Source: Mitsuaria sp. PDC51
Lineage (GTDB): Bacteria; Pseudomonadota; Gammaproteobacteria; Burkholderiales; Burkholderiaceae_C
NCBI RefSeq assembly: GCF_900113225.1
Contig: NZ_FOZE01000002.1
Coordinates: 1,674,001-1,738,000, forward strand
Direction of reading: 5' to 3'
DNA length: 64,000 bases
Position 1 is the first letter of the stretch. Each line of letters begins with the position of its first letter. The notes beneath the pieces were generated by a model. That model was not told where the DNA came from, did no database searches, and saw nothing but the letters and a program-made list of their open reading frames with translations. Made by a program: the position numbers and the translations under genes. Below are positions 1 through 64,000 of the stretch, piece by piece.

Positions 1-1
1 C

Positions 2-793
2 GGCTTCGACACCGAGCGCGCCCGTGCGCTGGTCCAGAGCACGGCCGCGACGATCCCGGCGCTGGAGATGGCGCTGGCGCGCACGCGCTATCGCCTGGCG
101 GTGCTGACCGGCCAGCCGCCGACGGCGCTGGACGTGGAACTGTCGGACGTCAAGCCGTTGCCGGGCCTGAAGACGATCGCGCTGGACCGCATCGGCACGC
201 CCGAGGACCTGCTGCGCCGCCGCCCCGACGTGCGCGCGGCCGAGGCGCAGGCGGCGGCCGCGGCGGCGCGCGTGGGCGTGGCGCGTTCGGCGATGTTCCC
301 GCGCATCACGCTGGGCGGCACGATCGGGCAGAACGCCTCGCGCATCGGCGACCTCAACGACGGGCCGGCCTATGCGTACAACCTGGGCGCCCAGCTGGTG
401 TGGAACCTGCTCGACTTCGGCCGCATCCGCGCGCAGATCGCGGCGGCGGATGCGCGCAACGAAGCGGCCTTCGCCAGCTACGAGCGCACCGTGCTCGCCG
501 CGCTGGAGGAGACCGAGGGCGCGCTGGTGACCTACAACCGCAGCCAGCAGCAGGCGCAGGCGCTGTTCGACGCGGCCGTCTCGGCGGAGCGCGCCGCCAA
601 CATCGCGCGCGAGCGTTTCAAGGTCGGCATCAGCGATTTCCTGGCGGTGCTTGACGCCGAGCGGGAACTGCTGACCGCGCGCAACCAGCTGGCGCAGTCG
701 CAGACGGCGGCCGCGACCTCGCTGGTGGGCGTCTACAAGGCGCTGGCGGGCGGCATCGACGGCGAGGCGCCCGCGCAGACCGCGGCTCGCTGA
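2..793 (+). CDS. Efflux RND outer-membrane factor, NodT/OprM family (5' end outside window)
   Basis: C-terminal 263 residues of an outer-membrane channel lipoprotein of the TolC/OprM (NodT) superfamily, the exit duct of tripartite drug or metal efflux pumps. The frame is open from base 2, so the start lies outside the window. Visible family hallmarks are the segment around LLRRRPDVRAAEAQ, which opens the second outer-membrane efflux repeat, a long alanine-rich helix, and the end region GISDFLAVLDAERELL followed by the final helix. The missing part should hold the signal peptide, lipid-modified Cys and first repeat. The partner membrane-fusion and RND genes would be expected upstream, outside the window. 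Substrate unknown. Confidence 0.9.
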   Translation, partial: GFDTERARALVQSTAATIPALEMALARTRYRLAVLTGQPPTALDVELSDVKPLPGLKTIALDRIGTPEDLLRRRPDVRAAEAQAAAAAARVGVARSAMFPRITLGGTIGQNASRIGDLNDGPAYAYNLGAQLVWNLLDFGRIRAQIAAADARNEAAFASYERTVLAALEETEGALVTYNRSQQQAQALFDAAVSAERAANIARERFKVGISDFLAVLDAERELLTARNQLAQSQTAAATSLVGVYKALAGGIDGEAPAQTAAR

Positions 794-861
794 GGGGTCT
801 GACCGCGGGGACCCCTCGCCCCCACCCCCCTCTCGCGCGCTCCCGCGCTGCGGGAGAGGGG
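792..861. other. Hairpins between convergent genes
   Basis: GAGGGGTC at 792-799 can pair with GACCCCTC at 810-817, and CTCCCGC at 840-846 with GCGGGAG at 850-856. The two lie between the converging ends of the efflux gene and the hydrolase gene. Neither is followed by a clear T-run on either strand, so a terminator role is only a guess. Confidence 0.3.
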
Positions 862-884
862 CCTCGATGGCTTGGTGAACTGCC

Positions 885-3041
885 TCACCGGAGCACGTCG
901 CTGGACGCTGCCTCCTTCAACAACCGCTCACGGTCGGCCTTCAGCAGGAAACCTTGCGCCATCGCGCGGTCCGCGGCCTTCCGCACAGCCGCGACATAAC
1001 CGGCGTGATCGCCGTAGCGCTCCTCCAGCGACAGGCGCGGATCGCCGTTGGCCTCGCGCTCGGCGCGGGTGCGTGCGAACGGCACGTAGCCGCCGGCGTA
1101 GTTGCACACCTGGCCGGCGTGGAGGCCATTGGCCGTGATGTTCCAGCCCAGGTAGGTGCCCAGCGGCGCCATCGTCAGCACGGTCGGCACGCCGCCGAGC
1201 TCGTTGCCGTCGGCGTCGACCCGCGGCACCTTGGCCGGCAGCACGCGGCGGATCGTCGGCGGGATGCGATCCGGCACGCCCGCGGCTTCGACACGATCGA
1301 AGCCCGGCCCCCAGTCGTAATCGAAGACCGGGAACACGAAGTTCTCGGGCCTGAAGACGCTGTCCGGAATACCCGGCACGCCGGGCGGAAAACCCATGGC
1401 TTCACGCGTCGGATCGACCAGCTCGCCGCGCGCCAGCGTCGGATAACGGCTCGGCGGCGGTGGCGTTCCCTTGAGCACCCAGTCGCGCATCGCCGCGCTC
1501 AGCAGGTTGCGCAGCTCGCGATGCGGCACCGGGTTCGGCGCCAGCGTCGCCTGCCCGAACTGGTTGCCCGGACAGCTGAACGGCGTCGCCCCGCCGGCGT
1601 GCCGGAAGCCGCCCGCCCCGCCACCGTGCGGGCTGCCGGCGACGTAGTAGCGGCGCACGTCCGGCGCCAGCGGGATGTCGACATCGGCCGACGACCCCAC
1701 CCATTCGAGCGAGAGCTTGAGCGCATAGACCTCGGCGGCGCCGAAATGCTCGAACACCTTGGGGCAGGTCTTGCTGGCGGTGCAACGCGTGAGCAGCCCC
1801 TTGGCGGGAAGCTCGCGGACGCGGTCCGGCCAGTCGACCCACCATTGGGGGCCCTCGCTGCCCATCTGGTAGAGCTCGAGCACGCCGTCGGGCTGCGCCC
1901 AGCGGGCGTTCGCCGCGACGCGGCGGCCCGCGATGATGGCCCAGGCGCCGTCATGGACCTGCCGGCCGGCCTCGTCCTGGTTCAGGCCCATGAAGAGGAA
2001 CTGCCGGACCATGTTCCCCGATTGGGAGACACCGCGGATCGCGCTGCCGCGCACCTGGCCGGCGATCGGATTGGGCGTGCCGGCGTCGTCCGCCTTCTCA
2101 TGGCGGAAGAAGGCGCCGACGTCGCGGAACGCCGCCATGCCGACGCCCAGCACGTAGGCGTTGCCCGCCGTGTAGGTCAGCTGGTAGACACGGTCCGCCT
2201 GGAAGCCGTGGCGCAGGCAGACGTGGATCGGCAGGTTGTCCGGCGCGCGCGTGGGATCGATGTCGACCGGCGTGCCGGGGAACGGGTGCTCGGCGTCGCA
2301 GCGGGCGAAGGCCCAGTCCTTCGGATCGACGGTGCCGGCCGTGGTGACGCGGCCGTCGACGGTCTCCTGCGTGTGGATCGTCAAGGTGGCGCGCGAGGTG
2401 TCGAGCGAGACCGGCAGGTAGGGAACCGGGTTGCCCTGCACCAGCAGCGGCTGCGAGTCGGCACCGCGGCGGTTGACGATGCGCGCCATCACCGTGCCGG
2501 TCACCGGCGCGCCGTCGATGCGGGCGATGGGCACGCGGACGTAATGGTGGCGCGCCGCCTCCGGGCGCCAGCGCGGCACGCCGGTGCTGCCGGCGTTGTC
2601 GGCCTGCCAGCCGCTGCGCAGACCGATGTCGCCCGCGGCCAGCTCGCCGGCCTGCAGCCGGACCTCGCCGCCGCGGTTGGGCACGTCGTGCCACAGGAAG
2701 CCGCTCGCGGTCTTACGGCCGACCGGACGGGTCAGCACCCAGTTCGTCTCGTAGCGCACCTTGCCGTCCGGGTCGGCGCCCAGGCGCAGGTCGGTGATCA
2801 CCGCGTTGCGCGGGTCGGCCGGGTCGAGCTCGCCGAAGGCGCGACCGCGCAGCCGTTCGTAGCCGCGCTGCTCGCCGATCAGCGGCGTCACCTCGTCGAT
2901 GACGATGCGCGTCACGCGCGCCTGCACCGGGGACGCGCCCAAGGCCGCGATCGCCAGCAGCAGGGCGGCGCGCGCGGTGCCGTTTCGGGGATCGCGACCG
3001 CGTTCGCGCCGGTCGCGCGAGGACGTGATGCCGTTGCGCAT
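885..3041 (-). CDS. Secreted alpha/beta hydrolase-domain protein
   Basis: Protein of 718 aa that resembles the large alpha/beta-hydrolase-domain family (the Abhydrolase_10 type), whose members are mostly uncharacterised. I chose the ATG at 3041 because it is followed by a basic stretch and a hydrophobic segment (about residues 23-41, ending SPVQA) that reads as a Sec signal peptide; an in-frame start at 3128 would bury this signal. A nucleophile-elbow-like GVSQSGN lies near mid-protein. The gene follows the LytTR regulator by 96 bases on the same strand and may belong to that operon. Substrate unknown; an esterase or amidase of the periplasm or outer surface is plausible. The family assignment is from memory of sequence style, not a search. 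Confidence 0.6.
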   Translation of the reverse strand: MRNGITSSRDRRERGRDPRNGTARAALLLAIAALGASPVQARVTRIVIDEVTPLIGEQRGYERLRGRAFGELDPADPRNAVITDLRLGADPDGKVRYETNWVLTRPVGRKTASGFLWHDVPNRGGEVRLQAGELAAGDIGLRSGWQADNAGSTGVPRWRPEAARHHYVRVPIARIDGAPVTGTVMARIVNRRGADSQPLLVQGNPVPYLPVSLDTSRATLTIHTQETVDGRVTTAGTVDPKDWAFARCDAEHPFPGTPVDIDPTRAPDNLPIHVCLRHGFQADRVYQLTYTAGNAYVLGVGMAAFRDVGAFFRHEKADDAGTPNPIAGQVRGSAIRGVSQSGNMVRQFLFMGLNQDEAGRQVHDGAWAIIAGRRVAANARWAQPDGVLELYQMGSEGPQWWVDWPDRVRELPAKGLLTRCTASKTCPKVFEHFGAAEVYALKLSLEWVGSSADVDIPLAPDVRRYYVAGSPHGGGAGGFRHAGGATPFSCPGNQFGQATLAPNPVPHRELRNLLSAAMRDWVLKGTPPPPSRYPTLARGELVDPTREAMGFPPGVPGIPDSVFRPENFVFPVFDYDWGPGFDRVEAAGVPDRIPPTIRRVLPAKVPRVDADGNELGGVPTVLTMAPLGTYLGWNITANGLHAGQVCNYAGGYVPFARTRAEREANGDPRLSLEERYGDHAGYVAAVRKAADRAMAQGFLLKADRERLLKEAASSDVLR

Positions 3042-3137
3042 GCGGGTGGGCTCCGTCAGGCCGTGGGCCTCGTGGAAGAAGCCTTCGTTGTACCTCGACG
3101 GCGCCCCTCCCGCGCCCCGCCTCCGCACGAACCGGCG

Positions 3138-3950
3138 TCACTGGCCCTTGAACAGCCCCTGGAACTGCCGCGAGACCGGCAGCTTCTCCGCGCAGCCCTT
3201 CAGCGACAGCTGCATCGTGTTCTCGTCGACGCGCGTCGCGCTGGCGATGAAGCGGCTGTTGACCAGCACCGAGCGGTGCACCTGCCAGAACACCGAGGGA
3301 TCGAGGTCGCTCAGCAGTTCCTTGAGCGCGGTGCGGATCCAGGCTTCGCCGTCGCGGTGGACCACCCGGGTGTAGCGGCTGTCGCTCTGGAAGAACAGGA
3401 TGTCGTCGGGCGCGATCAACTGGATCTCGCGGCCCTGGCTGGCCTGGATGGGGCGCATCGCGGGGCGCTGGGCCGGCAGCAGCTGGCGCAGCAGCTCGAG
3501 TGTCGCGGCCGGCATCGCCGGCAGCGGGGCCCCGGCTTCCGACGCGCCGTCCGCGCCGTCCGTCCCGGCGGCGCCCTGGGCCTGACGCTGGCGCAGGCGC
3601 TGCAGGCAGTGCTCCAGGCGGGCGTCCTCCACCGGCTTGAGCACGTAGTCGACCGCGCCGGCCTCGAAGGCCGACAGCGCGTGGTCGCCATAGGCGGTGA
3701 CGAAGACGACGCGCGGCGGCTCCGCCAGCTGCGCCAGGCGCTGTGCCACCTCCAGGCCCGACATGCCGGGCATCCGGATGTCGAGGAAGCACAGTCGCGG
3801 CTCATGTTCCAGGCAGTCGTCCCAGGCGTCGCAGCCGTTGACGCTGGCGGCCACGATCTCCAGTTCCGGCGCCAGTCGTGCCAGCGCGGCGCGCAGCTGC
3901 TCGCGCGGGCCTTCCTCGTCGTCCGCGATCAGCGTGCGGATCTTCGTCAT
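3138..3950 (-). CDS. LytTR-family response regulator
   Basis: 270-aa response regulator. The N-terminal receiver domain shows the acidic pair D10/D11, the phospho-acceptor D57 in CFLDIRMPG, T85 and K106 (VLKP). A linker rich in Ala/Gly/Pro leads to a C-terminal LytTR DNA-binding domain (about 165-265; motifs FFQSDSRYTRV and FWQVHRSVLVN). It sits 66 bases downstream of a LytS-type kinase gene, its evident partner. LytTR regulators bind direct repeats upstream of target promoters; no target site was identified here. Possible targets include the hydrolase gene that follows on the same strand. Confidence 0.93.
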   Translation of the reverse strand: MTKIRTLIADDEEGPREQLRAALARLAPELEIVAASVNGCDAWDDCLEHEPRLCFLDIRMPGMSGLEVAQRLAQLAEPPRVVFVTAYGDHALSAFEAGAVDYVLKPVEDARLEHCLQRLRQRQAQGAAGTDGADGASEAGAPLPAMPAATLELLRQLLPAQRPAMRPIQASQGREIQLIAPDDILFFQSDSRYTRVVHRDGEAWIRTALKELLSDLDPSVFWQVHRSVLVNSRFIASATRVDENTMQLSLKGCAEKLPVSRQFQGLFKGQ

Positions 3951-4016
3951 GCGTTGTTCTCCCCTCGATGTGTCCTTGTCCTGCCGCGAGGCGGGGCGCC
4001 GTGTCGCGCGCCGCGC

Positions 4017-5156
4017 TCAGGCGGTCGGCAGCTCGACCCAGGCCAGGCAGCCGGGCGCCTGGTCCGGCGCGGGCTCCAGGCCGAGCCGGGCCTCGGGGCC
4101 GAACTGCGCCTGCAGCCGCTCCCGCGTGTTGGCCAGCCCCAGGCCGTCGCAGGCGCCCGGCGTCAGGCCCTGGCCGCCGTCCTGCACCTCCAGCCGCAGC
4201 CGGCCGTCCGCCGCCTTCACCCGCACGGCGATGTGGCCGCCTCTCAGGCTGGGCTCGATGCCGTGCGTGATCGCGTTCTCCGCCAGCGTCAGCAGCGTGC
4301 CCGGCGGCAGGCTGGCGCCGGCGATCACGGCGCCCGCCCCGGCTTCCGTGTCCAGCGACCAGCTGAGCCGCTGCCCCAGCCGCGCCTGCATGATGTCCAG
4401 GTAGCTGCGCACGATCTGCAGTTCCTGCTCGAGCGGCAGCCGGTCCTGCTCGAACATCGGCAGCGTCGCGCGCAGGTAGCGCGTCAGCGAGCGCAGCATC
4501 GGGCCGGCGCGGTCGTCGCGGGTGTCGACCCAGTGCTGCAGCGAGGCCAGCGTGTTGAAGAGGAAATGCGGCTGGATCTGCGCCGTCGCCAGCCGCTGCG
4601 CCATCGCGATGCGTTCGTCCTGGGCGTCGAGCTCGGCCAGCCGCGCGCCCAGCTGCTGCGTGCGGTACAGCGTCAGGAACCACCAGGACGACACCGTCAG
4701 CGTCATGCCGCCGGCGGCGAAGGGCAGCAGGTCGCGCGCCTCGTCGCGGTAGCCCAGCTTCACCATCACCAGCGTGATCAGCACCATCAGGATGCTGAGC
4801 GCCAGCGTGGCGCCGTTGAAGCGGGTGCGGGTCGGCTGGCGCCACAGCCAGCGTCCGACGCCCAGTCCCAGCGACGCCATCGCCAGCCCGCCGATCAGGA
4901 TCACGTGCGCCAGGTGGCGCGGCAGCATCGTGTAGAAGACCAGTCCCAGCACCAGCACGTTGCTCATCACGTAGCAGTCGATGCCGCTGGACCAGCCCTT
5001 CAGGCCGGAGCGCGCGATCTCGGCCTCGGAGAAGCGGCGGCGCGGGCCGGGGAACAGCCAGTAGGCCCAGTCGAAGCGGACCCCGGCGCCGGCTTCGGCG
5101 GCGGGCTTGGCCGGCACGGCGGTGGCGGCTTCGGCGGGAGCGCTGGGCGAGGTCAT
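4017..5156 (-). CDS. LytS-type membrane sensor histidine kinase
   Basis: 379-aa kinase with four predicted membrane helices (about 64-80, 84-100, 116-132, 146-164) and little periplasmic sequence, then a His_kinase (PF06580-type) domain. The phospho-accepting histidine is H197 in AQIQPHFLFNTL. The ATP-binding region is recognisable by the ENAITHGIEP N-box, the DGGQG glycine motif and the GLGLANTRERL segment. It is the first gene of a kinase-regulator operon with the LytTR protein downstream. The signal sensed cannot be read from the sequence; the lack of an extracytoplasmic domain suggests a membrane or intramembrane cue. Confidence 0.92.
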   Translation of the reverse strand: MTSPSAPAEAATAVPAKPAAEAGAGVRFDWAYWLFPGPRRRFSEAEIARSGLKGWSSGIDCYVMSNVLVLGLVFYTMLPRHLAHVILIGGLAMASLGLGVGRWLWRQPTRTRFNGATLALSILMVLITLVMVKLGYRDEARDLLPFAAGGMTLTVSSWWFLTLYRTQQLGARLAELDAQDERIAMAQRLATAQIQPHFLFNTLASLQHWVDTRDDRAGPMLRSLTRYLRATLPMFEQDRLPLEQELQIVRSYLDIMQARLGQRLSWSLDTEAGAGAVIAGASLPPGTLLTLAENAITHGIEPSLRGGHIAVRVKAADGRLRLEVQDGGQGLTPGACDGLGLANTRERLQAQFGPEARLGLEPAPDQAPGCLAWVELPTA

Positions 5157-5242
5157 GGGGCGAGTCTAGGCCAGGGGTGCGGGGCGGGCCGCCGGATGCG
5201 GCGAATGGCGGTTGGCGGGGACGACTGGCCCGCAGCCCGGGC

Positions 5243-5998
5243 TCAGCAGAGTGGTTCGCCGCCCAGGAACACCTTCAGCGTGCCCGGCTCGATCGGCACC
5301 CAGGCTTCGCCGCGCGTCAGCGGTTCGGTGGCGACGATGGCGATGCGGTCGTCCTCGGTGGTCTTGGCGGACAGGTCGACGCTCAGGTCCTCGTCCTGCA
5401 GCGTCACATGGCCGAAGGGCGGCTGGCGCAGCAGGTAATGCAGCTTGGTCGAGCCGTGCGCCCACAGCGCCTGGCCGTTGGACAGCAGCATGTTGAAGGT
5501 GCCGTGGCGGTTGAGCTGGGGCAGCAGCTCGCGCAGCGTGTGGTTCAGTTCCTCGATGGCCGGCATGTTGGCGTGGGCCTTGGCCAGCTCCTGCATCAGC
5601 CAGCAGAAGGCCTGCTCGCTGTCGGTCTGCCCGACCGGCTTGAAGGCCGCGTGCAGCCGGGGCGCGAAGCCCTTGAGGTCGCCGTTGTGCGCGAACACCC
5701 AGTAGCGGCCCCAGAGCTCGCGCACGAAGGGATGGGTGTTCTCCAGCGAGACCACGCCCTGCGTGGCCTTGCGGATGTGGGCGATGACGACGTCGCTGCG
5801 GATCGGGTAGGTCTTGACCAGCTCGGCCAGCGGCGAGACCCGCGCGCTGTGGTGGTCGACGAAGTGCCGCAGGCCGCGGCCCTCGAAGAAGGCGATGCCG
5901 AAGCCGTCCTTGTGCTCATGGGCCCGCGTCGCGAGTCCGGCGAAGCTGAACATGACGTCGGTCGGTCGGCGGGCGTTCATGCCCATCAGCTGGCACAT
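5243..5998 (-). CDS. Class II glutamine amidotransferase (YafJ-like)
   Basis: 251-aa N-terminal-nucleophile amidotransferase of the GATase_4 / YafJ type. Cys2, exposed after Met removal, is the expected nucleophile (MCQLMGMN). Conserved glutaminase features follow: the HKDGFGIAFF region, IAHIRKAT, ENTHPF and the FAHNGDL oxyanion-site segment. The length matches stand-alone YafJ proteins, which have no fused synthase domain, so the acceptor of the ammonia is unknown. It begins 30 bases after the stop of the upstream flavoprotein gene on the same strand and is probably co-transcribed with it, though no functional link is known to me. Confidence 0.88.
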   Translation of the reverse strand: MCQLMGMNARRPTDVMFSFAGLATRAHEHKDGFGIAFFEGRGLRHFVDHHSARVSPLAELVKTYPIRSDVVIAHIRKATQGVVSLENTHPFVRELWGRYWVFAHNGDLKGFAPRLHAAFKPVGQTDSEQAFCWLMQELAKAHANMPAIEELNHTLRELLPQLNRHGTFNMLLSNGQALWAHGSTKLHYLLRQPPFGHVTLQDEDLSVDLSAKTTEDDRIAIVATEPLTRGEAWVPIEPGTLKVFLGGEPLC

Positions 5999-6028
5999 CG
6001 CGGTCTCTCCAGGCTCAGGTCGCGGCGC

Positions 6029-7267
6029 TCATTCGAGGAACAGCCGCGTGATCCCCTTCAGGCTCACCAGGTTGCCGGGGTTGCTGGTCTCGTTGAGCAC
6101 GCCGCTCATGCGTTGCAGCAGGCGCGGGCTCTTCTTCGCGCGCCAGATCAGGAGGTCGGCCAGCCACGGGAAGCGGTTGACGCGGTTGCCGCGCTCGTAG
6201 AGGTCGTACTTGGGCTGCAGCGCGCGCAGGCCCTGCTCGTATTGGGCGCGGACCTTGGCATCGAAGCCGTCGACGCCGGTGGCGTGGGCCAGGATCGCCT
6301 CGGCCGCGAGCAGGCCGGTCTCCATCGCCTTGCCGATGCCTTCGCCGGTGAAGGAGTAGGTCGAGCCCGCCGCCTCGCCGGTCACCAGCAGGCCGGGGCG
6401 GGTCCAGCGCGCGCCCTTGAGCGTGCAGCGCAGCGGCGCGCCCTTGAGTTCGCCGACCAGTTCGCCCTCGGCCATCAGGCGCTTGGCGGGCGGGTAATGC
6501 GCGACGAAGGCGTCGAAGATGGCGCGCAGGTTGACGTCCTTCTTCTGGCCCTTGCCGGCCAGGTCCTGATGGCTGTCGGTGACGCCCACGCCGATGTTGA
6601 AGCTGCCGTCGGGCGCCGGGAAGATCCAGCCGTAGCCCGGCTGCACCGGCTTGCACCAGACGACTTCCAGCGCCTTGATCTCGCCGACCATCGACGGCGC
6701 GTGGACGTAACCGCGCAGCGCGACGCCGCTGGGTGTGTGGCGCTCGCACATGCCGGCGGCCGTCAGCGCCTTGGGCACGGCGCCGGTGGCCAGGATGACC
6801 CAGTCGGCGGCGATCTCGTGCGGCTGGCCCTCGATCGAGAAGCGGGCGCCGCGCACCCGGCCCTGGGCGTCCTCGAGCGCCGCCTCGAAGCGCGCCGGTG
6901 CCAGGAAGCGCGCGCCGGCCTCCTGCGCGCCGAGGTTGAGGAGTTCGTCGAGCTGCCTGCGCGGCAGCACGGCGAGGTGGCCGGGGACGTCGATGCGGCC
7001 GCCGCGCGGTCCGACGCAGCCCACGTGCGCCGAGCGCTGCGCCTTGGCCATCACCCGGTCCAGCAGGCCCAGGCGCTCGAGCGCCTGGTGCGCGTCGGGG
7101 ATCAGGCCGTCGCCGCAGACCTTGTCGCGGCCCAGCGGCTGCTGGTCGGCGAACACCACGTCCACGCCCGCCCGGGCCAGCCAGCGCGCCGCGGCGCTGC
7201 CGGCGGGGCCGGCGCCGATGATGAGGACCTGGCACCGCGACGGCGGCATGGAAGAGGTGTCGGACAT
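6029..7267 (-). CDS. Geranylgeranyl-reductase-family FAD oxidoreductase
   Basis: 412-aa flavoprotein of the geranylgeranyl reductase / ChlP-like family, which saturates isoprenoid chains or acts as a related FAD monooxygenase-fold reductase. The dinucleotide-binding motif GAGPAG lies near residue 20, the CGDGLIPDA substrate-loop segment soon after, and the second FAD motif is TGEAAG with GEGIGKAMETG. I chose the ATG at 7267 because it precedes the Rossmann strand by the usual short distance. Longer open frames upstream run out of frame through the TonB receptor gene and are not real. Substrate unknown. Confidence 0.85.
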   Translation of the reverse strand: MSDTSSMPPSRCQVLIIGAGPAGSAAARWLARAGVDVVFADQQPLGRDKVCGDGLIPDAHQALERLGLLDRVMAKAQRSAHVGCVGPRGGRIDVPGHLAVLPRRQLDELLNLGAQEAGARFLAPARFEAALEDAQGRVRGARFSIEGQPHEIAADWVILATGAVPKALTAAGMCERHTPSGVALRGYVHAPSMVGEIKALEVVWCKPVQPGYGWIFPAPDGSFNIGVGVTDSHQDLAGKGQKKDVNLRAIFDAFVAHYPPAKRLMAEGELVGELKGAPLRCTLKGARWTRPGLLVTGEAAGSTYSFTGEGIGKAMETGLLAAEAILAHATGVDGFDAKVRAQYEQGLRALQPKYDLYERGNRVNRFPWLADLLIWRAKKSPRLLQRMSGVLNETSNPGNLVSLKGITRLFLE

Positions 7268-7301
7268 ACGGGGACGGAGGCGGCGGAAAACGGATCCGGA
7301 C

Positions 7302-7327
7302 AAAGAAAAGGGCCCCGGATGGGGCCC
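7302..7327 (-). terminator. Intrinsic terminator of first TonB receptor gene
   Basis: On the minus strand GGGCCCC-ATCC-GGGGCCC (7-bp stem, 7321-7327 with 7310-7316) is followed directly by TTTTCTTTG. It starts 27 bases after the receptor stop codon, and separates that gene from the flavoprotein gene downstream. Confidence 0.9.
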
Positions 7328-7353
7328 TCGGATTGTGTCGGATTTCCCGGCGA

Positions 7354-10041
7354 TCAGAAGTCGTAGGAACCGCGGACGTAGAAGGTGCGGCCGGTCGGAT
7401 CGGTGTAGCGCGGGTCGAAGCCGGCCTGGAAGACCTGGGTCTGGAAGCTCAGCGGGGGATCGCGGTCCGCGATGTTGCGCACGCCCAGCGTCAGCGAGGC
7501 GGGCTTGATCGGACGCCAGGAGGCGTACAGGTCCGCCGTCGTGTAGCTGCCGACGTGGTTGGTCGGCGTCACGTCGATGTAGCCGGACTTGTAGTGACCG
7601 GTCAGGCCGACGGTGAACTTGTCGTAGGACCACACGGCCGACAGCGTGTGCTGCCAGCGGAAGACCGGGCCGGCACCGGAGTAGACGCCGACGTTCTGGT
7701 TCCACGGACCGTCCTGCAGGTCCTGGTACTCGTACTTGGTCACGTAGGTGCTGTTCAGGCCCAGCATGACGTTGCCGGCACCGGCCAGGCGCAGGCGGTA
7801 GTTGGCGTTCAGGTCGAAGCCGTTGGTGTTGTTGCCGCCCAGGTTGAGCTGGCGCACGTCCACGTAGCCGCAGTCGGTGCCCGGGCACTGCGAACCGTCG
7901 ACCGAGAGCTGGCCTTGCGAGTTGCGGTGATAGAACTGACCGAACTTGTCCTGGTTGGCAGGGTCGAACAGCGACGCGTCGCCGATCACGCCGATCAGGT
8001 TCTTCACGCGCAGCCACCAGAAGTCGACGCCGAAGCTCAGGTCGTTGAGCGGGGCGAACTGGAAGCCCAGCGACGCGCTCTTGCTCTTCTCGGGCTTGAG
8101 CTGGTCGTTGCCGCCGTTGCGGACCATGAACTGGGCGTCGCACAGGTTGATCGTGGTGCCGCCGTTGGCGCACAGCACCGGGTCGTTGACCGTGCTCGAG
8201 TTCGTGTAGGTCGGCGCGGCATGCAGCTCATACAGCGAGGGCGCGCGGAAGCCGGTCGAGTACGAACCGCGGATCAGCACTTCCTTGGACGGCTGGAAGC
8301 GGAAGCTGACCTTCGGATTGGTCGTGCTGCCGAAGTCGTTGTACTTGTCGTAGCGGACCGCGGCGGTGACATCCAGCGTCTTGAGCAGCGGCACGTTCAG
8401 TTCGCCGTAGACGGCGTAGACGTCGCGCTTGCCGGAGCTGTAGATGTTGGGGTCGATGCCGGTCGAGGCGACCACGGTCTGCGCATAGGCGTCCTGCGCG
8501 TCCTGCGTGAACTTCTCCTGGCGGAACTCCGCGCCCAGCGCCAGGGCGGCGGCGCGGCCGGCACCCAGCCAGTCGCCCAGCTCGCGGCTGGCGTGGGCGT
8601 CCAGGTTGGTGGTGCGGCCCTTGCCGATCATCAGGCGGCCCAGCGCGTTGGCGCTTTGGAGGTAGGCCGTGCCAGCCGCATCCTGGTCGCCGAACGGGTT
8701 GATGATGCCGGTCAGGATGCCTTCGGTGATCTTGTTGCCGTCCGTGTAGCCGCTGATCAGGTCCTCGGTGACCTTGTTCTGGTTGTAGCTCAGGCCGGCG
8801 GAGTAGTCCCAGCCCGCCAGCGTGCCGTCCAGCGACAGCACCAGGCGCTGCTGCGTGTTGGTGTTCTTGTCGCCGCGCGGGCCGTTCGGGGCGTCACGCC
8901 ACTTCAGCGTGATGTAGCCCGGCTGGATGGTCGCGCCGCCGTCGGTCATCGTCTGGCCGGCGTAGTTGTCGCCGTCGTAGGTCGAGCTGAGCGCGGGGTT
9001 GTTCGGATAGAACGGGTTCGGCGAACCGTCCGGACGCAGGCGGTTCTGCACCAGGAAGCCATACGGCACCGGCGCGATGCGCGTCTTCACCTCGGAGCGG
9101 GTGATGAAGTACTCGGCGCCGAAGGTGTGGTCGTTGCTCAGCTTGACGGTGCCCTTCAGCATCGCCGAGGCGCGCTGGCTTTCGGGCACGTAGTCCACGA
9201 AGCGCGAGGTCGACATCGTGCAGGACGTCTGGTCCGCGTTCGGCACGAGGAAGATGCCGCTGGCGCAGGTCGGGGCGGCCGGGTTGTAGACCGTGCTGCC
9301 GTCCTGGTAGTAGTTGGCCGGCAGGGTGGAGCCGGACTTGCCGCCGACGAAGCGCGTGTTGTAGTCGCGCTGCGTGCCGCCGATCGGGTCCTGCTTCTGC
9401 AGGTCGACGAAGCCGAACAGGTTGAAGCCCTGCTTGTCCAGGTCGCCGTAGCCGAAGCCGGCGTTGGCGTTGCGGGTCTTGCCGCCGGCGTGCTGCGGCG
9501 AGTCGTAGCCCAGCGTCACGGTGCCGCCCTGGTAGTCGGAACGGGTGATGAAGTTGATGACACCGCCGATCGCGTCCGTGCCGTACAGCGAGGAGGCGCC
9601 GTCGCGCAGCACCTCGATGCGCTCGATGGCCGCCAGCGGGATCATGTTCAGGTCGGGGGCCGAGCCGTCGAACGCGTTGTTGGCGATGCGACGCCCGTTC
9701 AGCAGCACCAGCGTCTTGTTCGCGCCGATGCCGCGCAGGTCGGCGAAGGAGGCGCCGCCGGTCGACGAGCCGACGGCCTGGCTGGTGCCCAGGCTGCTCT
9801 GGCTGGCCGTGAGGGTGCTCAGGATCTGCTCCACCGTCGTCAGGCCCTGCTGACGGATGTCGCTCATCTTGAAGGTCGTCACCGGCACCGACGATTCAGC
9901 GTCGAGCCGCTTGATCGCGGACCCCGTGACGACGACTCGTTCGAGCTGGCTCTGGTCTTGTTGGTCCTGGGCCAGCGCCGGGAAGGACGCGGCCGCAATG
10001 GTGGCGGCGACTGCCAGGCTCACCGCGTTCAGCTTGTACAT
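7354..10041 (-). CDS. TonB-dependent outer-membrane receptor (1 of 3 in array)
   Basis: 895-aa TonB-dependent receptor. Signal peptide residues 1-25 (MYKLNAVSLAVAAT... ending ALAQ), then LERVVVTGSAIKR, the plug domain (TLVLLNGRRIANN, IERIEVLRDGASSLYGTDAIGGVINF) and a long beta-barrel that ends in GRTFYVRGSYDF with the C-terminal aromatic needed for barrel assembly. I chose the ATG at 10041, after AGAGGT, over a frame that stays open to 10245, because only this start gives a signal peptide. This large-receptor class (plug with LLNGRR and GTDAIGGV) is common in Xanthomonadales and Burkholderiales and is often tied to peptide, glycan or unknown nutrient uptake. It has its own terminator. Ligand unknown. 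Confidence 0.93.
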   Translation of the reverse strand: MYKLNAVSLAVAATIAAASFPALAQDQQDQSQLERVVVTGSAIKRLDAESSVPVTTFKMSDIRQQGLTTVEQILSTLTASQSSLGTSQAVGSSTGGASFADLRGIGANKTLVLLNGRRIANNAFDGSAPDLNMIPLAAIERIEVLRDGASSLYGTDAIGGVINFITRSDYQGGTVTLGYDSPQHAGGKTRNANAGFGYGDLDKQGFNLFGFVDLQKQDPIGGTQRDYNTRFVGGKSGSTLPANYYQDGSTVYNPAAPTCASGIFLVPNADQTSCTMSTSRFVDYVPESQRASAMLKGTVKLSNDHTFGAEYFITRSEVKTRIAPVPYGFLVQNRLRPDGSPNPFYPNNPALSSTYDGDNYAGQTMTDGGATIQPGYITLKWRDAPNGPRGDKNTNTQQRLVLSLDGTLAGWDYSAGLSYNQNKVTEDLISGYTDGNKITEGILTGIINPFGDQDAAGTAYLQSANALGRLMIGKGRTTNLDAHASRELGDWLGAGRAAALALGAEFRQEKFTQDAQDAYAQTVVASTGIDPNIYSSGKRDVYAVYGELNVPLLKTLDVTAAVRYDKYNDFGSTTNPKVSFRFQPSKEVLIRGSYSTGFRAPSLYELHAAPTYTNSSTVNDPVLCANGGTTINLCDAQFMVRNGGNDQLKPEKSKSASLGFQFAPLNDLSFGVDFWWLRVKNLIGVIGDASLFDPANQDKFGQFYHRNSQGQLSVDGSQCPGTDCGYVDVRQLNLGGNNTNGFDLNANYRLRLAGAGNVMLGLNSTYVTKYEYQDLQDGPWNQNVGVYSGAGPVFRWQHTLSAVWSYDKFTVGLTGHYKSGYIDVTPTNHVGSYTTADLYASWRPIKPASLTLGVRNIADRDPPLSFQTQVFQAGFDPRYTDPTGRTFYVRGSYDF

Positions 10042-10553
10042 ATGCACCTCTAGGGGGAGAGTGCCCGCCCTCCTTGTGGGTGCGGCGAGCCGGAATTGAA
10101 ACGGCCCCGCATCGCGAGGCCTGGGCAAAAGTGTGCTGATGAATCCCCAGAGGTCATAGGTCCGTGTTCGTAAATCGCACTGGATCTGACGGCTACCTGT
10201 CGAACCTGCATTTTTTGCGGGTTTTTCCTTACTGTTTGGTGACATTTCGGTCGTGCCTGCGCCACAGTTTCCGCATTTACATGGGCATTACTCTCACAGA
10301 AATGTCGGATATGGAGATGGATTCAAAACCATCGTATTTCGCACCAAACGTTGATAACCCGTTTGTATGACGTGAAGATACTGAGAAGGCGCGTATGGAA
10401 TCGGCAACGCGCAGTTGGGGCCGGGCGCCGGTGAAGTATGAAAAAACCGATTTAATTCAACGACTTGGAATTTCATTGAGGCGATGGAAACATTACTTCA
10501 CGTGCCGGTCGGGCGGATTCCAGTTGCCAAGGCGCCGACGCTGGTGGCAGGAC
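10042..10553. other. AT-richer intergenic region before TonB receptor 1
   Basis: 512 bases between the terminator of receptor 2 and the start of receptor 1. From about 10150 to 10500 the composition is clearly richer in A+T than the surrounding genes, with runs such as ATTTTTTGCGGGTTTTTCC. It must hold the promoter of receptor 1, read leftward, but I could not pick a convincing -35/-10 pair. No credible ORF or known riboswitch was seen. Confidence 0.5.
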
Positions 10554-10582
10554 AATAAAAAAGGACCCCGAAAGGGGTCCTT
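10554..10582 (-). terminator. Intrinsic terminator of second TonB receptor gene
   Basis: On the minus strand AAGGACCCC-TTTC-GGGGTCCTT (9-bp stem, arms 10574-10582 and 10561-10569) runs into TTTTTTATTG. It lies 47 bases after the stop codon of the gene that ends at 10630. Confidence 0.93.
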
Positions 10583-10629
10583 GTGTGCGGTGCGGGATTC
10601 GCCGCGGATGCGGCGAATCGCAGGTCGGA

Positions 10630-13368
10630 TCAGAAGTCGTAGCTGGCGCGCGCCTGGAAGGTGCGTCCGATCGGGCTGTAGTAGCGGTAATCGAAGCCCA
10701 GCATGTGGCCGCCCTTGACGCGCAGCGACAGCGGGGGTTCCTTGTCGAACACGTTCTTGATGCCCAGGGACAGCGTCAGCTGCTTGTTCCAGGTATAGGC
10801 GGTCTGCCAGTCCAGCGTCACGTACGGCTTGACCTTCAGGCGCACCACTTCCGTCTCGCCATTCGCCAGGTTCTCCACCTCGGTGGGGAAATCCTTGTAG
10901 CCCGACTGGAAGTTGATGTTGGCCGCATGCACCCAGTTGCCGGTCTGCAGCGTGTTGGTCCACTGGCCCTTCCAGCGGAAGGTCACGTCGCCGATCGACG
11001 GATGGTTGTCCGCGATGGTCGAGAAGTATTCGCCGCCGGCCAGCAGCTGCTGCTTGTCGTTCAGCATGTAGGTGGCGCGGACATTCGACGTCAGGCGGCC
11101 GATCGGCGTGTTGACGCGGCCGGTCACGTCGAAGTCGATACCGCTGCTGAACGACTTGCCCAGGTTGGTCGTGCTGGCGTTGTAGGCCAGGAATTTCTCG
11201 CCGGTGACCGGATCGGTGTAGACCAGCCACAGGTTGGAGTACTTCTGCGGATCGCTGAAGGCCTCGTTCTCGTCCACCGAGCCGAAGGTCTTGTCGATGC
11301 CGACCCACCACCAGTCGGCGCCGAACGAGAAGGTGCTCGTCGGCTCGACGCGGAAGCCCAGCGTGGCCTGCTTCGACTCTTCCGGCTTCACCGTCTTCAC
11401 GCCGCCGGTGAACACGTTGTACTGCTTGTCGCCGGCCTGGCAGGTCGCACCCAGGCTGGCGGCCATGGCGGCCATGCCGGCATTGCAGGTGTAGGGCTCG
11501 GCGGTCACGCCGAATTCCTGCAGCGGGCGGTACAGCTGGCGCAGCGTCGGCGCGCGGAAGCCGGTGCCGATGGAACCGCGGACCAGCAGTTGCGGCATCG
11601 GCGTGTACTTGAACGACAGCTTGCCGTTGGTCGCGCTGTCGACGTGACGGTAGTTGTCGTAGCGCACGCCGGCGGTGACTTCCAGGTTCTTCACGACCGG
11701 GACGATCACTTCGGCGAAGGCGCCCATCGAGTCGCGCTTGGCGCTGTACGGGATGACGACGGTGCTGTCGCCGAAGCGCTGGTCGTCGCCATTGACGCCG
11801 CCTTCGCCGCGCGCCACGGCGCCCGGATCGTCGGTGACCTTGTCCTTCTGGAAGGAGGCGCCCAGCGCTAGGTAGGCGCCGCCAGCGGAAGTCGAGAAGA
11901 TCTCGCGCTGGGCACGGACGTCGGCGTTGAACAGGGTGCTCGTCTCGGTGTCGTAGACGCCCGAGATCATGATCTGCGAGGCCGCGTCGCGCGCCGCCTG
12001 CGACTGCTGGCCCGGCAGCACGAACGGGTTGTACAGGCCGCTGCGCAGCAGGGCGCCGAAGGCCTTGGCCAGCGGATAGCCGGAGTTGCTTTCCTCGACC
12101 ACGGCGCGTTGGTAGCCCGCGGTGGCGGTGTAGTCCCAGCCGGCGAGCTGGCCGTCGAGCTGCAGCCACAGCGCCTTGTTGTCGCGATCGAAGGTGCTGG
12201 TGCGGTTGCCCAGGTCGTAGGCGCGATAGGACACCGACGCGATGCGGTTCGGGTCCAGGCCGATGGATTGCAGATAGGCGGGGGTGTAGCCGACCGCCGC
12301 CAGCTCGTTGGCGAACGGGCCGTTCGGATCCACGGCGACCGAGCCCGGCACGGCGGCGATCTTGCCGCTGGTCTTGGTCTTGCCCAGCAGCAGGTCGGCA
12401 CGCAGCGTGTGGTTGCCCAGCTTCACCGAGGCGGAGCCGAACAGGTTGGTGCGCTTGCGGTCCGGGAAGGCCTGGACCGTGCCGGCATAGTCGAAATAGC
12501 AGGACTGGCCCACCTGCACGGTGCGCTCGGCACACTTGCCGTTCTGCGCCAGGTAGACGTTGCGCAGTTCCGAGCTCAGTTCGCCGTCCTCGATCACCGG
12601 CACGTTCACGTTGCCCGGAATGGACGAGGGCGAGCCGTTGAAGAACTGGTACTGGTTGCCGTTGTGGCTGAAGTTGATGACGCCGGTCTTGGTGAAATCG
12701 CGTTGGTCGGCCGTCAGGGCGTCGCGCTTGTCCACCGACAGGGCGGCCATGATGTTGAAGCCGTCGCTGTCCAGGTCGCCGAAGCCACCGGAGATTGACG
12801 CGCTGCGCTCCTTGCCGCCCTTGTGCTGCGGGACCGAGACGTTGGCGCTGATGTTCTTGCGCGTCGAGTTGTTGCGGGTGATGAAGTTCACCACGCCCGC
12901 CACGGCGTCCGAGCCGTAGAGCGCGGACGCGCCGTCGGTCAGCACGTCCACGCGCTCGATGATCGACAGCGGGATCATGTTCAGGTCCACCGCCCCGCCG
13001 GCTTCGCCGATCAGGCGGCGGCCGTTCAGCAGCACCAGGGTGCGATCGCCGCCCAGGTTGTGGATGGACACGGTGGCCTGGCCGCCGCCGCCGCCACCGA
13101 CGGTGTCACCTTCGGTGATACCGCCCTGCACGGACGACAGGTTCTGCATCAGTTCCACGACCGAGGTCACGCCACTGCGCTCGATCTCGGCGCGGGTGAC
13201 GGTCTGCACGGGCAGCGAGCCCTCGGCGGCGATGCGCTTGATCGCCGAGCCGGTCACGACGACGCGTTCCAGCTGGGCTTGTTCCTGCGCCTGGGCCAGG
13301 GCGGCCGACGACGCGGCGGCGAGGGTGGCGGCGACTGCCAGGCTCACCGCGTTCAGTTTGTTCTTCAA
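10630..13368 (-). CDS. TonB-dependent outer-membrane receptor (2 of 3), TTG start
   Basis: 912-aa TonB-dependent receptor. The start codon is TTG (13366-13368), six bases after a near-ideal AGGAG, and gives KNKLNAVSLAVAATLAAAS...ALAQ, a signal peptide almost identical to that of receptor 1. No ATG or GTG in the same frame offers a better start. The plug carries TLVLLNGRRLIGEAGG and ERVDVLTDGASALYGSDAVAGVVNF; a run of six glycines (GGGGGG) lies before it. The barrel ends GRTFQARASYDF. It has its own terminator, and an inverted repeat lies upstream (13413-13445). Ligand unknown. Confidence 0.92.
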   Translation of the reverse strand: MKNKLNAVSLAVAATLAAASSAALAQAQEQAQLERVVVTGSAIKRIAAEGSLPVQTVTRAEIERSGVTSVVELMQNLSSVQGGITEGDTVGGGGGGQATVSIHNLGGDRTLVLLNGRRLIGEAGGAVDLNMIPLSIIERVDVLTDGASALYGSDAVAGVVNFITRNNSTRKNISANVSVPQHKGGKERSASISGGFGDLDSDGFNIMAALSVDKRDALTADQRDFTKTGVINFSHNGNQYQFFNGSPSSIPGNVNVPVIEDGELSSELRNVYLAQNGKCAERTVQVGQSCYFDYAGTVQAFPDRKRTNLFGSASVKLGNHTLRADLLLGKTKTSGKIAAVPGSVAVDPNGPFANELAAVGYTPAYLQSIGLDPNRIASVSYRAYDLGNRTSTFDRDNKALWLQLDGQLAGWDYTATAGYQRAVVEESNSGYPLAKAFGALLRSGLYNPFVLPGQQSQAARDAASQIMISGVYDTETSTLFNADVRAQREIFSTSAGGAYLALGASFQKDKVTDDPGAVARGEGGVNGDDQRFGDSTVVIPYSAKRDSMGAFAEVIVPVVKNLEVTAGVRYDNYRHVDSATNGKLSFKYTPMPQLLVRGSIGTGFRAPTLRQLYRPLQEFGVTAEPYTCNAGMAAMAASLGATCQAGDKQYNVFTGGVKTVKPEESKQATLGFRVEPTSTFSFGADWWWVGIDKTFGSVDENEAFSDPQKYSNLWLVYTDPVTGEKFLAYNASTTNLGKSFSSGIDFDVTGRVNTPIGRLTSNVRATYMLNDKQQLLAGGEYFSTIADNHPSIGDVTFRWKGQWTNTLQTGNWVHAANINFQSGYKDFPTEVENLANGETEVVRLKVKPYVTLDWQTAYTWNKQLTLSLGIKNVFDKEPPLSLRVKGGHMLGFDYRYYSPIGRTFQARASYDF

Positions 13369-13727
13369 AAGACACTCCTAAAGTGTTGAGCGGCGGCGCT
13401 TTTGGCGGCGCGCAAAACGTTACCGGACGGCGGTCGGACGTTTTGAATGCGTGACTGCCGTGTGAAAAGAGTGTCAATGAACGGCCTTCGCCGATCGGCG
13501 GGGGTTCCTACCAATTGAGCCGGCGGCGGGCGGTCGGACGCGAGCGGCGCCCTGCAGCGAAAAACCCGCCGTGGCCAGGGTCACGGGTGACTTTCGGCCA
13601 GTGGCGGGGATGCGGGCGATGTCGCGAAGGGGACAAACCCGGAGGCGTTATGCGCCCAGCCCGTTGCGACTCGGCAACAGGCTGTCGTCCGGCCGCGACA
13701 GGCGGCCGGGGTTTCACGACAACGCGA
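13369..13727. other. Intergenic region between TonB receptors 2 and 3
   Basis: 359 bases. The left part is the leader of receptor 2, with the inverted repeat listed separately. The right part holds a GC hairpin after receptor 3: CCGGCCGC at 13689-13696 pairs with GCGGCCGG at 13702-13709. It has no T-run, so it is not a classical terminator. No ORF was credible. Confidence 0.5.
13413..13445. promoter_or_regulatory. Inverted repeat CAAAACGT-N17-ACGTTTTG upstream of TonB receptor 2
   Basis: Perfect 8-bp arms at 13413-13420 and 13438-13445, 45-77 bases before the TTG start. It could be an operator for a dimeric regulator or a leader hairpin; the sequence does not say which. Confidence 0.4.
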
Positions 13728-16415
13728 TCAGAACCCGTAAGCAGCGCGCAGGAAGAACGCGCGGCCCAGCGGGTCCGAGTAGCGCGGATCGAAGCCGCGC
13801 TGCGAACGCGTCGACTGGTTGGAGAACGGTGGGTCGGTGTCGAACAGGTTCTTCACGCCCAGCGTCAGCGACGTGGCCTTGTTGAACTTGTAGGTGCCCG
13901 ACAGGTCGACCAGGGTGTACGAGTCGACATTGCCGTAGAACGACGGGCCGCCCACGACGGTGGTCGCATCGTTCTGGTCGCGATAGCCGGACTGGTGACG
14001 CACCGCCAGGCGCGCGCCCCAGTTGTTCATCGCCCAGGCGGCCGAGATGTTGTGCTTCCAGCGGAAGACCACGCTGTTGTCGTTGTAGTAGGCCAGACGG
14101 CTCTTGAACTTGTCCTCCGGGCTGGTCTGGTACTCGTACTTGTGAACGTAGGTGGCTTCGTACGCCAGCGACAGGTTGCCCCAGCCACCCAGGCCCTGGC
14201 TGTAGGCGGCGCTCAGGTCCAGGCCGTCGGTCTTGATGCGGCCGATGTTCTCGTTGTGCGTGATCAGGTAGGCGATCGCCGGGCCATTCACCCACAGGCC
14301 GGAGCAGCGCTGCAGGTTGGCCTGCTCGGACACCGGCAGCTGGTTGCATCTGACGATGCGGTCGGCGTAGCGGGTGGAGTTGGCCAGCAGCGTGTCCACC
14401 GGCAGCACGTCGATCTGGTCGCGCAGCTTGATGTTCCAATAGTCGACCGCGACGGTCAGCGCCTTGGTCGGCTCGAACACCGCGCCCAGCGTGAAGGTCT
14501 TGGACTTCTCCGGACGCAGGTTGGCGTCACCGCCGTTCTGCACCTGCGGCTGCTGGCGGCAGTCGCGGCTGCCGATGCCGCCCAGGGCGACGATCGGGTT
14601 GCCGTTGGCATCGCAGAGCACCGGGTCGTTCTTGGCGCCGGAGGTGAAGGTGACCGACTTGGGGGCGTACAGGTCGTCCAGCGCCGGGGCGCGGAAGCCG
14701 GTGTTGTACGAGCCGCGGAAGGCCAGCTCCTTCATGGGCTGGAAGCGCAGGCCGATCTTCGGGTTGGTCGTGCGGCCGGCGTCGGAGTAGTCGTCGGTGC
14801 GCAGCGCCAGCTGGACCTCGACCATCTTGTGCACCGGCAGCAGCAGCTCGACGCCGATCGCCTTGACTTCGCGCTCGCCGCCGACGTGGTTGGGCGAACG
14901 GCCGGCCGACGGAATCGCCAGCACGACGGCGTCGTTGGTGTCGTTCTTGTAGAACTCCTTGCGGAATTCACCGGCGACCGCGATCGCCGCGCGGCCACCC
15001 GGCAGGTCGAAGATCTCCTTGCTGACGCGGGCATCGACGCTCTTGGTCGTGCCCAGCGCGTTGGCGAAGACGCCGGCGCGCTTGGCCTGCTGGATGACCG
15101 CCAGCTGGGCCGGGGTGGCCTCGCCGAACGGGTTCAGGTTGCCGGCGGCGACCTGGGCACGCACGAAGGGCGCGTTCACGTAGCCGTCCACGGCCGCGTC
15201 ATTGGCGGTACTGCGCGAGTACAGGGCGCCGACCTTGTAGTCCCAGCCCGCGATCACGCCCGACAGGTCGGCCACGACCCGCTGCGCTTCGGCATGGGCG
15301 CCGTTGGTCCGCGAACCGGCCGGCACCATGCGCCAGCCGACGCTGATCGGCTGCGTCAGGTTGATGCCGGGATAGGTGCTCGGGAAGAACGGGTTGCTCG
15401 GCTGCATCGTGATGCCGGTCACCGGATCCGGCGCGATGCGCGAGATGTTGTCGTTGACGGTCTGGTTGCCTTCCAGCGAGAACTGGTGGTCGTCCGACAG
15501 CTTGAAGGTGAAGCGGCCCGCGAGCGTGTCCTGCTTGGTGTCGGGAATGATGTCGATCGTCGAGCTGAAGTCGAAGATGCAGTTCGCCGCGTTGGTCGGG
15601 CTGACCAGCGACAGCGGCGGTTGGCAGGTCGGGGCGGTCGGGTTGCCGCTGAAGGTGCTGCCTTGGGTGAAGTTGCCCGGGAAGGTGGTGCCGGAGCTGC
15701 CCGACACGCCGCGCGACGGGATGATGCCGGTGCGCGCGAACTCGCGGTCCAGCGCGCGCACGCGCTGCTGACGGCGCTGGTCGTACGAGGCCCAGAAGTT
15801 GATGCGGTCCTTGTCCAGGTCGCCGAAGCCGATCGTCACCGATCCGCCTTCCTTCTTGCCGCCATCGTCCTGCGGACGGGTGGCTTCCAGCACGATCTGG
15901 CCACCGCGGTAGTTGGTCTTGGTGATGAAGTTGATGACGCCGCCGATGGCGTCCGTGCCGTACACGGCGGAGGCGCCGTCGCGCAGCACCTCGACGCGGT
16001 CGATGACGGCGAAGGGGATCGAGTTCAGGTCGACCGCCGTGGCGCCGAAGGCGAATGCCGTCATCCGGCGGCCGTTCAGCAGGACCAGGGTCTTGTTGGT
16101 GCCCAGGCCGCGCAGGTTGGCATAGGCCGCGCCGCCGGTACTGGAACCGATCGAGTTGGAGCCGGTGTTGCTGGACTGGCTGGATGCCAGCAGGTCGATG
16201 ATCTGCTCGACGCTGGTCACGCCCGACTGGCGCAGTTCCTCGGCCTTGATGACCGAGATGGGCAGCGCGCCCTCGTCGGCGATCGAGCGCTTGATGGCGG
16301 AGCCGGTGATTTCGATGCGTTCCAGCTGCTGCGGTTGCGCGTTCTGTGCGTGCGCACCCATCGAGGCCGCGAGGATCGCTGCGGCCAGGCTGACTTGGCG
16401 AAGGGAGTGGGACAT
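13728..16415 (-). CDS. TonB-dependent outer-membrane receptor (3 of 3 in array)
   Basis: 895-aa TonB-dependent receptor. I chose the ATG at 16415: it follows ACGGAACAGGC and begins the signal peptide MSHSLRQVSLAAAILAA...AHAQ; an earlier in-frame ATG at 16445 would add ten residues before the signal. After LERIEITGSAIKR come the plug (SSTGGAAYANLRGLGTNKT, TLVLLNGRRMTAF, VEVLRDGASAVYGTDAIGGV) and the barrel, ending GRAFFLRAAYGF. The plug resembles receptor 1 more than receptor 2, which suggests old duplication in the array. Ligand unknown. No strong terminator follows it. Confidence 0.92.
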   Translation of the reverse strand: MSHSLRQVSLAAAILAASMGAHAQNAQPQQLERIEITGSAIKRSIADEGALPISVIKAEELRQSGVTSVEQIIDLLASSQSSNTGSNSIGSSTGGAAYANLRGLGTNKTLVLLNGRRMTAFAFGATAVDLNSIPFAVIDRVEVLRDGASAVYGTDAIGGVINFITKTNYRGGQIVLEATRPQDDGGKKEGGSVTIGFGDLDKDRINFWASYDQRRQQRVRALDREFARTGIIPSRGVSGSSGTTFPGNFTQGSTFSGNPTAPTCQPPLSLVSPTNAANCIFDFSSTIDIIPDTKQDTLAGRFTFKLSDDHQFSLEGNQTVNDNISRIAPDPVTGITMQPSNPFFPSTYPGINLTQPISVGWRMVPAGSRTNGAHAEAQRVVADLSGVIAGWDYKVGALYSRSTANDAAVDGYVNAPFVRAQVAAGNLNPFGEATPAQLAVIQQAKRAGVFANALGTTKSVDARVSKEIFDLPGGRAAIAVAGEFRKEFYKNDTNDAVVLAIPSAGRSPNHVGGEREVKAIGVELLLPVHKMVEVQLALRTDDYSDAGRTTNPKIGLRFQPMKELAFRGSYNTGFRAPALDDLYAPKSVTFTSGAKNDPVLCDANGNPIVALGGIGSRDCRQQPQVQNGGDANLRPEKSKTFTLGAVFEPTKALTVAVDYWNIKLRDQIDVLPVDTLLANSTRYADRIVRCNQLPVSEQANLQRCSGLWVNGPAIAYLITHNENIGRIKTDGLDLSAAYSQGLGGWGNLSLAYEATYVHKYEYQTSPEDKFKSRLAYYNDNSVVFRWKHNISAAWAMNNWGARLAVRHQSGYRDQNDATTVVGGPSFYGNVDSYTLVDLSGTYKFNKATSLTLGVKNLFDTDPPFSNQSTRSQRGFDPRYSDPLGRAFFLRAAYGF

Positions 16416-16767
16416 GCCTGTTCCGTGAAATGGCAAAAATGACAAGCAGCCTCCCGGCCCAGGCGGTGGCCATGTGACGGGATGCTGCGCAGAGGTGAAG
16501 AAACTTTAAGGAACAGGTGTTGCCGGCCATCCAAGGGCTGTTCCCTACGGGATTTCCTCCATTGCCGGACGGTTTGCGAACAACTAACGACCGGTGATGC
16601 CGGAAGTCATCCTTCGGCGCGGGGCGATGAATGCCGGAAAACGGCAAAAGTGACACGCGCGGAAACGACGAAGCGGCCCGAGGGCCGCTCCGAAAGATCT
16701 CCCTTACGCCGCACGATGGCGGCGGTTTGAAGCAGATGGTCGTCGTTGCGCTGGCGTTGTCCCGACC
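16416..16767. other. Intergenic region between TonB receptor 3 and malate synthase
   Basis: 352 bases. It holds the promoter of receptor 3 (leftward) and the 3' end of malate synthase transcription. A hairpin AGCGGCC-CGAG-GGCCGCT (16672-16689) lies after glcB and is followed on the minus strand by TCGTCGTTT, at best a weak terminator. Two copies of GGCAAAA(A/G)TGACA lie at 16432-16444 and 16643-16655. No ORF seen. Confidence 0.45.
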
Positions 16768-18966
16768 TTATTGAGCGCTCGTCGCCTTACGCCGCTGCCG
16801 CCACGCATGCAGCAGCGGTTCCGTGTACCCGCTGGGCTGTTCCCGTCCTTGGAACACCAGATCCAGTGCCGCCTGGTACGCCATGCTTTGCGGACGGCCT
16901 GCCATTGCCTCGTAGAGCGGGTCTGCGGCGTTTTGCGCATCCACCACGGCCGCCATCCGTTCGAATGTCGCCCGAACTTGTTGTTCCGTGACGACGCCGT
17001 GATAAAGCCAGTTCGCCACGTGCTGGCTGGAGATGCGCAGCGTGGCGCGGTCCTCCATCAAACCGACACCGTTGATGTCCGGCACCTTGGAGCAGCCGAC
17101 GCCCTGGTCGATCCAGCGCACCACGTAGCCCAGGATGCCCTGGATGTTGTTGTCCAGCTCCTGCTGCTTCTCGGCCTCGGACCAGTTCGGCGCGTCCGTC
17201 ACCGGGATGGTGAGCAGGCGCTGCAGCAGTTCGGCGCGATCGACGCCAGCGGCTTCCGCCTCGATCTGCTGCTGCACCTGCGCCACGCTGACCTGGTGGT
17301 AATGCAGCGCGTGCAGCGTGGCGGCGGTCGGGCTCGGCACCCAGGCGGTGTTGGCGCCGGCCTTCGGGTGCGCGATCTTCTGCTCGAGCATCGCGGCCAT
17401 CAGGTCGGGCATCGCCCACATGCCCTTGCCGATCTGCGCGCGGCCGCGCAAGCCGGCGCTCAGGCCCACCAGCACGTTGTTGCGCTCGTAGGCCTGGATC
17501 CAGGCGCTGGTCTTCATGTCGCCCTTGCGCAGCATCGGGCCGGCCAGCATCGCGGTGTGCATCTCGTCGCCGGTGCGGTCGAGGAAGCCGGTGTTGATGA
17601 AGGCGACACGGCTGGGCGCCGCGGCGATGCAGGCGGCGAGGTTGACGCTGGTGCGGCGCTCCTCGTCCATGATGCCCAGCTTCACCGTCGATGCCGGCAG
17701 GCCCAGCAACTGCTCAACGCGGCCGAACAGCTCGTTGGCGAAGCCGACCTCGGCCGGTCCGTGCATCTTGGGCTTGACGATGTAGATCGAGCCGCGGCGC
17801 GAGTTGCGCAGGCCCGAGCCCGATAGCTGCTTCAAGTCATGCAACGCGATCAGCGTCGTGATGACGGCGTCCATGATCCCTTCCGGGATCTCGCGCCCGC
17901 CGTCCAGCAGGATGGCCGGATTGGTCATCAGGTGGCCGACATTGCGCACGAACAGCAGCGAACGTCCCGGCAGCACGACGTCCTGGCCAGCGTCCGCCGC
18001 CTTGTAGACGCGGTCCGGGTTGAGGCGGCGCACGAAACTGCGGCCGCCCTTGCTGACTTCCTCGGTCAGCGAGCCCCGCAAGATGCCCAACCAGTTGCGG
18101 TAGGCGAGCAGCTTGTCCTCGGCATCGACGGCGGCGATCGAGTCCTCCAGGTCGAGGATGGTCGACAGCGCCGACTCCATCAGCAGGTCGGACACGCCGG
18201 CCGCGTCGGTCTTGCCGATCGGCGAGGCGCGATCGATCTGCACTTCGATGTGCAGGCCGTGATGGCGCAGCAGGATGGCCGTCGGCGACGCGGCGTCGCC
18301 CAGGTAGCCGACGAACTGCGACGCGTCCGCCAGTCCAACGTCGCGACCGTCCTTCAGCGCGACGGCGAGCGCGCCGCCATTGACGCGATAGCCGGTGGCG
18401 TCAGCATGCGAGGCGCCCGCGAGCGGCGCGGCCTGGTCCAGCACCTGGCGCGCGAAGGCAATGACCTTGGCGCCGCGGGCCGGGTTGTAGCCGCCGGCGC
18501 GTTCGGCGCCGTCGGTTTTGGGAATGACGTCGGTTCCATAGAGCGCGTCGTACAGCGAGCCCCAGCGCGCGTTGGCCGCGTTCAGCGCGTAACGCGCGTT
18601 CAGGATGGGGACCACCAGCTGCGGGCCGGCCTGGATCGCCAGTTCCGCGTCCACATCGGCGGTCGTCGCCTTCGGATCGGCGGGCAGCGGCGCCAGGTAG
18701 CCGATCTGCTGGAGGAAGGCCTGATACGCCGCCATGTCGCGGATCGGACCGGGGTGGGCGCGATGCCAACCGTCCAGTTCGGCCTGCAGCCGATCGCGCT
18801 CCGCCAACAGGGCGGCGTTCTTCGGCGCCAGGTCATGGGCCAGCGCATCGAAGCCCTGCCAGAACGCGGCGGGCTCGATGCCGGTGCCGGGCAGCGCCTC
18901 GGTCTCGATGAAACGGGCCAGGGCGGTGTCGACCTGGAGGCGGTGGTGTTGGCTGCGTGCGCTCAT
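16768..18966 (-). CDS. glcB: Malate synthase G
   Basis: 732-aa malate synthase of the G isoform, which condenses glyoxylate with acetyl-CoA to malate and closes the glyoxylate bypass or glycolate use. The length is close to the ~723 aa of the E. coli enzyme. Recognisable segments are [21 protein letters not shown], the signature [14 protein letters not shown] and the C-terminal [27 protein letters not shown] chose the ATG at 18966, after GGGAG, which begins [10 protein letters not shown]; the open frame upstream has no family similarity. It is divergent from a LysR regulator with 221 bases between, so regulation by that protein is plausible but unproven. No isocitrate lyase gene is in the window. 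Confidence 0.97.
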
Positions 18967-19114
18967 GGCGGCTCCCAAGATGCGAAGGAATGGCGACCGG
19001 AAGGCGGGGGCAAGACACGGGCCGGCGCGCGGTCGTCCCCCATCGGAACGCACCGACTGTAGGCTGCGGCACGGCACCGATTCATGTCGACGCCGGTCGG
19101 AGATCCCTGACTTT

Positions 19115-19124
19115 TTTGCACAAA
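19115..19124. promoter_or_regulatory. Candidate LysR-type site between glcB and the LysR gene
   Basis: TTTG-CA-CAAA, a short inverted repeat inside an AT-rich patch (TTTTTTGCACAAATAA) that also fits the loose T-N11-A LysR box. It lies midway between the divergent genes. Weak evidence. Confidence 0.3.
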
Positions 19125-19187
19125 TAACAACGCATCGGGTCAGCATTCATTGCCTGGCGCGGTGCAACGGCCCAACAATCGCCGGCC

Positions 19188-20114
19188 ATGGACCGCCTCA
19201 AACAGATCGAGTCCTTCGTGCTGGTCGCGACCAAGGGCAGCCTGACGGCCGCGGCGCAGGCCGAGGGCGTGGCACCCGCGGTGATGGGCCGCCGCCTCGA
19301 CGCGCTGGAGGCGCGGCTGGGCGTGAAGCTGCTGCTGCGCACGACCCGCAAGCTGACGCTGACGCATGAAGGCATCGCCTTCCTGGAGGACTGCCAGCGC
19401 CTGCTTGTCGAGTTCGCGAGCGCTGAAGCCAGCGTCAGCGCTGGCGGCGTGAAGGCCAGCGGTCACCTGCGCATCACCGCGCCGGCGGGTTTCGGCCGTC
19501 GTCACGTCGCGCCGCTGGTTCCGGCCTTTCTCGCGCGGCATCCGGAGGTCAGCGTCTCGCTGAACCTCAGCGACCGGGTGGTCGACATCGTCAACGAGGG
19601 TTTCGACTGCGCCGTCCGCGTGGGCGACCTCAGCGATTCCAGCCTGATCAGCACGCGGCTGGCCGACAACCGACGGCTGTGCGTGGCTGCGCCGTCCTAC
19701 CTGCGGCGTGCCGGCACGCCGCGGCATCCGTCCGAGTTGATGCGGCACGAGTGCCTGACCTTGAGTTCCGATGCGAGCCAGACGCGCGGCTGGGCCTTCC
19801 GTGTGGACGGGCAGGTGCAGCATCTGCGACCGAGTGGTCGGCTCGATTGCAGCGACGGCCAGGTGTTGCACGACTGGTGTCGGCAAGGCCTCGGGCTGGC
19901 GTGGCGCAGCACCTGGGAGGTGGCCGCGGCCTTGCGCGCCGGTGAACTGGTCAGCGTGCTGGACGATTTCGCGGCGCCGCCGAACGGCATCTTTGCCGTG
20001 CTGCCCCAGCGCAAGCACCTGCCGCTGCGGGTGAGGCTCTGGATAGACTTCCTGAAGGAACACTACGGCAGCGTCGACTACTGGACGCGTGCCGCCACCT
20101 GGGAGACCTCATGA
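19188..20114 (+). CDS. LysR-family transcriptional regulator
   Basis: 308-aa LysR-type regulator. The N-terminal winged helix-turn-helix is at residues 1-60 (LKQIESFVLVATKGSLTAAA, then RLDALEARLGVKLLLRTTRK), followed by a substrate-binding co-inducer domain (about 88-295). It is divergent from glcB, and its last four bases overlap the start of the next gene (ATGA at 20111-20114), which ties it to the DUF2214 membrane protein. Target and co-inducer are unknown. Candidates are the divergent malate synthase and its own operon. Confidence 0.93.
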   Translation: MDRLKQIESFVLVATKGSLTAAAQAEGVAPAVMGRRLDALEARLGVKLLLRTTRKLTLTHEGIAFLEDCQRLLVEFASAEASVSAGGVKASGHLRITAPAGFGRRHVAPLVPAFLARHPEVSVSLNLSDRVVDIVNEGFDCAVRVGDLSDSSLISTRLADNRRLCVAAPSYLRRAGTPRHPSELMRHECLTLSSDASQTRGWAFRVDGQVQHLRPSGRLDCSDGQVLHDWCRQGLGLAWRSTWEVAAALRAGELVSVLDDFAAPPNGIFAVLPQRKHLPLRVRLWIDFLKEHYGSVDYWTRAATWETS

Positions 20115-20566
20115 CGCTCGAAGCCCTGCTCGCCGGCCTGCACATCCTGGCGATCCTCAGCCTGGTCGTATTCCTGTCGAGCCAGGCGGCGCTGTGCCGT
20201 ACCGAATGGATGAACGCGGCGGTGGTGCGGCGGCTGTCGCGGCTGGACATGATCTACGGCATGACCGCGGTTGCGGTGCTGCTGACGGGCTTTGCTCGGA
20301 CGTGGTGGGGCATGAAGGGGCTGGGCTGGTACTGGGGCCAGCCGCTGCTGCACCTCAAGTTCGGGCTGTTCGTGGTGATCGGCCTGATCTCCATCAAGCC
20401 GACCTTGACCTATCGCCGCTGGCTCAAGGCCTTGGACGGCGGTGGTGGTCTGCCGAGCGACGCCGAGGTGCGCGCCACGCGACGCCTGGTCATGATCCAG
20501 GCCCACTTGCTGATGCTGATTCCGATCGCGGCCGTGATGCTCGCGCGCGGCGTGCTGACCAAGTGA
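20111..20566 (+). CDS. DUF2214-family membrane protein
   Basis: 151-aa protein with four predicted membrane helices (about 5-25, 48-66, 80-100, 127-147) and the TRTEW/RLSRLDMIYG region typical of the DUF2214 family. No catalytic motif is visible and the function is unknown. Its ATG overlaps the stop of the LysR gene, so the two are translationally coupled. Directly downstream is a tandem 19-base repeat and a long palindrome that would be the 3' end of this transcript. Confidence 0.82.
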   Translation: MTLEALLAGLHILAILSLVVFLSSQAALCRTEWMNAAVVRRLSRLDMIYGMTAVAVLLTGFARTWWGMKGLGWYWGQPLLHLKFGLFVVIGLISIKPTLTYRRWLKALDGGGGLPSDAEVRATRRLVMIQAHLLMLIPIAAVMLARGVLTK

Positions 20567-20592
20567 ACGCACCGCAACCGCCCGAGAGAACC

Positions 20593-20633
20593 GCTGAAAT
20601 CGGCCGAGTGAGCTGCTGAGATCGGCCGAGTGA
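20593..20633 (+). repeat. Tandem 19-base direct repeat
   Basis: GCTGA(A/G)ATCGGCCGAGTGA occurs at 20593-20611 and 20615-20633, one mismatch apart and 22 bases in phase. The second copy runs into the left arm of the long palindrome that follows. Confidence 0.85.
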
Positions 20634-20745
20634 CGCGACGCTGCATCGGGATGCTCCGCTAGGCGCAAACCGCAGCCATAGCAGCGCTATGGCGAGGATT
20701 TGCAACAACGCGGAGCGCCCGATGCGGCGTTGCGTCATTTGGCCG
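20623..20745. repeat. 123-bp interrupted palindrome (structured intergenic repeat)
   Basis: The arms 20623-20682 and 20686-20745 are reverse complements centred on CCATAGC-AGC-GCTATGG. In the outer 28 positions 24 are Watson-Crick, and the other four are G.T or T.G, so plus-strand RNA would pair throughout; on the minus strand they are C.A mismatches. GCTCCGC, GCAAA and GCCATAGC blocks pair further in. The right arm overlaps the last three codons and stop of psiF. It may act as a convergent terminator or be a mobile intergenic repeat. Confidence 0.85.
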
Positions 20746-21058
20746 AGAGGCATTCCTTCATGAATGTCTTGCGCTCGTCGCCGGTCTTGCCCTTGGCCTC
20801 GGCGTTGCAAGTCGTCATCTTGGTTTGCTGGGCGGTCTTGGCCGGCGCGGTTTCGCCCTTGAGGCAACTGCTCATGAAGGCCTTGCGCTCGTCGCCGGTC
20901 TTGTCCTTGGCGTCGGCGTTGCAGGACTTCATCAGCTGCTGCTGCTTGAGCTGCTTCTCGGACGGCGCTTTCTTGGCATCGTCCGCGGCGTGCGCGCCCA
21001 GGGCGGCCAGCGCCAGCAGCGCGCCGGCGAACAGCGAGGTCGGGGTCAGGCGTTTCAT
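20735..21058 (-). CDS. PsiF-repeat periplasmic protein
   Basis: 107-aa small exported protein. The signal peptide is about residues 1-24 (MKRLTPTSLFAGALLALAA...AHA). Two PsiF repeats follow, each with two cysteines in a Cys-Asn-Ala-(Asp/Glu)-Ala-Lys ... Cys-Leu pattern (MKSCNADAKDK...SSCL; MTTCNAEAKGK...KECL). In E. coli psiF is phosphate-starvation inducible; its function is not known. I chose the ATG at 21058, seven bases after AGGAG, over a GTG one codon upstream. Its stop codon lies inside the right arm of the long palindrome. Confidence 0.88.
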   Translation of the reverse strand: MKRLTPTSLFAGALLALAALGAHAADDAKKAPSEKQLKQQQLMKSCNADAKDKTGDERKAFMSSCLKGETAPAKTAQQTKMTTCNAEAKGKTGDERKTFMKECLSAK

Positions 21059-21223
21059 CACTCTCTCCTACAGGGCTACAGGGGGTTGGGGAAGGACCTG
21101 GGGGCAGTGGAGCACACCAGCGAGCGGCCCTCAATAGCGGTTGATGCCGGTCAAGAGCCGCGCTGACTCGGGTCGGTTGACGCGGATGCGAGCCCGGCCT
21201 GGAAGAACCGGTCGGCGCCTGAC

Positions 21224-22606
21224 TCACATGATCCGGCGCGGAGACGCCAGCGCCTCATGCGCAAGATGGAGTCGCCTGACCAGGACCTGGATGAATGCGC
21301 GGTCGAACCGGTGCTGGCACTCGGGGCTGAGCTGTCCCAGCGAATCCGGCGTGAAGGACACGGTTGTACAAAGTTGGGTCACCCGGATGTCGGTGCTGTG
21401 GCGCCGCAGGTCGGGATTCGGCGCGAGGTAGGCCATCTCGCCGACCGAGGTGCCGGTACCCAGCGTCGCGACCAGCGCGCCGTCGCGCCAGACCTCCACC
21501 TCGCCCTGCGTGATGATGTGGAAGGTGTTGCCCTCCTGGCCCTTCTTGAACAGCAGATGGTCCAGCGGATAACGCCGCCAGCGCGCGCGTCGCACCACTT
21601 CCCACAGCTCGACGTCGCCGAAGCCGGCGAAGAACTCCAGGTCGCGCAGGAGGTTGAAGCGCTCCGAGTCCTTGACCTCGTTGAGGCGCGCCAGCGGCAC
21701 CAGCTGCCGGGCCACCAGCTCCGACAGCGCCTGGCCGAAGGCCTCCCAGTCGGCATGGCGCTCGTGCGGATGCTTGGCCAGCGCCTTCTGGATGACCGCG
21801 TCCAGCTCCGGCGTCACGCCTCCGCGCTGGCCCAGCAGCGGCTGGGGCGCCTGGTGGTAGATCTGATGCATCAGCGCCATCTGGTTGGGCGCGTCGAAGG
21901 GCGGGCGGCCGCAGACCATGTGGTACAGCACCGCGCCCAGCGAATAGATGTCCGCCTGCGCGCCCACGTCGCCGCCCTCGATCTGCTCCGGCGGCATGTA
22001 GGCCAGCGAGCCGACCCGGTGCACCTGCGTCATGTCGGCATTGAGGTTGAGCGCGCTGCCGAAGTCGCTGACCTTCACGTCGGTCACCTGGCCCTGGCTG
22101 TCGAGCACCGCCAGCAGGTTGGCGGGCTTGATGTCGCGGTGGACCACGCCCTGGCGGAACACGTAGGACAGCGCCATCGCGCACTTGAAGCCGAGCTCGA
22201 CGATCTGGTCCAGCGGCAGCAGCCGGTCGTTGCGGCAGAAGTGCTTGAGCGTCACACCATGGACGTACTCCATGACGAGGTAGGGCAGGTCGCCGTCCTG
22301 CACCGCGTCCAGGATCTGCACCACGTTCGGATGCTGGAGTCGGCCCGCCAGCGCGGCCTCGGCGGCGAAGAAGCGGATGCTGAGCGTGTCCTCTTCCGCC
22401 GGGCCGCCGCCGGACCAGGCGCGCATGCGTTTGATCGCGACTTCCTGGCCCTTGAAGTCGTCCATCGCCAGGAAGACGTCGCTGGTCGCGCCCTCGCCCA
22501 GTCGGCGCAGCACGCGGTACTTGCCGATCTGCTCCGGCAGGTCGGCCAGACCGCCGAGCGTCGAATCGGTGAAGCTGGCGGGGCGTGGATCGACGGGGGC
22601 GCTCAT
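21224..22606 (-). CDS. Ser/Thr protein kinase fused to a cyclic-nucleotide-binding-like domain
   Basis: 460-aa cytoplasmic protein. Residues 28-300 are a Hanks-type kinase: glycine loop GEGATSDVF, Lys59, catalytic H157-R158-D159 ([12 protein letters not shown]), D181-F-G and the APE-like PPEQ. Residues about 325-450 are a cNMP-binding-like beta-roll ([22 protein letters not shown]). The usual Arg-Ser/Thr-Ala that follows the phosphate-binding cassette is not evident, so the ligand may differ or be absent. There is no membrane segment. I chose the ATG at 22606; a GTG at 22627 is possible. It is divergent from argS. Targets unknown. Confidence 0.88.
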
Positions 22607-22691
22607 CGGAGGGGCATCCTGCCCCACGAGGAGGGCGCCGGCAAGGGGGCGTACGGCCTCTTACGGGGGAGGTCCCCTAAAATGCGGCGCC

Positions 22692-24446
22692 ATGATCCAA
22701 GCCAAGCAGGAATTGCTCGCCGCCCTCGGCACCGTGCTCCAGGGCCTGAGCCAGGAGGCCGTCGACGCCGGCCTCGTCGCCGCCGCGCCGGTGGCCGCAT
22801 TCGAGACCCCCAAGCAAGCCTCCCATGGCGATTTCGCCTGCACGGCCGCGATGCAGCTGTCCAAGGCGCTGAAGAAGAACCCGCGCGAACTGGCGACGAC
22901 GCTGATCGCCCAGCTGCAGGCGCAACCGGCCTTCGAGCGCTGGGTCGACGCGCTGGAGATCGCCGGCCCCGGCTTCATCAACATCCGCCTCAAGCCCGTG
23001 GCCAAGCAGGCCGTGGTGAGCGAGGTCTTCGCCGCGGCCGAGCGCTTCGGGCACCAGCCCCGGCGCGACACCTCGGCGCTGGTGGAGTTCGTCTCCGCCA
23101 ACCCGACCGGGCCGCTGCACGTCGGCCATGCCCGCCAGGCGGCGCTGGGCGATTCCCTGTGCCAGCTGTTCGCGACCCAGGGCTGGAACGTCAGCCGCGA
23201 GTTCTATTACAACGACGCGGGCGTGCAGATCGGCACCCTCGCACGCAGCACGCAGCTGCGCGCCCAGGGGGTCAAGCCAGGCGATCCGGTCTGGCCGACC
23301 GATCCCGGGAATCCCGAGAGCAAGAACTTCTACAACGGCGACTACATCCAGGACATCGCCGACGCCTTCTTGCGCAAGGAGACGGTGAAGGCCGACGATC
23401 GCGAGTTCACCGCGTCGGGCGACCCGGAGGACCTCGATTCGATCCGCCAGTTCGCCGTCGCGTTCCTGCGCCACGAGCAGGACCTGGACCTGCAGGCCTT
23501 CGGCCTGCGCTTCGACAACTACTTCCTCGAGTCCTCGCTGTACACCGGCGGCCAGGTCGAGGACGCGGTCGCGCGCATGATCGCCAACGGCAAGACCTAT
23601 GAGGAGGGCGGCGCGCTGTGGCTGCGCTCCACCGAGTACGGCGACGACAAGGACCGCGTGATGCGCAAGTCCGATGGCACCTACACCTACTTCGTGCCGG
23701 ACGTCGCCTACCACGTGAACAAGTTCAAGCGTGGCTTCTCGAAGTGCATCAACATCCAGGGCACCGACCACCACGGCACGATCGCCCGGGTGCGCGGCGG
23801 CCTGCAGGCCACCGGCGTGGGCATCCCCGAGGGCTTCCCGGACTACGTGCTACACAAGATGGTCACGGTCATGAAGGGCGGCGAGGAGGTCAAGATCTCC
23901 AAGCGCGCCGGCAGCTACGTCACGCTGCGCGACCTGATCGAATGGACCAGCCGCGACGCGGTGCGCTTCTTCCTGATCAGCCGCAAGGCCGACACCGAAT
24001 TCGTCTTCGACGTCGACCTCGCGCTCAAGGCCAATGACGAGAACCCGGTGTTCTACGTGCAGTACGCGCATGCGCGGATCTGCTCGGTGCTGCGCAAGGG
24101 CGCGGAGCAGGGCCACGACGCAGCCTCGGTCGCCGGCGCCGACCTCTCGCTGCTGACCGCGCCGACCGAGTACGCGCTGATGCTCAAGCTGGCGGACTAC
24201 CCGCGCATGCTGGCCTCCGCCGCGCAAGACCTGGCCCCGCACGACGTGGCGTTCTACCTGCGCGACCTGGCGGGCGCGCTGCACAGCTACTATGGCGCCG
24301 AACGCGTGCTGGGCGACGACCCGGCCCTGACGCGCGCGCGCCTGGCGCTGCTGGCCGCGACGCGGCAGGTGATGCGCAACGCGCTGGCGGTGCTGGGGGT
24401 GTCGGCCCCGGACGCGATGGAACGTGACTCGCAGGAGCAGCAATGA
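22692..24446 (+). CDS. argS: Arginyl-tRNA synthetase
   Basis: 584-aa class I aminoacyl-tRNA synthetase that charges tRNA-Arg. The N-terminal additional domain is at 1-120, the HIGH-type motif is HVGH at 143-146 ([16 protein letters not shown]), the catalytic Rossmann domain follows with VEDAVARM and TDHHGTI, and a KISKRAG segment stands where the class I KMSKS loop is expected. The C-terminal DALR anticodon-binding domain closes the protein. I chose the ATG at 22692 (MIQAKQEL), the start that matches the family; the frame is open further upstream through the divergent promoter region. Its stop overlaps the next start (ATGA), so it is coupled to the SPOR gene. Confidence 0.97.
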
Positions 24447-25120
24447 GCAAAGAAAAGCAGCGTGGCGGATTCGCCATGGGCCTGATCGTGGGCCTGCTGC
24501 TGGGGCTTGGGATCGCGCTGGGCGTGGCCCTGTACGTGACGAAGGCGCCGGTGCCGTTCGTCAACAAGCTGCCGCAACGCACCGCGGAGCAGGACGCCCA
24601 GGAAGCCGAACGCAACCGCAACTGGGATCCGAATGCGCCGCTGGCCGGCCGCGCCGGCGCGAAGGCCGCCTCGGGCGTGGTGACGCCGGCGGTCGTGCCG
24701 CCGCCCGCGCAGACGCCGCAGGTCACCGCCGGTCCGACGGCCGCGCCGGCCGTCGAGGGCCGTCCCGCCGAGCGCGCGCCCGCCGCGCAGCCGCAGGCCC
24801 AGACGACGCCCACGCCGGCCGCCAGGCCCGAGCAGCGTCCCGCCGAGACGCGCACGGCCGACGGCGCCCGCGCCGACGGGTCGCGCGGCAGCTTCTTCGT
24901 CCAGGCCGGCGCCTACACCCGCATGGAGGACGCCGAGCAGCAGCGCGCCAAGCTGGCCATCCAGGGGTTCTCGGCCAAGGTGATGGAACGCGAACAGGCG
25001 GGCCGCACCGTCTTCCGCGTGCGCCTGGGACCGTTCGACACCCGCGACGAGGCCGAAGCGCAGCAGAAGAAGCTCGAAGGGGCCGGCGTCGAGGCCAACC
25101 TCGTCGCGATCCAGCGCTGA
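24443..25120 (+). CDS. SPOR-domain membrane protein
   Basis: 225-aa single-pass inner-membrane protein: short cytoplasmic N-terminus, one helix at about 10-32 ([21 protein letters not shown]), a long Ala/Pro-rich periplasmic linker (about 60-145), and a C-terminal SPOR domain (about 148-222, [22 protein letters not shown]). SPOR domains bind denuded septal peptidoglycan, so this is likely a division-site protein related in layout to FtsN. The argS-SPOR-dsbA order is frequent in Burkholderiales. It overlaps argS by four bases. Confidence 0.9.
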
Positions 25121-25215
25121 GCCGCCGGCGGTGGTTAATGCCACCCTAAGTTTGACTTTCTAGGATGGCCGGCCGCCGCGCTGCCGGTCGCCGCGGAACT
25201 ACCAAGGAATCGAAG

Positions 25216-25893
25216 ATGAAGCGTCGCGAATTCAACACCCTCACGGTCCTGTCGACCGCCGCGGGCGGTGGCCTGCTGCTGAGCGGCGCGCCCGCCCAGG
25301 CGCAGGGCGGCCCGATCGAAGGCCGCCAGTACCAGCGCCTGGCCAAGCCGGTGCCCGGCTCGACGCCCGGCAAGATCGAGGTGATCGAGTTCTTCTGGTA
25401 CGGCTGCCCGCACTGCTACGTCTTCGAACCGACGATCGAGGCCTGGGCCAAGCAGCTGCCCGCCGACGTCGTCTACCGCAAGGTCCACGTGGCCTTCCGC
25501 GCGAACGTGAAGATCCACCAGCAGATGTTCGTGACGCTGGAAGCGATGGGCAAGGAGGCGCAGGTGCGCCCGGCCATCTTCAACGCCATCCATCGCGGCG
25601 GCCAGAGCCTGACCGACGTGGACGCGATGGCCAAGTTCCTGGCGCCGCTGGGCGTGGATCCGGCGAAGTTCAAGGAGACCTACAACTCCTTCACCGTGCA
25701 GACCCGCGTGCAGCAGGCGACGAAGCTGCAGGACCAGTACAACATCGACGGCGTGCCGACCGTCGCGATCGGCGGGCGCTTCCTGACCTCGCCGGCGATG
25801 GCCGGTTTCGGCCTGCGCGTCAGCGAGGAAGAACTGGGCCAGCGCTGCATCGCCGTGGCCAACTTCCTGCTGCCGCTGGCCCGCAAGGGCTGA
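25216..25893 (+). CDS. dsbA: Thiol:disulfide interchange protein DsbA
   Basis: 225-aa periplasmic oxidase that introduces disulfides in exported proteins. The active site is C64-P-H-C67 (FFWYGCPHCYVF), the classical DsbA dipeptide, and the cis-Pro loop is GVPTVAIGG. The N-terminus KRREFN followed by a hydrophobic stretch and AQAQ looks like a twin-arginine signal rather than an SRP/Sec one, which would be unusual for DsbA. I chose the ATG at 25216, the one directly before this signal. A strong terminator follows. Confidence 0.93.
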   Translation: MKRREFNTLTVLSTAAGGGLLLSGAPAQAQGGPIEGRQYQRLAKPVPGSTPGKIEVIEFFWYGCPHCYVFEPTIEAWAKQLPADVVYRKVHVAFRANVKIHQQMFVTLEAMGKEAQVRPAIFNAIHRGGQSLTDVDAMAKFLAPLGVDPAKFKETYNSFTVQTRVQQATKLQDQYNIDGVPTVAIGGRFLTSPAMAGFGLRVSEEELGQRCIAVANFLLPLARKG

Positions 25894-25928
25894 GCGCCCA
25901 CGGGCGCCGCGCCAGCGCGGACGCTCTG

Positions 25929-25970
25929 CGCTCCCTCCAAAGCGCTCCCTCGAAAGCGCTCCCTCGAAAG
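25929..25970 (+). repeat. Three tandem 14-base repeats before terminator
   Basis: CGCTCCCTC(C/G)AAAG occurs at 25929-25942, 25943-25956 and 25957-25970. The end of each unit (AAAG then CGC) repeats the left arm of the terminator hairpin that follows. Confidence 0.9.
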
Positions 25971-26000
25971 CGCCCCTCATGGGGGCGCTTTCTGCTTTCT
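25966..26000 (+). terminator. Intrinsic terminator after dsbA
   Basis: GAAAGCGCCCC (25966-25976), loop TCATG, GGGGCGCTTTC (25982-25992), then TGCTTTCT. An 11-bp perfect stem. Confidence 0.85.
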
Positions 26001-26077
26001 GCGGGACTCTCGCCCGGCCCCTCTCTTGGGGGTGGCTCCGCGTCGGCCCTTGCGCGCCGAGGGCGGTTGCGCTTAAA

Positions 26078-26087
26078 GTGATATCAC
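26078..26087. promoter_or_regulatory. GTGATATCAC palindrome before SPFH gene
   Basis: A perfect 10-base palindrome, flanked by AA...TT pairs (AAAGTGATATCACCTTT), ending 19 bases before the SPFH start and eight bases before its GGAGGAG ribosome site. It stands out in a GC-rich stretch. It is a candidate operator for the ribbon-helix-helix protein encoded next. Confidence 0.55.
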
Positions 26088-26106
26088 CTTTTTGGAGGAG
26101 CTGGTG

Positions 26107-27030
26107 ATGAGCACGACCGCAGTCCCGAAGAACAAGCCCTCGCCCGGCGCGGCGCCGACGCCGCTGGAGCGGCGCGCCGGCACGGCCAACGGTTATGCCG
26201 CGTTGCTCATCGGCCTGGGCCTGCTGGCTTTCGCGATCTGGCGCTTCGCCGCGCTCGGCCATGACGCGGTCGGCCTGCCGCAGCTGGCCTTGGTGGTGAC
26301 CGGCGTCATCTTGCTGACCGGCCTGTACATCCAGCAGCCCAACGAGGCCCGCGTGCTGACGCTCTTCGGCCGCTACGTCGGCACCGACCGCACGCCCGGC
26401 CTGCGCTGGACGATCCCGCTGTTCATGATGAAGCGCCGCCTGTCGCTGCGCGCCCGCAACCTCGACGCGCCGACGCTGAAGGTCAACGACAAGCGCGGCA
26501 ACCCGGTCGAGATCAGCGCCGCCGTGGTCTGGCGGGTCGAGGACACGGCCCGCGCCGTGTTCGAGGTCGACGACTTCGAGCAGTACGTCAGCATCCAGGC
26601 GGAGGCGGCGATCCGGCATGTCGCCTCGCAATTCGCCTACGACGAGGGCGATGACCTCGACAGCCGCGAGATCACCCTGCGCGCCGGCGCCGACGAGGTG
26701 ATGGCCGCGATGATCGCGGAGCTGCAGGCGCGCCTGCAGCCGGCGGGGGTCAGCGTCGAGACGGCGATGCTCACGCACCTGGCCTACGCCCCCGAGATCG
26801 CCCAGGTGATGCTGCGCCGGCAGCAGGCCGAGGCCATCATCAGCGCCCGCAAGAAGATCGTGCACGGCGCGGTCAGCATGGTCGAGGAGGCGCTCAAGGG
26901 CCTGAGCGAGCGGGAGATCGTCCAGCTCGACGACGAACGCAAGGCGGCGATGGTCTCCAACCTGCTGGTGGTGCTGTGCTCCGACAAGGACACGCAGCCC
27001 ATCGTGAACGCGGGGACGCTCTACAACTGA
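26107..27030 (+). CDS. SPFH / band-7 domain membrane protein
   Basis: 307-aa membrane protein of the SPFH (stomatin/prohibitin/flotillin/HflK) superfamily. Two hydrophobic helices at about 30-47 and 58-75 precede the band-7 domain (about 78-240; [30 protein letters not shown], then the helical [11 protein letters not shown]). A coiled-coil-forming tail with [15 protein letters not shown] and [19 protein letters not shown] closes it. SPFH proteins form membrane rings that organise microdomains or shield proteases. I chose the ATG at 26107, after GGAGGAG. It is 13 bases from an RHH gene, an evident two-gene operon. Confidence 0.9.
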
Positions 27031-27043
27031 GCGGCGGGCGCAG

Positions 27044-27304
27044 ATGGCCAGTCCCGCGAAGAAGCAATTCCCGCTGCGCCTCGATCCCGCGCTGTGGGAG
27101 GAGATCGAGCGATTGGCCGCGATCGAGCTGCGCTCGTCCAATGCCCAGATCGAGTTGTTGCTGCGGGAGGCGCTCAAGCGCCGCGGCATCAAGCCGGAGC
27201 CTTCCCCGGCGCCGCGTCGCGGACGCCCCCCGGCGGGCGCTGCCGAGGACACCGGGCAGGCGATGGACGACGCGGCGCCGCACGCCGACTCCAGCAACGA
27301 ATAA
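27044..27304 (+). CDS. Arc-type ribbon-helix-helix DNA-binding protein
   Basis: 86-aa protein. Residues 8-45 fit an Arc/MetJ-like ribbon-helix-helix: the beta strand KQFPLRLD contacts DNA in such dimers, followed by two helices (ALWEEIERLAAIELRSSNAQIELLLREALKRR). The rest is a Pro/Ala-rich disordered tail. It starts 13 bases after the SPFH gene. RHH proteins of this kind are typically autorepressors, so it probably binds the promoter of its own operon. It is not clearly an antitoxin, since the neighbour is a membrane scaffold and not a toxin. Confidence 0.88.
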   Translation: MASPAKKQFPLRLDPALWEEIERLAAIELRSSNAQIELLLREALKRRGIKPEPSPAPRRGRPPAGAAEDTGQAMDDAAPHADSSNE

Positions 27305-27343
27305 CCCGGCCGTCATCCGTGGCATTCGGGGACCGCGGCGGGT

Positions 27344-27361
27344 TTCGCACGACCGTGCTAA
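27344..27361. promoter_or_regulatory. TetR operator, copy 1 (upstream of tetR)
   Basis: TTCGCACG-AC-CGTGCTAA, an 18-base near-palindrome (7 of 8 arm positions pair) just before the TetR gene. It matches the perfect copy at 28045-28062, so autoregulation is likely. Confidence 0.75.
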
Positions 27362-27371
27362 CTTGCGCGCC

Positions 27372-28001
27372 ATGGAAGCCAAGACCGCCCGCAGCGAACT
27401 GACGCAGAGCGCCATCGTCGATGTCGCGCTGGAGATGGCCCGCCTCGACGGCCTGGACAGCCTCTCGATCGGCGAGGTCGCCAAGCGCCTGAACCTGTCC
27501 AAGAGCGGCGTCTTCTCGCGCATCGGCTCGCGGGAGGCGCTGCAGGCCGCGGTGCTGGACGCTTTCGAGAAGACCTTCCAGCAGGAGGTCATCCTGCCGG
27601 CGCTGCGCGAGCCGCGCGGCCTGCCCCGCATGGACGCGATGGTGCGCGCCTGGTTGGGGCGCGTCGGCGGGCCGCACGGCAACTGCCTGTACGTGGCCGG
27701 CGCCTTCGAATACGACGACCGCGACGACGCCATGCGCGAACGCCTGCTCGACGGTGTCCGGCGCTGGCGCTCGACGTTGCGCCGCACGCTGGTCCAGGCG
27801 CAGGACGCGGGCCAGCTGCGCGAGGACGCGGATCTCGATCAACTGATCTTCGAGCTGGACGGCCTCTTCACCGCGCTGGTCCGCGAAGTGCGCTTCCTGC
27901 GCACGCCGGATGCGGTCGAGCGGGCCTGGACCAGCTATCTGCGCCTGATGGCGCCGATGCTGACGGCGCCGCCCACCTCGGCCTCAGAAGCCTCCTGCTG
28001 A
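27372..28001 (+). CDS. TetR-family transcriptional regulator
   Basis: 209-aa TetR-type repressor. Helix-turn-helix at about 31-52 (LSIGEVAKRLNLSKSGVFSRIGSREAL), followed by a helical ligand-binding and dimer domain; the GGPHGNCLYVAGAFEYDDRDDAMR segment resembles the TetR C-terminal class seen next to lipid or acyl-CoA genes. I chose the ATG at 27372, which gives the usual short N-arm. Matching palindromes lie 11 bases before the gene and again 44 bases after it, ahead of a 39-codon gene. The ligand is unknown. Confidence 0.92.
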   Translation: MEAKTARSELTQSAIVDVALEMARLDGLDSLSIGEVAKRLNLSKSGVFSRIGSREALQAAVLDAFEKTFQQEVILPALREPRGLPRMDAMVRAWLGRVGGPHGNCLYVAGAFEYDDRDDAMRERLLDGVRRWRSTLRRTLVQAQDAGQLREDADLDQLIFELDGLFTALVREVRFLRTPDAVERAWTSYLRLMAPMLTAPPTSASEASC

Positions 28002-28044
28002 CACACCCGCCATGCCTTCGCCCGTCCCCCATCCCTGCCTCAAT

Positions 28045-28062
28045 TTCGCACGCTCGTGCGAA
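28045..28062. promoter_or_regulatory. TetR operator, copy 2 (upstream of microprotein gene)
   Basis: TTCGCACG-CT-CGTGCGAA, a perfect 8+2+8 palindrome, 41 bases before the ATG of the 39-codon gene. It shares 16 of 18 bases with the copy before tetR. Confidence 0.8.
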
Positions 28063-28103
28063 CTGATTCGTTTCCCTCTTCCCTGAGCCCAAGGAGCCCT
28101 GCC

Positions 28104-28223
28104 ATGACCATCCTGCTGATCCTGAGCCTGCTGACCGGCGGCGCGCTGTGGCGTGCCTGGGCGTCGTGGCGCCGGCTGCTGCGCATGCTGCCGCGCCACA
28201 ACCGCGACATGGTGCTGTTCTGA
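28104..28223 (+). CDS. 39-residue single-helix membrane microprotein
   Basis: ORF of 40 codons including stop. An AAGGAG sits seven bases before the ATG, and a TetR operator lies 41 bases upstream. The product starts with a hydrophobic helix (residues 2-15, TILLILSLLTGGAL), continues with a Trp/Arg-rich amphipathic part (WRAWASWRRLLRML) and ends PRHNRDMVLF. This is the profile of a small inner-membrane protein with a positive cytoplasmic side. A hairpin (GGCGCGTGC-ATC-GCATGCGCC, 28229-28249) follows the stop. The function is unknown. It could be a regulatory subunit or stress microprotein de-repressed through the TetR protein. Confidence 0.72.
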   Translation: MTILLILSLLTGGALWRAWASWRRLLRMLPRHNRDMVLF

Positions 28224-28354
28224 GCGACGGCGCGTGCATCGCATGCGCCATCCCGTCAAGCCTCCGCCGGGCCGCCTGGTCACGGGATATGCCCGGAGTG
28301 GCGATGTGATGGGGCCTCCTTACACTCCCTGGCTTGTCCCGTTGAGGAAAGTCC

Positions 28355-29641
28355 ATGGCGTGGTTGATGCGCTGGCGGCCCGTGACCGTCGGCCCCGAGA
28401 AGGCGATTGCCCCCGATGAACGCCTGTCCTGGCCGCAGACCGCGGCGCTCGGCCTGCAACATGTGATCGCCATGTTCGGTGCCACCGTGCTGGCGCCGCT
28501 GCTGATGGGCTTCGATCCCAACGTCGCCGTGCTGATGAGCGGCGTGGGCACGCTGCTGTTCTTCTTCCTGACCGGTGGCCGGGTGCCGAGCTACCTGGGC
28601 TCGAGCTTCGCGTTCATCGGCGTCGTCATCGCCGCGACCGGGTACGCCGGCAGCGGCCCCAATCCCAACCTGCCCCTGGCGCTGGGCGGCATCGTCGCCT
28701 GCGGCGTGCTGTACACGGCGATCGGCCTGCTGGTCTCGGCCACCGGCAGCGGCTGGGTCGAGCGACTGATGCCGCCGGTGGTGACCGGCGCGGTGGTGGC
28801 GGTGATCGGCCTGAACCTGGCGGCGGTCCCGATCAAGAACATGGCGCCGACGCCCTTCGACGCCTGGATGCAGGCCGCGACCTTCCTCAGCGTCGCGCTG
28901 GTGGCGGTGCATGCGCGCGGCATGCTGCAGCGGCTGCTGATCCTGGCCGGCCTGGTCCAGGCCAGCCTGATCTACGCGCTGCTGACCAACGGCTTCGGCC
29001 TGGGCACGCCCATCGATCTCAGCAAGGTCGCGGCCGCGCCGTGGTTCGGGCTGCCGAGCTTCCATGCGCCGGTCTTCGACGGCGCGGCGATGCTGATGAT
29101 CGCGCCGGTGGCGCTGATCCTGGTGGCCGAGAACCTGGGCCACCTGAAGGCCGTGGGCGCGATGACCGGGCGCGACATGTCGCCCTTCCTGGGCCGCGCC
29201 TTTGTCGGTGACGGCCTGGCGACCATCGCCAGCGGTGCGGTCGGCGGTACCGGCGTCACCACCTACGCCGAGAACATCGGCGTCATGGCCGCGACCCGCA
29301 TCTACTCGACTGCCGTCTTCGTCTTCGCCGCGCTGATGGCGCTGGTGCTGGGTTTCTCGCCGAAGTTCGGCGCGCTGATCCAGGCCATCCCGCTCGCGGT
29401 GATGGGCGGCGTCAGCATCGTCGTGTTCGGCCTGATCGCGATCGCTGGCGCCCGGATCTGGGTCGACCATCAGGTCGATTTCCGCGACCCGCGCAACCTG
29501 ATGGTGGCGGCCATCACGCTGGTGATCGGCACCGGCGACTTCACCTTGAAAATGGGTGGGTTTACCCTGGGTGGCATCGGAACTGCCACCTTCGGCGCGA
29601 TCCTGCTGCATGCGCTGCTGCGGCGAGGCCGCACGGACTGA
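28355..29641 (+). CDS. Uracil/xanthine permease (NCS2 family)
   Basis: 428-aa NCS2 nucleobase transporter, about 14 membrane helices in two inverted halves. It is closest to the UraA/RutG type. Signature parts are ALGLQHVIAMFGATVLAPLLMG at the N-terminus, GSSFAFIG, the substrate-binding helix region LVAENLGHLKAVGAMTGRDM and TTYAENIGVMAATRIYST. Proton-coupled uptake of uracil is the likely role. The gene stands alone on the plus strand. pyrE, another pyrimidine gene, is 10 kb away. I chose the ATG at 28355. Confidence 0.92.
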   Translation: MAWLMRWRPVTVGPEKAIAPDERLSWPQTAALGLQHVIAMFGATVLAPLLMGFDPNVAVLMSGVGTLLFFFLTGGRVPSYLGSSFAFIGVVIAATGYAGSGPNPNLPLALGGIVACGVLYTAIGLLVSATGSGWVERLMPPVVTGAVVAVIGLNLAAVPIKNMAPTPFDAWMQAATFLSVALVAVHARGMLQRLLILAGLVQASLIYALLTNGFGLGTPIDLSKVAAAPWFGLPSFHAPVFDGAAMLMIAPVALILVAENLGHLKAVGAMTGRDMSPFLGRAFVGDGLATIASGAVGGTGVTTYAENIGVMAATRIYSTAVFVFAALMALVLGFSPKFGALIQAIPLAVMGGVSIVVFGLIAIAGARIWVDHQVDFRDPRNLMVAAITLVIGTGDFTLKMGGFTLGGIGTATFGAILLHALLRRGRTD

Positions 29642-29738
29642 CCCCACGCCGCGTGCGCGGGCGCCGACTCGTGCAGGCTTCACGGGAACCCGGGGATCGG
29701 CGCTCAAGTCACGAGACCTACCACTCGACATCAGCACG

Positions 29739-31886
29739 ATGAGCATGCTTGGGGTGTTGCGAGCAACGGAGCAAGCGAGGACGGCCACCGGCCGGGCCGG
29801 CGCACGCCCACGCGCGCGCGCGCCAGAATGGGCCGCCGCGCTCCTGGCGCTCGCCTTGAGCCTGGCGATGCCGCTGCTGAGCGGCTGTGGGCCGCAGGGC
29901 GGCGTCGACACCCGCGACGCGGCGGCCTCCGCCACCGGCGTCCAGGACCGGGCGCTGCAGGCCGAGCTCGAGCAGCAGGAACGCATCGCCTCGGCGCACC
30001 CGCGCGAGCACCTGCGCGAGCTGCAGGCGATCGAATCCCGTGCCGCGCCGGGCAGCGCCGAGCGGCTGGAAGCCCTGAGCCAGCGCGCCGCGCTGCTCGC
30101 CCAGCTGCGGGACCGCAGCGGCCACGAGGCCGCGGTGGAAGCGCTGAAGGCCTGGCCGGAGAGCTCGCCGGTGCGCGCGCAGATTCCACTGGCCCTGATG
30201 CTGGCGCGGGCGCAATGGCTCAAGGCCAATGGCGAACTGGGCGCCGGCGTGCGCCTGCTGGGCGGCCTCGCCGACATGGACGCGGCCCAGGCCGACCGCC
30301 GGATGCTGTGGCGCGCGACCGAGCTGCGCGCCTACATGCAGGGGGACTACGGCGAGGTCGACGCGGCGGTCGAAAGCGGCCTGAAGGCGCTGGAGCAGGC
30401 GCGCGCGATGGGCTCGCGCTGGCGGGCCGCCACCAACGACGCCACGCTCGCCTTCAACTACTTCCGCAGTCAGCAGTTCGACCATGCCCTGCGTGCCGCG
30501 CGCGAGGCGCTCGAGACGGCGCAGCAGGACCCGGATCCGGTGCTGATGTACTCGGTCTACACCATCCTGGGCATCGTCCACTCGCAGGACGAGGACCCGC
30601 GGCTGAGCCAGCAGGCCCGCGAGCAGGCGCTGCAATACGCCCGCGAGGCGCAGGCGCCCGGCCTGCAGGCGCTCGCGCTGGGCAACCTGGCCGACTACGA
30701 ACTGCGCAGCGGCAACTACGCCCGGGCGCTGGAGCTGTCGACGCAAAGCCTGGCGCTGGCGCATGAGGGCGGCGAGATCTCGACCGAGATCCTGGCGCGC
30801 CACAACATGGGCATCGCCAAGATCGGGCTGAAGCGGCTGGACGAGGGCAAGCGCGACGTGCTGCAGGCCATCACGATGGACGCGCAGCGCGAGGCCGGCA
30901 GCTACACCGCCGAGGCCTGGCTGGAGCTGGGCGGCTACCTGGAGAAGGTCGACGACCTGCCCGGCGCGGTCGACGCCTACCACCGCGCGCGCAAGGAGTT
31001 CGACGCGGTGCTGCGCGACGAGACCCGCAAGGCGGTGCTCGAGGCGCAGGCGCGCTTCGAGGACCAGCAGCGCCAGCGCGAGATCCGGCTGCTCAACCAG
31101 GACAACAGCCTCAAGGCCGAGCAGATCCGCACCCGCGACCTGCAGCTCAAGCTCTGGGCGGAGGTCGGTGGCTGCGTGCTGCTCTCGGGCGCCTTGCTGG
31201 CGCTGGCCTACCGGCGCATCCGGCGTACCAACGCCGCGCTCGCGCAGACCAACGAATCGCTGCGCGTGCAGAGCGAGCGCGACCCGCTGACCGGGCTCGC
31301 GAACCGGCGCCATTTCCAGCAGGCCATCGCGCAGCGCACGCGCGAAGGCGGCCTGCGCGGCAGCCTGTTCCTGATCGACATCGACCACTTCAAGCGCATC
31401 AACGACCAGTGGGGCCATGCGGCCGGCGACACCGTGCTGGTCGAGGTTGCGCGGCGCCTGAGCAGCGTGCTGCGCGAGCAGGACCTGGTCGTGCGCTGGG
31501 GCGGCGAGGAGTTCCTGATCCTGGTGAACTCCGAGGCCACGGAGGATGCGCGCCAACTGGGCCAGCGCCTGCTCGACCAGATCGGCGGGCAGCCGGTCGA
31601 CCACGGGCCGCTACGCATCCCGATCAGCGCGTCGATCGGCTTCGCCAGCTTCCCGATGGCGCCGCAGGACCTGACGCTCGAATGGGAGCGGGCGATCGAC
31701 CTGGTCGACACCGTGATGTACATGGCCAAGGCGCATGGCCGCAACAAGGCCTACGGCGTGGCGGCGATGCAGGCCCGCGACCGCGACCAGCTGCTGGCCC
31801 TGGCCGGCCGCATCGAGGCCGCCTGGCACCAGGGCCAGGTGCAGCTGGTCAGCCTGCTCGGCCCGGTGCAGGAGGGGCGCGCATGA
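29739..31886 (+). CDS. TPR-GGDEF diguanylate cyclase, putative lipoprotein
   Basis: 715-aa protein. The N-terminus is basic, then a hydrophobic segment ends in the lipobox LLSGC with Cys50. A long helical region (about 70-460) with TPR-like repeats follows, then one membrane helix (about 468-487) and a C-terminal GGDEF domain with catalytic GGEEF at 588-592. The inhibitory site RxxD (REQD) is kept five residues before it. c-di-GMP synthesis with periplasmic TPR sensing is the reading. I chose the ATG at 29739; the frame is open further upstream into the permease gene. It overlaps the next, paralogous gene by four bases. Confidence 0.88.
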
Positions 31887-33940
31887 TCCGGCCGCTCGCC
31901 GCCGTCGTGAAGGCCACGCTGCTGGCCATGCTGCTGAGCGGCGCGGCCGCGTGGGCGGCGATCCCCGACCGTGCGCTGGACGCGCAGCTCGTGCAACTGG
32001 ACCGCTACGGCTACAACGAGCCGGAGAAGGCCGCGCAGCAGCTGCGCGCGCTGGCGGCGGACCCGGCGCACGCCGGTCAACGCCTGCACCTCGACTACGC
32101 GCTCGGCCGCAACGCCGTCTACGCCGGGCATCCGGAGACGGTGCGCCGCATCGCGGCGGACCTGGAGCAGCGGCCCGGCGGCCAGCCACTGGCGCGCATG
32201 CTGCTGGCCGAGCTGCAGGACCGACAGGGCCAGACCGGCCGCTCGGGCGACATGGCGCGGCAGGCGCTCGAGGCCCTGTCGCCGCCCTGCCCGTCGCAGG
32301 CGGCGCAGGCGGTGCCGCCCAACTGCGACGCGCGCGTCGCGCTGCAGGCCCTGCGGCTGATCGCGCGCGCGCAGGGCGCGCGGGGCGAGTACGCCTTCGC
32401 CGACACCTCGCTGCGCCGCGCGCTGGCGCTGGCGCAGGCGCTGCAGGACCACACCGCGACCGGCGCGATGATGGGCTCGCTCGCGGTGAACAGCCAGGTC
32501 CGCGACGAGACCGCGGCCGCGCAGCAGTGGATGACGCAGGCCTGGCAGATGGCGCAGGGCGATGCGTCCGCGATGAGCCGGGCGAAGATGGTCGAGTCCA
32601 TGGTCGCGTCGCGACGCGGCGATCGCAACCAGCAGCTGGCGGCGCTCGAGGATGCGCTGCGGCTGGCCCAGCAGTCGGGCGGACGGCGCGACGTCGCGCT
32701 GCTGCAGAACAACCTGCTCGACGCCTACATCCACACCGACCAGGCCGCCAAGGCGGTGCAGCTGGCGCGGCTGGCGCTGCCGGTGGTGCAGTCCTACAAC
32801 GACCAGACGGTCGAGCGCACGTTGCGCCACAACCTGTCGGTCGCGCTGGTGCTGCAGCGCCAGTTCGAGCCGGCGCGGCGCGAGGTCGCGCGGGTGCTCG
32901 AGCTGGCGCAGGGCGACTTCGATCCGGTGCGCCGCGCGCTGCAGCTGCGCGAGCTCGGCGAGGCCTACGCCAAGGTCGGGCAGTGGAAGGAGGCGCTGCG
33001 GCTCTATCACGAGGAGCGCGCGCTGAGCGCGGAGACGGCCCGGCGCAACCGCGACTCCGCGCTGCAGCAGCTGCGGCTCAAGTACGACAGCGAGGCCAGG
33101 CAGCGCGACCTGGAGCTGCTGCGCCGCGAGCAGACGCTCAAGGACCGCGAGCTCGGCAACCGGCGGCTGGCGCAGTACGTCGGCGTCGGGCTGGCGGCGC
33201 TGCTGGGGCTGTCGCTGATCCTGATGGGCGTGATGCTGGCGCGCGTGCGCGAGGCCAACCGCAGGCTCAAGGCCAACCAGAGCCTGCTGCGCGCCCAGAG
33301 CGAGCGCGACCCGCTGACGGACCTGGCCAACCGGCGCCACTTCCTCGCGGTCATGGACCGCCATGCCAAGGACGTGTTCACCGGCGCGCTGCTGATGATC
33401 GACATCGATCACTTCAAGCATGTCAACGACCGCCACGGCCACGCGGCCGGCGACGCGGTGATCGTCGAGGTCTCGCGGCGCATCGCGCAGGCGGTGCGGG
33501 CGGAGGACCTGGTGGTGCGCTGGGGCGGCGAGGAGTTCCTGGTCTTCGCCCGCAACGTGGCGCCGGACCAGTTGCAGCTGCTGGCCGAGCGCATCCTCTT
33601 CATCGTCGGCGAGCAGCCGGTGCAGACCGCGGCCGGCGCGCTGCGGGTGACCTGCTCGATCGGCTTCGCGCATTTCCCGCTGCCGCCGGCCCAGCTCGCC
33701 CTGCATTGGGAACAGGCCGTCAACTGGGCGGACATGGCGCTCTACACGGCCAAGTCGCAGGGCCGCAATCGCGCGCGCGGCATCGTGACCGTCGAGGCCG
33801 GCGACGCGCAGGCGCTGATCCAGATCGAGGCCGACTTCGATGCCGCCTGCAGCTCCGAGCGGGTGCAGCTGCAGACCCTCCTCGGTCCGGAGCCGCCCGG
33901 GTTGCCGGATTCGACGGCGTCGGTGGAGTCGGCGGACTAG
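31883..33940 (+). CDS. TPR-GGDEF diguanylate cyclase (paralogue of upstream gene)
   Basis: 685-aa protein with the same plan as its neighbour: Sec-type signal peptide (about 1-26, ending AWA), periplasmic TPR-like helical region, a membrane helix (about 431-452), and a GGDEF domain with GGEEF at 548-552 and an RxxD inhibitory site (RAED). Both should make c-di-GMP. Unlike the first it lacks a lipobox. The start is coupled to the first gene by ATGA (31883-31886). The sequence from the coiled coil before the membrane helix onward is close to that of the neighbour, which points to tandem duplication with divergence of the sensor part. Confidence 0.9.
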
Positions 33941-34023
33941 CCGGGCGGGACGGACATCCCCGCCGCATCACGATCGCATCGCCGCCGACGACCCGCATCG
34001 AGATCACCACGAGGAGACGTTCC

Positions 34024-35016
34024 ATGAGCCTGAACCGTCGCGCGTTGCTCGCGCTGTCCTCCGCGGCCTGTCTGCCGGGCCTGGCCCGCGCCCAGCAGGG
34101 CTGGCCTGTGCGGCCGCTGCGCATCGTCGTGCCCTTCCCGCCGGCCGGCACCACCGACCTGCTGGCCCGCGCGATGGCGCCCGAGCTGCAGAAGGCGCTG
34201 GGCCAGCCGGTGATCGTCGAGAACAAACCCGGCGCGGGCGGCAACACCGGCTCGGCCGAGGTGGCGCATGCGACCGACGGGCACACGCTGCTGATGGGCA
34301 CCGTGGGCACGCACGCGATCAATGCCTCGCTCTATCCCAAGATGCCCTTCGACCCGGTCAAGGACTTCGCGCCGGTCACGCTGGTCGCCGCGGTGCCCAA
34401 TGTGCTGGTGCTGAATCCGGCCAACGCGCAGAAGTACGGCATCCAGAGCGTCGCCGACCTGGTGCGCGTGGCCAGGGCTCAGCCGGGCAAGCTCAACATG
34501 TGCTCGAGCGGCAACGGCACGTCGATCCACCTGGCGGGTGAGCTGTTCAAGAGCCTGACGGCCACCTACATGATCCATTTCCCGTATCGCGGCTCGGGAC
34601 CGGCGCTGCTGGACCTGATGGGCGGGAACATGGACCTGATGTTCGACAACCTGCCTTCGGCGTTGCCGCACATCCGGTCGGGCAAGCTCAAGGCGCTCGC
34701 GGTCACGAGCGCGCGCCGCAGCGAGGCGCTGCCCGAGCTGCCCACGATCGCGGAGAGCGGCGTGCCGGAGCTCAAGGCCTTCGAGGCCTCGTCCTGGTTC
34801 GGGTTGCTGGCGCCGGTGGCGCAGCCGGCGGATCAGGTCGCGCGGGTGCAGCGTGAAGCCGCGAAGGCGCTGGCGACGCCGGCGATCCGGGAGCGCCTGG
34901 CGTCGCAGGGCGCGGTGCCGGGCGGCGGCACCAGCGCGGAGTTCGCCGCGCTCATGGCGAGCGAGACCGCCAAGTGGGCCAAGGTGGTGAAGGTCTCGGG
35001 CGCCAAAGTGGATTGA
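34024..35016 (+). CDS. Bug-family (TctC) extracytoplasmic solute receptor
   Basis: 330-aa periplasmic binding protein of the Bug/TctC family, expanded in Burkholderiales. Signal peptide about 1-23 ([23 protein letters not shown]), then [23 protein letters not shown], the two-lobed fold with PGAGGNTGS and the [16 protein letters not shown] motif. Members bind carboxylates such as citrate or aromatic acids for TctAB-type transport. No tctA or tctB lies nearby, so it is an orphan receptor. GAGGAGA precedes the ATG. It converges on the exonuclease III gene. Ligand unknown. Confidence 0.93.
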
Positions 35017-35034
35017 CACCCGGATCGGTGAGCT

Positions 35035-35820
35035 TCAGATCTTGAAGTCGTAATCGATCGTCAGCGGCGCGTGGTCGCTGAAGCGCTGGTCGAGGTAGAT
35101 GGCCTCGCGGGTGGCCAGGTGCGCCATGCCGGGCGTGGCGAGGTGGTAGTCCAGGCGCCAGCCCACATTCTTCGCCCAGGCCTGGCCGCGGTTGCTCCAC
35201 CACGTGTACTGGTCGGGCTTGTCGTTGAGCACGCGGAAGACGTCCACCAGCCCGACGTCCTGCTCCAGCAGCTTGGTCATCCAGGCCCGTTCCTCGGGCA
35301 GGAAGCCGCTGTTCTTCTGGTTGCCCTTCCAGTTCTTGAGGTCGATCTCCTTGTGGGCAATGTTGACGTCGGCCACCAGGATGAACTCGCGTTCGGCGCG
35401 CAGTGCCATCAGGTAGGGATACATCTCCGCGAGGAAGCGGAACTTCGCGGCCTGGCGTTCCTCGCCGCTGGAGCCGCTCGGGAAATAGCAGCTGATCAGG
35501 CTCAGCTTGCGGCCGGGCTTGTCGAAGCGCTTCTCGACCCAGCGGCCTTCCAGGTCGAACTCCGAGCTGCCGAAGCCGACGATGACATCGCTGGGCGTTT
35601 CCTTCGTGTAGAGCCCCACCCCGGAGTAGCCCTTCTTCTGGGCGTAATGGAAGTGGCCGCTGAGGGTGTCGTAGCCGGCGAACTGCGACTCGACGACGTC
35701 GGCCTGCGCCTTCAGTTCCTGGACGCCGACCACGTCGGCCTGCTGCGGCGGCAGCCAGTCGAACACGCCCTTGGTGGCGGCGGAGCGGATGCCATTGAGG
35801 TTGAGGGTGATGAAGCGCAT
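35035..35820 (-). CDS. xth: Exodeoxyribonuclease III
   Basis: 261-aa Mg-dependent nuclease of the ExoIII/AP-endonuclease family, which acts in base-excision repair. Seen are MRFITLNLNGIRSA, the metal-binding Glu in VQELKA, YSGVGLYTK, the catalytic DVNIAH (Asp and Asn) and the terminal SDHAPL. The length is typical. I chose the ATG at 35820 because the family starts with MRFITLN-like sequence; a longer frame to 35889 has none. It is convergent with the Bug receptor gene. Confidence 0.95.
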   Translation of the reverse strand: MRFITLNLNGIRSAATKGVFDWLPPQQADVVGVQELKAQADVVESQFAGYDTLSGHFHYAQKKGYSGVGLYTKETPSDVIVGFGSSEFDLEGRWVEKRFDKPGRKLSLISCYFPSGSSGEERQAAKFRFLAEMYPYLMALRAEREFILVADVNIAHKEIDLKNWKGNQKNSGFLPEERAWMTKLLEQDVGLVDVFRVLNDKPDQYTWWSNRGQAWAKNVGWRLDYHLATPGMAHLATREAIYLDQRFSDHAPLTIDYDFKI

Positions 35821-36160
35821 GGAGGGGCCCCTGGAAGAGGGCGGCAGTATCGCAAAGCCGCCTGCCAAAGATGACAGCAGCCGCCCCACGCGTTCGCGAG
35901 GCCCGGGAGCTGCACCACATGGCGCGGTGAGCGTGCGCCGTCCACGCCCATTCGGGCGACACGCGAGCGGGTGCAGTGTTTGGACAACAGAAAACGCACC
36001 ACCGAGGTGCGTGGGGTGACGTGTTTATGACGAACTTGCTAGATTCGCGTCCACCGCGCTACCCCGCACCCACATTTTTGCCAGCTGTGAACCCGGAGCA
36101 CCCCTCGGGACACCGCCGGCCTCCCCCCGGTTTCCCCATCCTTCCCCCGGAGTTCCATCC
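35821..36160. other. Intergenic region between xth and TonB receptor 4
   Basis: 340 bases with divergent promoters for xth (left) and the receptor (right). It holds one hairpin, ACGCACC-ACCGA-GGTGCGT (35994-36012), followed on the minus strand by TTTTCTGTT. A GGAG lies before the receptor start. No Fur-like box was seen, and no ORF. Confidence 0.5.
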
Positions 36161-38419
36161 ATGAATCGATTCGCCACCCAGCGCGCTGCCGTCCCGGCCC
36201 TGCGCGAGGCCGCCGCGGCCGTGTCGCTGGCCCTGCTCGCCTGGCCCGCGCTGGCCCAGGACGCCACCGACGCGCCGGCCAAGGAGAAGGGCCAGCTGGA
36301 GACGGTGACCATCACCGCCGAGCGCCGGGTCGAGAACATCAAGGAAGTGCCGAACGCCGTCAGCAAGATCTCGGGCGAGAAGCTGGACGTGCTGAACTCC
36401 GGCGGTCAGGACGTGCGTTTCCTGTCGGGCCGCGTGCCCAGCCTGAACATCGAATCCTCGTTCGGCCGCGCCTTCCCGCGCTTCTACATCCGCGGCTACG
36501 GCAACACCGACTTCCGCCTGAACGCATCGCAGCCGGTCTCGCTGGTCTATGACGACGTGGTCCAGGAGAACCCGATCCTCAAGGGATTCCCCGCCTTCGA
36601 CCTGGCCGCCGTTGAAGTGGTGGCCGGTCCGCAGGGCACGCTCTACGGCCGCAACACGCCGGCCGGCGTGGTCAAGTTCGATTCGGTGAAGCCCTCGCAG
36701 CGCCAGGAAGGCTACCTGAACGTCTCCTACGGCAACTACGGCACGATGAGCCTGGAAGGCGCCGCCAACGTGCCGCTGACCGGCGACTGGGCCGCCCGCA
36801 TCTCGGCGCAGATCCAGCACCGCGACGACTGGGTCAAGAACCAGGTCCCGACCGGCAAGACCGGCGAGCTCGAGGGCTACGACGACCGCGCCCTGCGCGT
36901 GCAGGCGCTGTACCAGCCGCACAAGGACTTCAGCGCGCTGTTCAACTTCCACGGCCGCGACCTGAAGGGCAGCGCGCGCGTGTTCCGCGCCTCGATCATC
37001 AAGCCCGGCACCAACGACCTGGTCGACGGCTTCGATCCCGAGAAGTCCTACACCGACGGCGTCAACGAGCAGACGCTGCACGCCACCGGTGGCAGCGCCC
37101 GCCTGCGCTGGGGCCTGGGTCAGATCAACCTGTACTCGATCACCGGCTACGAGTCGGTGCGCCCGTTCAGCCGCGGCGACGTGGACGGCGGCTATCTCTA
37201 TGGCGGCACCAAGCCGTTCACGCAGGAAGGCCAGGCCGGCTTCCCGGCCGAGTCCTCCAGCTCGATGAGCGGCCACCGCCAGGTCACGCAGGAGTTCCGC
37301 GTCGAATCCGCCACGCCGGGTCCGCTGCGCTGGCAGGGCGGCCTGTACTTCTTCGACGAGCGCTACACCGCCCGCAGCACCGACTACACGACCTCGACCG
37401 GCCTGGCCGCCGGCTACGTCGACACCTACCAGAAGAACACCGCGTGGGCGGCGTTCGGCTCGGTGAACTATGCGGTCACGCAGGACTTCTCGCTGCGTGG
37501 CGGCCTGCGCTACACGCATGACAAGAAGGACGTCAACGTCAGCAGCAGCTACACCGACCTGAACACCAGCACCGGCGTGTCGGCCAACACCGCCGACAAG
37601 AAGTGGAACTGGGACGTCTCGGGCACCTACGCGCTGACCAAGGAAACCAACCTGTACGCCCGCGTGGCCACCGGCTTCCGCGCCTCGTCGGTACAAGGTG
37701 CGTCACGTTTCGCCGGCCAGTCGCAGGCGACGCCGGAAAACGTCACTTCCTATGAGGTCGGCGTCAAGTCGGACTTCTGGGATCGTCGCGCGCGCCTGTC
37801 GGCCAGCGCCTTCACCTACACCGTCAAGGACCTGCAGCTGACCGCCGTCGGCGGTCAGAGCAACGCCAACCGCCTGCTGAATGCGAAGAAGGCCACCGGC
37901 AACGGCGTCGAGCTGAATCTGGAACTGCTGCCGGTCGACCAGTTGCTGATCACCCTCGGCGGCAGCCTGAACAACACCAAGATCAAGGACCCGAGCCTGT
38001 CGCTGCCCGCTTGCGGCGGCGGTTGCACGATGACCGATCCGCTGGTGGCCGGTTCGACGACCAACTACAGCATCGACGGCAATCCGCTGCCGAACGCGCC
38101 CAAGTGGGTCGCCAACCTGACCGCGCGCTACGCCTTCCCGACCGCGGCCGGCAACGAGTTCTACATCTACACCGACTGGGCCTACCGCTCCAAGGTCAAC
38201 TTCTTCCTGTACGAGGCCAAGGAGTTCACCGGCAAGGCGCTGACGGAAGGCGGCCTGCGCGGCGGCTACATCTGGAACAACGGCAAGTACGAGGCGGCGA
38301 TCTTCGTCCGCAACATCACGAACCAGATCCGCATCACCGGCGCGATCGACTTCAACAACAACACGGGCTTCATCAACGACCCGCGGACCTACGGCGTGCA
38401 GTTCAAGGCGATCTTCTGA
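36161..38419 (+). CDS. TonB-dependent outer-membrane receptor (siderophore-receptor-like)
   Basis: 752-aa receptor, shorter than the three in the array and of a different subtype. Signal peptide about 1-33 (ending WPALAQ), then the LETVTITAERR segment, plug (IRGYGNTDFRLN, VEVVAGPQGTLYGRNTPAGVV) and a barrel ending VQFKAIF. The LYGRNTPAGV plug is seen in FyuA/pesticin-type and other iron-complex receptors, so a siderophore or related ligand is likely but not proven. It stands alone, with a strong terminator. Confidence 0.92.
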   Translation: MNRFATQRAAVPALREAAAAVSLALLAWPALAQDATDAPAKEKGQLETVTITAERRVENIKEVPNAVSKISGEKLDVLNSGGQDVRFLSGRVPSLNIESSFGRAFPRFYIRGYGNTDFRLNASQPVSLVYDDVVQENPILKGFPAFDLAAVEVVAGPQGTLYGRNTPAGVVKFDSVKPSQRQEGYLNVSYGNYGTMSLEGAANVPLTGDWAARISAQIQHRDDWVKNQVPTGKTGELEGYDDRALRVQALYQPHKDFSALFNFHGRDLKGSARVFRASIIKPGTNDLVDGFDPEKSYTDGVNEQTLHATGGSARLRWGLGQINLYSITGYESVRPFSRGDVDGGYLYGGTKPFTQEGQAGFPAESSSSMSGHRQVTQEFRVESATPGPLRWQGGLYFFDERYTARSTDYTTSTGLAAGYVDTYQKNTAWAAFGSVNYAVTQDFSLRGGLRYTHDKKDVNVSSSYTDLNTSTGVSANTADKKWNWDVSGTYALTKETNLYARVATGFRASSVQGASRFAGQSQATPENVTSYEVGVKSDFWDRRARLSASAFTYTVKDLQLTAVGGQSNANRLLNAKKATGNGVELNLELLPVDQLLITLGGSLNNTKIKDPSLSLPACGGGCTMTDPLVAGSTTNYSIDGNPLPNAPKWVANLTARYAFPTAAGNEFYIYTDWAYRSKVNFFLYEAKEFTGKALTEGGLRGGYIWNNGKYEAAIFVRNITNQIRITGAIDFNNNTGFINDPRTYGVQFKAIF

Positions 38420-38470
38420 TCGGCTGAACGACGCAGCGCAGCGGCTTCGGCCGCGCGCCTTGCAAGAAGC

Positions 38471-38506
38471 AGGCCCGCTCCGGCGACGGAGCGGGCCTTC
38501 TTTTTG
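38471..38506 (+). terminator. Intrinsic terminator after TonB receptor 4
   Basis: AGGCCCGCTCCG (38471-38482), loop GCGA, CGGAGCGGGCCT (38487-38498), then TCTTTTTG. A perfect 12-bp stem with a T-run. Confidence 0.97.
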
Positions 38507-38622
38507 CTTGGTATGCCTGGATTCCAGCGACAGCGTGTCCTGTGAAGCGCCCGGGCAGCGCAGAACCCCGGTCCTACAATTCCGCCCCACTTTCACTGTC
38601 ACGTCTCGACGTCGCGCCCGCC

Positions 38623-39300
38623 ATGACCACCGCCGCTCCCCAGGACGCCCTGGCCCAGGAATTCGTCGCCTTCGCCGTGGACACCGGCGTGCTGCGCTTC
38701 GGCGAGTTCAAGACCAAGGCGGGCCGCCTCAGCCCGTATTTCTTCAACGCCGGCCTGTTCGACGACGGCCTGAAAGTAGGCCGCCTGGCCCAGTTCTACG
38801 CGCAGCGGCTGCTGGACTCGGGCCTGGCCTTCGACATGATCTTCGGCCCCGCCTACAAGGGCATCACGCTGGCCGCGGCCGTCGCCATCGAGCTGGCGCG
38901 CCTGGGCCACAACAAGCCCTTCGCCTACAACCGCAAGGAAGCCAAGGACCATGGCGAGGGCGGCACGCTGGTCGGCGCCAAGGTGCAGGGCCGGGTGCTG
39001 ATCATCGATGACGTGATCTCGGCCGGCACCTCGGTGCGCGAATCCATCGCGATGATCCAGGCCGCGGGCGCCACGCCCTGCGGCGTGACGATCGCGCTGG
39101 ACCGCCAGGAGAAGGCCGCCGAGAACGGGCAGGACCTGCCATGGTCGGCGGTACAGTACGTGCGCGACCAGCTGAAGCTGCCGGTGGTCGCGATTGCAGG
39201 GCTGTCCGACCTGCTCCAGTATCTGCAGACGACCAGCAGTACCGCCGTCTCCGCGCACGCGGCGGCGGTCCATGCCTACCGCGATCGCTACGGAGTCTGA
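38623..39300 (+). CDS. pyrE: Orotate phosphoribosyltransferase
   Basis: 225-aa enzyme that makes orotidine 5'-phosphate from orotate and PRPP in pyrimidine synthesis. The PRPP-binding motif VLIIDDVISAGTS is at about 125-137, and the catalytic-loop Lys/His region is AYNRKEAKDHGEGG. I chose the ATG at 38623, where family similarity begins; a GTG 81 bases upstream is in frame but has no support. The stop shares a base with the next start (TGATG). Confidence 0.96.
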   Translation: MTTAAPQDALAQEFVAFAVDTGVLRFGEFKTKAGRLSPYFFNAGLFDDGLKVGRLAQFYAQRLLDSGLAFDMIFGPAYKGITLAAAVAIELARLGHNKPFAYNRKEAKDHGEGGTLVGAKVQGRVLIIDDVISAGTSVRESIAMIQAAGATPCGVTIALDRQEKAAENGQDLPWSAVQYVRDQLKLPVVAIAGLSDLLQYLQTTSSTAVSAHAAAVHAYRDRYGV

Positions 39301-40025
39301 TGCGTCCTTCCATCTCACGCCGCCTGCTGTCCCGACCGGCCGCGCCCGCGGCGCTCGTTGGCGCCCTGATGCTGGGCGGCGGCCTCGCGGGTCCGGTCCT
39401 GGCACAGACCAAGGCGCCGTCGTCGCCGACCATCTACACCTGCACGACGCCCGATGGCCGCCGGCTGACCTCCGACCGGCCGATCCCCGAGTGCCAGACG
39501 CGCGAGCAGCGCCTGTTGAATTCCGATGGCTCGGTGCGGCGGATGGTGCCGCCGGCGATGTCGCCCGAGGAGCAGGCCTCCGCCGAGCAGCGCCGACGCG
39601 CCGAGGAAGTGCAGCGCTCCGCGCAGCAGGACGCGGTCCGGCGCGACCGCAACCTGCTGCAGCGCTACGCTGACCAGGCCGCGCACCAGAAGGCACGCGA
39701 GGCCGCGCTCGACGACGTCCGCGAGGCGATGCGGCAGTCCGAGAAGCGTCTGCAGGCGCTCGCCATCGAGCGCAAGCCGCTGCTGGACGAGGCCGAGTTC
39801 TACAAGGGCAAGCGGGTGCCTTTCAAACTGCAGCATCAGCTCGAGGCCAATGAAGCCGCGGCGGCCGCGCAGCGCGAATCGATCGAGAACCAGAAAGCCG
39901 AGATCGGCCGCGTGAACAAGTTCTATGACGATGAACTGTCCCGCCTGAAGCGGCTGTGGGCCGGCGCTGCGCCGGGCTCGCTGGAAAAAGCGGCGCCGCA
40001 GGCGCCGTCCGCCAGCGGGCGCTGA
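39300..40025 (+). CDS. DUF4124-domain exported protein
   Basis: 241-aa protein. Signal peptide about 1-36 (ending GPVLAQ), a short DUF4124 domain at about 37-65 (IYTCTTPDGRRLTSDRPIPEC, with its two Cys), then a long charged, Gln/Glu/Arg-rich coiled coil (about 85-215). DUF4124 proteins are periplasmic and of unknown function, common in Burkholderiales. The start overlaps the pyrE stop as TGATG, so it is translationally coupled; no metabolic link is evident. It converges on gatB with a shared terminator. Confidence 0.85.
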   Translation: MRPSISRRLLSRPAAPAALVGALMLGGGLAGPVLAQTKAPSSPTIYTCTTPDGRRLTSDRPIPECQTREQRLLNSDGSVRRMVPPAMSPEEQASAEQRRRAEEVQRSAQQDAVRRDRNLLQRYADQAAHQKAREAALDDVREAMRQSEKRLQALAIERKPLLDEAEFYKGKRVPFKLQHQLEANEAAAAAQRESIENQKAEIGRVNKFYDDELSRLKRLWAGAAPGSLEKAAPQAPSASGR

Positions 40026-40036
40026 CAGCGTTGACG

Positions 40037-40078
40037 CCAAAAAAGAACGCCGGTGGATCGCTCCACCGGCGTTCTGCC
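40037..40078. terminator. Bidirectional terminator between DUF4124 gene and gatB
   Basis: AGAACGCCGGTGGA (40044-40057), loop TCGC, and its exact complement at 40062-40075: a perfect 14-bp stem. A six-base A-run (40039-40044) gives the T-run for leftward transcripts from gatB; rightward it is followed by GCCTTTC. Confidence 0.95.
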
Positions 40079-40092
40079 TTTCAGGGGCCTGA

Positions 40093-41547
<1,455 letters not shown>

Positions 41548-41563
41548 CGCTTGCTCGTTGTCC

Positions 41564-43050
41564 TTACACGCCCGCCGGGGTCTGGCGGTGCCAGTCGGTA
41601 GCCTGCTGCAGCGCATGGGCGGCGTGCAGCAGCGTGCCTTCCTGGAAGTAGTTGCCCAGCAGCTGCAGGCCCACGGGCATGCCGCCCTCGCCCAGCCCCA
41701 CCGGCACGCTCATGCCGGGCAGACCGGCCAGCGAGCCCGGCAGCGTGAAGATGTCGGCCAGGTAGACCTTGACCGGATCGTCCGCGCCTTCGCCCTGCTT
41801 CCAGGCCACCGTCGGCGCCACCGGCCCGGCGATCAGGTCGCACTGCTGGAAGGCCTGCTGGAAATCGTCCGCGATCATGCGGCGCAGCTTCTGCGCCTGC
41901 AGGTAGTACGCGTCGTAGTAGCCATGCGAGAGCACGTAGCTGCCGATCATGATCCGGCGCTTGACCTCGGCGCCGAAGCCCTCGGCGCGGGTCTTCTCGT
42001 ACATGTCGATCAGGTTGCTGTAGTCCTTGGCGCGGTGTCCGAACTTCACGCCGTCGAAGCGCGAGAGGTTGGAGCTCGCCTCGGCCGGGGCAATGATGTA
42101 GTAGACCGGGATGGCCAGTTCGGTGCGCGGCAGCGAGACGTCGACCAGCGTCGCGCCCAGCTTCTCCAGCTCCGCCAGGCCGGCGCGCACGGCGCCGTTC
42201 ACGTCGGACGAGAGGGCGGCCGGGAAGAACTCCTTGGGCAGGCCGATGCGCAGGCCCTTGAGCGGCTGCGCGGCGGTCGCGCCCTCGCGGGCGGCCAGCA
42301 TGCGCGCATGGAAGTCCTGCGGCGGCTGCTGGACGCTGGTGGCGTCGCGCTCGTCGAAGCCGCTCATCGCCGAGAGCAGCAGCGCGCAGTCCTCGGCGGA
42401 GCGCGCCATCACGCCGGCCTGGTCCAGGCTGGACGCGAAGGCGATCATCCCGTAGCGCGAGCACACGCCGTAAGTCGGCTTGATGCCGGTGATGCCGGAG
42501 AAGCTGGCCGGCTGGCGGATCGAGCCGCCGGTGTCGGTGCCGGTCGTGGCCGGCACCAGGCCCGCCGCCACCGCGACCGCCGAGCCGCCCGACGAGCCAC
42601 CCGGCACGCGCGTGCGGTCCCAGGGGTTCAGCGCCTTGAAGTAGGCGCTGTTCTCGGTGGCCGAGCCCATCGCGAACTCGTCGCAGTTGAGCTTGCCCAG
42701 CGACACGGTGCCGGCGGCGTTGAGCCGCTCGACCACGGTGGCGTCGAACGGGCTCAGGTAGCCGGCCAGCATCTTCGAGCCGGCCGTGGTCGGCATGTCG
42801 CGGGTGACGAAGATGTCCTTGTGCGCCAGCGGCACGCCGATCAGCGCGCCGGCCTCGCCGGCGGCCAAGCGCGCGTCGGCGTCCTTGGCGCGGGCGAGGG
42901 CGTAATCCGGGTCCACGTGCAGGAAGGCGCCGAGATCCTTCGCCGCGGCAACACGCGCAAGCAGATGTTGCGTCAGTTCGGTGCTGGAGACCGTCTTGGC
43001 GCGCAAGGCGCGGCCGAGCTCGGCGACGCCGAGTTGATGCAGGGGGGCGG

Positions 43051-43054
<4 letters not shown>
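41564..43054 (-). CDS. gatA: Asp-tRNA(Asn)/Glu-tRNA(Gln) amidotransferase subunit A
   Basis: 496-aa amidase-signature protein that hydrolyses glutamine and supplies ammonia to GatB. The Ser-cisSer-Lys triad is visible: K79 (PLAHKD), S154 (PGGSSGGSA) and S178 ([10 protein letters not shown]). I chose the ATG at 43054, which overlaps the gatC stop by four bases; a longer frame upstream runs across gatC out of phase. Middle gene of the gatCAB operon. Confidence 0.97.
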
Positions 43055-44755
<1,701 letters not shown>

Positions 44756-44768
44756 GCCGGCCTACTGC

Positions 44769-44863
44769 GCGGGCGCCAGGCGTCGTTGGGCGGTGCTCGG
44801 AATCCTCACGTACAGGAAGTACGCTCCGGTTCCTCCGCTCCGTCCGCCTAGCCTGACACCCGC
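44769..44863. repeat. 95-bp interrupted palindrome between mreB and mreC
   Basis: Two 45-base arms (44769-44813 and 44819-44863) centred on CGTAC-AGGAA-GTACG. Paired blocks: GCGGG-G-CAGGC at the ends (11 of the outer 13 positions), GGCGG in the middle with a shift, GGAA, and CGTAC next to the loop. It looks like a dispersed intergenic repeat of the kind common in Burkholderiales. It sits where mreB and mreC expression could be uncoupled. Confidence 0.75.
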
Positions 44864-44930
44864 TCGCTACGGCCGATACGTTGTCAACCAGCGTTGTCGT
44901 CGGTCTTTCTGAAAGTCTGAGATCCCTGTC

Positions 44931-45896
44931 ATGCCTCTGGGCACTCTGGATCGCAATCCGCCGCCGCTGTTCCGTGAAGGCCCGTCCGCGCTGACGAAGC
45001 TGGCCTTCTGCGCCGCGCTGGCAGTATTCCTCATGGTGGCGGACTCCCGCTTCCAGTTGACCGCACCCGCACGGGCCGGCCTCGCGCTCGCGCTGCATCC
45101 GCTGCAGCGCGCGCTGCTGGCGCCGGTCGACGCCTGGGAACAGGCCGGTGACTACGCCCGCGGCATGGAAAAAGCCACCGAGGCCGAGAACCAGGCGCGC
45201 CAGCAACTGGCCTCGCAGGCGGTGATCCTCAGCCGCGCGGCGCAGCTCCAGGCCGAGAACACGCGGCTGCGCGCCCTGCTCGACCTGCGCGAGGCGCTGC
45301 CGGTGAAAGGCCTCGCCGCTGAAGTCCTCTACGAGGCGCCGGATCCCTTCTCGCGCCGCATCGTCATCGACCGCGGCAGCCACCGTGGCGTGCGCCTGGG
45401 CGCGCCGGTGGTCAACGACGCGGGTGTGCTCGGCCAGGTGACGCGGGTCTATCCGCTGTCGGCCGAGGTCACGCTGCTGACCGACCGCGAAGCCACCATC
45501 CCCGTCCTCAACACGCGCACCCAGCAGCGCGGCGTCGCCTACGGCGGCGAACGCGGCGTGATGGAGCTGCGCTTCATCGCCGCCAACGCCGACATCAAGC
45601 CCGGCGACGCGCTCGCGACCTCCGGCCTGGACGGTCTCTACCCGCCGGGCCTGCCGGTGGCGAAGGTCGCCGAGGTGGAGCGCCGCGGCGACACCAGCTT
45701 CGCCCGCGTCGGCCTGGCGCCGGTCGCGCAGCCGGACAGCGCCCGGCACGTGCTGGTGCTGGAGCCGCTGCAGGGCCAGGAGGACGCCCGCATCGAAGCC
45801 GCGCAGGAAACGGCCAGCGCCGCGAGCGCCGCCGCCGCCGAATCCGGCGCCAGGCCGCGTCGCGCCGCGTCCGCGCCCAAGGGAGGCCACCGATGA
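44931..45896 (+). CDS. mreC: Rod-shape protein MreC
   Basis: 321-aa membrane protein of the elongasome, the periplasmic scaffold that activates PBP2/RodA. One helix at about 21-40, a coiled coil (about 70-115, AENQARQQLASQAVILSRAAQLQAE region in parts), then the beta-rich MreC domain (DPFSRRIVIDRG, GVLGQVTRV, LLTDREATIPVLN). The last ~50 residues are an Ala-rich tail that lies beyond the conserved domain. Its end overlaps mreD by four bases. Confidence 0.95.
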   Translation: MPLGTLDRNPPPLFREGPSALTKLAFCAALAVFLMVADSRFQLTAPARAGLALALHPLQRALLAPVDAWEQAGDYARGMEKATEAENQARQQLASQAVILSRAAQLQAENTRLRALLDLREALPVKGLAAEVLYEAPDPFSRRIVIDRGSHRGVRLGAPVVNDAGVLGQVTRVYPLSAEVTLLTDREATIPVLNTRTQQRGVAYGGERGVMELRFIAANADIKPGDALATSGLDGLYPPGLPVAKVAEVERRGDTSFARVGLAPVAQPDSARHVLVLEPLQGQEDARIEAAQETASAASAAAAESGARPRRAASAPKGGHR

Positions 45897-46414
45897 TCAT
45901 GCCGCGTGGCGCGAGCCAGCTGCTGCTGCCCGCCAACCCCCTGTTCATCGCCTTCAGCCTGGTCGTCGGCCTGCTGATCGACATGGTGCCCGTCGGCCGC
46001 CAGCCCTGGATGCCGGACGTGCTGGCGATCGTGCTGGTGTTCTGGAATGTCCACCAGCCCCGGCGTGTCGGCGTGGGCTGGGCCTTCGTCTTCGGCCTGA
46101 TGATCGACGTCCACCATGGCGCACTGCTCGGCCAGCATGCGCTGGCCTACAGCCTGCTGGCCTTCGGCGCGGTCGCGCTGCATCGCCGGCTGCTCTGGTT
46201 CACGCTCGGCGCGCAGGCGCTCCACGTGCTGCCGCTGTTCGTGCTGGCCACCGCGATCGCGGTGATCGTGCGACTGGTCGTCGGCGGCATGTGGCCCGGC
46301 TGGAGCCTGGTGCTGGCGCCGGTGCTGCAGGCGGCACTGTGGCCGATCGCCGCGGCGCTGCTGCTCGCGCCCCAGCGTCGCGCGCCGGATCCCGACGCGC
46401 ACCGCCCGCTCTGA
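45893..46414 (+). CDS. mreD: Rod-shape protein MreD
   Basis: 173-aa integral membrane protein with about five helices and the typical PDVLAIVLVFWNVHQPRRVG and FGLMIDVHHGALLGQHAL segments. It works with MreC in the elongation complex. Coupled to mreC by ATGA, and 22 bases before mrdA. Confidence 0.94.
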   Translation: MIMPRGASQLLLPANPLFIAFSLVVGLLIDMVPVGRQPWMPDVLAIVLVFWNVHQPRRVGVGWAFVFGLMIDVHHGALLGQHALAYSLLAFGAVALHRRLLWFTLGAQALHVLPLFVLATAIAVIVRLVVGGMWPGWSLVLAPVLQAALWPIAAALLLAPQRRAPDPDAHRPL

Positions 46415-46436
46415 GCGCGCCGAGGACGGGCCCGCG

Positions 46437-48569
46437 ATGACGGTCATCAAGAACCTCCAGGCGGAGCTGAGCCGGTTCCGGCTGCGGCTGGTCGCCGCGG
46501 CGGTGTTCGTGCTGTTCTGCTTCGGCCTGCTGGTCGCCCGCCTCGTCTACCTGCAGATCACGCAGCACGACTCGCTGCTCGAGCGCGCCGAGACCAACCG
46601 CGTCACCGTGCTGCCGATCGTGCCGAACCGCGGCCTGATCGTCGACCGCAACGGCGTCGTGCTGGCGAGCAACTATTCCGCCTACACGCTGGAGATCACG
46701 CCGTCCAAGGTGCCGGACCTGGAGGCCACGATCGACGCGCTGACCGCCGTCATCGACATCCAGCCGCGCGACCGTCGCCGCTTCAAGCGGCTGATGGAGG
46801 AGAGCAAGAACTTCGAGTCGCTGCCCATCCGCACCAAGCTGACCGACACCGAGGTCGCGCGCTTCGCCGCGCAGCGCTTCCGCTTCCCCGGCGTGGACAT
46901 CAAGGCGCGGCTGTTCCGCAACTATCCGCTGGGCGATGTCGGCGCGCACCTGCTGGGCTACATCGGCCGCATCAACCAGGTCGAGAAGAAGGCGATGGAG
47001 GACTGGTCCGAAGAGGACATCGCCAACTACCGCGGCACCGAATACATCGGCAAGCTGGGCCTGGAGCAGGCCTATGAGCGCGAGCTGCACGGCCAGACCG
47101 GCTTCGAGGAGATGGAGACCAGCGCCGGCGGCCGCGCCGTGCGCCGGCTGCGCAACCGCCCGCCGACGCCGGGCAACACGCTGCACCTGTCGATCGACAT
47201 CAAGCTGCAGGCGCTGGTCGAGCGCCTCTATGGCGACCGGCGCGGCGCGCTGGTGGCGATGGATCCGCGCAACGGCGAGGTGCTGGCCTTCGTGTCCAAG
47301 CCGACCTTCGATCCCAACCTGTTCGTCGACGGCATCGACGCCGACAGCTGGAAGGACCTCAACGAGGACATCGACAAGCCGCTGCTGAACCGGGCGCTGC
47401 GCGGCACCTATCCGCCGGGGTCGACCTTCAAGCCCTACATGGCGATGGCGGCGCTCAACACCGGCAAGCGCGCGGCCAACGTGGTGGTGCAGGACAACCT
47501 GACCTACAGCTTCGGCGGTCGGACCTTCGGCAGCGCGACCGGCGACCGCGCCGGCCCCAAGGACATGCGGCTGGCGATCGTGACCTCGTCCAACGTCTAC
47601 TTCTACTCGCTGGCCAACGAGATGGGCGTGGACATGATCCACGACCAGCTGGAGCCCTTCGGCTTCGGCCGCAAGACCGAGATCGACCTGCTGGGCGAGG
47701 TCACCGGCATCCTGCCCAGCACCGAGTGGAAGCGTCGCGCCTACAAGCGGCCCGAGCAGCAGAAGTGGTACGCCGGCGAGACGATCTCGCTGGGCATCGG
47801 CCAGGGCTACAACAACTTCACGATGCTGCAGCTGGCCACCGCGATGTCGACGCTTGCCAGCGGCGGCGAACGCTACCGGCCGCGGCTGGTGCGGGAGATC
47901 GAGGACGTCGTCAAGCACGTGCAGCGGCGCACCGCCAGCGACGCGCTGTCGCCACTCGCGCTGCGCAAGGCCGACGTCGACGTGATCCGCAACGCGATGC
48001 ACGACGTGACGATGGAAGGCACCTCGCGGATGGTGTTCGCCGGCGCGCAGTACCAGAGCGCCGGCAAGACCGGCACGGCGCAGGCGGTGGGCCTGCGCGC
48101 CGGCCAGACCTACAGCAGCATCAAGGCGGACGAGCGCAAGCGCGACCACTCGCTGTACATCTCCTTCGCGCCGTACCAGGCACCGACGATCGCGCTGGCG
48201 CTGATCGTGGAGAACGCCGGCTTCGGCTCCGAGTCCGCGGCGCCGATCGCGCGACGCGTCTTCGATTACGTGCTGACCGGCACGTACCCGAGCGAAGAGG
48301 ACATCGCCAAGGTGCGGGTCGGCCAGGTGGGCGCGCCGATCGGCACGCCGCGCCGCGTCGAGGACATCCCGCTGCCGGGCGCCGCGGCCAGCGCGCCGGA
48401 CGCTTCGGCCTCCGCAGCGTCCGCGCCGGTGGCGGCCTCGGGTCCAGCCGGACCGACACCCAGACCCGCCGCTCCGGCCTCGGCCGTGCCTGCCGCGATA
48501 CCGGGCTCCACGGCGGAACGCCGCCTCGCGCCGGTCGCGCCGCGCCCCAACCCGGGAGCCTCACGATGA
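46437..48569 (+). CDS. mrdA: Penicillin-binding protein 2 (elongation transpeptidase)
   Basis: 710-aa class B PBP, the transpeptidase of lateral-wall growth. A short cytoplasmic N-terminus and one membrane helix (about 18-38) precede the pedestal domain. Catalytic motifs: S329-x-x-K332 (PGSTFKPY), S384-S-N386 and K544-T-G546. The C-terminal ~75 residues are an Ala/Pro-rich tail (AASAPDASASAAS) that extends past the transpeptidase fold; such tails vary in this order. Coupled to rodA by ATGA. Confidence 0.97.
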   Translation: MTVIKNLQAELSRFRLRLVAAAVFVLFCFGLLVARLVYLQITQHDSLLERAETNRVTVLPIVPNRGLIVDRNGVVLASNYSAYTLEITPSKVPDLEATIDALTAVIDIQPRDRRRFKRLMEESKNFESLPIRTKLTDTEVARFAAQRFRFPGVDIKARLFRNYPLGDVGAHLLGYIGRINQVEKKAMEDWSEEDIANYRGTEYIGKLGLEQAYERELHGQTGFEEMETSAGGRAVRRLRNRPPTPGNTLHLSIDIKLQALVERLYGDRRGALVAMDPRNGEVLAFVSKPTFDPNLFVDGIDADSWKDLNEDIDKPLLNRALRGTYPPGSTFKPYMAMAALNTGKRAANVVVQDNLTYSFGGRTFGSATGDRAGPKDMRLAIVTSSNVYFYSLANEMGVDMIHDQLEPFGFGRKTEIDLLGEVTGILPSTEWKRRAYKRPEQQKWYAGETISLGIGQGYNNFTMLQLATAMSTLASGGERYRPRLVREIEDVVKHVQRRTASDALSPLALRKADVDVIRNAMHDVTMEGTSRMVFAGAQYQSAGKTGTAQAVGLRAGQTYSSIKADERKRDHSLYISFAPYQAPTIALALIVENAGFGSESAAPIARRVFDYVLTGTYPSEEDIAKVRVGQVGAPIGTPRRVEDIPLPGAAASAPDASASAASAPVAASGPAGPTPRPAAPASAVPAAIPGSTAERRLAPVAPRPNPGASR

Positions 48570-49720
48570 GCGCCGTCTTCAGCAAACCCAGCCTGCTGCA
48601 GCGCGTGAAACCGCTGTTCCAGGGTTTCGACATTCCGTTGCTGCTGGCCATGGGCTGGCTGATGGGGCTGGGGCTGATGTGCATGTACTCGGCCGGCTAC
48701 GACCATGGCACGCGTTTCGTCGATCACGCGCGGAACATGGTGCTGGCGATGGGCGTGCTGTTCGTGACCGCGCAGGTACCGCCGCAGCGCTTGATGCAGC
48801 TCGCGCTGCCGCTCTACGCCGTTGGTGTCACGCTGCTGGTGGCGGTCGCGCTGTTCGGCATCAGCAAGAAGGGCGCGACGCGCTGGCTGAACGTCGGCGT
48901 CGTGATCCAGCCCTCCGAGATGCTGAAGATCGCGGTGCCGCTGATGCTCGCCTGGTGGTTCCAGAAGCGCGAGGGCCAGCTGCGCCTGCCCGATTTCGTC
49001 GCCGCCTTCGTGCTGCTGGTGGTGCCGGTCGGCCTGATCGCGAAGCAGCCGGACCTGGGCACCTCGCTGCTGGTGCTGGGCGCGGGCCTGTACGTGATCT
49101 TCTTCGCCGGGCTGTCGTGGAAGCTGATCATTCCGGCGCTGGTGCTGGCCGGTGCGGGCATCACCGCGCTGGTCTTCAGCGAGGACCAGATCTGCCAGCC
49201 CGACGTGAAGTGGGTGGTGCTGAAGGATTACCAGAAGGACCGGGTCTGCACGCTGCTGGACCCGACCAAGGATCCGCTGGGCAAGGGCTTCCACATCATC
49301 CAGGGCGAGATCGCGATCGGTTCGGGCGGCGTGACCGGCAAGGGCTTCATGAAGGGAACGCAGACGCACCTCGAGTTCATCCCGGAGCGGACCACCGACT
49401 TCATCTTCGCCGCCTATGGCGAGGAATTCGGCTTGATCGGGGCGCTGGGGCTGCTGCTCGGCTTCACCGCGTTGATCCTGCGGGGCCTGGCCATCGCGCA
49501 CGAGGCGCCGACCTTGTTCTCCCGCTTGCTCGCCGGGGCGATCACGCTGAGCTTCTTCACCTACGTCTTCGTGAACATGGGCATGGTGACCGGCATCCTG
49601 CCCGTGGTCGGCGTACCGCTGCCGTTCATCTCGTACGGCGGCACGGCGATGGTGACGCTGGGGCTGTCGCTGGGGATGCTGATGTCGATCGCCAAGAGTC
49701 GCGGCGGCACGCAGCGCTGA
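48566..49720 (+). CDS. rodA: SEDS peptidoglycan polymerase RodA
   Basis: 384-aa SEDS glycosyltransferase with about ten membrane helices, the partner of PBP2. Family motifs: KKGATRWLNVG, IQPSEMLKIAVPL, AKQPDLGTSLLVLGAG (with the catalytic Asp of the SEDS family), TQTHLEFIPERTTDFIFAAYGEEFG and PLPFISYGGTAM. I chose the ATG at 48566, overlapping the mrdA stop. The open frame further upstream lies inside mrdA and is not used. Last gene of the rod-shape cluster. Confidence 0.96.
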   Translation: MSAVFSKPSLLQRVKPLFQGFDIPLLLAMGWLMGLGLMCMYSAGYDHGTRFVDHARNMVLAMGVLFVTAQVPPQRLMQLALPLYAVGVTLLVAVALFGISKKGATRWLNVGVVIQPSEMLKIAVPLMLAWWFQKREGQLRLPDFVAAFVLLVVPVGLIAKQPDLGTSLLVLGAGLYVIFFAGLSWKLIIPALVLAGAGITALVFSEDQICQPDVKWVVLKDYQKDRVCTLLDPTKDPLGKGFHIIQGEIAIGSGGVTGKGFMKGTQTHLEFIPERTTDFIFAAYGEEFGLIGALGLLLGFTALILRGLAIAHEAPTLFSRLLAGAITLSFFTYVFVNMGMVTGILPVVGVPLPFISYGGTAMVTLGLSLGMLMSIAKSRGGTQR

Positions 49721-49735
49721 GTCGACCGGCGGCCA

Positions 49736-50302
49736 TCAGGCGGCCGCTTCCAGGTCGGCGAAGATGACCTCGCCCGGCAGGGCGAGATCGATCGAGGCCA
49801 GGTACACCACCTCGCCGCCGGCGTAGCGGGTCACCTGCCAGGAGCCGTCGATGGCCAGGCGGTGGACTTCCGTCGCGCGCTGCTCCCAGTCGACGACCAG
49901 ATACTCGCTCAGCGCGGCCAGCCGGCGGTAGCGCGCGAACTTCCGGGTCCTGTCGTCGCGGGCGGAACTCCGGGACAGCACCTCGACGATCAGCGGGCAG
50001 GCTTCCATGCCGCGTGGACGCTTGTCCTTGTCGCAATACACCATCACGTCGGGGACCAGGCAGTTGCCGTCGTCGCACCGCACCTCCAGCGACAGGATGG
50101 CCCGGCAGGGCGCGCCGTGGAGATGCTGGCGCATCGCGACATAGAGGTTGCAGGCCACGATCTGATGGCCCTCGCTCGCGCTTTCCATGACGACCGTCTG
50201 GCCGTCGATCAATTCATATCGGCTGCCATCGCCAGAGTCCCAGGCCAGGAAATCGTCGCTCGTCATCTGCATCGTCGTTGCCGCCGGAAGTCGATATGCC
50301 AT
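49736..50302 (-). CDS. Uma2-family putative restriction endonuclease
   Basis: 188-aa Uma2 (DUF820) protein of the PD-(D/E)XK nuclease superfamily. The fold is marked by MTSDDFLAWDSGDGSRYELIDGQ, an active-site Asp in CLVPDVMVY and Glu in PLIVEVLS, followed by the helix with RTRKFARYRR. I chose the ATG at 50302, six bases after AGGTGA; a GTG three codons earlier falls within that ribosome site. No methylase or other defence gene is adjacent. Function unknown; the family is abundant in cyanobacteria and sporadic in proteobacteria, so transfer is possible. Convergent with rodA. Confidence 0.85.
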   Translation of the reverse strand: MAYRLPAATTMQMTSDDFLAWDSGDGSRYELIDGQTVVMESASEGHQIVACNLYVAMRQHLHGAPCRAILSLEVRCDDGNCLVPDVMVYCDKDKRPRGMEACPLIVEVLSRSSARDDRTRKFARYRRLAALSEYLVVDWEQRATEVHRLAIDGSWQVTRYAGGEVVYLASIDLALPGEVIFADLEAAA

Positions 50303-50454
50303 CAGAGTCACCTGCGCTTCAGTGGGGAAGGAGGCAGTGATTCTTCGAAAGCCCGGAAGGGTTGTCGCTAGCTCGAACTGAGGCGGGATCGCTCGCCGGC
50401 TCCAGGTTCAAGGCACCGAATGACGGATGGGTGGAGGATGCGTCGCCGCCGGGT

Positions 50455-51960
50455 TCAACGTTCGCCCTGGGCAAGCGGATGGGCGGCGAAGCGCACCGTG
50501 AACCGCGCGCCAGGGCCCACACCTTCCGCCTCCGCCTGACGGCGTGCCCGCGTGTCGTCGACCGCGATCTCCGCGTCGTGCTGCTGGACGATCTCGCGCA
50601 CGATCGCCAGGCCCAGCCCCGAGCCGTCGACATTGGTGCCCAGCGCGCGGTAGAACGGCTGGAAGACCTGCTCGCGCTCCGCCTCCGCGATGCCCGGCCC
50701 CGAGTCCTCCACCTGCAGCACGCAGACCTGGCCGAACGGATCCTCGACCACCCGCACGGTCACCGTCCCTCCACTGGGGGTGTACAGCAAGGCGTTGTCC
50801 ACCAGATTGCGGATCAGCTCGCGGATCAGCAGGGGATGGCCGTGGATGCGCAGGCCCGCCTGGCTGGCCTCCGGCCCCTCATAACCGAGGTCCAGGCGCT
50901 TCTCCATCGCGCGCGGCACGAAATCGCGCACCGTCTCGATCGCCAGCACCGCCAGGTTCACCTCGCTGCGGCGCGCGGCGTGCTCCTGGTCCTCGGCGCG
51001 GGCCATCGCCAGCAGCTGGTTCACCATGTGGGCCGCACGCTGGCTGGAGACCGCGATCTGCTTGAGCGAACGCCGCAGCTCCGACGGCGAGCTGCGACCC
51101 TCGTCGATCTCGCGCTGGGCGAGCTCGGCCTGCGTCCGCAGCCCCGCCAGCGGCGTCTTGAGCTGATGCGCGGCGTCGGCCAGGAAGTGCTTTTGCGCGC
51201 GGATCGATTGATCGAGCCGCTCGAGCAGGTCGTTGATCGCCTGCACCAGCGGGGCCACCTCGTCGGGGATGCGCTGCTCGTCGATGGGGCTCAGGTCGGA
51301 GCTGTCCCGCGAGCGGATGCGGCGCTGCAGGTCGTTGAGCGGCGCGATGCCGCGCGCCAGCGCCAGCCACACCAGCAGCACCGCCAGCGGCAGGATCACG
51401 AACTGCGGCAGGATCACGCCCTTGATGATCTCGTTGGTCAGCCGCGAGCGCTTGCCCAGCGTCTCCGCGACCTGGACCAGCATCATCTTGTCGCCACCGG
51501 CCATCCCCTCCGGCACCACCCACAGGTAGGACACCCGCACCGCCTCGTTGTTGACCTCGTCGAAGCGACGGTTGACCTCCCAAGGCACGATCGGCGGCTC
51601 GACCTCGGGCACCGGCAACTGGGCGTCGCCGCTCAGCAGTTCGCCGCGCAGGCCCAGCACCTGGTAGTAAACCGTGTCGGACTCGTCCGCCCGCAGCAGC
51701 GCCGCGGCCTCGGGGGCCAGTGCGTAGCGCGACCGCCCACGTCGCGTGGAGGCGTCGCCGGGCCCCGGCTCCGTCGCGACCTGCAGGCCGAGCGTGCGCG
51801 CCATTTCGTCGAGCTCGCGGTCGTAGGGCTTGTTCGCGATGCCCTGCGCCACCAGCCAGGTCAGCGCGACGCTGATCGGCCAGATGACCAGCAGCGGGGC
51901 GAGCATCCAGTCCAGGATCTCGCCGAACAGCGAGCGATGGCCGGACGATTCACCCGCCAT
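50455..51960 (-). CDS. TctE/QseC-like sensor histidine kinase
   Basis: 501-aa two-pass membrane kinase. First helix about 17-38, a periplasmic 2CSK-type sensor domain (about 40-185), second helix about 190-213, HAMP-like segment, then the HisKA domain with H265 (ADAAHQLKTPLAGL) and a HATPase domain (N-box NLVDNALLYTPSGG, G1 DSGPGI, G2 GSGLGLAIV). The partner OmpR-type regulator is directly upstream on the same strand, 53 bases away. The sensor class resembles TctE, which responds to carboxylates; the real ligand is unknown. Confidence 0.92.
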   Translation of the reverse strand: MAGESSGHRSLFGEILDWMLAPLLVIWPISVALTWLVAQGIANKPYDRELDEMARTLGLQVATEPGPGDASTRRGRSRYALAPEAAALLRADESDTVYYQVLGLRGELLSGDAQLPVPEVEPPIVPWEVNRRFDEVNNEAVRVSYLWVVPEGMAGGDKMMLVQVAETLGKRSRLTNEIIKGVILPQFVILPLAVLLVWLALARGIAPLNDLQRRIRSRDSSDLSPIDEQRIPDEVAPLVQAINDLLERLDQSIRAQKHFLADAAHQLKTPLAGLRTQAELAQREIDEGRSSPSELRRSLKQIAVSSQRAAHMVNQLLAMARAEDQEHAARRSEVNLAVLAIETVRDFVPRAMEKRLDLGYEGPEASQAGLRIHGHPLLIRELIRNLVDNALLYTPSGGTVTVRVVEDPFGQVCVLQVEDSGPGIAEAEREQVFQPFYRALGTNVDGSGLGLAIVREIVQQHDAEIAVDDTRARRQAEAEGVGPGARFTVRFAAHPLAQGER

Positions 51961-52013
51961 GCCGCGCGTCCTCGATCAAGCGTGCGCCCAGGGGCTCCGG
52001 GACGCCCCGCGCC

Positions 52014-52685
52014 TCAGCCCGGAATCTTTTCAAGGCAGTAGCCGAGCCCGCGCACCGTCGCGATGCGGATCGGCCCCTGCTCGATCTTCTTGCGCAGCCG
52101 ATGGATGTAGACCTCGATCGCGTTGTTGCTGACTTCTTCGCCCCACTCGCACAGGCGCTCGACCAACTGGTCCTTGCTGACCAGCCGTCCCGCGCGCTGC
52201 AGCAGCACCTCGAGCAGCGACAGCTCCCGCGCCGACAGTTCCACCATCTGATCGTTGATGTAAGCGACGCGGCCGGTGGCGTCGAACGTCAACGGGCCAT
52301 GGCGGATCACGCTGGAGGCGGTGCCCAGGCCGCGGCGCGTCAACGCGCGCACACGCGCCTCGAGTTCCTGCAGCGAGAAGGGCTTGGCCATGTAGTCGTC
52401 GGCGCCAAGGTCCAGGCCCTTGACGCGCTCCTCGATGCTGTCCGCCGCGGTCAGGATCAGCACCGGCACGGACGATCCGCGCGCCCGCAGCCGACGCAGC
52501 ACTTCCAGTCCATGCAGCTTCGGCAATCCCAGATCGAGGATCAGCAGGTCGAACTCATGCGAGGCGAGCGCGGCGTCGGCCTCGCTGCCGCTGCCGACCT
52601 GGTCGACGGCGCAACCCGAGGCTCGCAACGAGCGCAGCAGGCCATCGGCCAGGACCTGGTCGTCTTCGGCGATCAAGATGCGCAT
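52014..52685 (-). CDS. OmpR-family response regulator (TctD-like)
   Basis: 223-aa regulator. Receiver domain with E7/D8/D9 acidic cluster, phospho-acceptor D51 (LLILDLGLP), T79 in LILTAAD and K101 in MAKPFS; then a winged-helix Trans_reg_C domain (about 125-220; LSARELSLLEVLL, VSNNAIEVYIHRLRKKI, IATVRGLGYCLE). First gene of the two-component operon. Divergent from recA. Confidence 0.94.
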   Translation of the reverse strand: MRILIAEDDQVLADGLLRSLRASGCAVDQVGSGSEADAALASHEFDLLILDLGLPKLHGLEVLRRLRARGSSVPVLILTAADSIEERVKGLDLGADDYMAKPFSLQELEARVRALTRRGLGTASSVIRHGPLTFDATGRVAYINDQMVELSARELSLLEVLLQRAGRLVSKDQLVERLCEWGEEVSNNAIEVYIHRLRKKIEQGPIRIATVRGLGYCLEKIPG

Positions 52686-52997
52686 GTGTCGTCCCCTCTG
52701 GTTATGGAGACATTCTAGGGAGCGGTCCGGGGCGCTTCCCTAGGCGTTTCCGAGCCGTCCTCAGGTCGATGAGCGGGGCACCAGTCAGGTGGGCGACAGC
52801 TTGGGAGGCGGCTCTTCCCCCTCTTTGGCGAAAACGGGGGGAGTTGTGCGGCTGGCTCATCCTGTGAGCCACCTGCGGCCTAACATCCCGCCATCGACAG
52901 CGCCGAAGCCGCACCGACGGGCGGCACGGGTCGACAAAGTACTGTACAGATATACAGATTGCGCCATAATCCGCCGCAGCCAACAGGAGAAGATTGC
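52686..52997. other. Divergent region between response regulator and recA
   Basis: 312 bases. The right end carries the recA promoter and LexA box, annotated separately. The rest contains no ORF that I believe, and no clear promoter for the leftward regulator gene. Confidence 0.5.
52940..52970 (+). promoter_or_regulatory. LexA (SOS) box and recA promoter
   Basis: TACTGTACAGATATACAGAT at 52940-52959 fits the SOS consensus, with a perfect CTGT-N8-ACAG core (52942-52957). CATAAT at 52965-52970 is a likely -10; CTGTAC, 17 bases before it, may serve as a poor -35 that lies inside the LexA site, as in E. coli recA. Confidence 0.92.
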
Positions 52998-54041
52998 ATG
53001 GACGCCCCCGTGAAGAACGCCAACACCGAAAAAGCCAAGGCCCTGCAGGCCGCCCTCGCCCAGATCGAAAAGCAGTTCGGCAAGGGCTCGATCATGCGGC
53101 TGGCCGAAGGCGAGAAGATCGAGGACATCCAGGTCGTCTCCACCGGCTCGCTGGGCCTGGACATCGCGCTGGGCGTCGGTGGCCTGCCCCGCGGCCGCGT
53201 GATCGAGATCTACGGTCCGGAATCGTCCGGCAAGACCACGCTGACGCTGCAGGTCATCGCCCAGATGCAGAAGCTGGACGGCGTGTGCGCCTTCATCGAC
53301 GCCGAGCATGCCCTGGACGTGCAGTACGCGCAGAAGCTGGGCGTCAACCTGCAGGAGCTGCTGATCAGCCAGCCCGACACCGGCGAACAGGCGCTGGAGA
53401 TCGTGGACTCGCTGGTGCGTTCGGGTTCGGTGGACCTGATCATCGTGGACTCGGTCGCCGCGCTGACGCCGAAGGCCGAGCTTGAAGGCGAGATGGGCGA
53501 CGCGCTGCCTGGCCTGCAGGCCCGCCTGATGAGCCAGGCGCTGCGCAAGCTGACCGCCACCATCAAGAAGACCAACTGCACCGTCATCTTCATCAACCAG
53601 ATCCGGATGAAGATCGGCGTGATGTTCGGTTCGCCCGAAACGACCACCGGCGGCAATGCGCTGAAGTTCTACGCCTCGGTGCGCCTGGACATCCGTCGCA
53701 TCGGCTCGATCAAGAAGGGCGAGGAAGTCATCGGCTCCGAGACCAAGGTCAAGGTCGTGAAGAACAAGGTGGCGCCCCCGTTCAAGACGGCGGAGTTCGA
53801 CATCCTCTACGGCGAGGGCATCAGCCGCGAGGGCGAGATCATCGACATGGGCGTGACCGCGAAGATCGTCGACAAGTCGGGGGCCTGGTACGCCTACAGC
53901 GGCGAGAAGATCGGGCAGGGCAAGGACAACGCGCGCGAGTTCCTGCGCGAGAACCCCGACCTGGCGGTCGAGATCGAGAACAAGATCCGCGAATCGCTGG
54001 GTATCCCCCTGCTGGGCGCCGCGCCTGGCGACGCCGAGTAA
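52998..54041 (+). CDS. recA: Recombinase RecA
   Basis: 347-aa strand-exchange ATPase and LexA co-protease. Walker A is GPESSGKT at 73-80, Walker B is LIIVDS, the L2 loop contains [18 protein letters not shown], and the C-terminal domain is complete with an acidic end. I chose the ATG at 52998 after AGGAGA; an in-frame TTG at 52959 falls in the LexA box. recX follows 15 bases later. Under SOS control by the LexA box upstream. Confidence 0.99.
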
Positions 54042-54056
54042 GCACCGGGCGACGGC

Positions 54057-54662
54057 ATGACTCCGTCCGGAAGCCGGCGGGGTTCGGCCTCGCAGCCGCT
54101 GTCGCTCAAAGCCAGAGCCGTGGCCCTGCTCGCGCAGCGCGAGCACAGTGCGATGGAGTTGCGCCGCAAGCTGCTGCGCATTGCCCGTGATCGACAAGCT
54201 GCGCTGATCGAGGTCGCCGCCGGCGAGGGCAATCCCTCTTCGAACCCTGGGCCGGGGGGCGGGCGTTCCGAGGCCGAGGATCCGGACAACTCCGAAGCCC
54301 AGGCGGTCAACCTGGTTGAAGAGGTGGATGCGGTTCTCGGCTGGCTCAAGGCGAACGGCTATCTCGACGAGTCGCGATTCGTCGAGTCGCGCATCCACGC
54401 GCGCTCCCGGCGCTTCGGACAGCGCCGCATCGAGCAGGAGCTCGCCCAGCATGGGTTGGCGCTCGACGCGGAGCAGCGATCGGCGTTGGCGGCTGGAGAG
54501 CTGGACCGCGCTTGTGAGTTGCTGCGTCGCAAGTTCGGCGAAGGAGCGCCGGTGGACGCGTCGGCGGAGGCCAAACGGCTGCGCTTCCTGATGGGGCGAG
54601 GCTTTGGATACGAACTCGCCCGCAAGGCGGTGCGCCGCGTCGCCGCCGGCCCTGACGCTTGA
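54057..54662 (+). CDS. recX: RecA regulator RecX with low-complexity insert
   Basis: 201-aa RecX, which binds in the RecA filament groove and inhibits it. The helical repeats are recognisable (LKARAVALLAQREHSAMELRRKL; DESRFVESRIHARSRRFGQRRIEQEL; AKRLRFLMGRGFGYELARKAV). Residues about 50-80 form a Gly/Pro/Asn/Glu-rich insert between the first and second repeat, which makes the protein longer than the usual ~150 aa. Co-transcribed with recA. Confidence 0.9.
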   Translation: MTPSGSRRGSASQPLSLKARAVALLAQREHSAMELRRKLLRIARDRQAALIEVAAGEGNPSSNPGPGGGRSEAEDPDNSEAQAVNLVEEVDAVLGWLKANGYLDESRFVESRIHARSRRFGQRRIEQELAQHGLALDAEQRSALAAGELDRACELLRRKFGEGAPVDASAEAKRLRFLMGRGFGYELARKAVRRVAAGPDA

Positions 54663-55062
54663 AGCGGTGACAGGCGCCGAAACCGCCTGAAACTTCGTGC
54701 GTCACGAGCACCTTTCGAGCCGCTGACAAGCCCACGCCAGTGCGCGGCACAACCGCGCCAAGGGCTTGATGCAACGCAGCATGCTACATTTTCGGCTTCG
54801 CAAACCAGCCCGCCGGCGTTCGTCCGCGGGCGTGTTTTTGCGTGTTTGCATCGGTTTATGTCTTTCACCGCCTCCCCCGAGCGCCATCCGCCGCAACGTC
54901 GCCGAACCGTCGACGCGAGGTCCTATGGCCGCGACGACGGGATCCTTGTCGCGGAGGCCCGGCTGAATCCGGCGCTGCAAACCCCATCTCAACGCCGGCA
55001 TCGCGGAGCGTCCGCGGCATCGGCGGCCTCTTCCTGATTCATCCATCAAGCGAGACCTCCCT
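54663..55062. other. Intergenic region between recX and sucC
   Basis: 400 bases. It holds a terminator-like hairpin (54808-54839) and then about 220 bases of GC-rich leader before sucC. The promoter of sucCD must lie here or read through; TACATT near 54784 is a possible -10 with no good -35. A 59-codon ORF (54858-55037) is open but resembles nothing and has no ribosome site. Confidence 0.5.
54808..54839 (+). terminator. Probable terminator after recX
   Basis: GCCCGC-C-GG (54808-54816) pairs with CC-GCGGGC (54824-54831), eight pairs with one bulge, followed by GTGTTTTT. It lies 146 bases after recX. Confidence 0.5.
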
Positions 55063-56223
<1,161 letters not shown>

Positions 56224-56250
56224 GCCGCAGACCCAGCCAAGGAATACGAC

Positions 56251-57144
<894 letters not shown>

Positions 57145-57247
57145 GCAGCAGGAAAAACCTGATGAGGAAGATCGTTGGTGCGTAATTTCACGCACTGCGA
57201 TCCCAGGGGTAGGGCGGGGACAATCCGCGCGCACCCCCTGAACCAAG

Positions 57248-57276
57248 GAAGGGGCCCAGTGGGCCCCTTCTCTCGT
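57248..57276 (+). terminator. Intrinsic terminator after sucCD
   Basis: GAAGGGGCCC (57248-57257), loop AGT, GGGCCCCTTC (57261-57270), then TCTCGTT. A ten-base perfect stem, weak T-run. Confidence 0.75.
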
Positions 57277-57337
57277 TCATCCCTCCAACGCTTTAGACTG
57301 GGCCCTCGTTGCGCGAGGCCCGGCGCGGGTTCCCTCC

Positions 57338-58069
57338 ATGGACATGTTCACCAGCCCCGAGTTCTGGCTCGCCGTCGGCCAGATCATCCTGATCGACATC
57401 CTGCTGGGTGGCGACAACGCCGTCGTCATCGCGCTTGCCTGCCGCAAGCTGCCGCCAAACCTTCGCACGAAGGGCATCATGTGGGGCACTGCCGGCGCGA
57501 TCGTGCTGCGCGTCGTGCTGATCTTCTTCGCGCTCACGCTGCTCAAGCTGCCGTTCCTGAAGCTGGTCGGCGGCGCGCTGCTGCTGTGGATCGGCATCAA
57601 GCTGCTGATGCCGGAAGCGGAGGATGACCACTCGAAGATGGAAGCGAGCGACAAGCTCTGGGGTGCGGTGAAGACCGTCATCATCGCGGACTTCGTGATG
57701 AGCCTGGACAACGTCATCGCGATCGCCGGTGCCGCGGAAGGTGCGGGCTCCCATCACCAGATGCCGCTGGTGATCTTCGGTCTGCTGGTCTCGATCCCGA
57801 TCATCGTCTGGGGCAGCCAGCTGGTGATCAAGCTGATGGACAAGTTCCCGATCGTGATCACGCTGGGCGCAATGTTGCTGGGCTGGATCGCCGGCACGAT
57901 GCTGGTCACCGATCCGGCGCTGAACAGCTGGGTGCCGATGCAGCCGGGCGACAAGCCCGGGACCACGGAAGTGCTGCCACAGGTCTATTACGCGCTGGGC
58001 GTGGGTGGCGCACTGTTCGTGTTGATCGTCGGCAAGCTGCTGGCTGCGCGCAAGCCGGCCGAAGCCTGA
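57338..58069 (+). CDS. TerC-family membrane protein (YjbE-like)
   Basis: 243-aa integral membrane protein of the TerC / LysE-like superfamily with about seven helices. Two copies of the acidic metal-site motif stand out: LGGDNAVVIAL near residue 24 and MSLDNVIAIAGAA near 121. Relatives export manganese or help metalate exported enzymes, so a Mn(II) role is plausible. The leader between the sucCD terminator and this gene shows no yybP-ykoY manganese riboswitch that I can recognise. A kinase gene follows 18 bases later. Confidence 0.88.
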   Translation: MDMFTSPEFWLAVGQIILIDILLGGDNAVVIALACRKLPPNLRTKGIMWGTAGAIVLRVVLIFFALTLLKLPFLKLVGGALLLWIGIKLLMPEAEDDHSKMEASDKLWGAVKTVIIADFVMSLDNVIAIAGAAEGAGSHHQMPLVIFGLLVSIPIIVWGSQLVIKLMDKFPIVITLGAMLLGWIAGTMLVTDPALNSWVPMQPGDKPGTTEVLPQVYYALGVGGALFVLIVGKLLAARKPAEA

Positions 58070-58087
58070 CGAAAGGCCCGCCATGCC

Positions 58088-59158
58088 ATGAGCGCCTCCG
58101 GCTTCCTGAAGCGATTGCTGGGCCGGGGCGCGTCCGACGAGGACGGGCATGGCGCGCCTGACACCCTGCCCACGACACAGCCGATGCCGCGCGCGGCCGG
58201 CGTGGCGCTCGACGACTACGAGATCGGCGAGGAACTCGGTCGCGGGGCGATGGCGGTGGTCAACCGTGCGATCGACCGGCGCAGCGGCGGAACGGTCGCG
58301 ATCAAGCGGCTGGCCTTGCAACGCGAATTCGCGCCCGAGGACCTGATCGACGTCCGCGACCGCTTCATGCGGGAAGCCAGCGCGGCGCGACACCTGGATC
58401 ACCCCGACATCCTTCGCGTCCTGGACGCCGGCGAATGCGCCGGCGACACCTGGATCGCCATGGAGTACGTCGTCGGGCAGGATCTCAGCCACCACACGCG
58501 AGCGGGGCAGCTGCTGCCCCTGCGGGAGGTGCTGCTGCTCGGCGCCCGGCTGGCGCGGGCCCTGTCTTACGCCCATGGACACGGCGTCGTGCACCGCGAC
58601 ATCAAGCCGGCGAACGTGATGCTGGAGCGCGAGTCCGGCAGCGTGAAGATCATGGACTTCGGCATCGCGCGCGTCGCCGACGGCAGCCGCACGCGGACCG
58701 GCCTGGTGCTGGGTACGCCGTCCTACATGTCGCCGGAACAGCTGGCCGGCCTGCAGGTGGACGGGCGCAGCGACTTGTATTCGCTGGGTGCGATGCTGTT
58801 CCAGCTGCTCACCGGCCATCTGCCCCACCAGTCCGAGTCGATGGCCACGCTGATGCATCAGATCACCAACCAGCCGGCGCCGGACATCCGTCGCCTGCGT
58901 CCGGAGCTCCCGGAATCGCTGGCGCTGATCGTCGCTCTCGCGCTGGAGAAACGCCCCGAGCTGCGCTACCAGCGCGGTGACCTGATGGCTCAGGATCTGG
59001 AGGCGGTGTTGAGCCAGATTCCGGTCGAATTGGCCAATAGCACAGGCGCCACACCCCCCCCGCCAGCGGGACAGGCATTCGAGCGAACTTTGCGGCTACA
59101 GTCCCAGGGCGCAGTGCACAATCCCCTTCCCCCAGCCGATCCCGCCAGCAAGACATGA
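58088..59158 (+). CDS. Hanks-type Ser/Thr protein kinase
   Basis: 356-aa soluble kinase. Glycine loop GRGAMAVV, K73, catalytic H169-R170-D171 ([13 protein letters not shown]), D190-F-G and the activation-segment end GTPSYMSPE (209-217) are all intact, so it should be active. The C-terminal ~50 residues are a Pro/Ala-rich tail with no membrane helix. The stop overlaps the PP2C phosphatase gene (ATGA), giving a coupled kinase-phosphatase pair, and an FHA protein follows as probable reader. Targets unknown. Confidence 0.95.
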   Translation: MSASGFLKRLLGRGASDEDGHGAPDTLPTTQPMPRAAGVALDDYEIGEELGRGAMAVVNRAIDRRSGGTVAIKRLALQREFAPEDLIDVRDRFMREASAARHLDHPDILRVLDAGECAGDTWIAMEYVVGQDLSHHTRAGQLLPLREVLLLGARLARALSYAHGHGVVHRDIKPANVMLERESGSVKIMDFGIARVADGSRTRTGLVLGTPSYMSPEQLAGLQVDGRSDLYSLGAMLFQLLTGHLPHQSESMATLMHQITNQPAPDIRRLRPELPESLALIVALALEKRPELRYQRGDLMAQDLEAVLSQIPVELANSTGATPPPPAGQAFERTLRLQSQGAVHNPLPPADPASKT

Positions 59159-59949
59159 CCCTGGAGTTCTTCAGCGCCACCGACACCGGACGCGTGCGCG
59201 ACAACAATGAAGACTCGGTCGCCCTGGAGCCGGGCGTCGGGCTGGCGGTCCTCGCCGACGGCATGGGGGGCTACAACGCCGGGGAAGTCGCCAGCCAGAT
59301 GCTGACGACCTTCATCAAGTCGGAACTGGGGCGCTGGCTGGCTGAGAGCGGGCAGCATGCGACCGACATCGATGTGCGGCGTGCGATGGACATCTGCGTC
59401 GACAACGCCAACCGGGCGATCTTCAACGCCGCCAACACGAATCCGCGTTATGCCGGCATGGGCACAACGTTGGTCCTGGCAGTCTTCAGAGAACAGAGCC
59501 TGCTGCTTGGACACGTCGGCGACTCGCGCGCCTACCGCTTGCGGGAAGGGCAACTCGTTCAGTTGACTCGTGACCATTCGTTGCTGCAGGAACAGATCGA
59601 TGCAGGTCTACTGACGCCCGAGGAAGCCGTCTTCAGCAGCAACAAGAATCTGGTGACGCGGGCTGTGGGTGTCGAGGACACGGTGATGCTGGAAGTCCAT
59701 CAGCATGAGCTGCTGCCGGGCGACCAGATCCTGCTGTGCAGCGATGGGCTGTCCGACATGGTCGATGACGCCAGCGTGGCACAGGTGTTGCAAAGCCACG
59801 AAGACCTGCCTGAGGCGGCGCAGGCGTTGGTCGACGCAGCCAATGACATGGGCGGCAAGGATAATATTGCGATCGTTCTGGTTCGCGCGGAAAGTCGCAC
59901 CAAGCCATGGGCGTGGTGGCCATTCAGTCGTAACAATGGGCGCCGTTGA
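59155..59949 (+). CDS. PP2C-type Ser/Thr phosphatase
   Basis: 264-aa metal-dependent phosphatase of the PPM/Stp1 type. All metal and phosphate motifs are present: TDTGRVRDNNEDS, LADGMGGYNAGEVAS, GMGTTLVL, GHVGDSRAYR, LTRDHSLLQEQI, LCSDGLSDMV and GGKDNIAIVLV. It presumably reverses the kinase encoded just upstream, to which it is translationally coupled. Cytoplasmic; it ends in a Trp/Arg-rich tail of about 18 residues. Confidence 0.96.
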   Translation: MTLEFFSATDTGRVRDNNEDSVALEPGVGLAVLADGMGGYNAGEVASQMLTTFIKSELGRWLAESGQHATDIDVRRAMDICVDNANRAIFNAANTNPRYAGMGTTLVLAVFREQSLLLGHVGDSRAYRLREGQLVQLTRDHSLLQEQIDAGLLTPEEAVFSSNKNLVTRAVGVEDTVMLEVHQHELLPGDQILLCSDGLSDMVDDASVAQVLQSHEDLPEAAQALVDAANDMGGKDNIAIVLVRAESRTKPWAWWPFSRNNGRR

Positions 59950-59988
59950 GGCGGCCCGCTACAAATAAGACAGGACTCGAGGTCAAGC

Positions 59989-60645
59989 ATGGGCAAGCTG
60001 GTGGTGTCGCTCGACGGCGTGGTGATCAAGGAAGTGCAGGTCACCAAGGACAAGACCACGCTCGGCCGTCGGCCGTACAACGACATCGTCATCGACAACC
60101 TGGCGGTCAGCGGCGAGCACGCCGTGCTGCAGATGGTTGGCGCGGATGTCTTCATCGAGGATCTGAACTCGACCAACGGCACGTACATCAACGGCAAGGC
60201 GATCAAGAAGCAGCTGCTCTCGCACAGCGACGTGATCGAAGTCGGGAAGTACAAGATCAAGTATCTGGTAGAGGACAACGCCGATTACGAGAAGACGATG
60301 ATCCTGCGCCCGGGCACGGCCCCGAGCAGCGGTTTTGGATTGCCGTCCTCGTTCGGAGGCCTGGGCCCGGCGCCGGTGTCGACCGCGCCTGCCGCCATCA
60401 AGGTGCTCAACGGGCCGGCCGCCGGCCGTGAGGTCACGCTGACCAAGGTGGTCACGACGGTCGGCAAGCCCGGCGTGCAGGTGGCGTCGATCACCAAGCG
60501 GCCCAGCGGTTATGTCTTCGCGCACGTGGAGGGGGGCGCCAGACCGGTGGTCAACGGCGCGCCTCTGACCGCCGAGTCGGTCCCGCTGAAGAACGGTGAC
60601 GTGATCGAGCTGGCCGGCACGCAGATGCAATTCGTGCAGGTCTGA
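59989..60645 (+). CDS. FHA-domain phosphothreonine-binding protein
   Basis: 218-aa protein. The N-terminal FHA domain (about 2-95) has all phosphopeptide-binding residues: GRR 26-28, SGEH 41-44, STNGT 61-65. A linker with Thr103 (DYEKTMILRP) follows, a candidate site for phosphorylation and self-binding as in GarA-type switches. A second FHA-like fold (about 132-218) has lost the binding residues. It sits 39 bases after the phosphatase gene, completing a writer-eraser-reader set. A strong terminator follows. Confidence 0.92.
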   Translation: MGKLVVSLDGVVIKEVQVTKDKTTLGRRPYNDIVIDNLAVSGEHAVLQMVGADVFIEDLNSTNGTYINGKAIKKQLLSHSDVIEVGKYKIKYLVEDNADYEKTMILRPGTAPSSGFGLPSSFGGLGPAPVSTAPAAIKVLNGPAAGREVTLTKVVTTVGKPGVQVASITKRPSGYVFAHVEGGARPVVNGAPLTAESVPLKNGDVIELAGTQMQFVQV

Positions 60646-60668
60646 CGCTTCGCTCCGCAGATCCGGTC

Positions 60669-60692
60669 AAAGGGGCTCGCGAGCCCCTTTTT
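60669..60692 (+). terminator. Intrinsic terminator after FHA gene
   Basis: AAAGGGGCT-CGCG-AGCCCCTTT (60669-60690), then TT: a nine-base stem with T-run, 24 bases after the stop. Confidence 0.95.
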
Positions 60693-60889
60693 CACGGCCG
60701 TTTTGGCCAACTTGGGCGTTGGATCGTCGCCAATCCTGTATCCAGATGATTCAGCGCTGTCGGTCGATCACCGACACGCGTGCAGGTTTTCACGGCACAC
60801 CCGCGGCGTCACGTAAACGACGGCAATAAGTCCCCGATTCGCGGATTCGGCGCTTAGCGCGGCGCAAGGCTGCCTCTACAGTCCCCGGC

Positions 60890-61672
60890 ATGAAGATTCG
60901 CGTGCTCGGTTGCGCCGGCGCCCTGGCGGCCGGCTACAGGACCACCTCCTTCCTGCTGGACGACGATGTGCTCATCGACGCCGGCAGCGGCGTGGCCGAG
61001 CTCACCGTGGAGGCGATGGCCAAGGTCGACCACATCCTGGTCACGCATTCGCATCTCGACCACGTCCTGGCGATCGGCCTGCTGGCTGACACCGTCCAAC
61101 GCCGACGCGCACAGGCGGGCCGCCCGCCAGTGAAGGTCCATGCGCTCCGGGAAACGCTGGAAGCCCTTCGAGCCCACGTGTTCAACGGCGTGATCTGGCC
61201 GGACTTCACCCGCCTGCCGTCATCGGATCGGCCCGCGTTGACCTTCCATGAGTTTGCCGTGGGCGATCGGTTGGATCTCGGCGATGGTCGCCGCATCGAG
61301 GTGCTTAGCGCTGCGCATACGGTCCCCGCGGTGGGTTTTGCCGTGGATGGCGGCGCGTCCGGTCACTGGGTTTTCACCGGAGACACAGGCCCGAATCCGG
61401 CGCTCTGGCAGCGGCTGTCGGAGATCAAGGTCGCGCATCTCATCATCGAATGCGCGTTTGGCGACGACGAATGTGGGCTCGCCGGCATCAGCAAGCACCT
61501 CTGCCCGACCACGCTGCGGGACGAACTCGCGAAGCTCGGCGGCTCGATTGACGTACATATCACCCACATCAAGCCCGGTGAACGGGACGCGGTGATGGAG
61601 GCAGTCATGGCGCTTCGTACGACGCATCGCTTGTCTGCCCTGGAGAACTTCCAGGAGTTCTCGCTGACCTGA
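60890..61672 (+). CDS. Metallo-beta-lactamase-fold enzyme, class II cAMP phosphodiesterase-like
   Basis: 260-aa MBL-fold hydrolase. The metal motif is H53-S-H55-L-D57-H58, followed by VLAIG, close to the HxHLDH signature of class II cyclic-nucleotide phosphodiesterases. Later ligands are H in SAAHTVP, D in FTGDTGPNPALW and H in VHITHIKPGE. The most likely role is hydrolysis of a cyclic nucleotide such as cAMP, but other MBL substrates are not excluded. It has its own upstream region of 244 bases after the FHA terminator, which contains nothing else I recognise. Confidence 0.75.
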   Translation: MKIRVLGCAGALAAGYRTTSFLLDDDVLIDAGSGVAELTVEAMAKVDHILVTHSHLDHVLAIGLLADTVQRRRAQAGRPPVKVHALRETLEALRAHVFNGVIWPDFTRLPSSDRPALTFHEFAVGDRLDLGDGRRIEVLSAAHTVPAVGFAVDGGASGHWVFTGDTGPNPALWQRLSEIKVAHLIIECAFGDDECGLAGISKHLCPTTLRDELAKLGGSIDVHITHIKPGERDAVMEAVMALRTTHRLSALENFQEFSLT

Positions 61673-61753
61673 AGTTGGCTCCCCTCTCGCCCCCGCCGCC
61701 CGCACCGATCTTCGCTGCGGGCGGCTTCGTTTCGGGTGGTCGCGTACCTTGGC

Positions 61754-61818
61754 CGACAAACTTTGGCAGCACCTCGGCGACTGACAAATCGTGGCAGGGC
61801 GGCTGACAAAAATGGTCA
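61754..61818 (+). promoter_or_regulatory. Three TGACAAA repeats upstream of pilA (candidate PilR sites)
   Basis: CGACAAACTTTGGCA (61754-61768), TGACAAATCGTGGCA (61782-61796) and TGACAAAAATGGTCA (61804-61818). They share (T/C)GACAAA-N3/4-TGG and lie 64-142 bases before the -24 element, the distance expected for a sigma-54 activator such as PilR. Confidence 0.65.
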
Positions 61819-61881
61819 CTTGAAGTCAGGTCGCCGCCGACAGGCTGTGAAGTGGGTCACGGAACGGAGAAGGAATGCGGC

Positions 61882-61896
61882 TGGCACGGCCCCTGC
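61882..61896 (+). promoter_or_regulatory. Sigma-54 (-24/-12) promoter of pilA
   Basis: TGGCACGGCCCCTGC fits TGGCACG-N4-TTGC with exact spacing and one mismatch (C for T before TGC). Transcription would start about ten bases later and give a leader of some 35 bases. Confidence 0.82.
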
Positions 61897-61941
61897 GTTC
61901 ATGGAGGTCGTCTCTACCCCTAATCTCTCTTTGGAGTGTTT

Positions 61942-62367
61942 ATGAAGCGCGTTCAACAAGGTTTCACCCTGATCGAACTGATGATCGTCGTGGCGATCAT
62001 CGGCATTCTGGCTGCCGTGGCTCTGCCGGCCTATCGTGATTACATCATCAAGACGAAGGTCTCCGAAGTGATGACGGCCGCCACCCAGCCGAAGGCCGCG
62101 ATTCAGGAGTTCTACACCGTCAAGGCGGCGATGCCGGACGTCGCTGATGTGCCGACCGACAACATCAAGAGCGTGTACGTGAAGAGCGTGGTTTGGGACA
62201 AGACTGCTCAGACCCTGACGGCCACGGCTCAGGCCATCGATTCCACGAAGATCGACGGCAAGAAGATTGTCCTGACTGGCAAGGTCACTGCTGGCAACGA
62301 GTCGATCGACTGGACCTGCTCGTCGCCCGATATCGACAAGAAGTACCTGGCTGCTTCCTGCAAGTAA
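61942..62367 (+). CDS. pilA: Type IV major pilin
   Basis: 141-aa type IVa prepilin. Short leader MKRVQQG cut before Phe by the prepilin peptidase; mature [24 protein letters not shown] with Glu5. The C-terminal disulfide loop is formed by C126 and C140, the second-last residue. I chose the ATG at 61942, after GGAG, over a GTG two codons earlier; the ATG gives the standard short leader. A sigma-54 promoter precedes it. The accessory and glycosylation genes that follow point to a modified pilin. Confidence 0.97.
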
Positions 62368-62388
62368 GCGGTTTCCTTTCTGTATATT

Positions 62389-62419
62389 CAGATGGGGCTT
62401 CGGCCCCATCTGTCATTTC
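62389..62419 (+). terminator. Intrinsic terminator after pilA
   Basis: CAGATGGGGC (62389-62398), UUCG-type loop TTCG, GCCCCATCTG (62403-62412), then TCATTTC. Likely sets a high pilA to low downstream ratio. Confidence 0.85.
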
Positions 62420-62465
62420 CGGCACGCACGCCACAATCGTGCCATTGCATCTACCTTCGCGGCCC

Positions 62466-63227
62466 ATGACGCGCACACTTCGCGGACGCCTCAAGGCGTC
62501 CTCGCTGCACTTATTGTTCACGTTGATCGTGGCTGCCTCCGTAGCCGCCATCGTGTTTCTGCTTTGGTATCCCTGGCCATACGACGAGGTATCAGGCGGC
62601 TTCGGCCTCTTCGTGCTGATCGTTGGCGTAGATATGGTGCTGGGACCCACGATCACGCTCGTCGTTTTCGACGTCCGCAAGCCGCGCAAGGAGTTGTGGC
62701 GAGACATGTCCGTGATCGTCGGGATGCAATTGGCCGGACTGGCCTACGGTGCGCACACGATGTATGTCGCGCGTCCGGTCGTGCTTGCGCTTGAGGACGA
62801 CCGCTTTCGCGCGGTGATTGCCGCCAGCGTGGTCGAGCAAGAACTGCCGGAAGCGCCTGAATCCTTGCGTTCACTATCGATCACAGGTCCGCGGCTTGTG
62901 AATACGCGGGCCGTAACGAAGGAAGAGAAGATGGATGCCATCTTCGCGGCCTTCGGCGGCGCTGATCTCGGGATGCGCCCGAGCTTCTGGCAGGAGTGGG
63001 GTGCCCCAGGCCGCGCGCAGGCTTTGAAGGTCGGCAAGCCGCTGGCGGAACTGCTGGGCCGGCGGCAAGCGCAGTCGGAAGTCATCCATGCGGCGGTCAA
63101 CAAGACCGGCAAGCCGATTGAACAATTGATCTACATCCCACTTCTGGCGCGTCGTACGGACTGGTCCGTGCTGTTGGATAAGTCGACCGGCGACCCAGTC
63201 GGCTTTGTCGCCGTCGACGGGTTCTGA
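62466..63227 (+). CDS. tfpZ: TfpX/TfpZ-family pilin accessory protein
   Basis: 253-aa membrane protein. Helices at about 13-34, 43-66 and 80-97 (HLLFTLIVAASVAAIVFLLWYPWPY; FGLFVLIVGVDMVLGPTITLVVFD), then a soluble C-terminal half. TfpX/TfpZ proteins are encoded next to pilin genes in Pseudomonas, Burkholderiales and relatives, and modulate pilin assembly or protect nascent pilin. It lies after the pilA terminator and 68 bases before the PglL-type gene. I chose the ATG at 62466; the open frame upstream runs through pilA out of phase. Confidence 0.85.
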   Translation: MTRTLRGRLKASSLHLLFTLIVAASVAAIVFLLWYPWPYDEVSGGFGLFVLIVGVDMVLGPTITLVVFDVRKPRKELWRDMSVIVGMQLAGLAYGAHTMYVARPVVLALEDDRFRAVIAASVVEQELPEAPESLRSLSITGPRLVNTRAVTKEEKMDAIFAAFGGADLGMRPSFWQEWGAPGRAQALKVGKPLAELLGRRQAQSEVIHAAVNKTGKPIEQLIYIPLLARRTDWSVLLDKSTGDPVGFVAVDGF

Positions 63228-63295
63228 ACGCGATGACCGATCCGGCGGCGCAAGGGCGTTAGAGTTCCGCCCTGTCCCCACGACCCGGACCGTTC

Positions 63296-64000
63296 ATGAC
63301 GCTAGCCGTGACGGCGCCTGCCGCCGATCTCTCCGTCTCTGCCTCTGCGCCGCATCGCCAGATCCTCGCGTTGATCGGACTTCTGCTTGGCGTCACCCTG
63401 GCGCCGCTCGTCGCGTACAACCAGACCCCGTCGGCGACGCTCTATAACCAGCTGCTCGCGTTCGCGGGAATGGGCTTGGCCGTCGCTGGCTTGGCCTGGA
63501 GCGGCTCGCTGCGGGCGGGTTGGCGCGTCGATGGCGTGTCGCTCGGTCTGCTGCTCATGACAGTCGTCGCCCTGGCGGCGCCGTCGACGAACGGCCTTCC
63601 GTGGTCGATGGCGCTGACCAGTGCGGCGATGCTGCTTGGCGCGCTGCTCGCCGTGCAGACGGGACGGGCGATCACGCCCGAACATCGCGACGACCTGCTT
63701 ACCGCTTTCTGCGTCGCCCTCGTGGGTGCGGGTCTGCTGAGCGTGATCGTCAGTGTCGTGCAGATGTTCTTCCCCACCCTGGCCGACGGCACCTTCATCG
63801 CCCGCTCCGGGCTGATTGGCCGCGCAGTCGGCAACATGCGTCAGCCCAACCACCTCGCCAGCCTGTTGATGTGGGCTTGCGTTGCTTCGGTGTGGCTCGC
63901 GCAGGGTGGGTGGCTCGCGCGCCGCCTTGGCAGGGCGTTGTTGGGCACCCTCGCGCTGTACCTGCTGCTGTTTCTCTTCGTGTTCTGCGTGCTGCTCAGC
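63296..64000 (+). CDS. PglL/TfpW-type O-oligosaccharyltransferase (3' end outside window)
   Basis: First 235 codons of a polytopic membrane protein, open to the window end. At least six hydrophobic helices are visible (starting LALIGLLLGVTLAPLVAYNQTPSATLYNQL). The segment IGRAVGNMRQPNHLASLLMW matches the conserved N-terminal part of PglL-family O-oligosaccharyltransferases, which move a lipid-linked glycan onto pilin in the periplasm. The Wzy_C domain would lie outside the window. Its place after pilA and tfpZ supports pilin as the acceptor. Confidence 0.88.
   Translation, partial: MTLAVTAPAADLSVSASAPHRQILALIGLLLGVTLAPLVAYNQTPSATLYNQLLAFAGMGLAVAGLAWSGSLRAGWRVDGVSLGLLLMTVVALAAPSTNGLPWSMALTSAAMLLGALLAVQTGRAITPEHRDDLLTAFCVALVGAGLLSVIVSVVQMFFPTLADGTFIARSGLIGRAVGNMRQPNHLASLLMWACVASVWLAQGGWLARRLGRALLGTLALYLLLFLFVFCVLLS

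Follow-up and report, generated by a model that had tools for sequence, protein, structure and literature searches.

The window (the whole 64-kb stretch of DNA that was analysed) carries a gene for a TetR-family repressor, an open reading frame of 39 codons that follows it on the same strand, and two matched palindromes of 18 bases, one on either side of the repressor gene. The next gene encodes a RutG-like permease. These features are arranged as follows along the window.

27344-27361, no strand: candidate operator 1, TTCGCACGACCGTGCTAA, within the likely tetR promoter
27356-27364, + strand: extended -10 box of tetR, TGC-TAACTT, predicted from the sequence; it overlaps the right end of operator 1
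27372-28001, + strand: tetR, TetR-family repressor of 209 amino acids, with TetR_N and TetR_C_13
28045-28062, no strand: candidate operator 2, TTCGCACGCTCGTGCGAA, perfectly palindromic, between the tetR and microprotein genes
28091-28096, + strand: AAGGAG, ribosome-binding site of the microprotein gene, predicted from the sequence
28104-28223 (stop included), + strand: microprotein gene of 39 codons, identified by its family in relatives, coding constraint and hydropathy
28321-28326, + strand: TACACT, a -10-like sequence before the permease gene, conserved in the clade of the window
28355-29641, + strand: RutG-like NCS2 nucleobase permease (TIGR03616, TIGR00801)

The repressor matches the N-terminal helix-turn-helix domain TetR_N at 24.5 bits (Pfam cut-off 24) and TetR_C_13 at 92 bits (cut-off 27). 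Its structure model (mean pLDDT 82.8) has nine helices and an alpha-helical C-terminal domain, and 2HYJ, a putative TetR regulator from Streptomyces coelicolor, is the best match both in sequence (E 4.4e-30) and in fold (Foldseek E 1.4e-9, 35% identity). The TetR_N domain, the alpha-helical C-terminal domain and a palindromic site conserved with its own gene place the protein in the TetR family. No NCBIfam model reached its cut-off (ScbR 35.9 of 150, AcuR 27 of 247 and BetI 13.4 of 201.3 bits), and equivalog identity with AcuR, ScbR or BetI was rejected on these scores.

Directly 5' of the tetR promoter lies a small ribbon-helix-helix-like open reading frame (27044-27304), which matches RHH_1 (Pfam) weakly and below the cut-off. 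Elsewhere in the genome is a TetR paralog that is 42% identical to the repressor (L068:4023-4670, - strand) and is encoded just 5' of an acyl-CoA dehydrogenase gene. A counterpart of this paralog was detected in all 16 genomes of the genus.

Candidate operators and their conservation with tetR

Both palindromes are present in the sequence at 27344-27361 and 28045-28062, where the preliminary description had placed them. Its count of 16 identical bases out of 18 holds when one of the sites is reversed; in the same direction, 15 of 18 bases are equal. It also held that two such palindromes around a TetR gene are very unlikely by chance. The alternative, that they are chance matches in G+C-rich DNA, draws on a loose search of the 64-kb window, which at up to 3 mismatches returns four matches (both sites, each on both strands): shuffled window DNA contains 2.31 such matches on average, and 23 of 100 shuffles reach four. 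The window shuffle test by itself settles nothing on chance; the whole-genome count does. With up to 2 mismatches, the perfect palindrome occurs at three places in the whole genome (5.85 Mb in six contigs), namely operator 2 (0 mismatches), operator 1 (1 mismatch) and C6:1158570 on another contig (2 mismatches), and a reversed control pattern gives zero places in the same genome at the same threshold. Only two copies lie within 1 mismatch in the entire 5.85 Mb, both beside this tetR. The statement on chance is thus left undecided by the shuffles and upheld by the genome count with its control. Inspection by eye of the DNA near C6:1158570 revealed no related content, and with only this 2-mismatch place at hand, further regulon sites in the genome were rejected.

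Conservation was assessed in 56 aligned loci, 31 of them found by the TetR or the microprotein sequence and 25 by the motif itself. The latter were left out as evidence of motif conservation, for which only the 31 loci chosen without the motif count; their TetR proteins are 46-100% identical to that of the window. Both sites are present in 31 of 31; site 1 differs from the perfect palindrome at 1-3 positions and site 2 at 0-2. When all 56 loci are included, both sites are again found throughout (site 1 with 0-4 mismatches, site 2 with 0-2). The 18-base motif is therefore conserved beside TetR homologues in relatives, which is where the preliminary description had proposed to look for it, and its picture of matched sites bracketing the repressor gene is borne out. 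With both the genome count and these 31 loci against it, a chance origin of the palindromes has practically no probability left, and we rejected it as refuted by the comparison of genomes.

The separate searches agree with this distribution. A search for TetR relatives returned 12 loci, and both sites occur in all 10 close ones (66-98% identity; titled Roseateles, Mitsuaria, Paucibacter, Rubrivivax or Burkholderiales). Neither site was found at the two distant matches (L014 and L015, 31% and 40% identity), nor was the motif found beside the 42%-identical paralog of the same genome, as expected if the site is tied to this TetR group. A microprotein profile run against 299 genomes of the family gave matches in 43 genomes, many of them weak, and returned 30 loci. 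Among these, 24 (the window's own included) have a related TetR gene upstream (46-100% identity), and both sites are present in 24 of 24; the other six (L032, L037, L038, L039, L044 and L045) lack a neighbouring TetR gene and were set aside as chance matches, as were L065 and L067. Within the genus, a site within 1 mismatch was detected in 8 of 16 genomes (two sites in six genomes, one in two) and in none of the other 8, and the 8 site-bearing genomes are the same 8 that encode a close TetR relative (81-100% identical).

The motif search of the 299 family genomes found at least one site in 66, and the reversed control in at least 23 of 299 (counted from the table). Twelve of the 33 loci around motif matches have no related TetR, which fits chance matches given the count of the reversed control. 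L114 (genome G108) likewise has a site and no TetR. In total, the locus occurs in at least 47 of the 299 family genomes (24 via the microprotein profile and 23 via the motif). In a search of the class (369 genomes), the microprotein was found in its own genome only. A search of the order (349 genomes) missed G445, which the motif search showed to carry the microprotein; the profile therefore overlooks distant members, and the reported spread is a minimum. Near locus L030, a third operator copy with 1 mismatch was seen among the matches listed, just 3' of the microprotein gene (G096:C20:579947-579964).

Operator 1 has the consensus TTCGCACGNNCGTGCTAAATT over the 56 loci, and in 43 of them its first base lies 27-28 bases 5' of the aligned tetR start. 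It regularly breaks its symmetry, GAA becoming TAA in about 53 of 56 loci (alignment column frequencies), and this asymmetry creates the putative -10 box, which reads TGC-TAAATT in relatives and TGC-TAACTT in the window. There, 7 bases separate the end of this extended -10 box from the tetR ATG. The pattern of such a box followed by a start codon recurs in 48 of 56 loci with a gap of 6-9 bases (6 or 7 in 46 of the 48), and a gap of only 6 or 7 bases predicts that the tetR transcript may be leaderless. Several relatives also have a TTGACA- or TTGCAA-like box just 5' of operator 1, and in these the -35 and -10 boxes would lie on either side of the repressor. In the window, the alignment shows no good -35 box before operator 1, and a consensus promoter scan of the region scored no sigma-70-type promoter.

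In each of the 56 loci, operator 2 lies 33-86 bases 3' of the tetR stop codon; many relatives have it immediately next to the ribosome-binding site of the following gene. No promoter of its own could be defined at operator 2 from the 56-locus alignment; expression of the microprotein might therefore depend on transcription reading through from tetR, in which case operator 2 would act as a roadblock. Its position just 3' of tetR, directly 5' of a ribosome-binding site in many relatives, and the 7-pair hairpin that the palindrome would form as RNA would also suit a terminator or an element of translation control at the end of tetR rather than a DNA operator. This we consider highly improbable. 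The same sequence stands 5' of tetR; there it shares bases with the likely -10 box, and a transcript started at that promoter would not contain it. The bases themselves are kept, beyond mere pairing. Moreover, the terminator scan gave no terminator-like site, no Rfam family reached its gathering threshold, and the region folds no better than shuffled sequences (z -0.63). An RNA hairpin or terminator at site 2 was rejected on the results of the terminator, Rfam and folding analyses and on base conservation.

The microprotein family and the neighbouring permease

The open reading frame of 39 codons at 28104, which the preliminary description had put forward as an unlisted microprotein gene, is, judged by comparison of sequences, a real and conserved gene. 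A family member is encoded 3' of tetR in 52 of the 56 loci; the proteins have 35-55 residues, and 44 of the 52 have 37-41. In the remaining four loci (L089, L118, L119 and L123) there is no microprotein and the gene of an alpha/beta hydrolase comes directly. Family members consist of a hydrophobic stretch, usually followed by P-x-x-N-x-D; the pattern used, P-x-x-[NHP]-x-[DH], was widened for three rows first read by eye (L066, L120 and L081). In a 25-row alignment M1, P30, N33 and D35 are invariant, and L066 and L120 (family f4), which are outside this alignment, are without the N and the D. The microprotein of the window has an N-terminal hydrophobic stretch, then a segment rich in Trp and Arg, and the C-terminal sequence NRDMVLF. 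It has no match in Pfam, NCBIfam or PHROG, and when 25 members were compared with Pfam, only single-member matches with E values of 0.016 or worse were obtained. The best 15-residue Kyte-Doolittle mean is 2.17 for the window and 2.11-3.34 for seven others (8 of the 52 were tried), suggesting that this is probably a small membrane protein.

In the hydrolase-free clade to which the window belongs, the gene has 39 codons in 8 of 8 copies. The amino-acid changes are fewer than in shuffled comparisons (P below 0.01) in five of seven comparisons with the window; coding constraint is not seen in the other two (4 and 7 base differences), one of which has a dN/dS of 0.98. Pooled pN/pS in this clade is 0.41 for the microprotein (8 loci) and 0.13 for tetR (7 of these 8), so the microprotein evolves faster than the repressor.

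The permease gene starts 131 bases beyond the microprotein gene on the same strand. Its product scores 663 bits against TIGR03616, below the cut-off of 758.65, and 345.5 bits against TIGR00801, above the cut-off of 291.8. Given this arrangement, and the fact that the permease comes next in every one of the 8 loci of the clade with no terminator-like site in the scan between the two genes, the permease could be the true target of operator 2 in the window and the microprotein a leader-like open reading frame. We regard this as quite unlikely. The sequence TACACTC precedes the permease gene in all 8 loci, the microprotein sequence is itself conserved, and in other loci the microprotein is followed by a hydrolase, a thiolase, a GGDEF protein or a weakly isochorismatase-like gene. 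The conserved TACACTC suggests that the permease is probably transcribed from a promoter of its own, outside the regulon. The earlier statement that the second palindrome has only one gene to control gains from this likely separate promoter and is weakened by the missing terminator-like site; the microprotein is probably the sole gene under site 2 in the window.

The hydrolase of the relatives and its absence from the window

The commonest gene order among the 56 loci is tetR - microprotein - alpha/beta hydrolase (39 loci); together with the four loci that have no microprotein, the hydrolase is found in 43. The three members tested match alpha/beta hydrolase families of Pfam, and the best PDB sequence matches of the hydrolase profile are monoacylglycerol lipases. 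One model (mean pLDDT 79.5) shows the alpha/beta hydrolase fold and matches assorted serine hydrolases, esterases and lipases; in the 50 listed fold matches identity is only 13-21%. The third gene of the relatives thus resembles the lipase/esterase branch of the alpha/beta hydrolases, and it is absent from the window: a profile of 31 hydrolase sequences detected no hydrolase in the window flanks or next to the locus in the seven other carriers of the genus, and the same profile recovered the hydrolase in L116 and L081, both outside the set from which it was built.

Relocation of the hydrolase within the genome was also considered. The best match elsewhere in the genome of the window has only 22.9 bits, and the best anywhere in the eight carrier genomes of the genus (the window's and seven others) has 35.7 bits. 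In five other genomes with a hydrolase-free locus (G097, G174, G290, G445 and G541), matches elsewhere reach 44.5 bits at best, and the positive controls of this search (G062, G129 and G272) give 215-366 bits. With no clear copy in any of these genomes, relocation was rejected. A genus genome without the locus (G307) has a 77.1-bit match that is 33% identical to the hydrolase, and no gene related to this tetR lies next to it.

Five further loci are free of the hydrolase, namely L066 and L120 (both from another family), L106, L110 and L121. The gene after the microprotein is weakly isochorismatase-like in L066 (22.4 bits, cut-off 27), has no Pfam match in L120, and encodes a GGDEF protein in L106, a thiolase in L110 and, after about 950 bases, a permease in L121. 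The thiolase gene of L110 and the weakly isochorismatase-like gene of L066/L120 may have joined the regulon in these hydrolase-free lineages.

On a tree of the 56 TetR proteins and a paralog as outgroup, the state of a microprotein without a hydrolase requires five changes, all forced by well-supported branches, and the 5-95% range over bootstraps is also 5. The state of a hydrolase without a microprotein requires one change, in 72% of bootstrap trees. A change count on this tree gives no direction; loss is preferred because the hydrolase-bearing state is commoner and is found on both sides of each change. The simplest reading is therefore five losses of the hydrolase with the repressor, the operators and the microprotein retained. 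On this reading, the enzyme-free regulon is a derived state in which the microprotein outlasts the enzyme. The preliminary description had implied a regulon that is free of enzymes at its root, and this does not stand, since the hydrolase belongs to the unit at 43 of the 56 loci and is absent from the clade of the window.

The absence of the hydrolase throughout this clade, and of the entire locus from 8 of the 16 genus genomes, could also mean that the operon existed for the sake of the enzyme and that the microprotein and operators of the window are relics in a decaying remnant. We find this unlikely, as a full-length, constrained microprotein and both operators are present in 8 of 8 carriers of the clade, and the TetR tree has four more lineages without the hydrolase in which they are likewise retained. 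The missing loci indicate that the locus is dispensable.

A predicted circuit and its relation to known TetR systems

We consider a self-regulated TetR circuit with two operators and the microprotein as its output to be the likely explanation as a whole, reading it from the arrangement of genes and sites. The TetR dimer would bind operator 1 in the tetR promoter, over the extended -10 box, and so repress its own gene; bound to operator 2, 5' of the ribosome-binding site, it would repress the microprotein and, in most relatives, the microprotein together with the alpha/beta hydrolase. A small-molecule inducer would free the repressor, and both units would be expressed. As a first guess, this inducer could be an ester or an acyl compound akin to what the missing hydrolase has as its substrate, given the lipase-like relatives of that enzyme and the acyl-CoA dehydrogenase gene that follows the gene of the 42%-identical TetR paralog. 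In the clade of the window, where the hydrolase is gone, the induced output would probably be the microprotein alone.

A further reading, which we offer tentatively and consider rather unlikely, takes the pair of tetR and microprotein as the true core of the system, with the microprotein as the regulated output itself and the hydrolase as an optional gene that was dropped at least five times. Possibly, the microprotein would then be bound to the membrane and, as a partner of the repressor, signal the inducer to it, or it would act on the membrane in the presence of the inducer.

In E. coli, the genes of ComR and ComC are adjacent. According to the partial text of PMC10141476, ComR (YcfQ) is a TetR-family repressor of ComC (YcfR/BhsA), an outer-membrane protein involved in copper permeability. 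As far as that text goes, the predicted circuit is like this system in that a TetR repressor targets a membrane protein that is neither an enzyme nor a pump, and unlike it in that two matched sites bracket the repressor, the target belongs to a different family and a hydrolase usually comes next. The preliminary description had regarded a TetR regulon whose nearest target is a single membrane microprotein as new to it; a TetR repressor that acts on a membrane protein is already known from ComR-ComC (PMC10141476, partial text). In a survey of 372 Streptomyces TetR regulators, the targets among neighbouring genes are widely varied and include enzymes (60%), membrane proteins (26%) and proteins with no recognised motifs (13%), and 250 of the 372 were divergent from a neighbour (PMC3511530, partial text). 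The target gene is adjacent here as in that survey; unlike the divergent majority that its partial text describes, the genes of this locus have the same direction and the operators lie before and after the repressor gene. A search of the open-licence literature, covering titles and the beginnings of abstracts, with most subscription journals outside its scope, found nothing on this operator, microprotein or operon.

The TetR circuit as such belongs to a known type. Three features seem new: the microprotein family, the conserved layout of two operators around a same-strand repressor gene, and the recurrent lack of the enzyme where the other parts are retained. Because the microprotein is kept without the enzyme, its role need not be that of a helper of that enzyme. 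The lineages that lack the enzyme and keep the repressor, the operators and the microprotein represent a natural experiment, and a conserved microprotein family without a Pfam model that comes with a likely repressor and two candidate operators offers an entry point to the function of a tiny protein.
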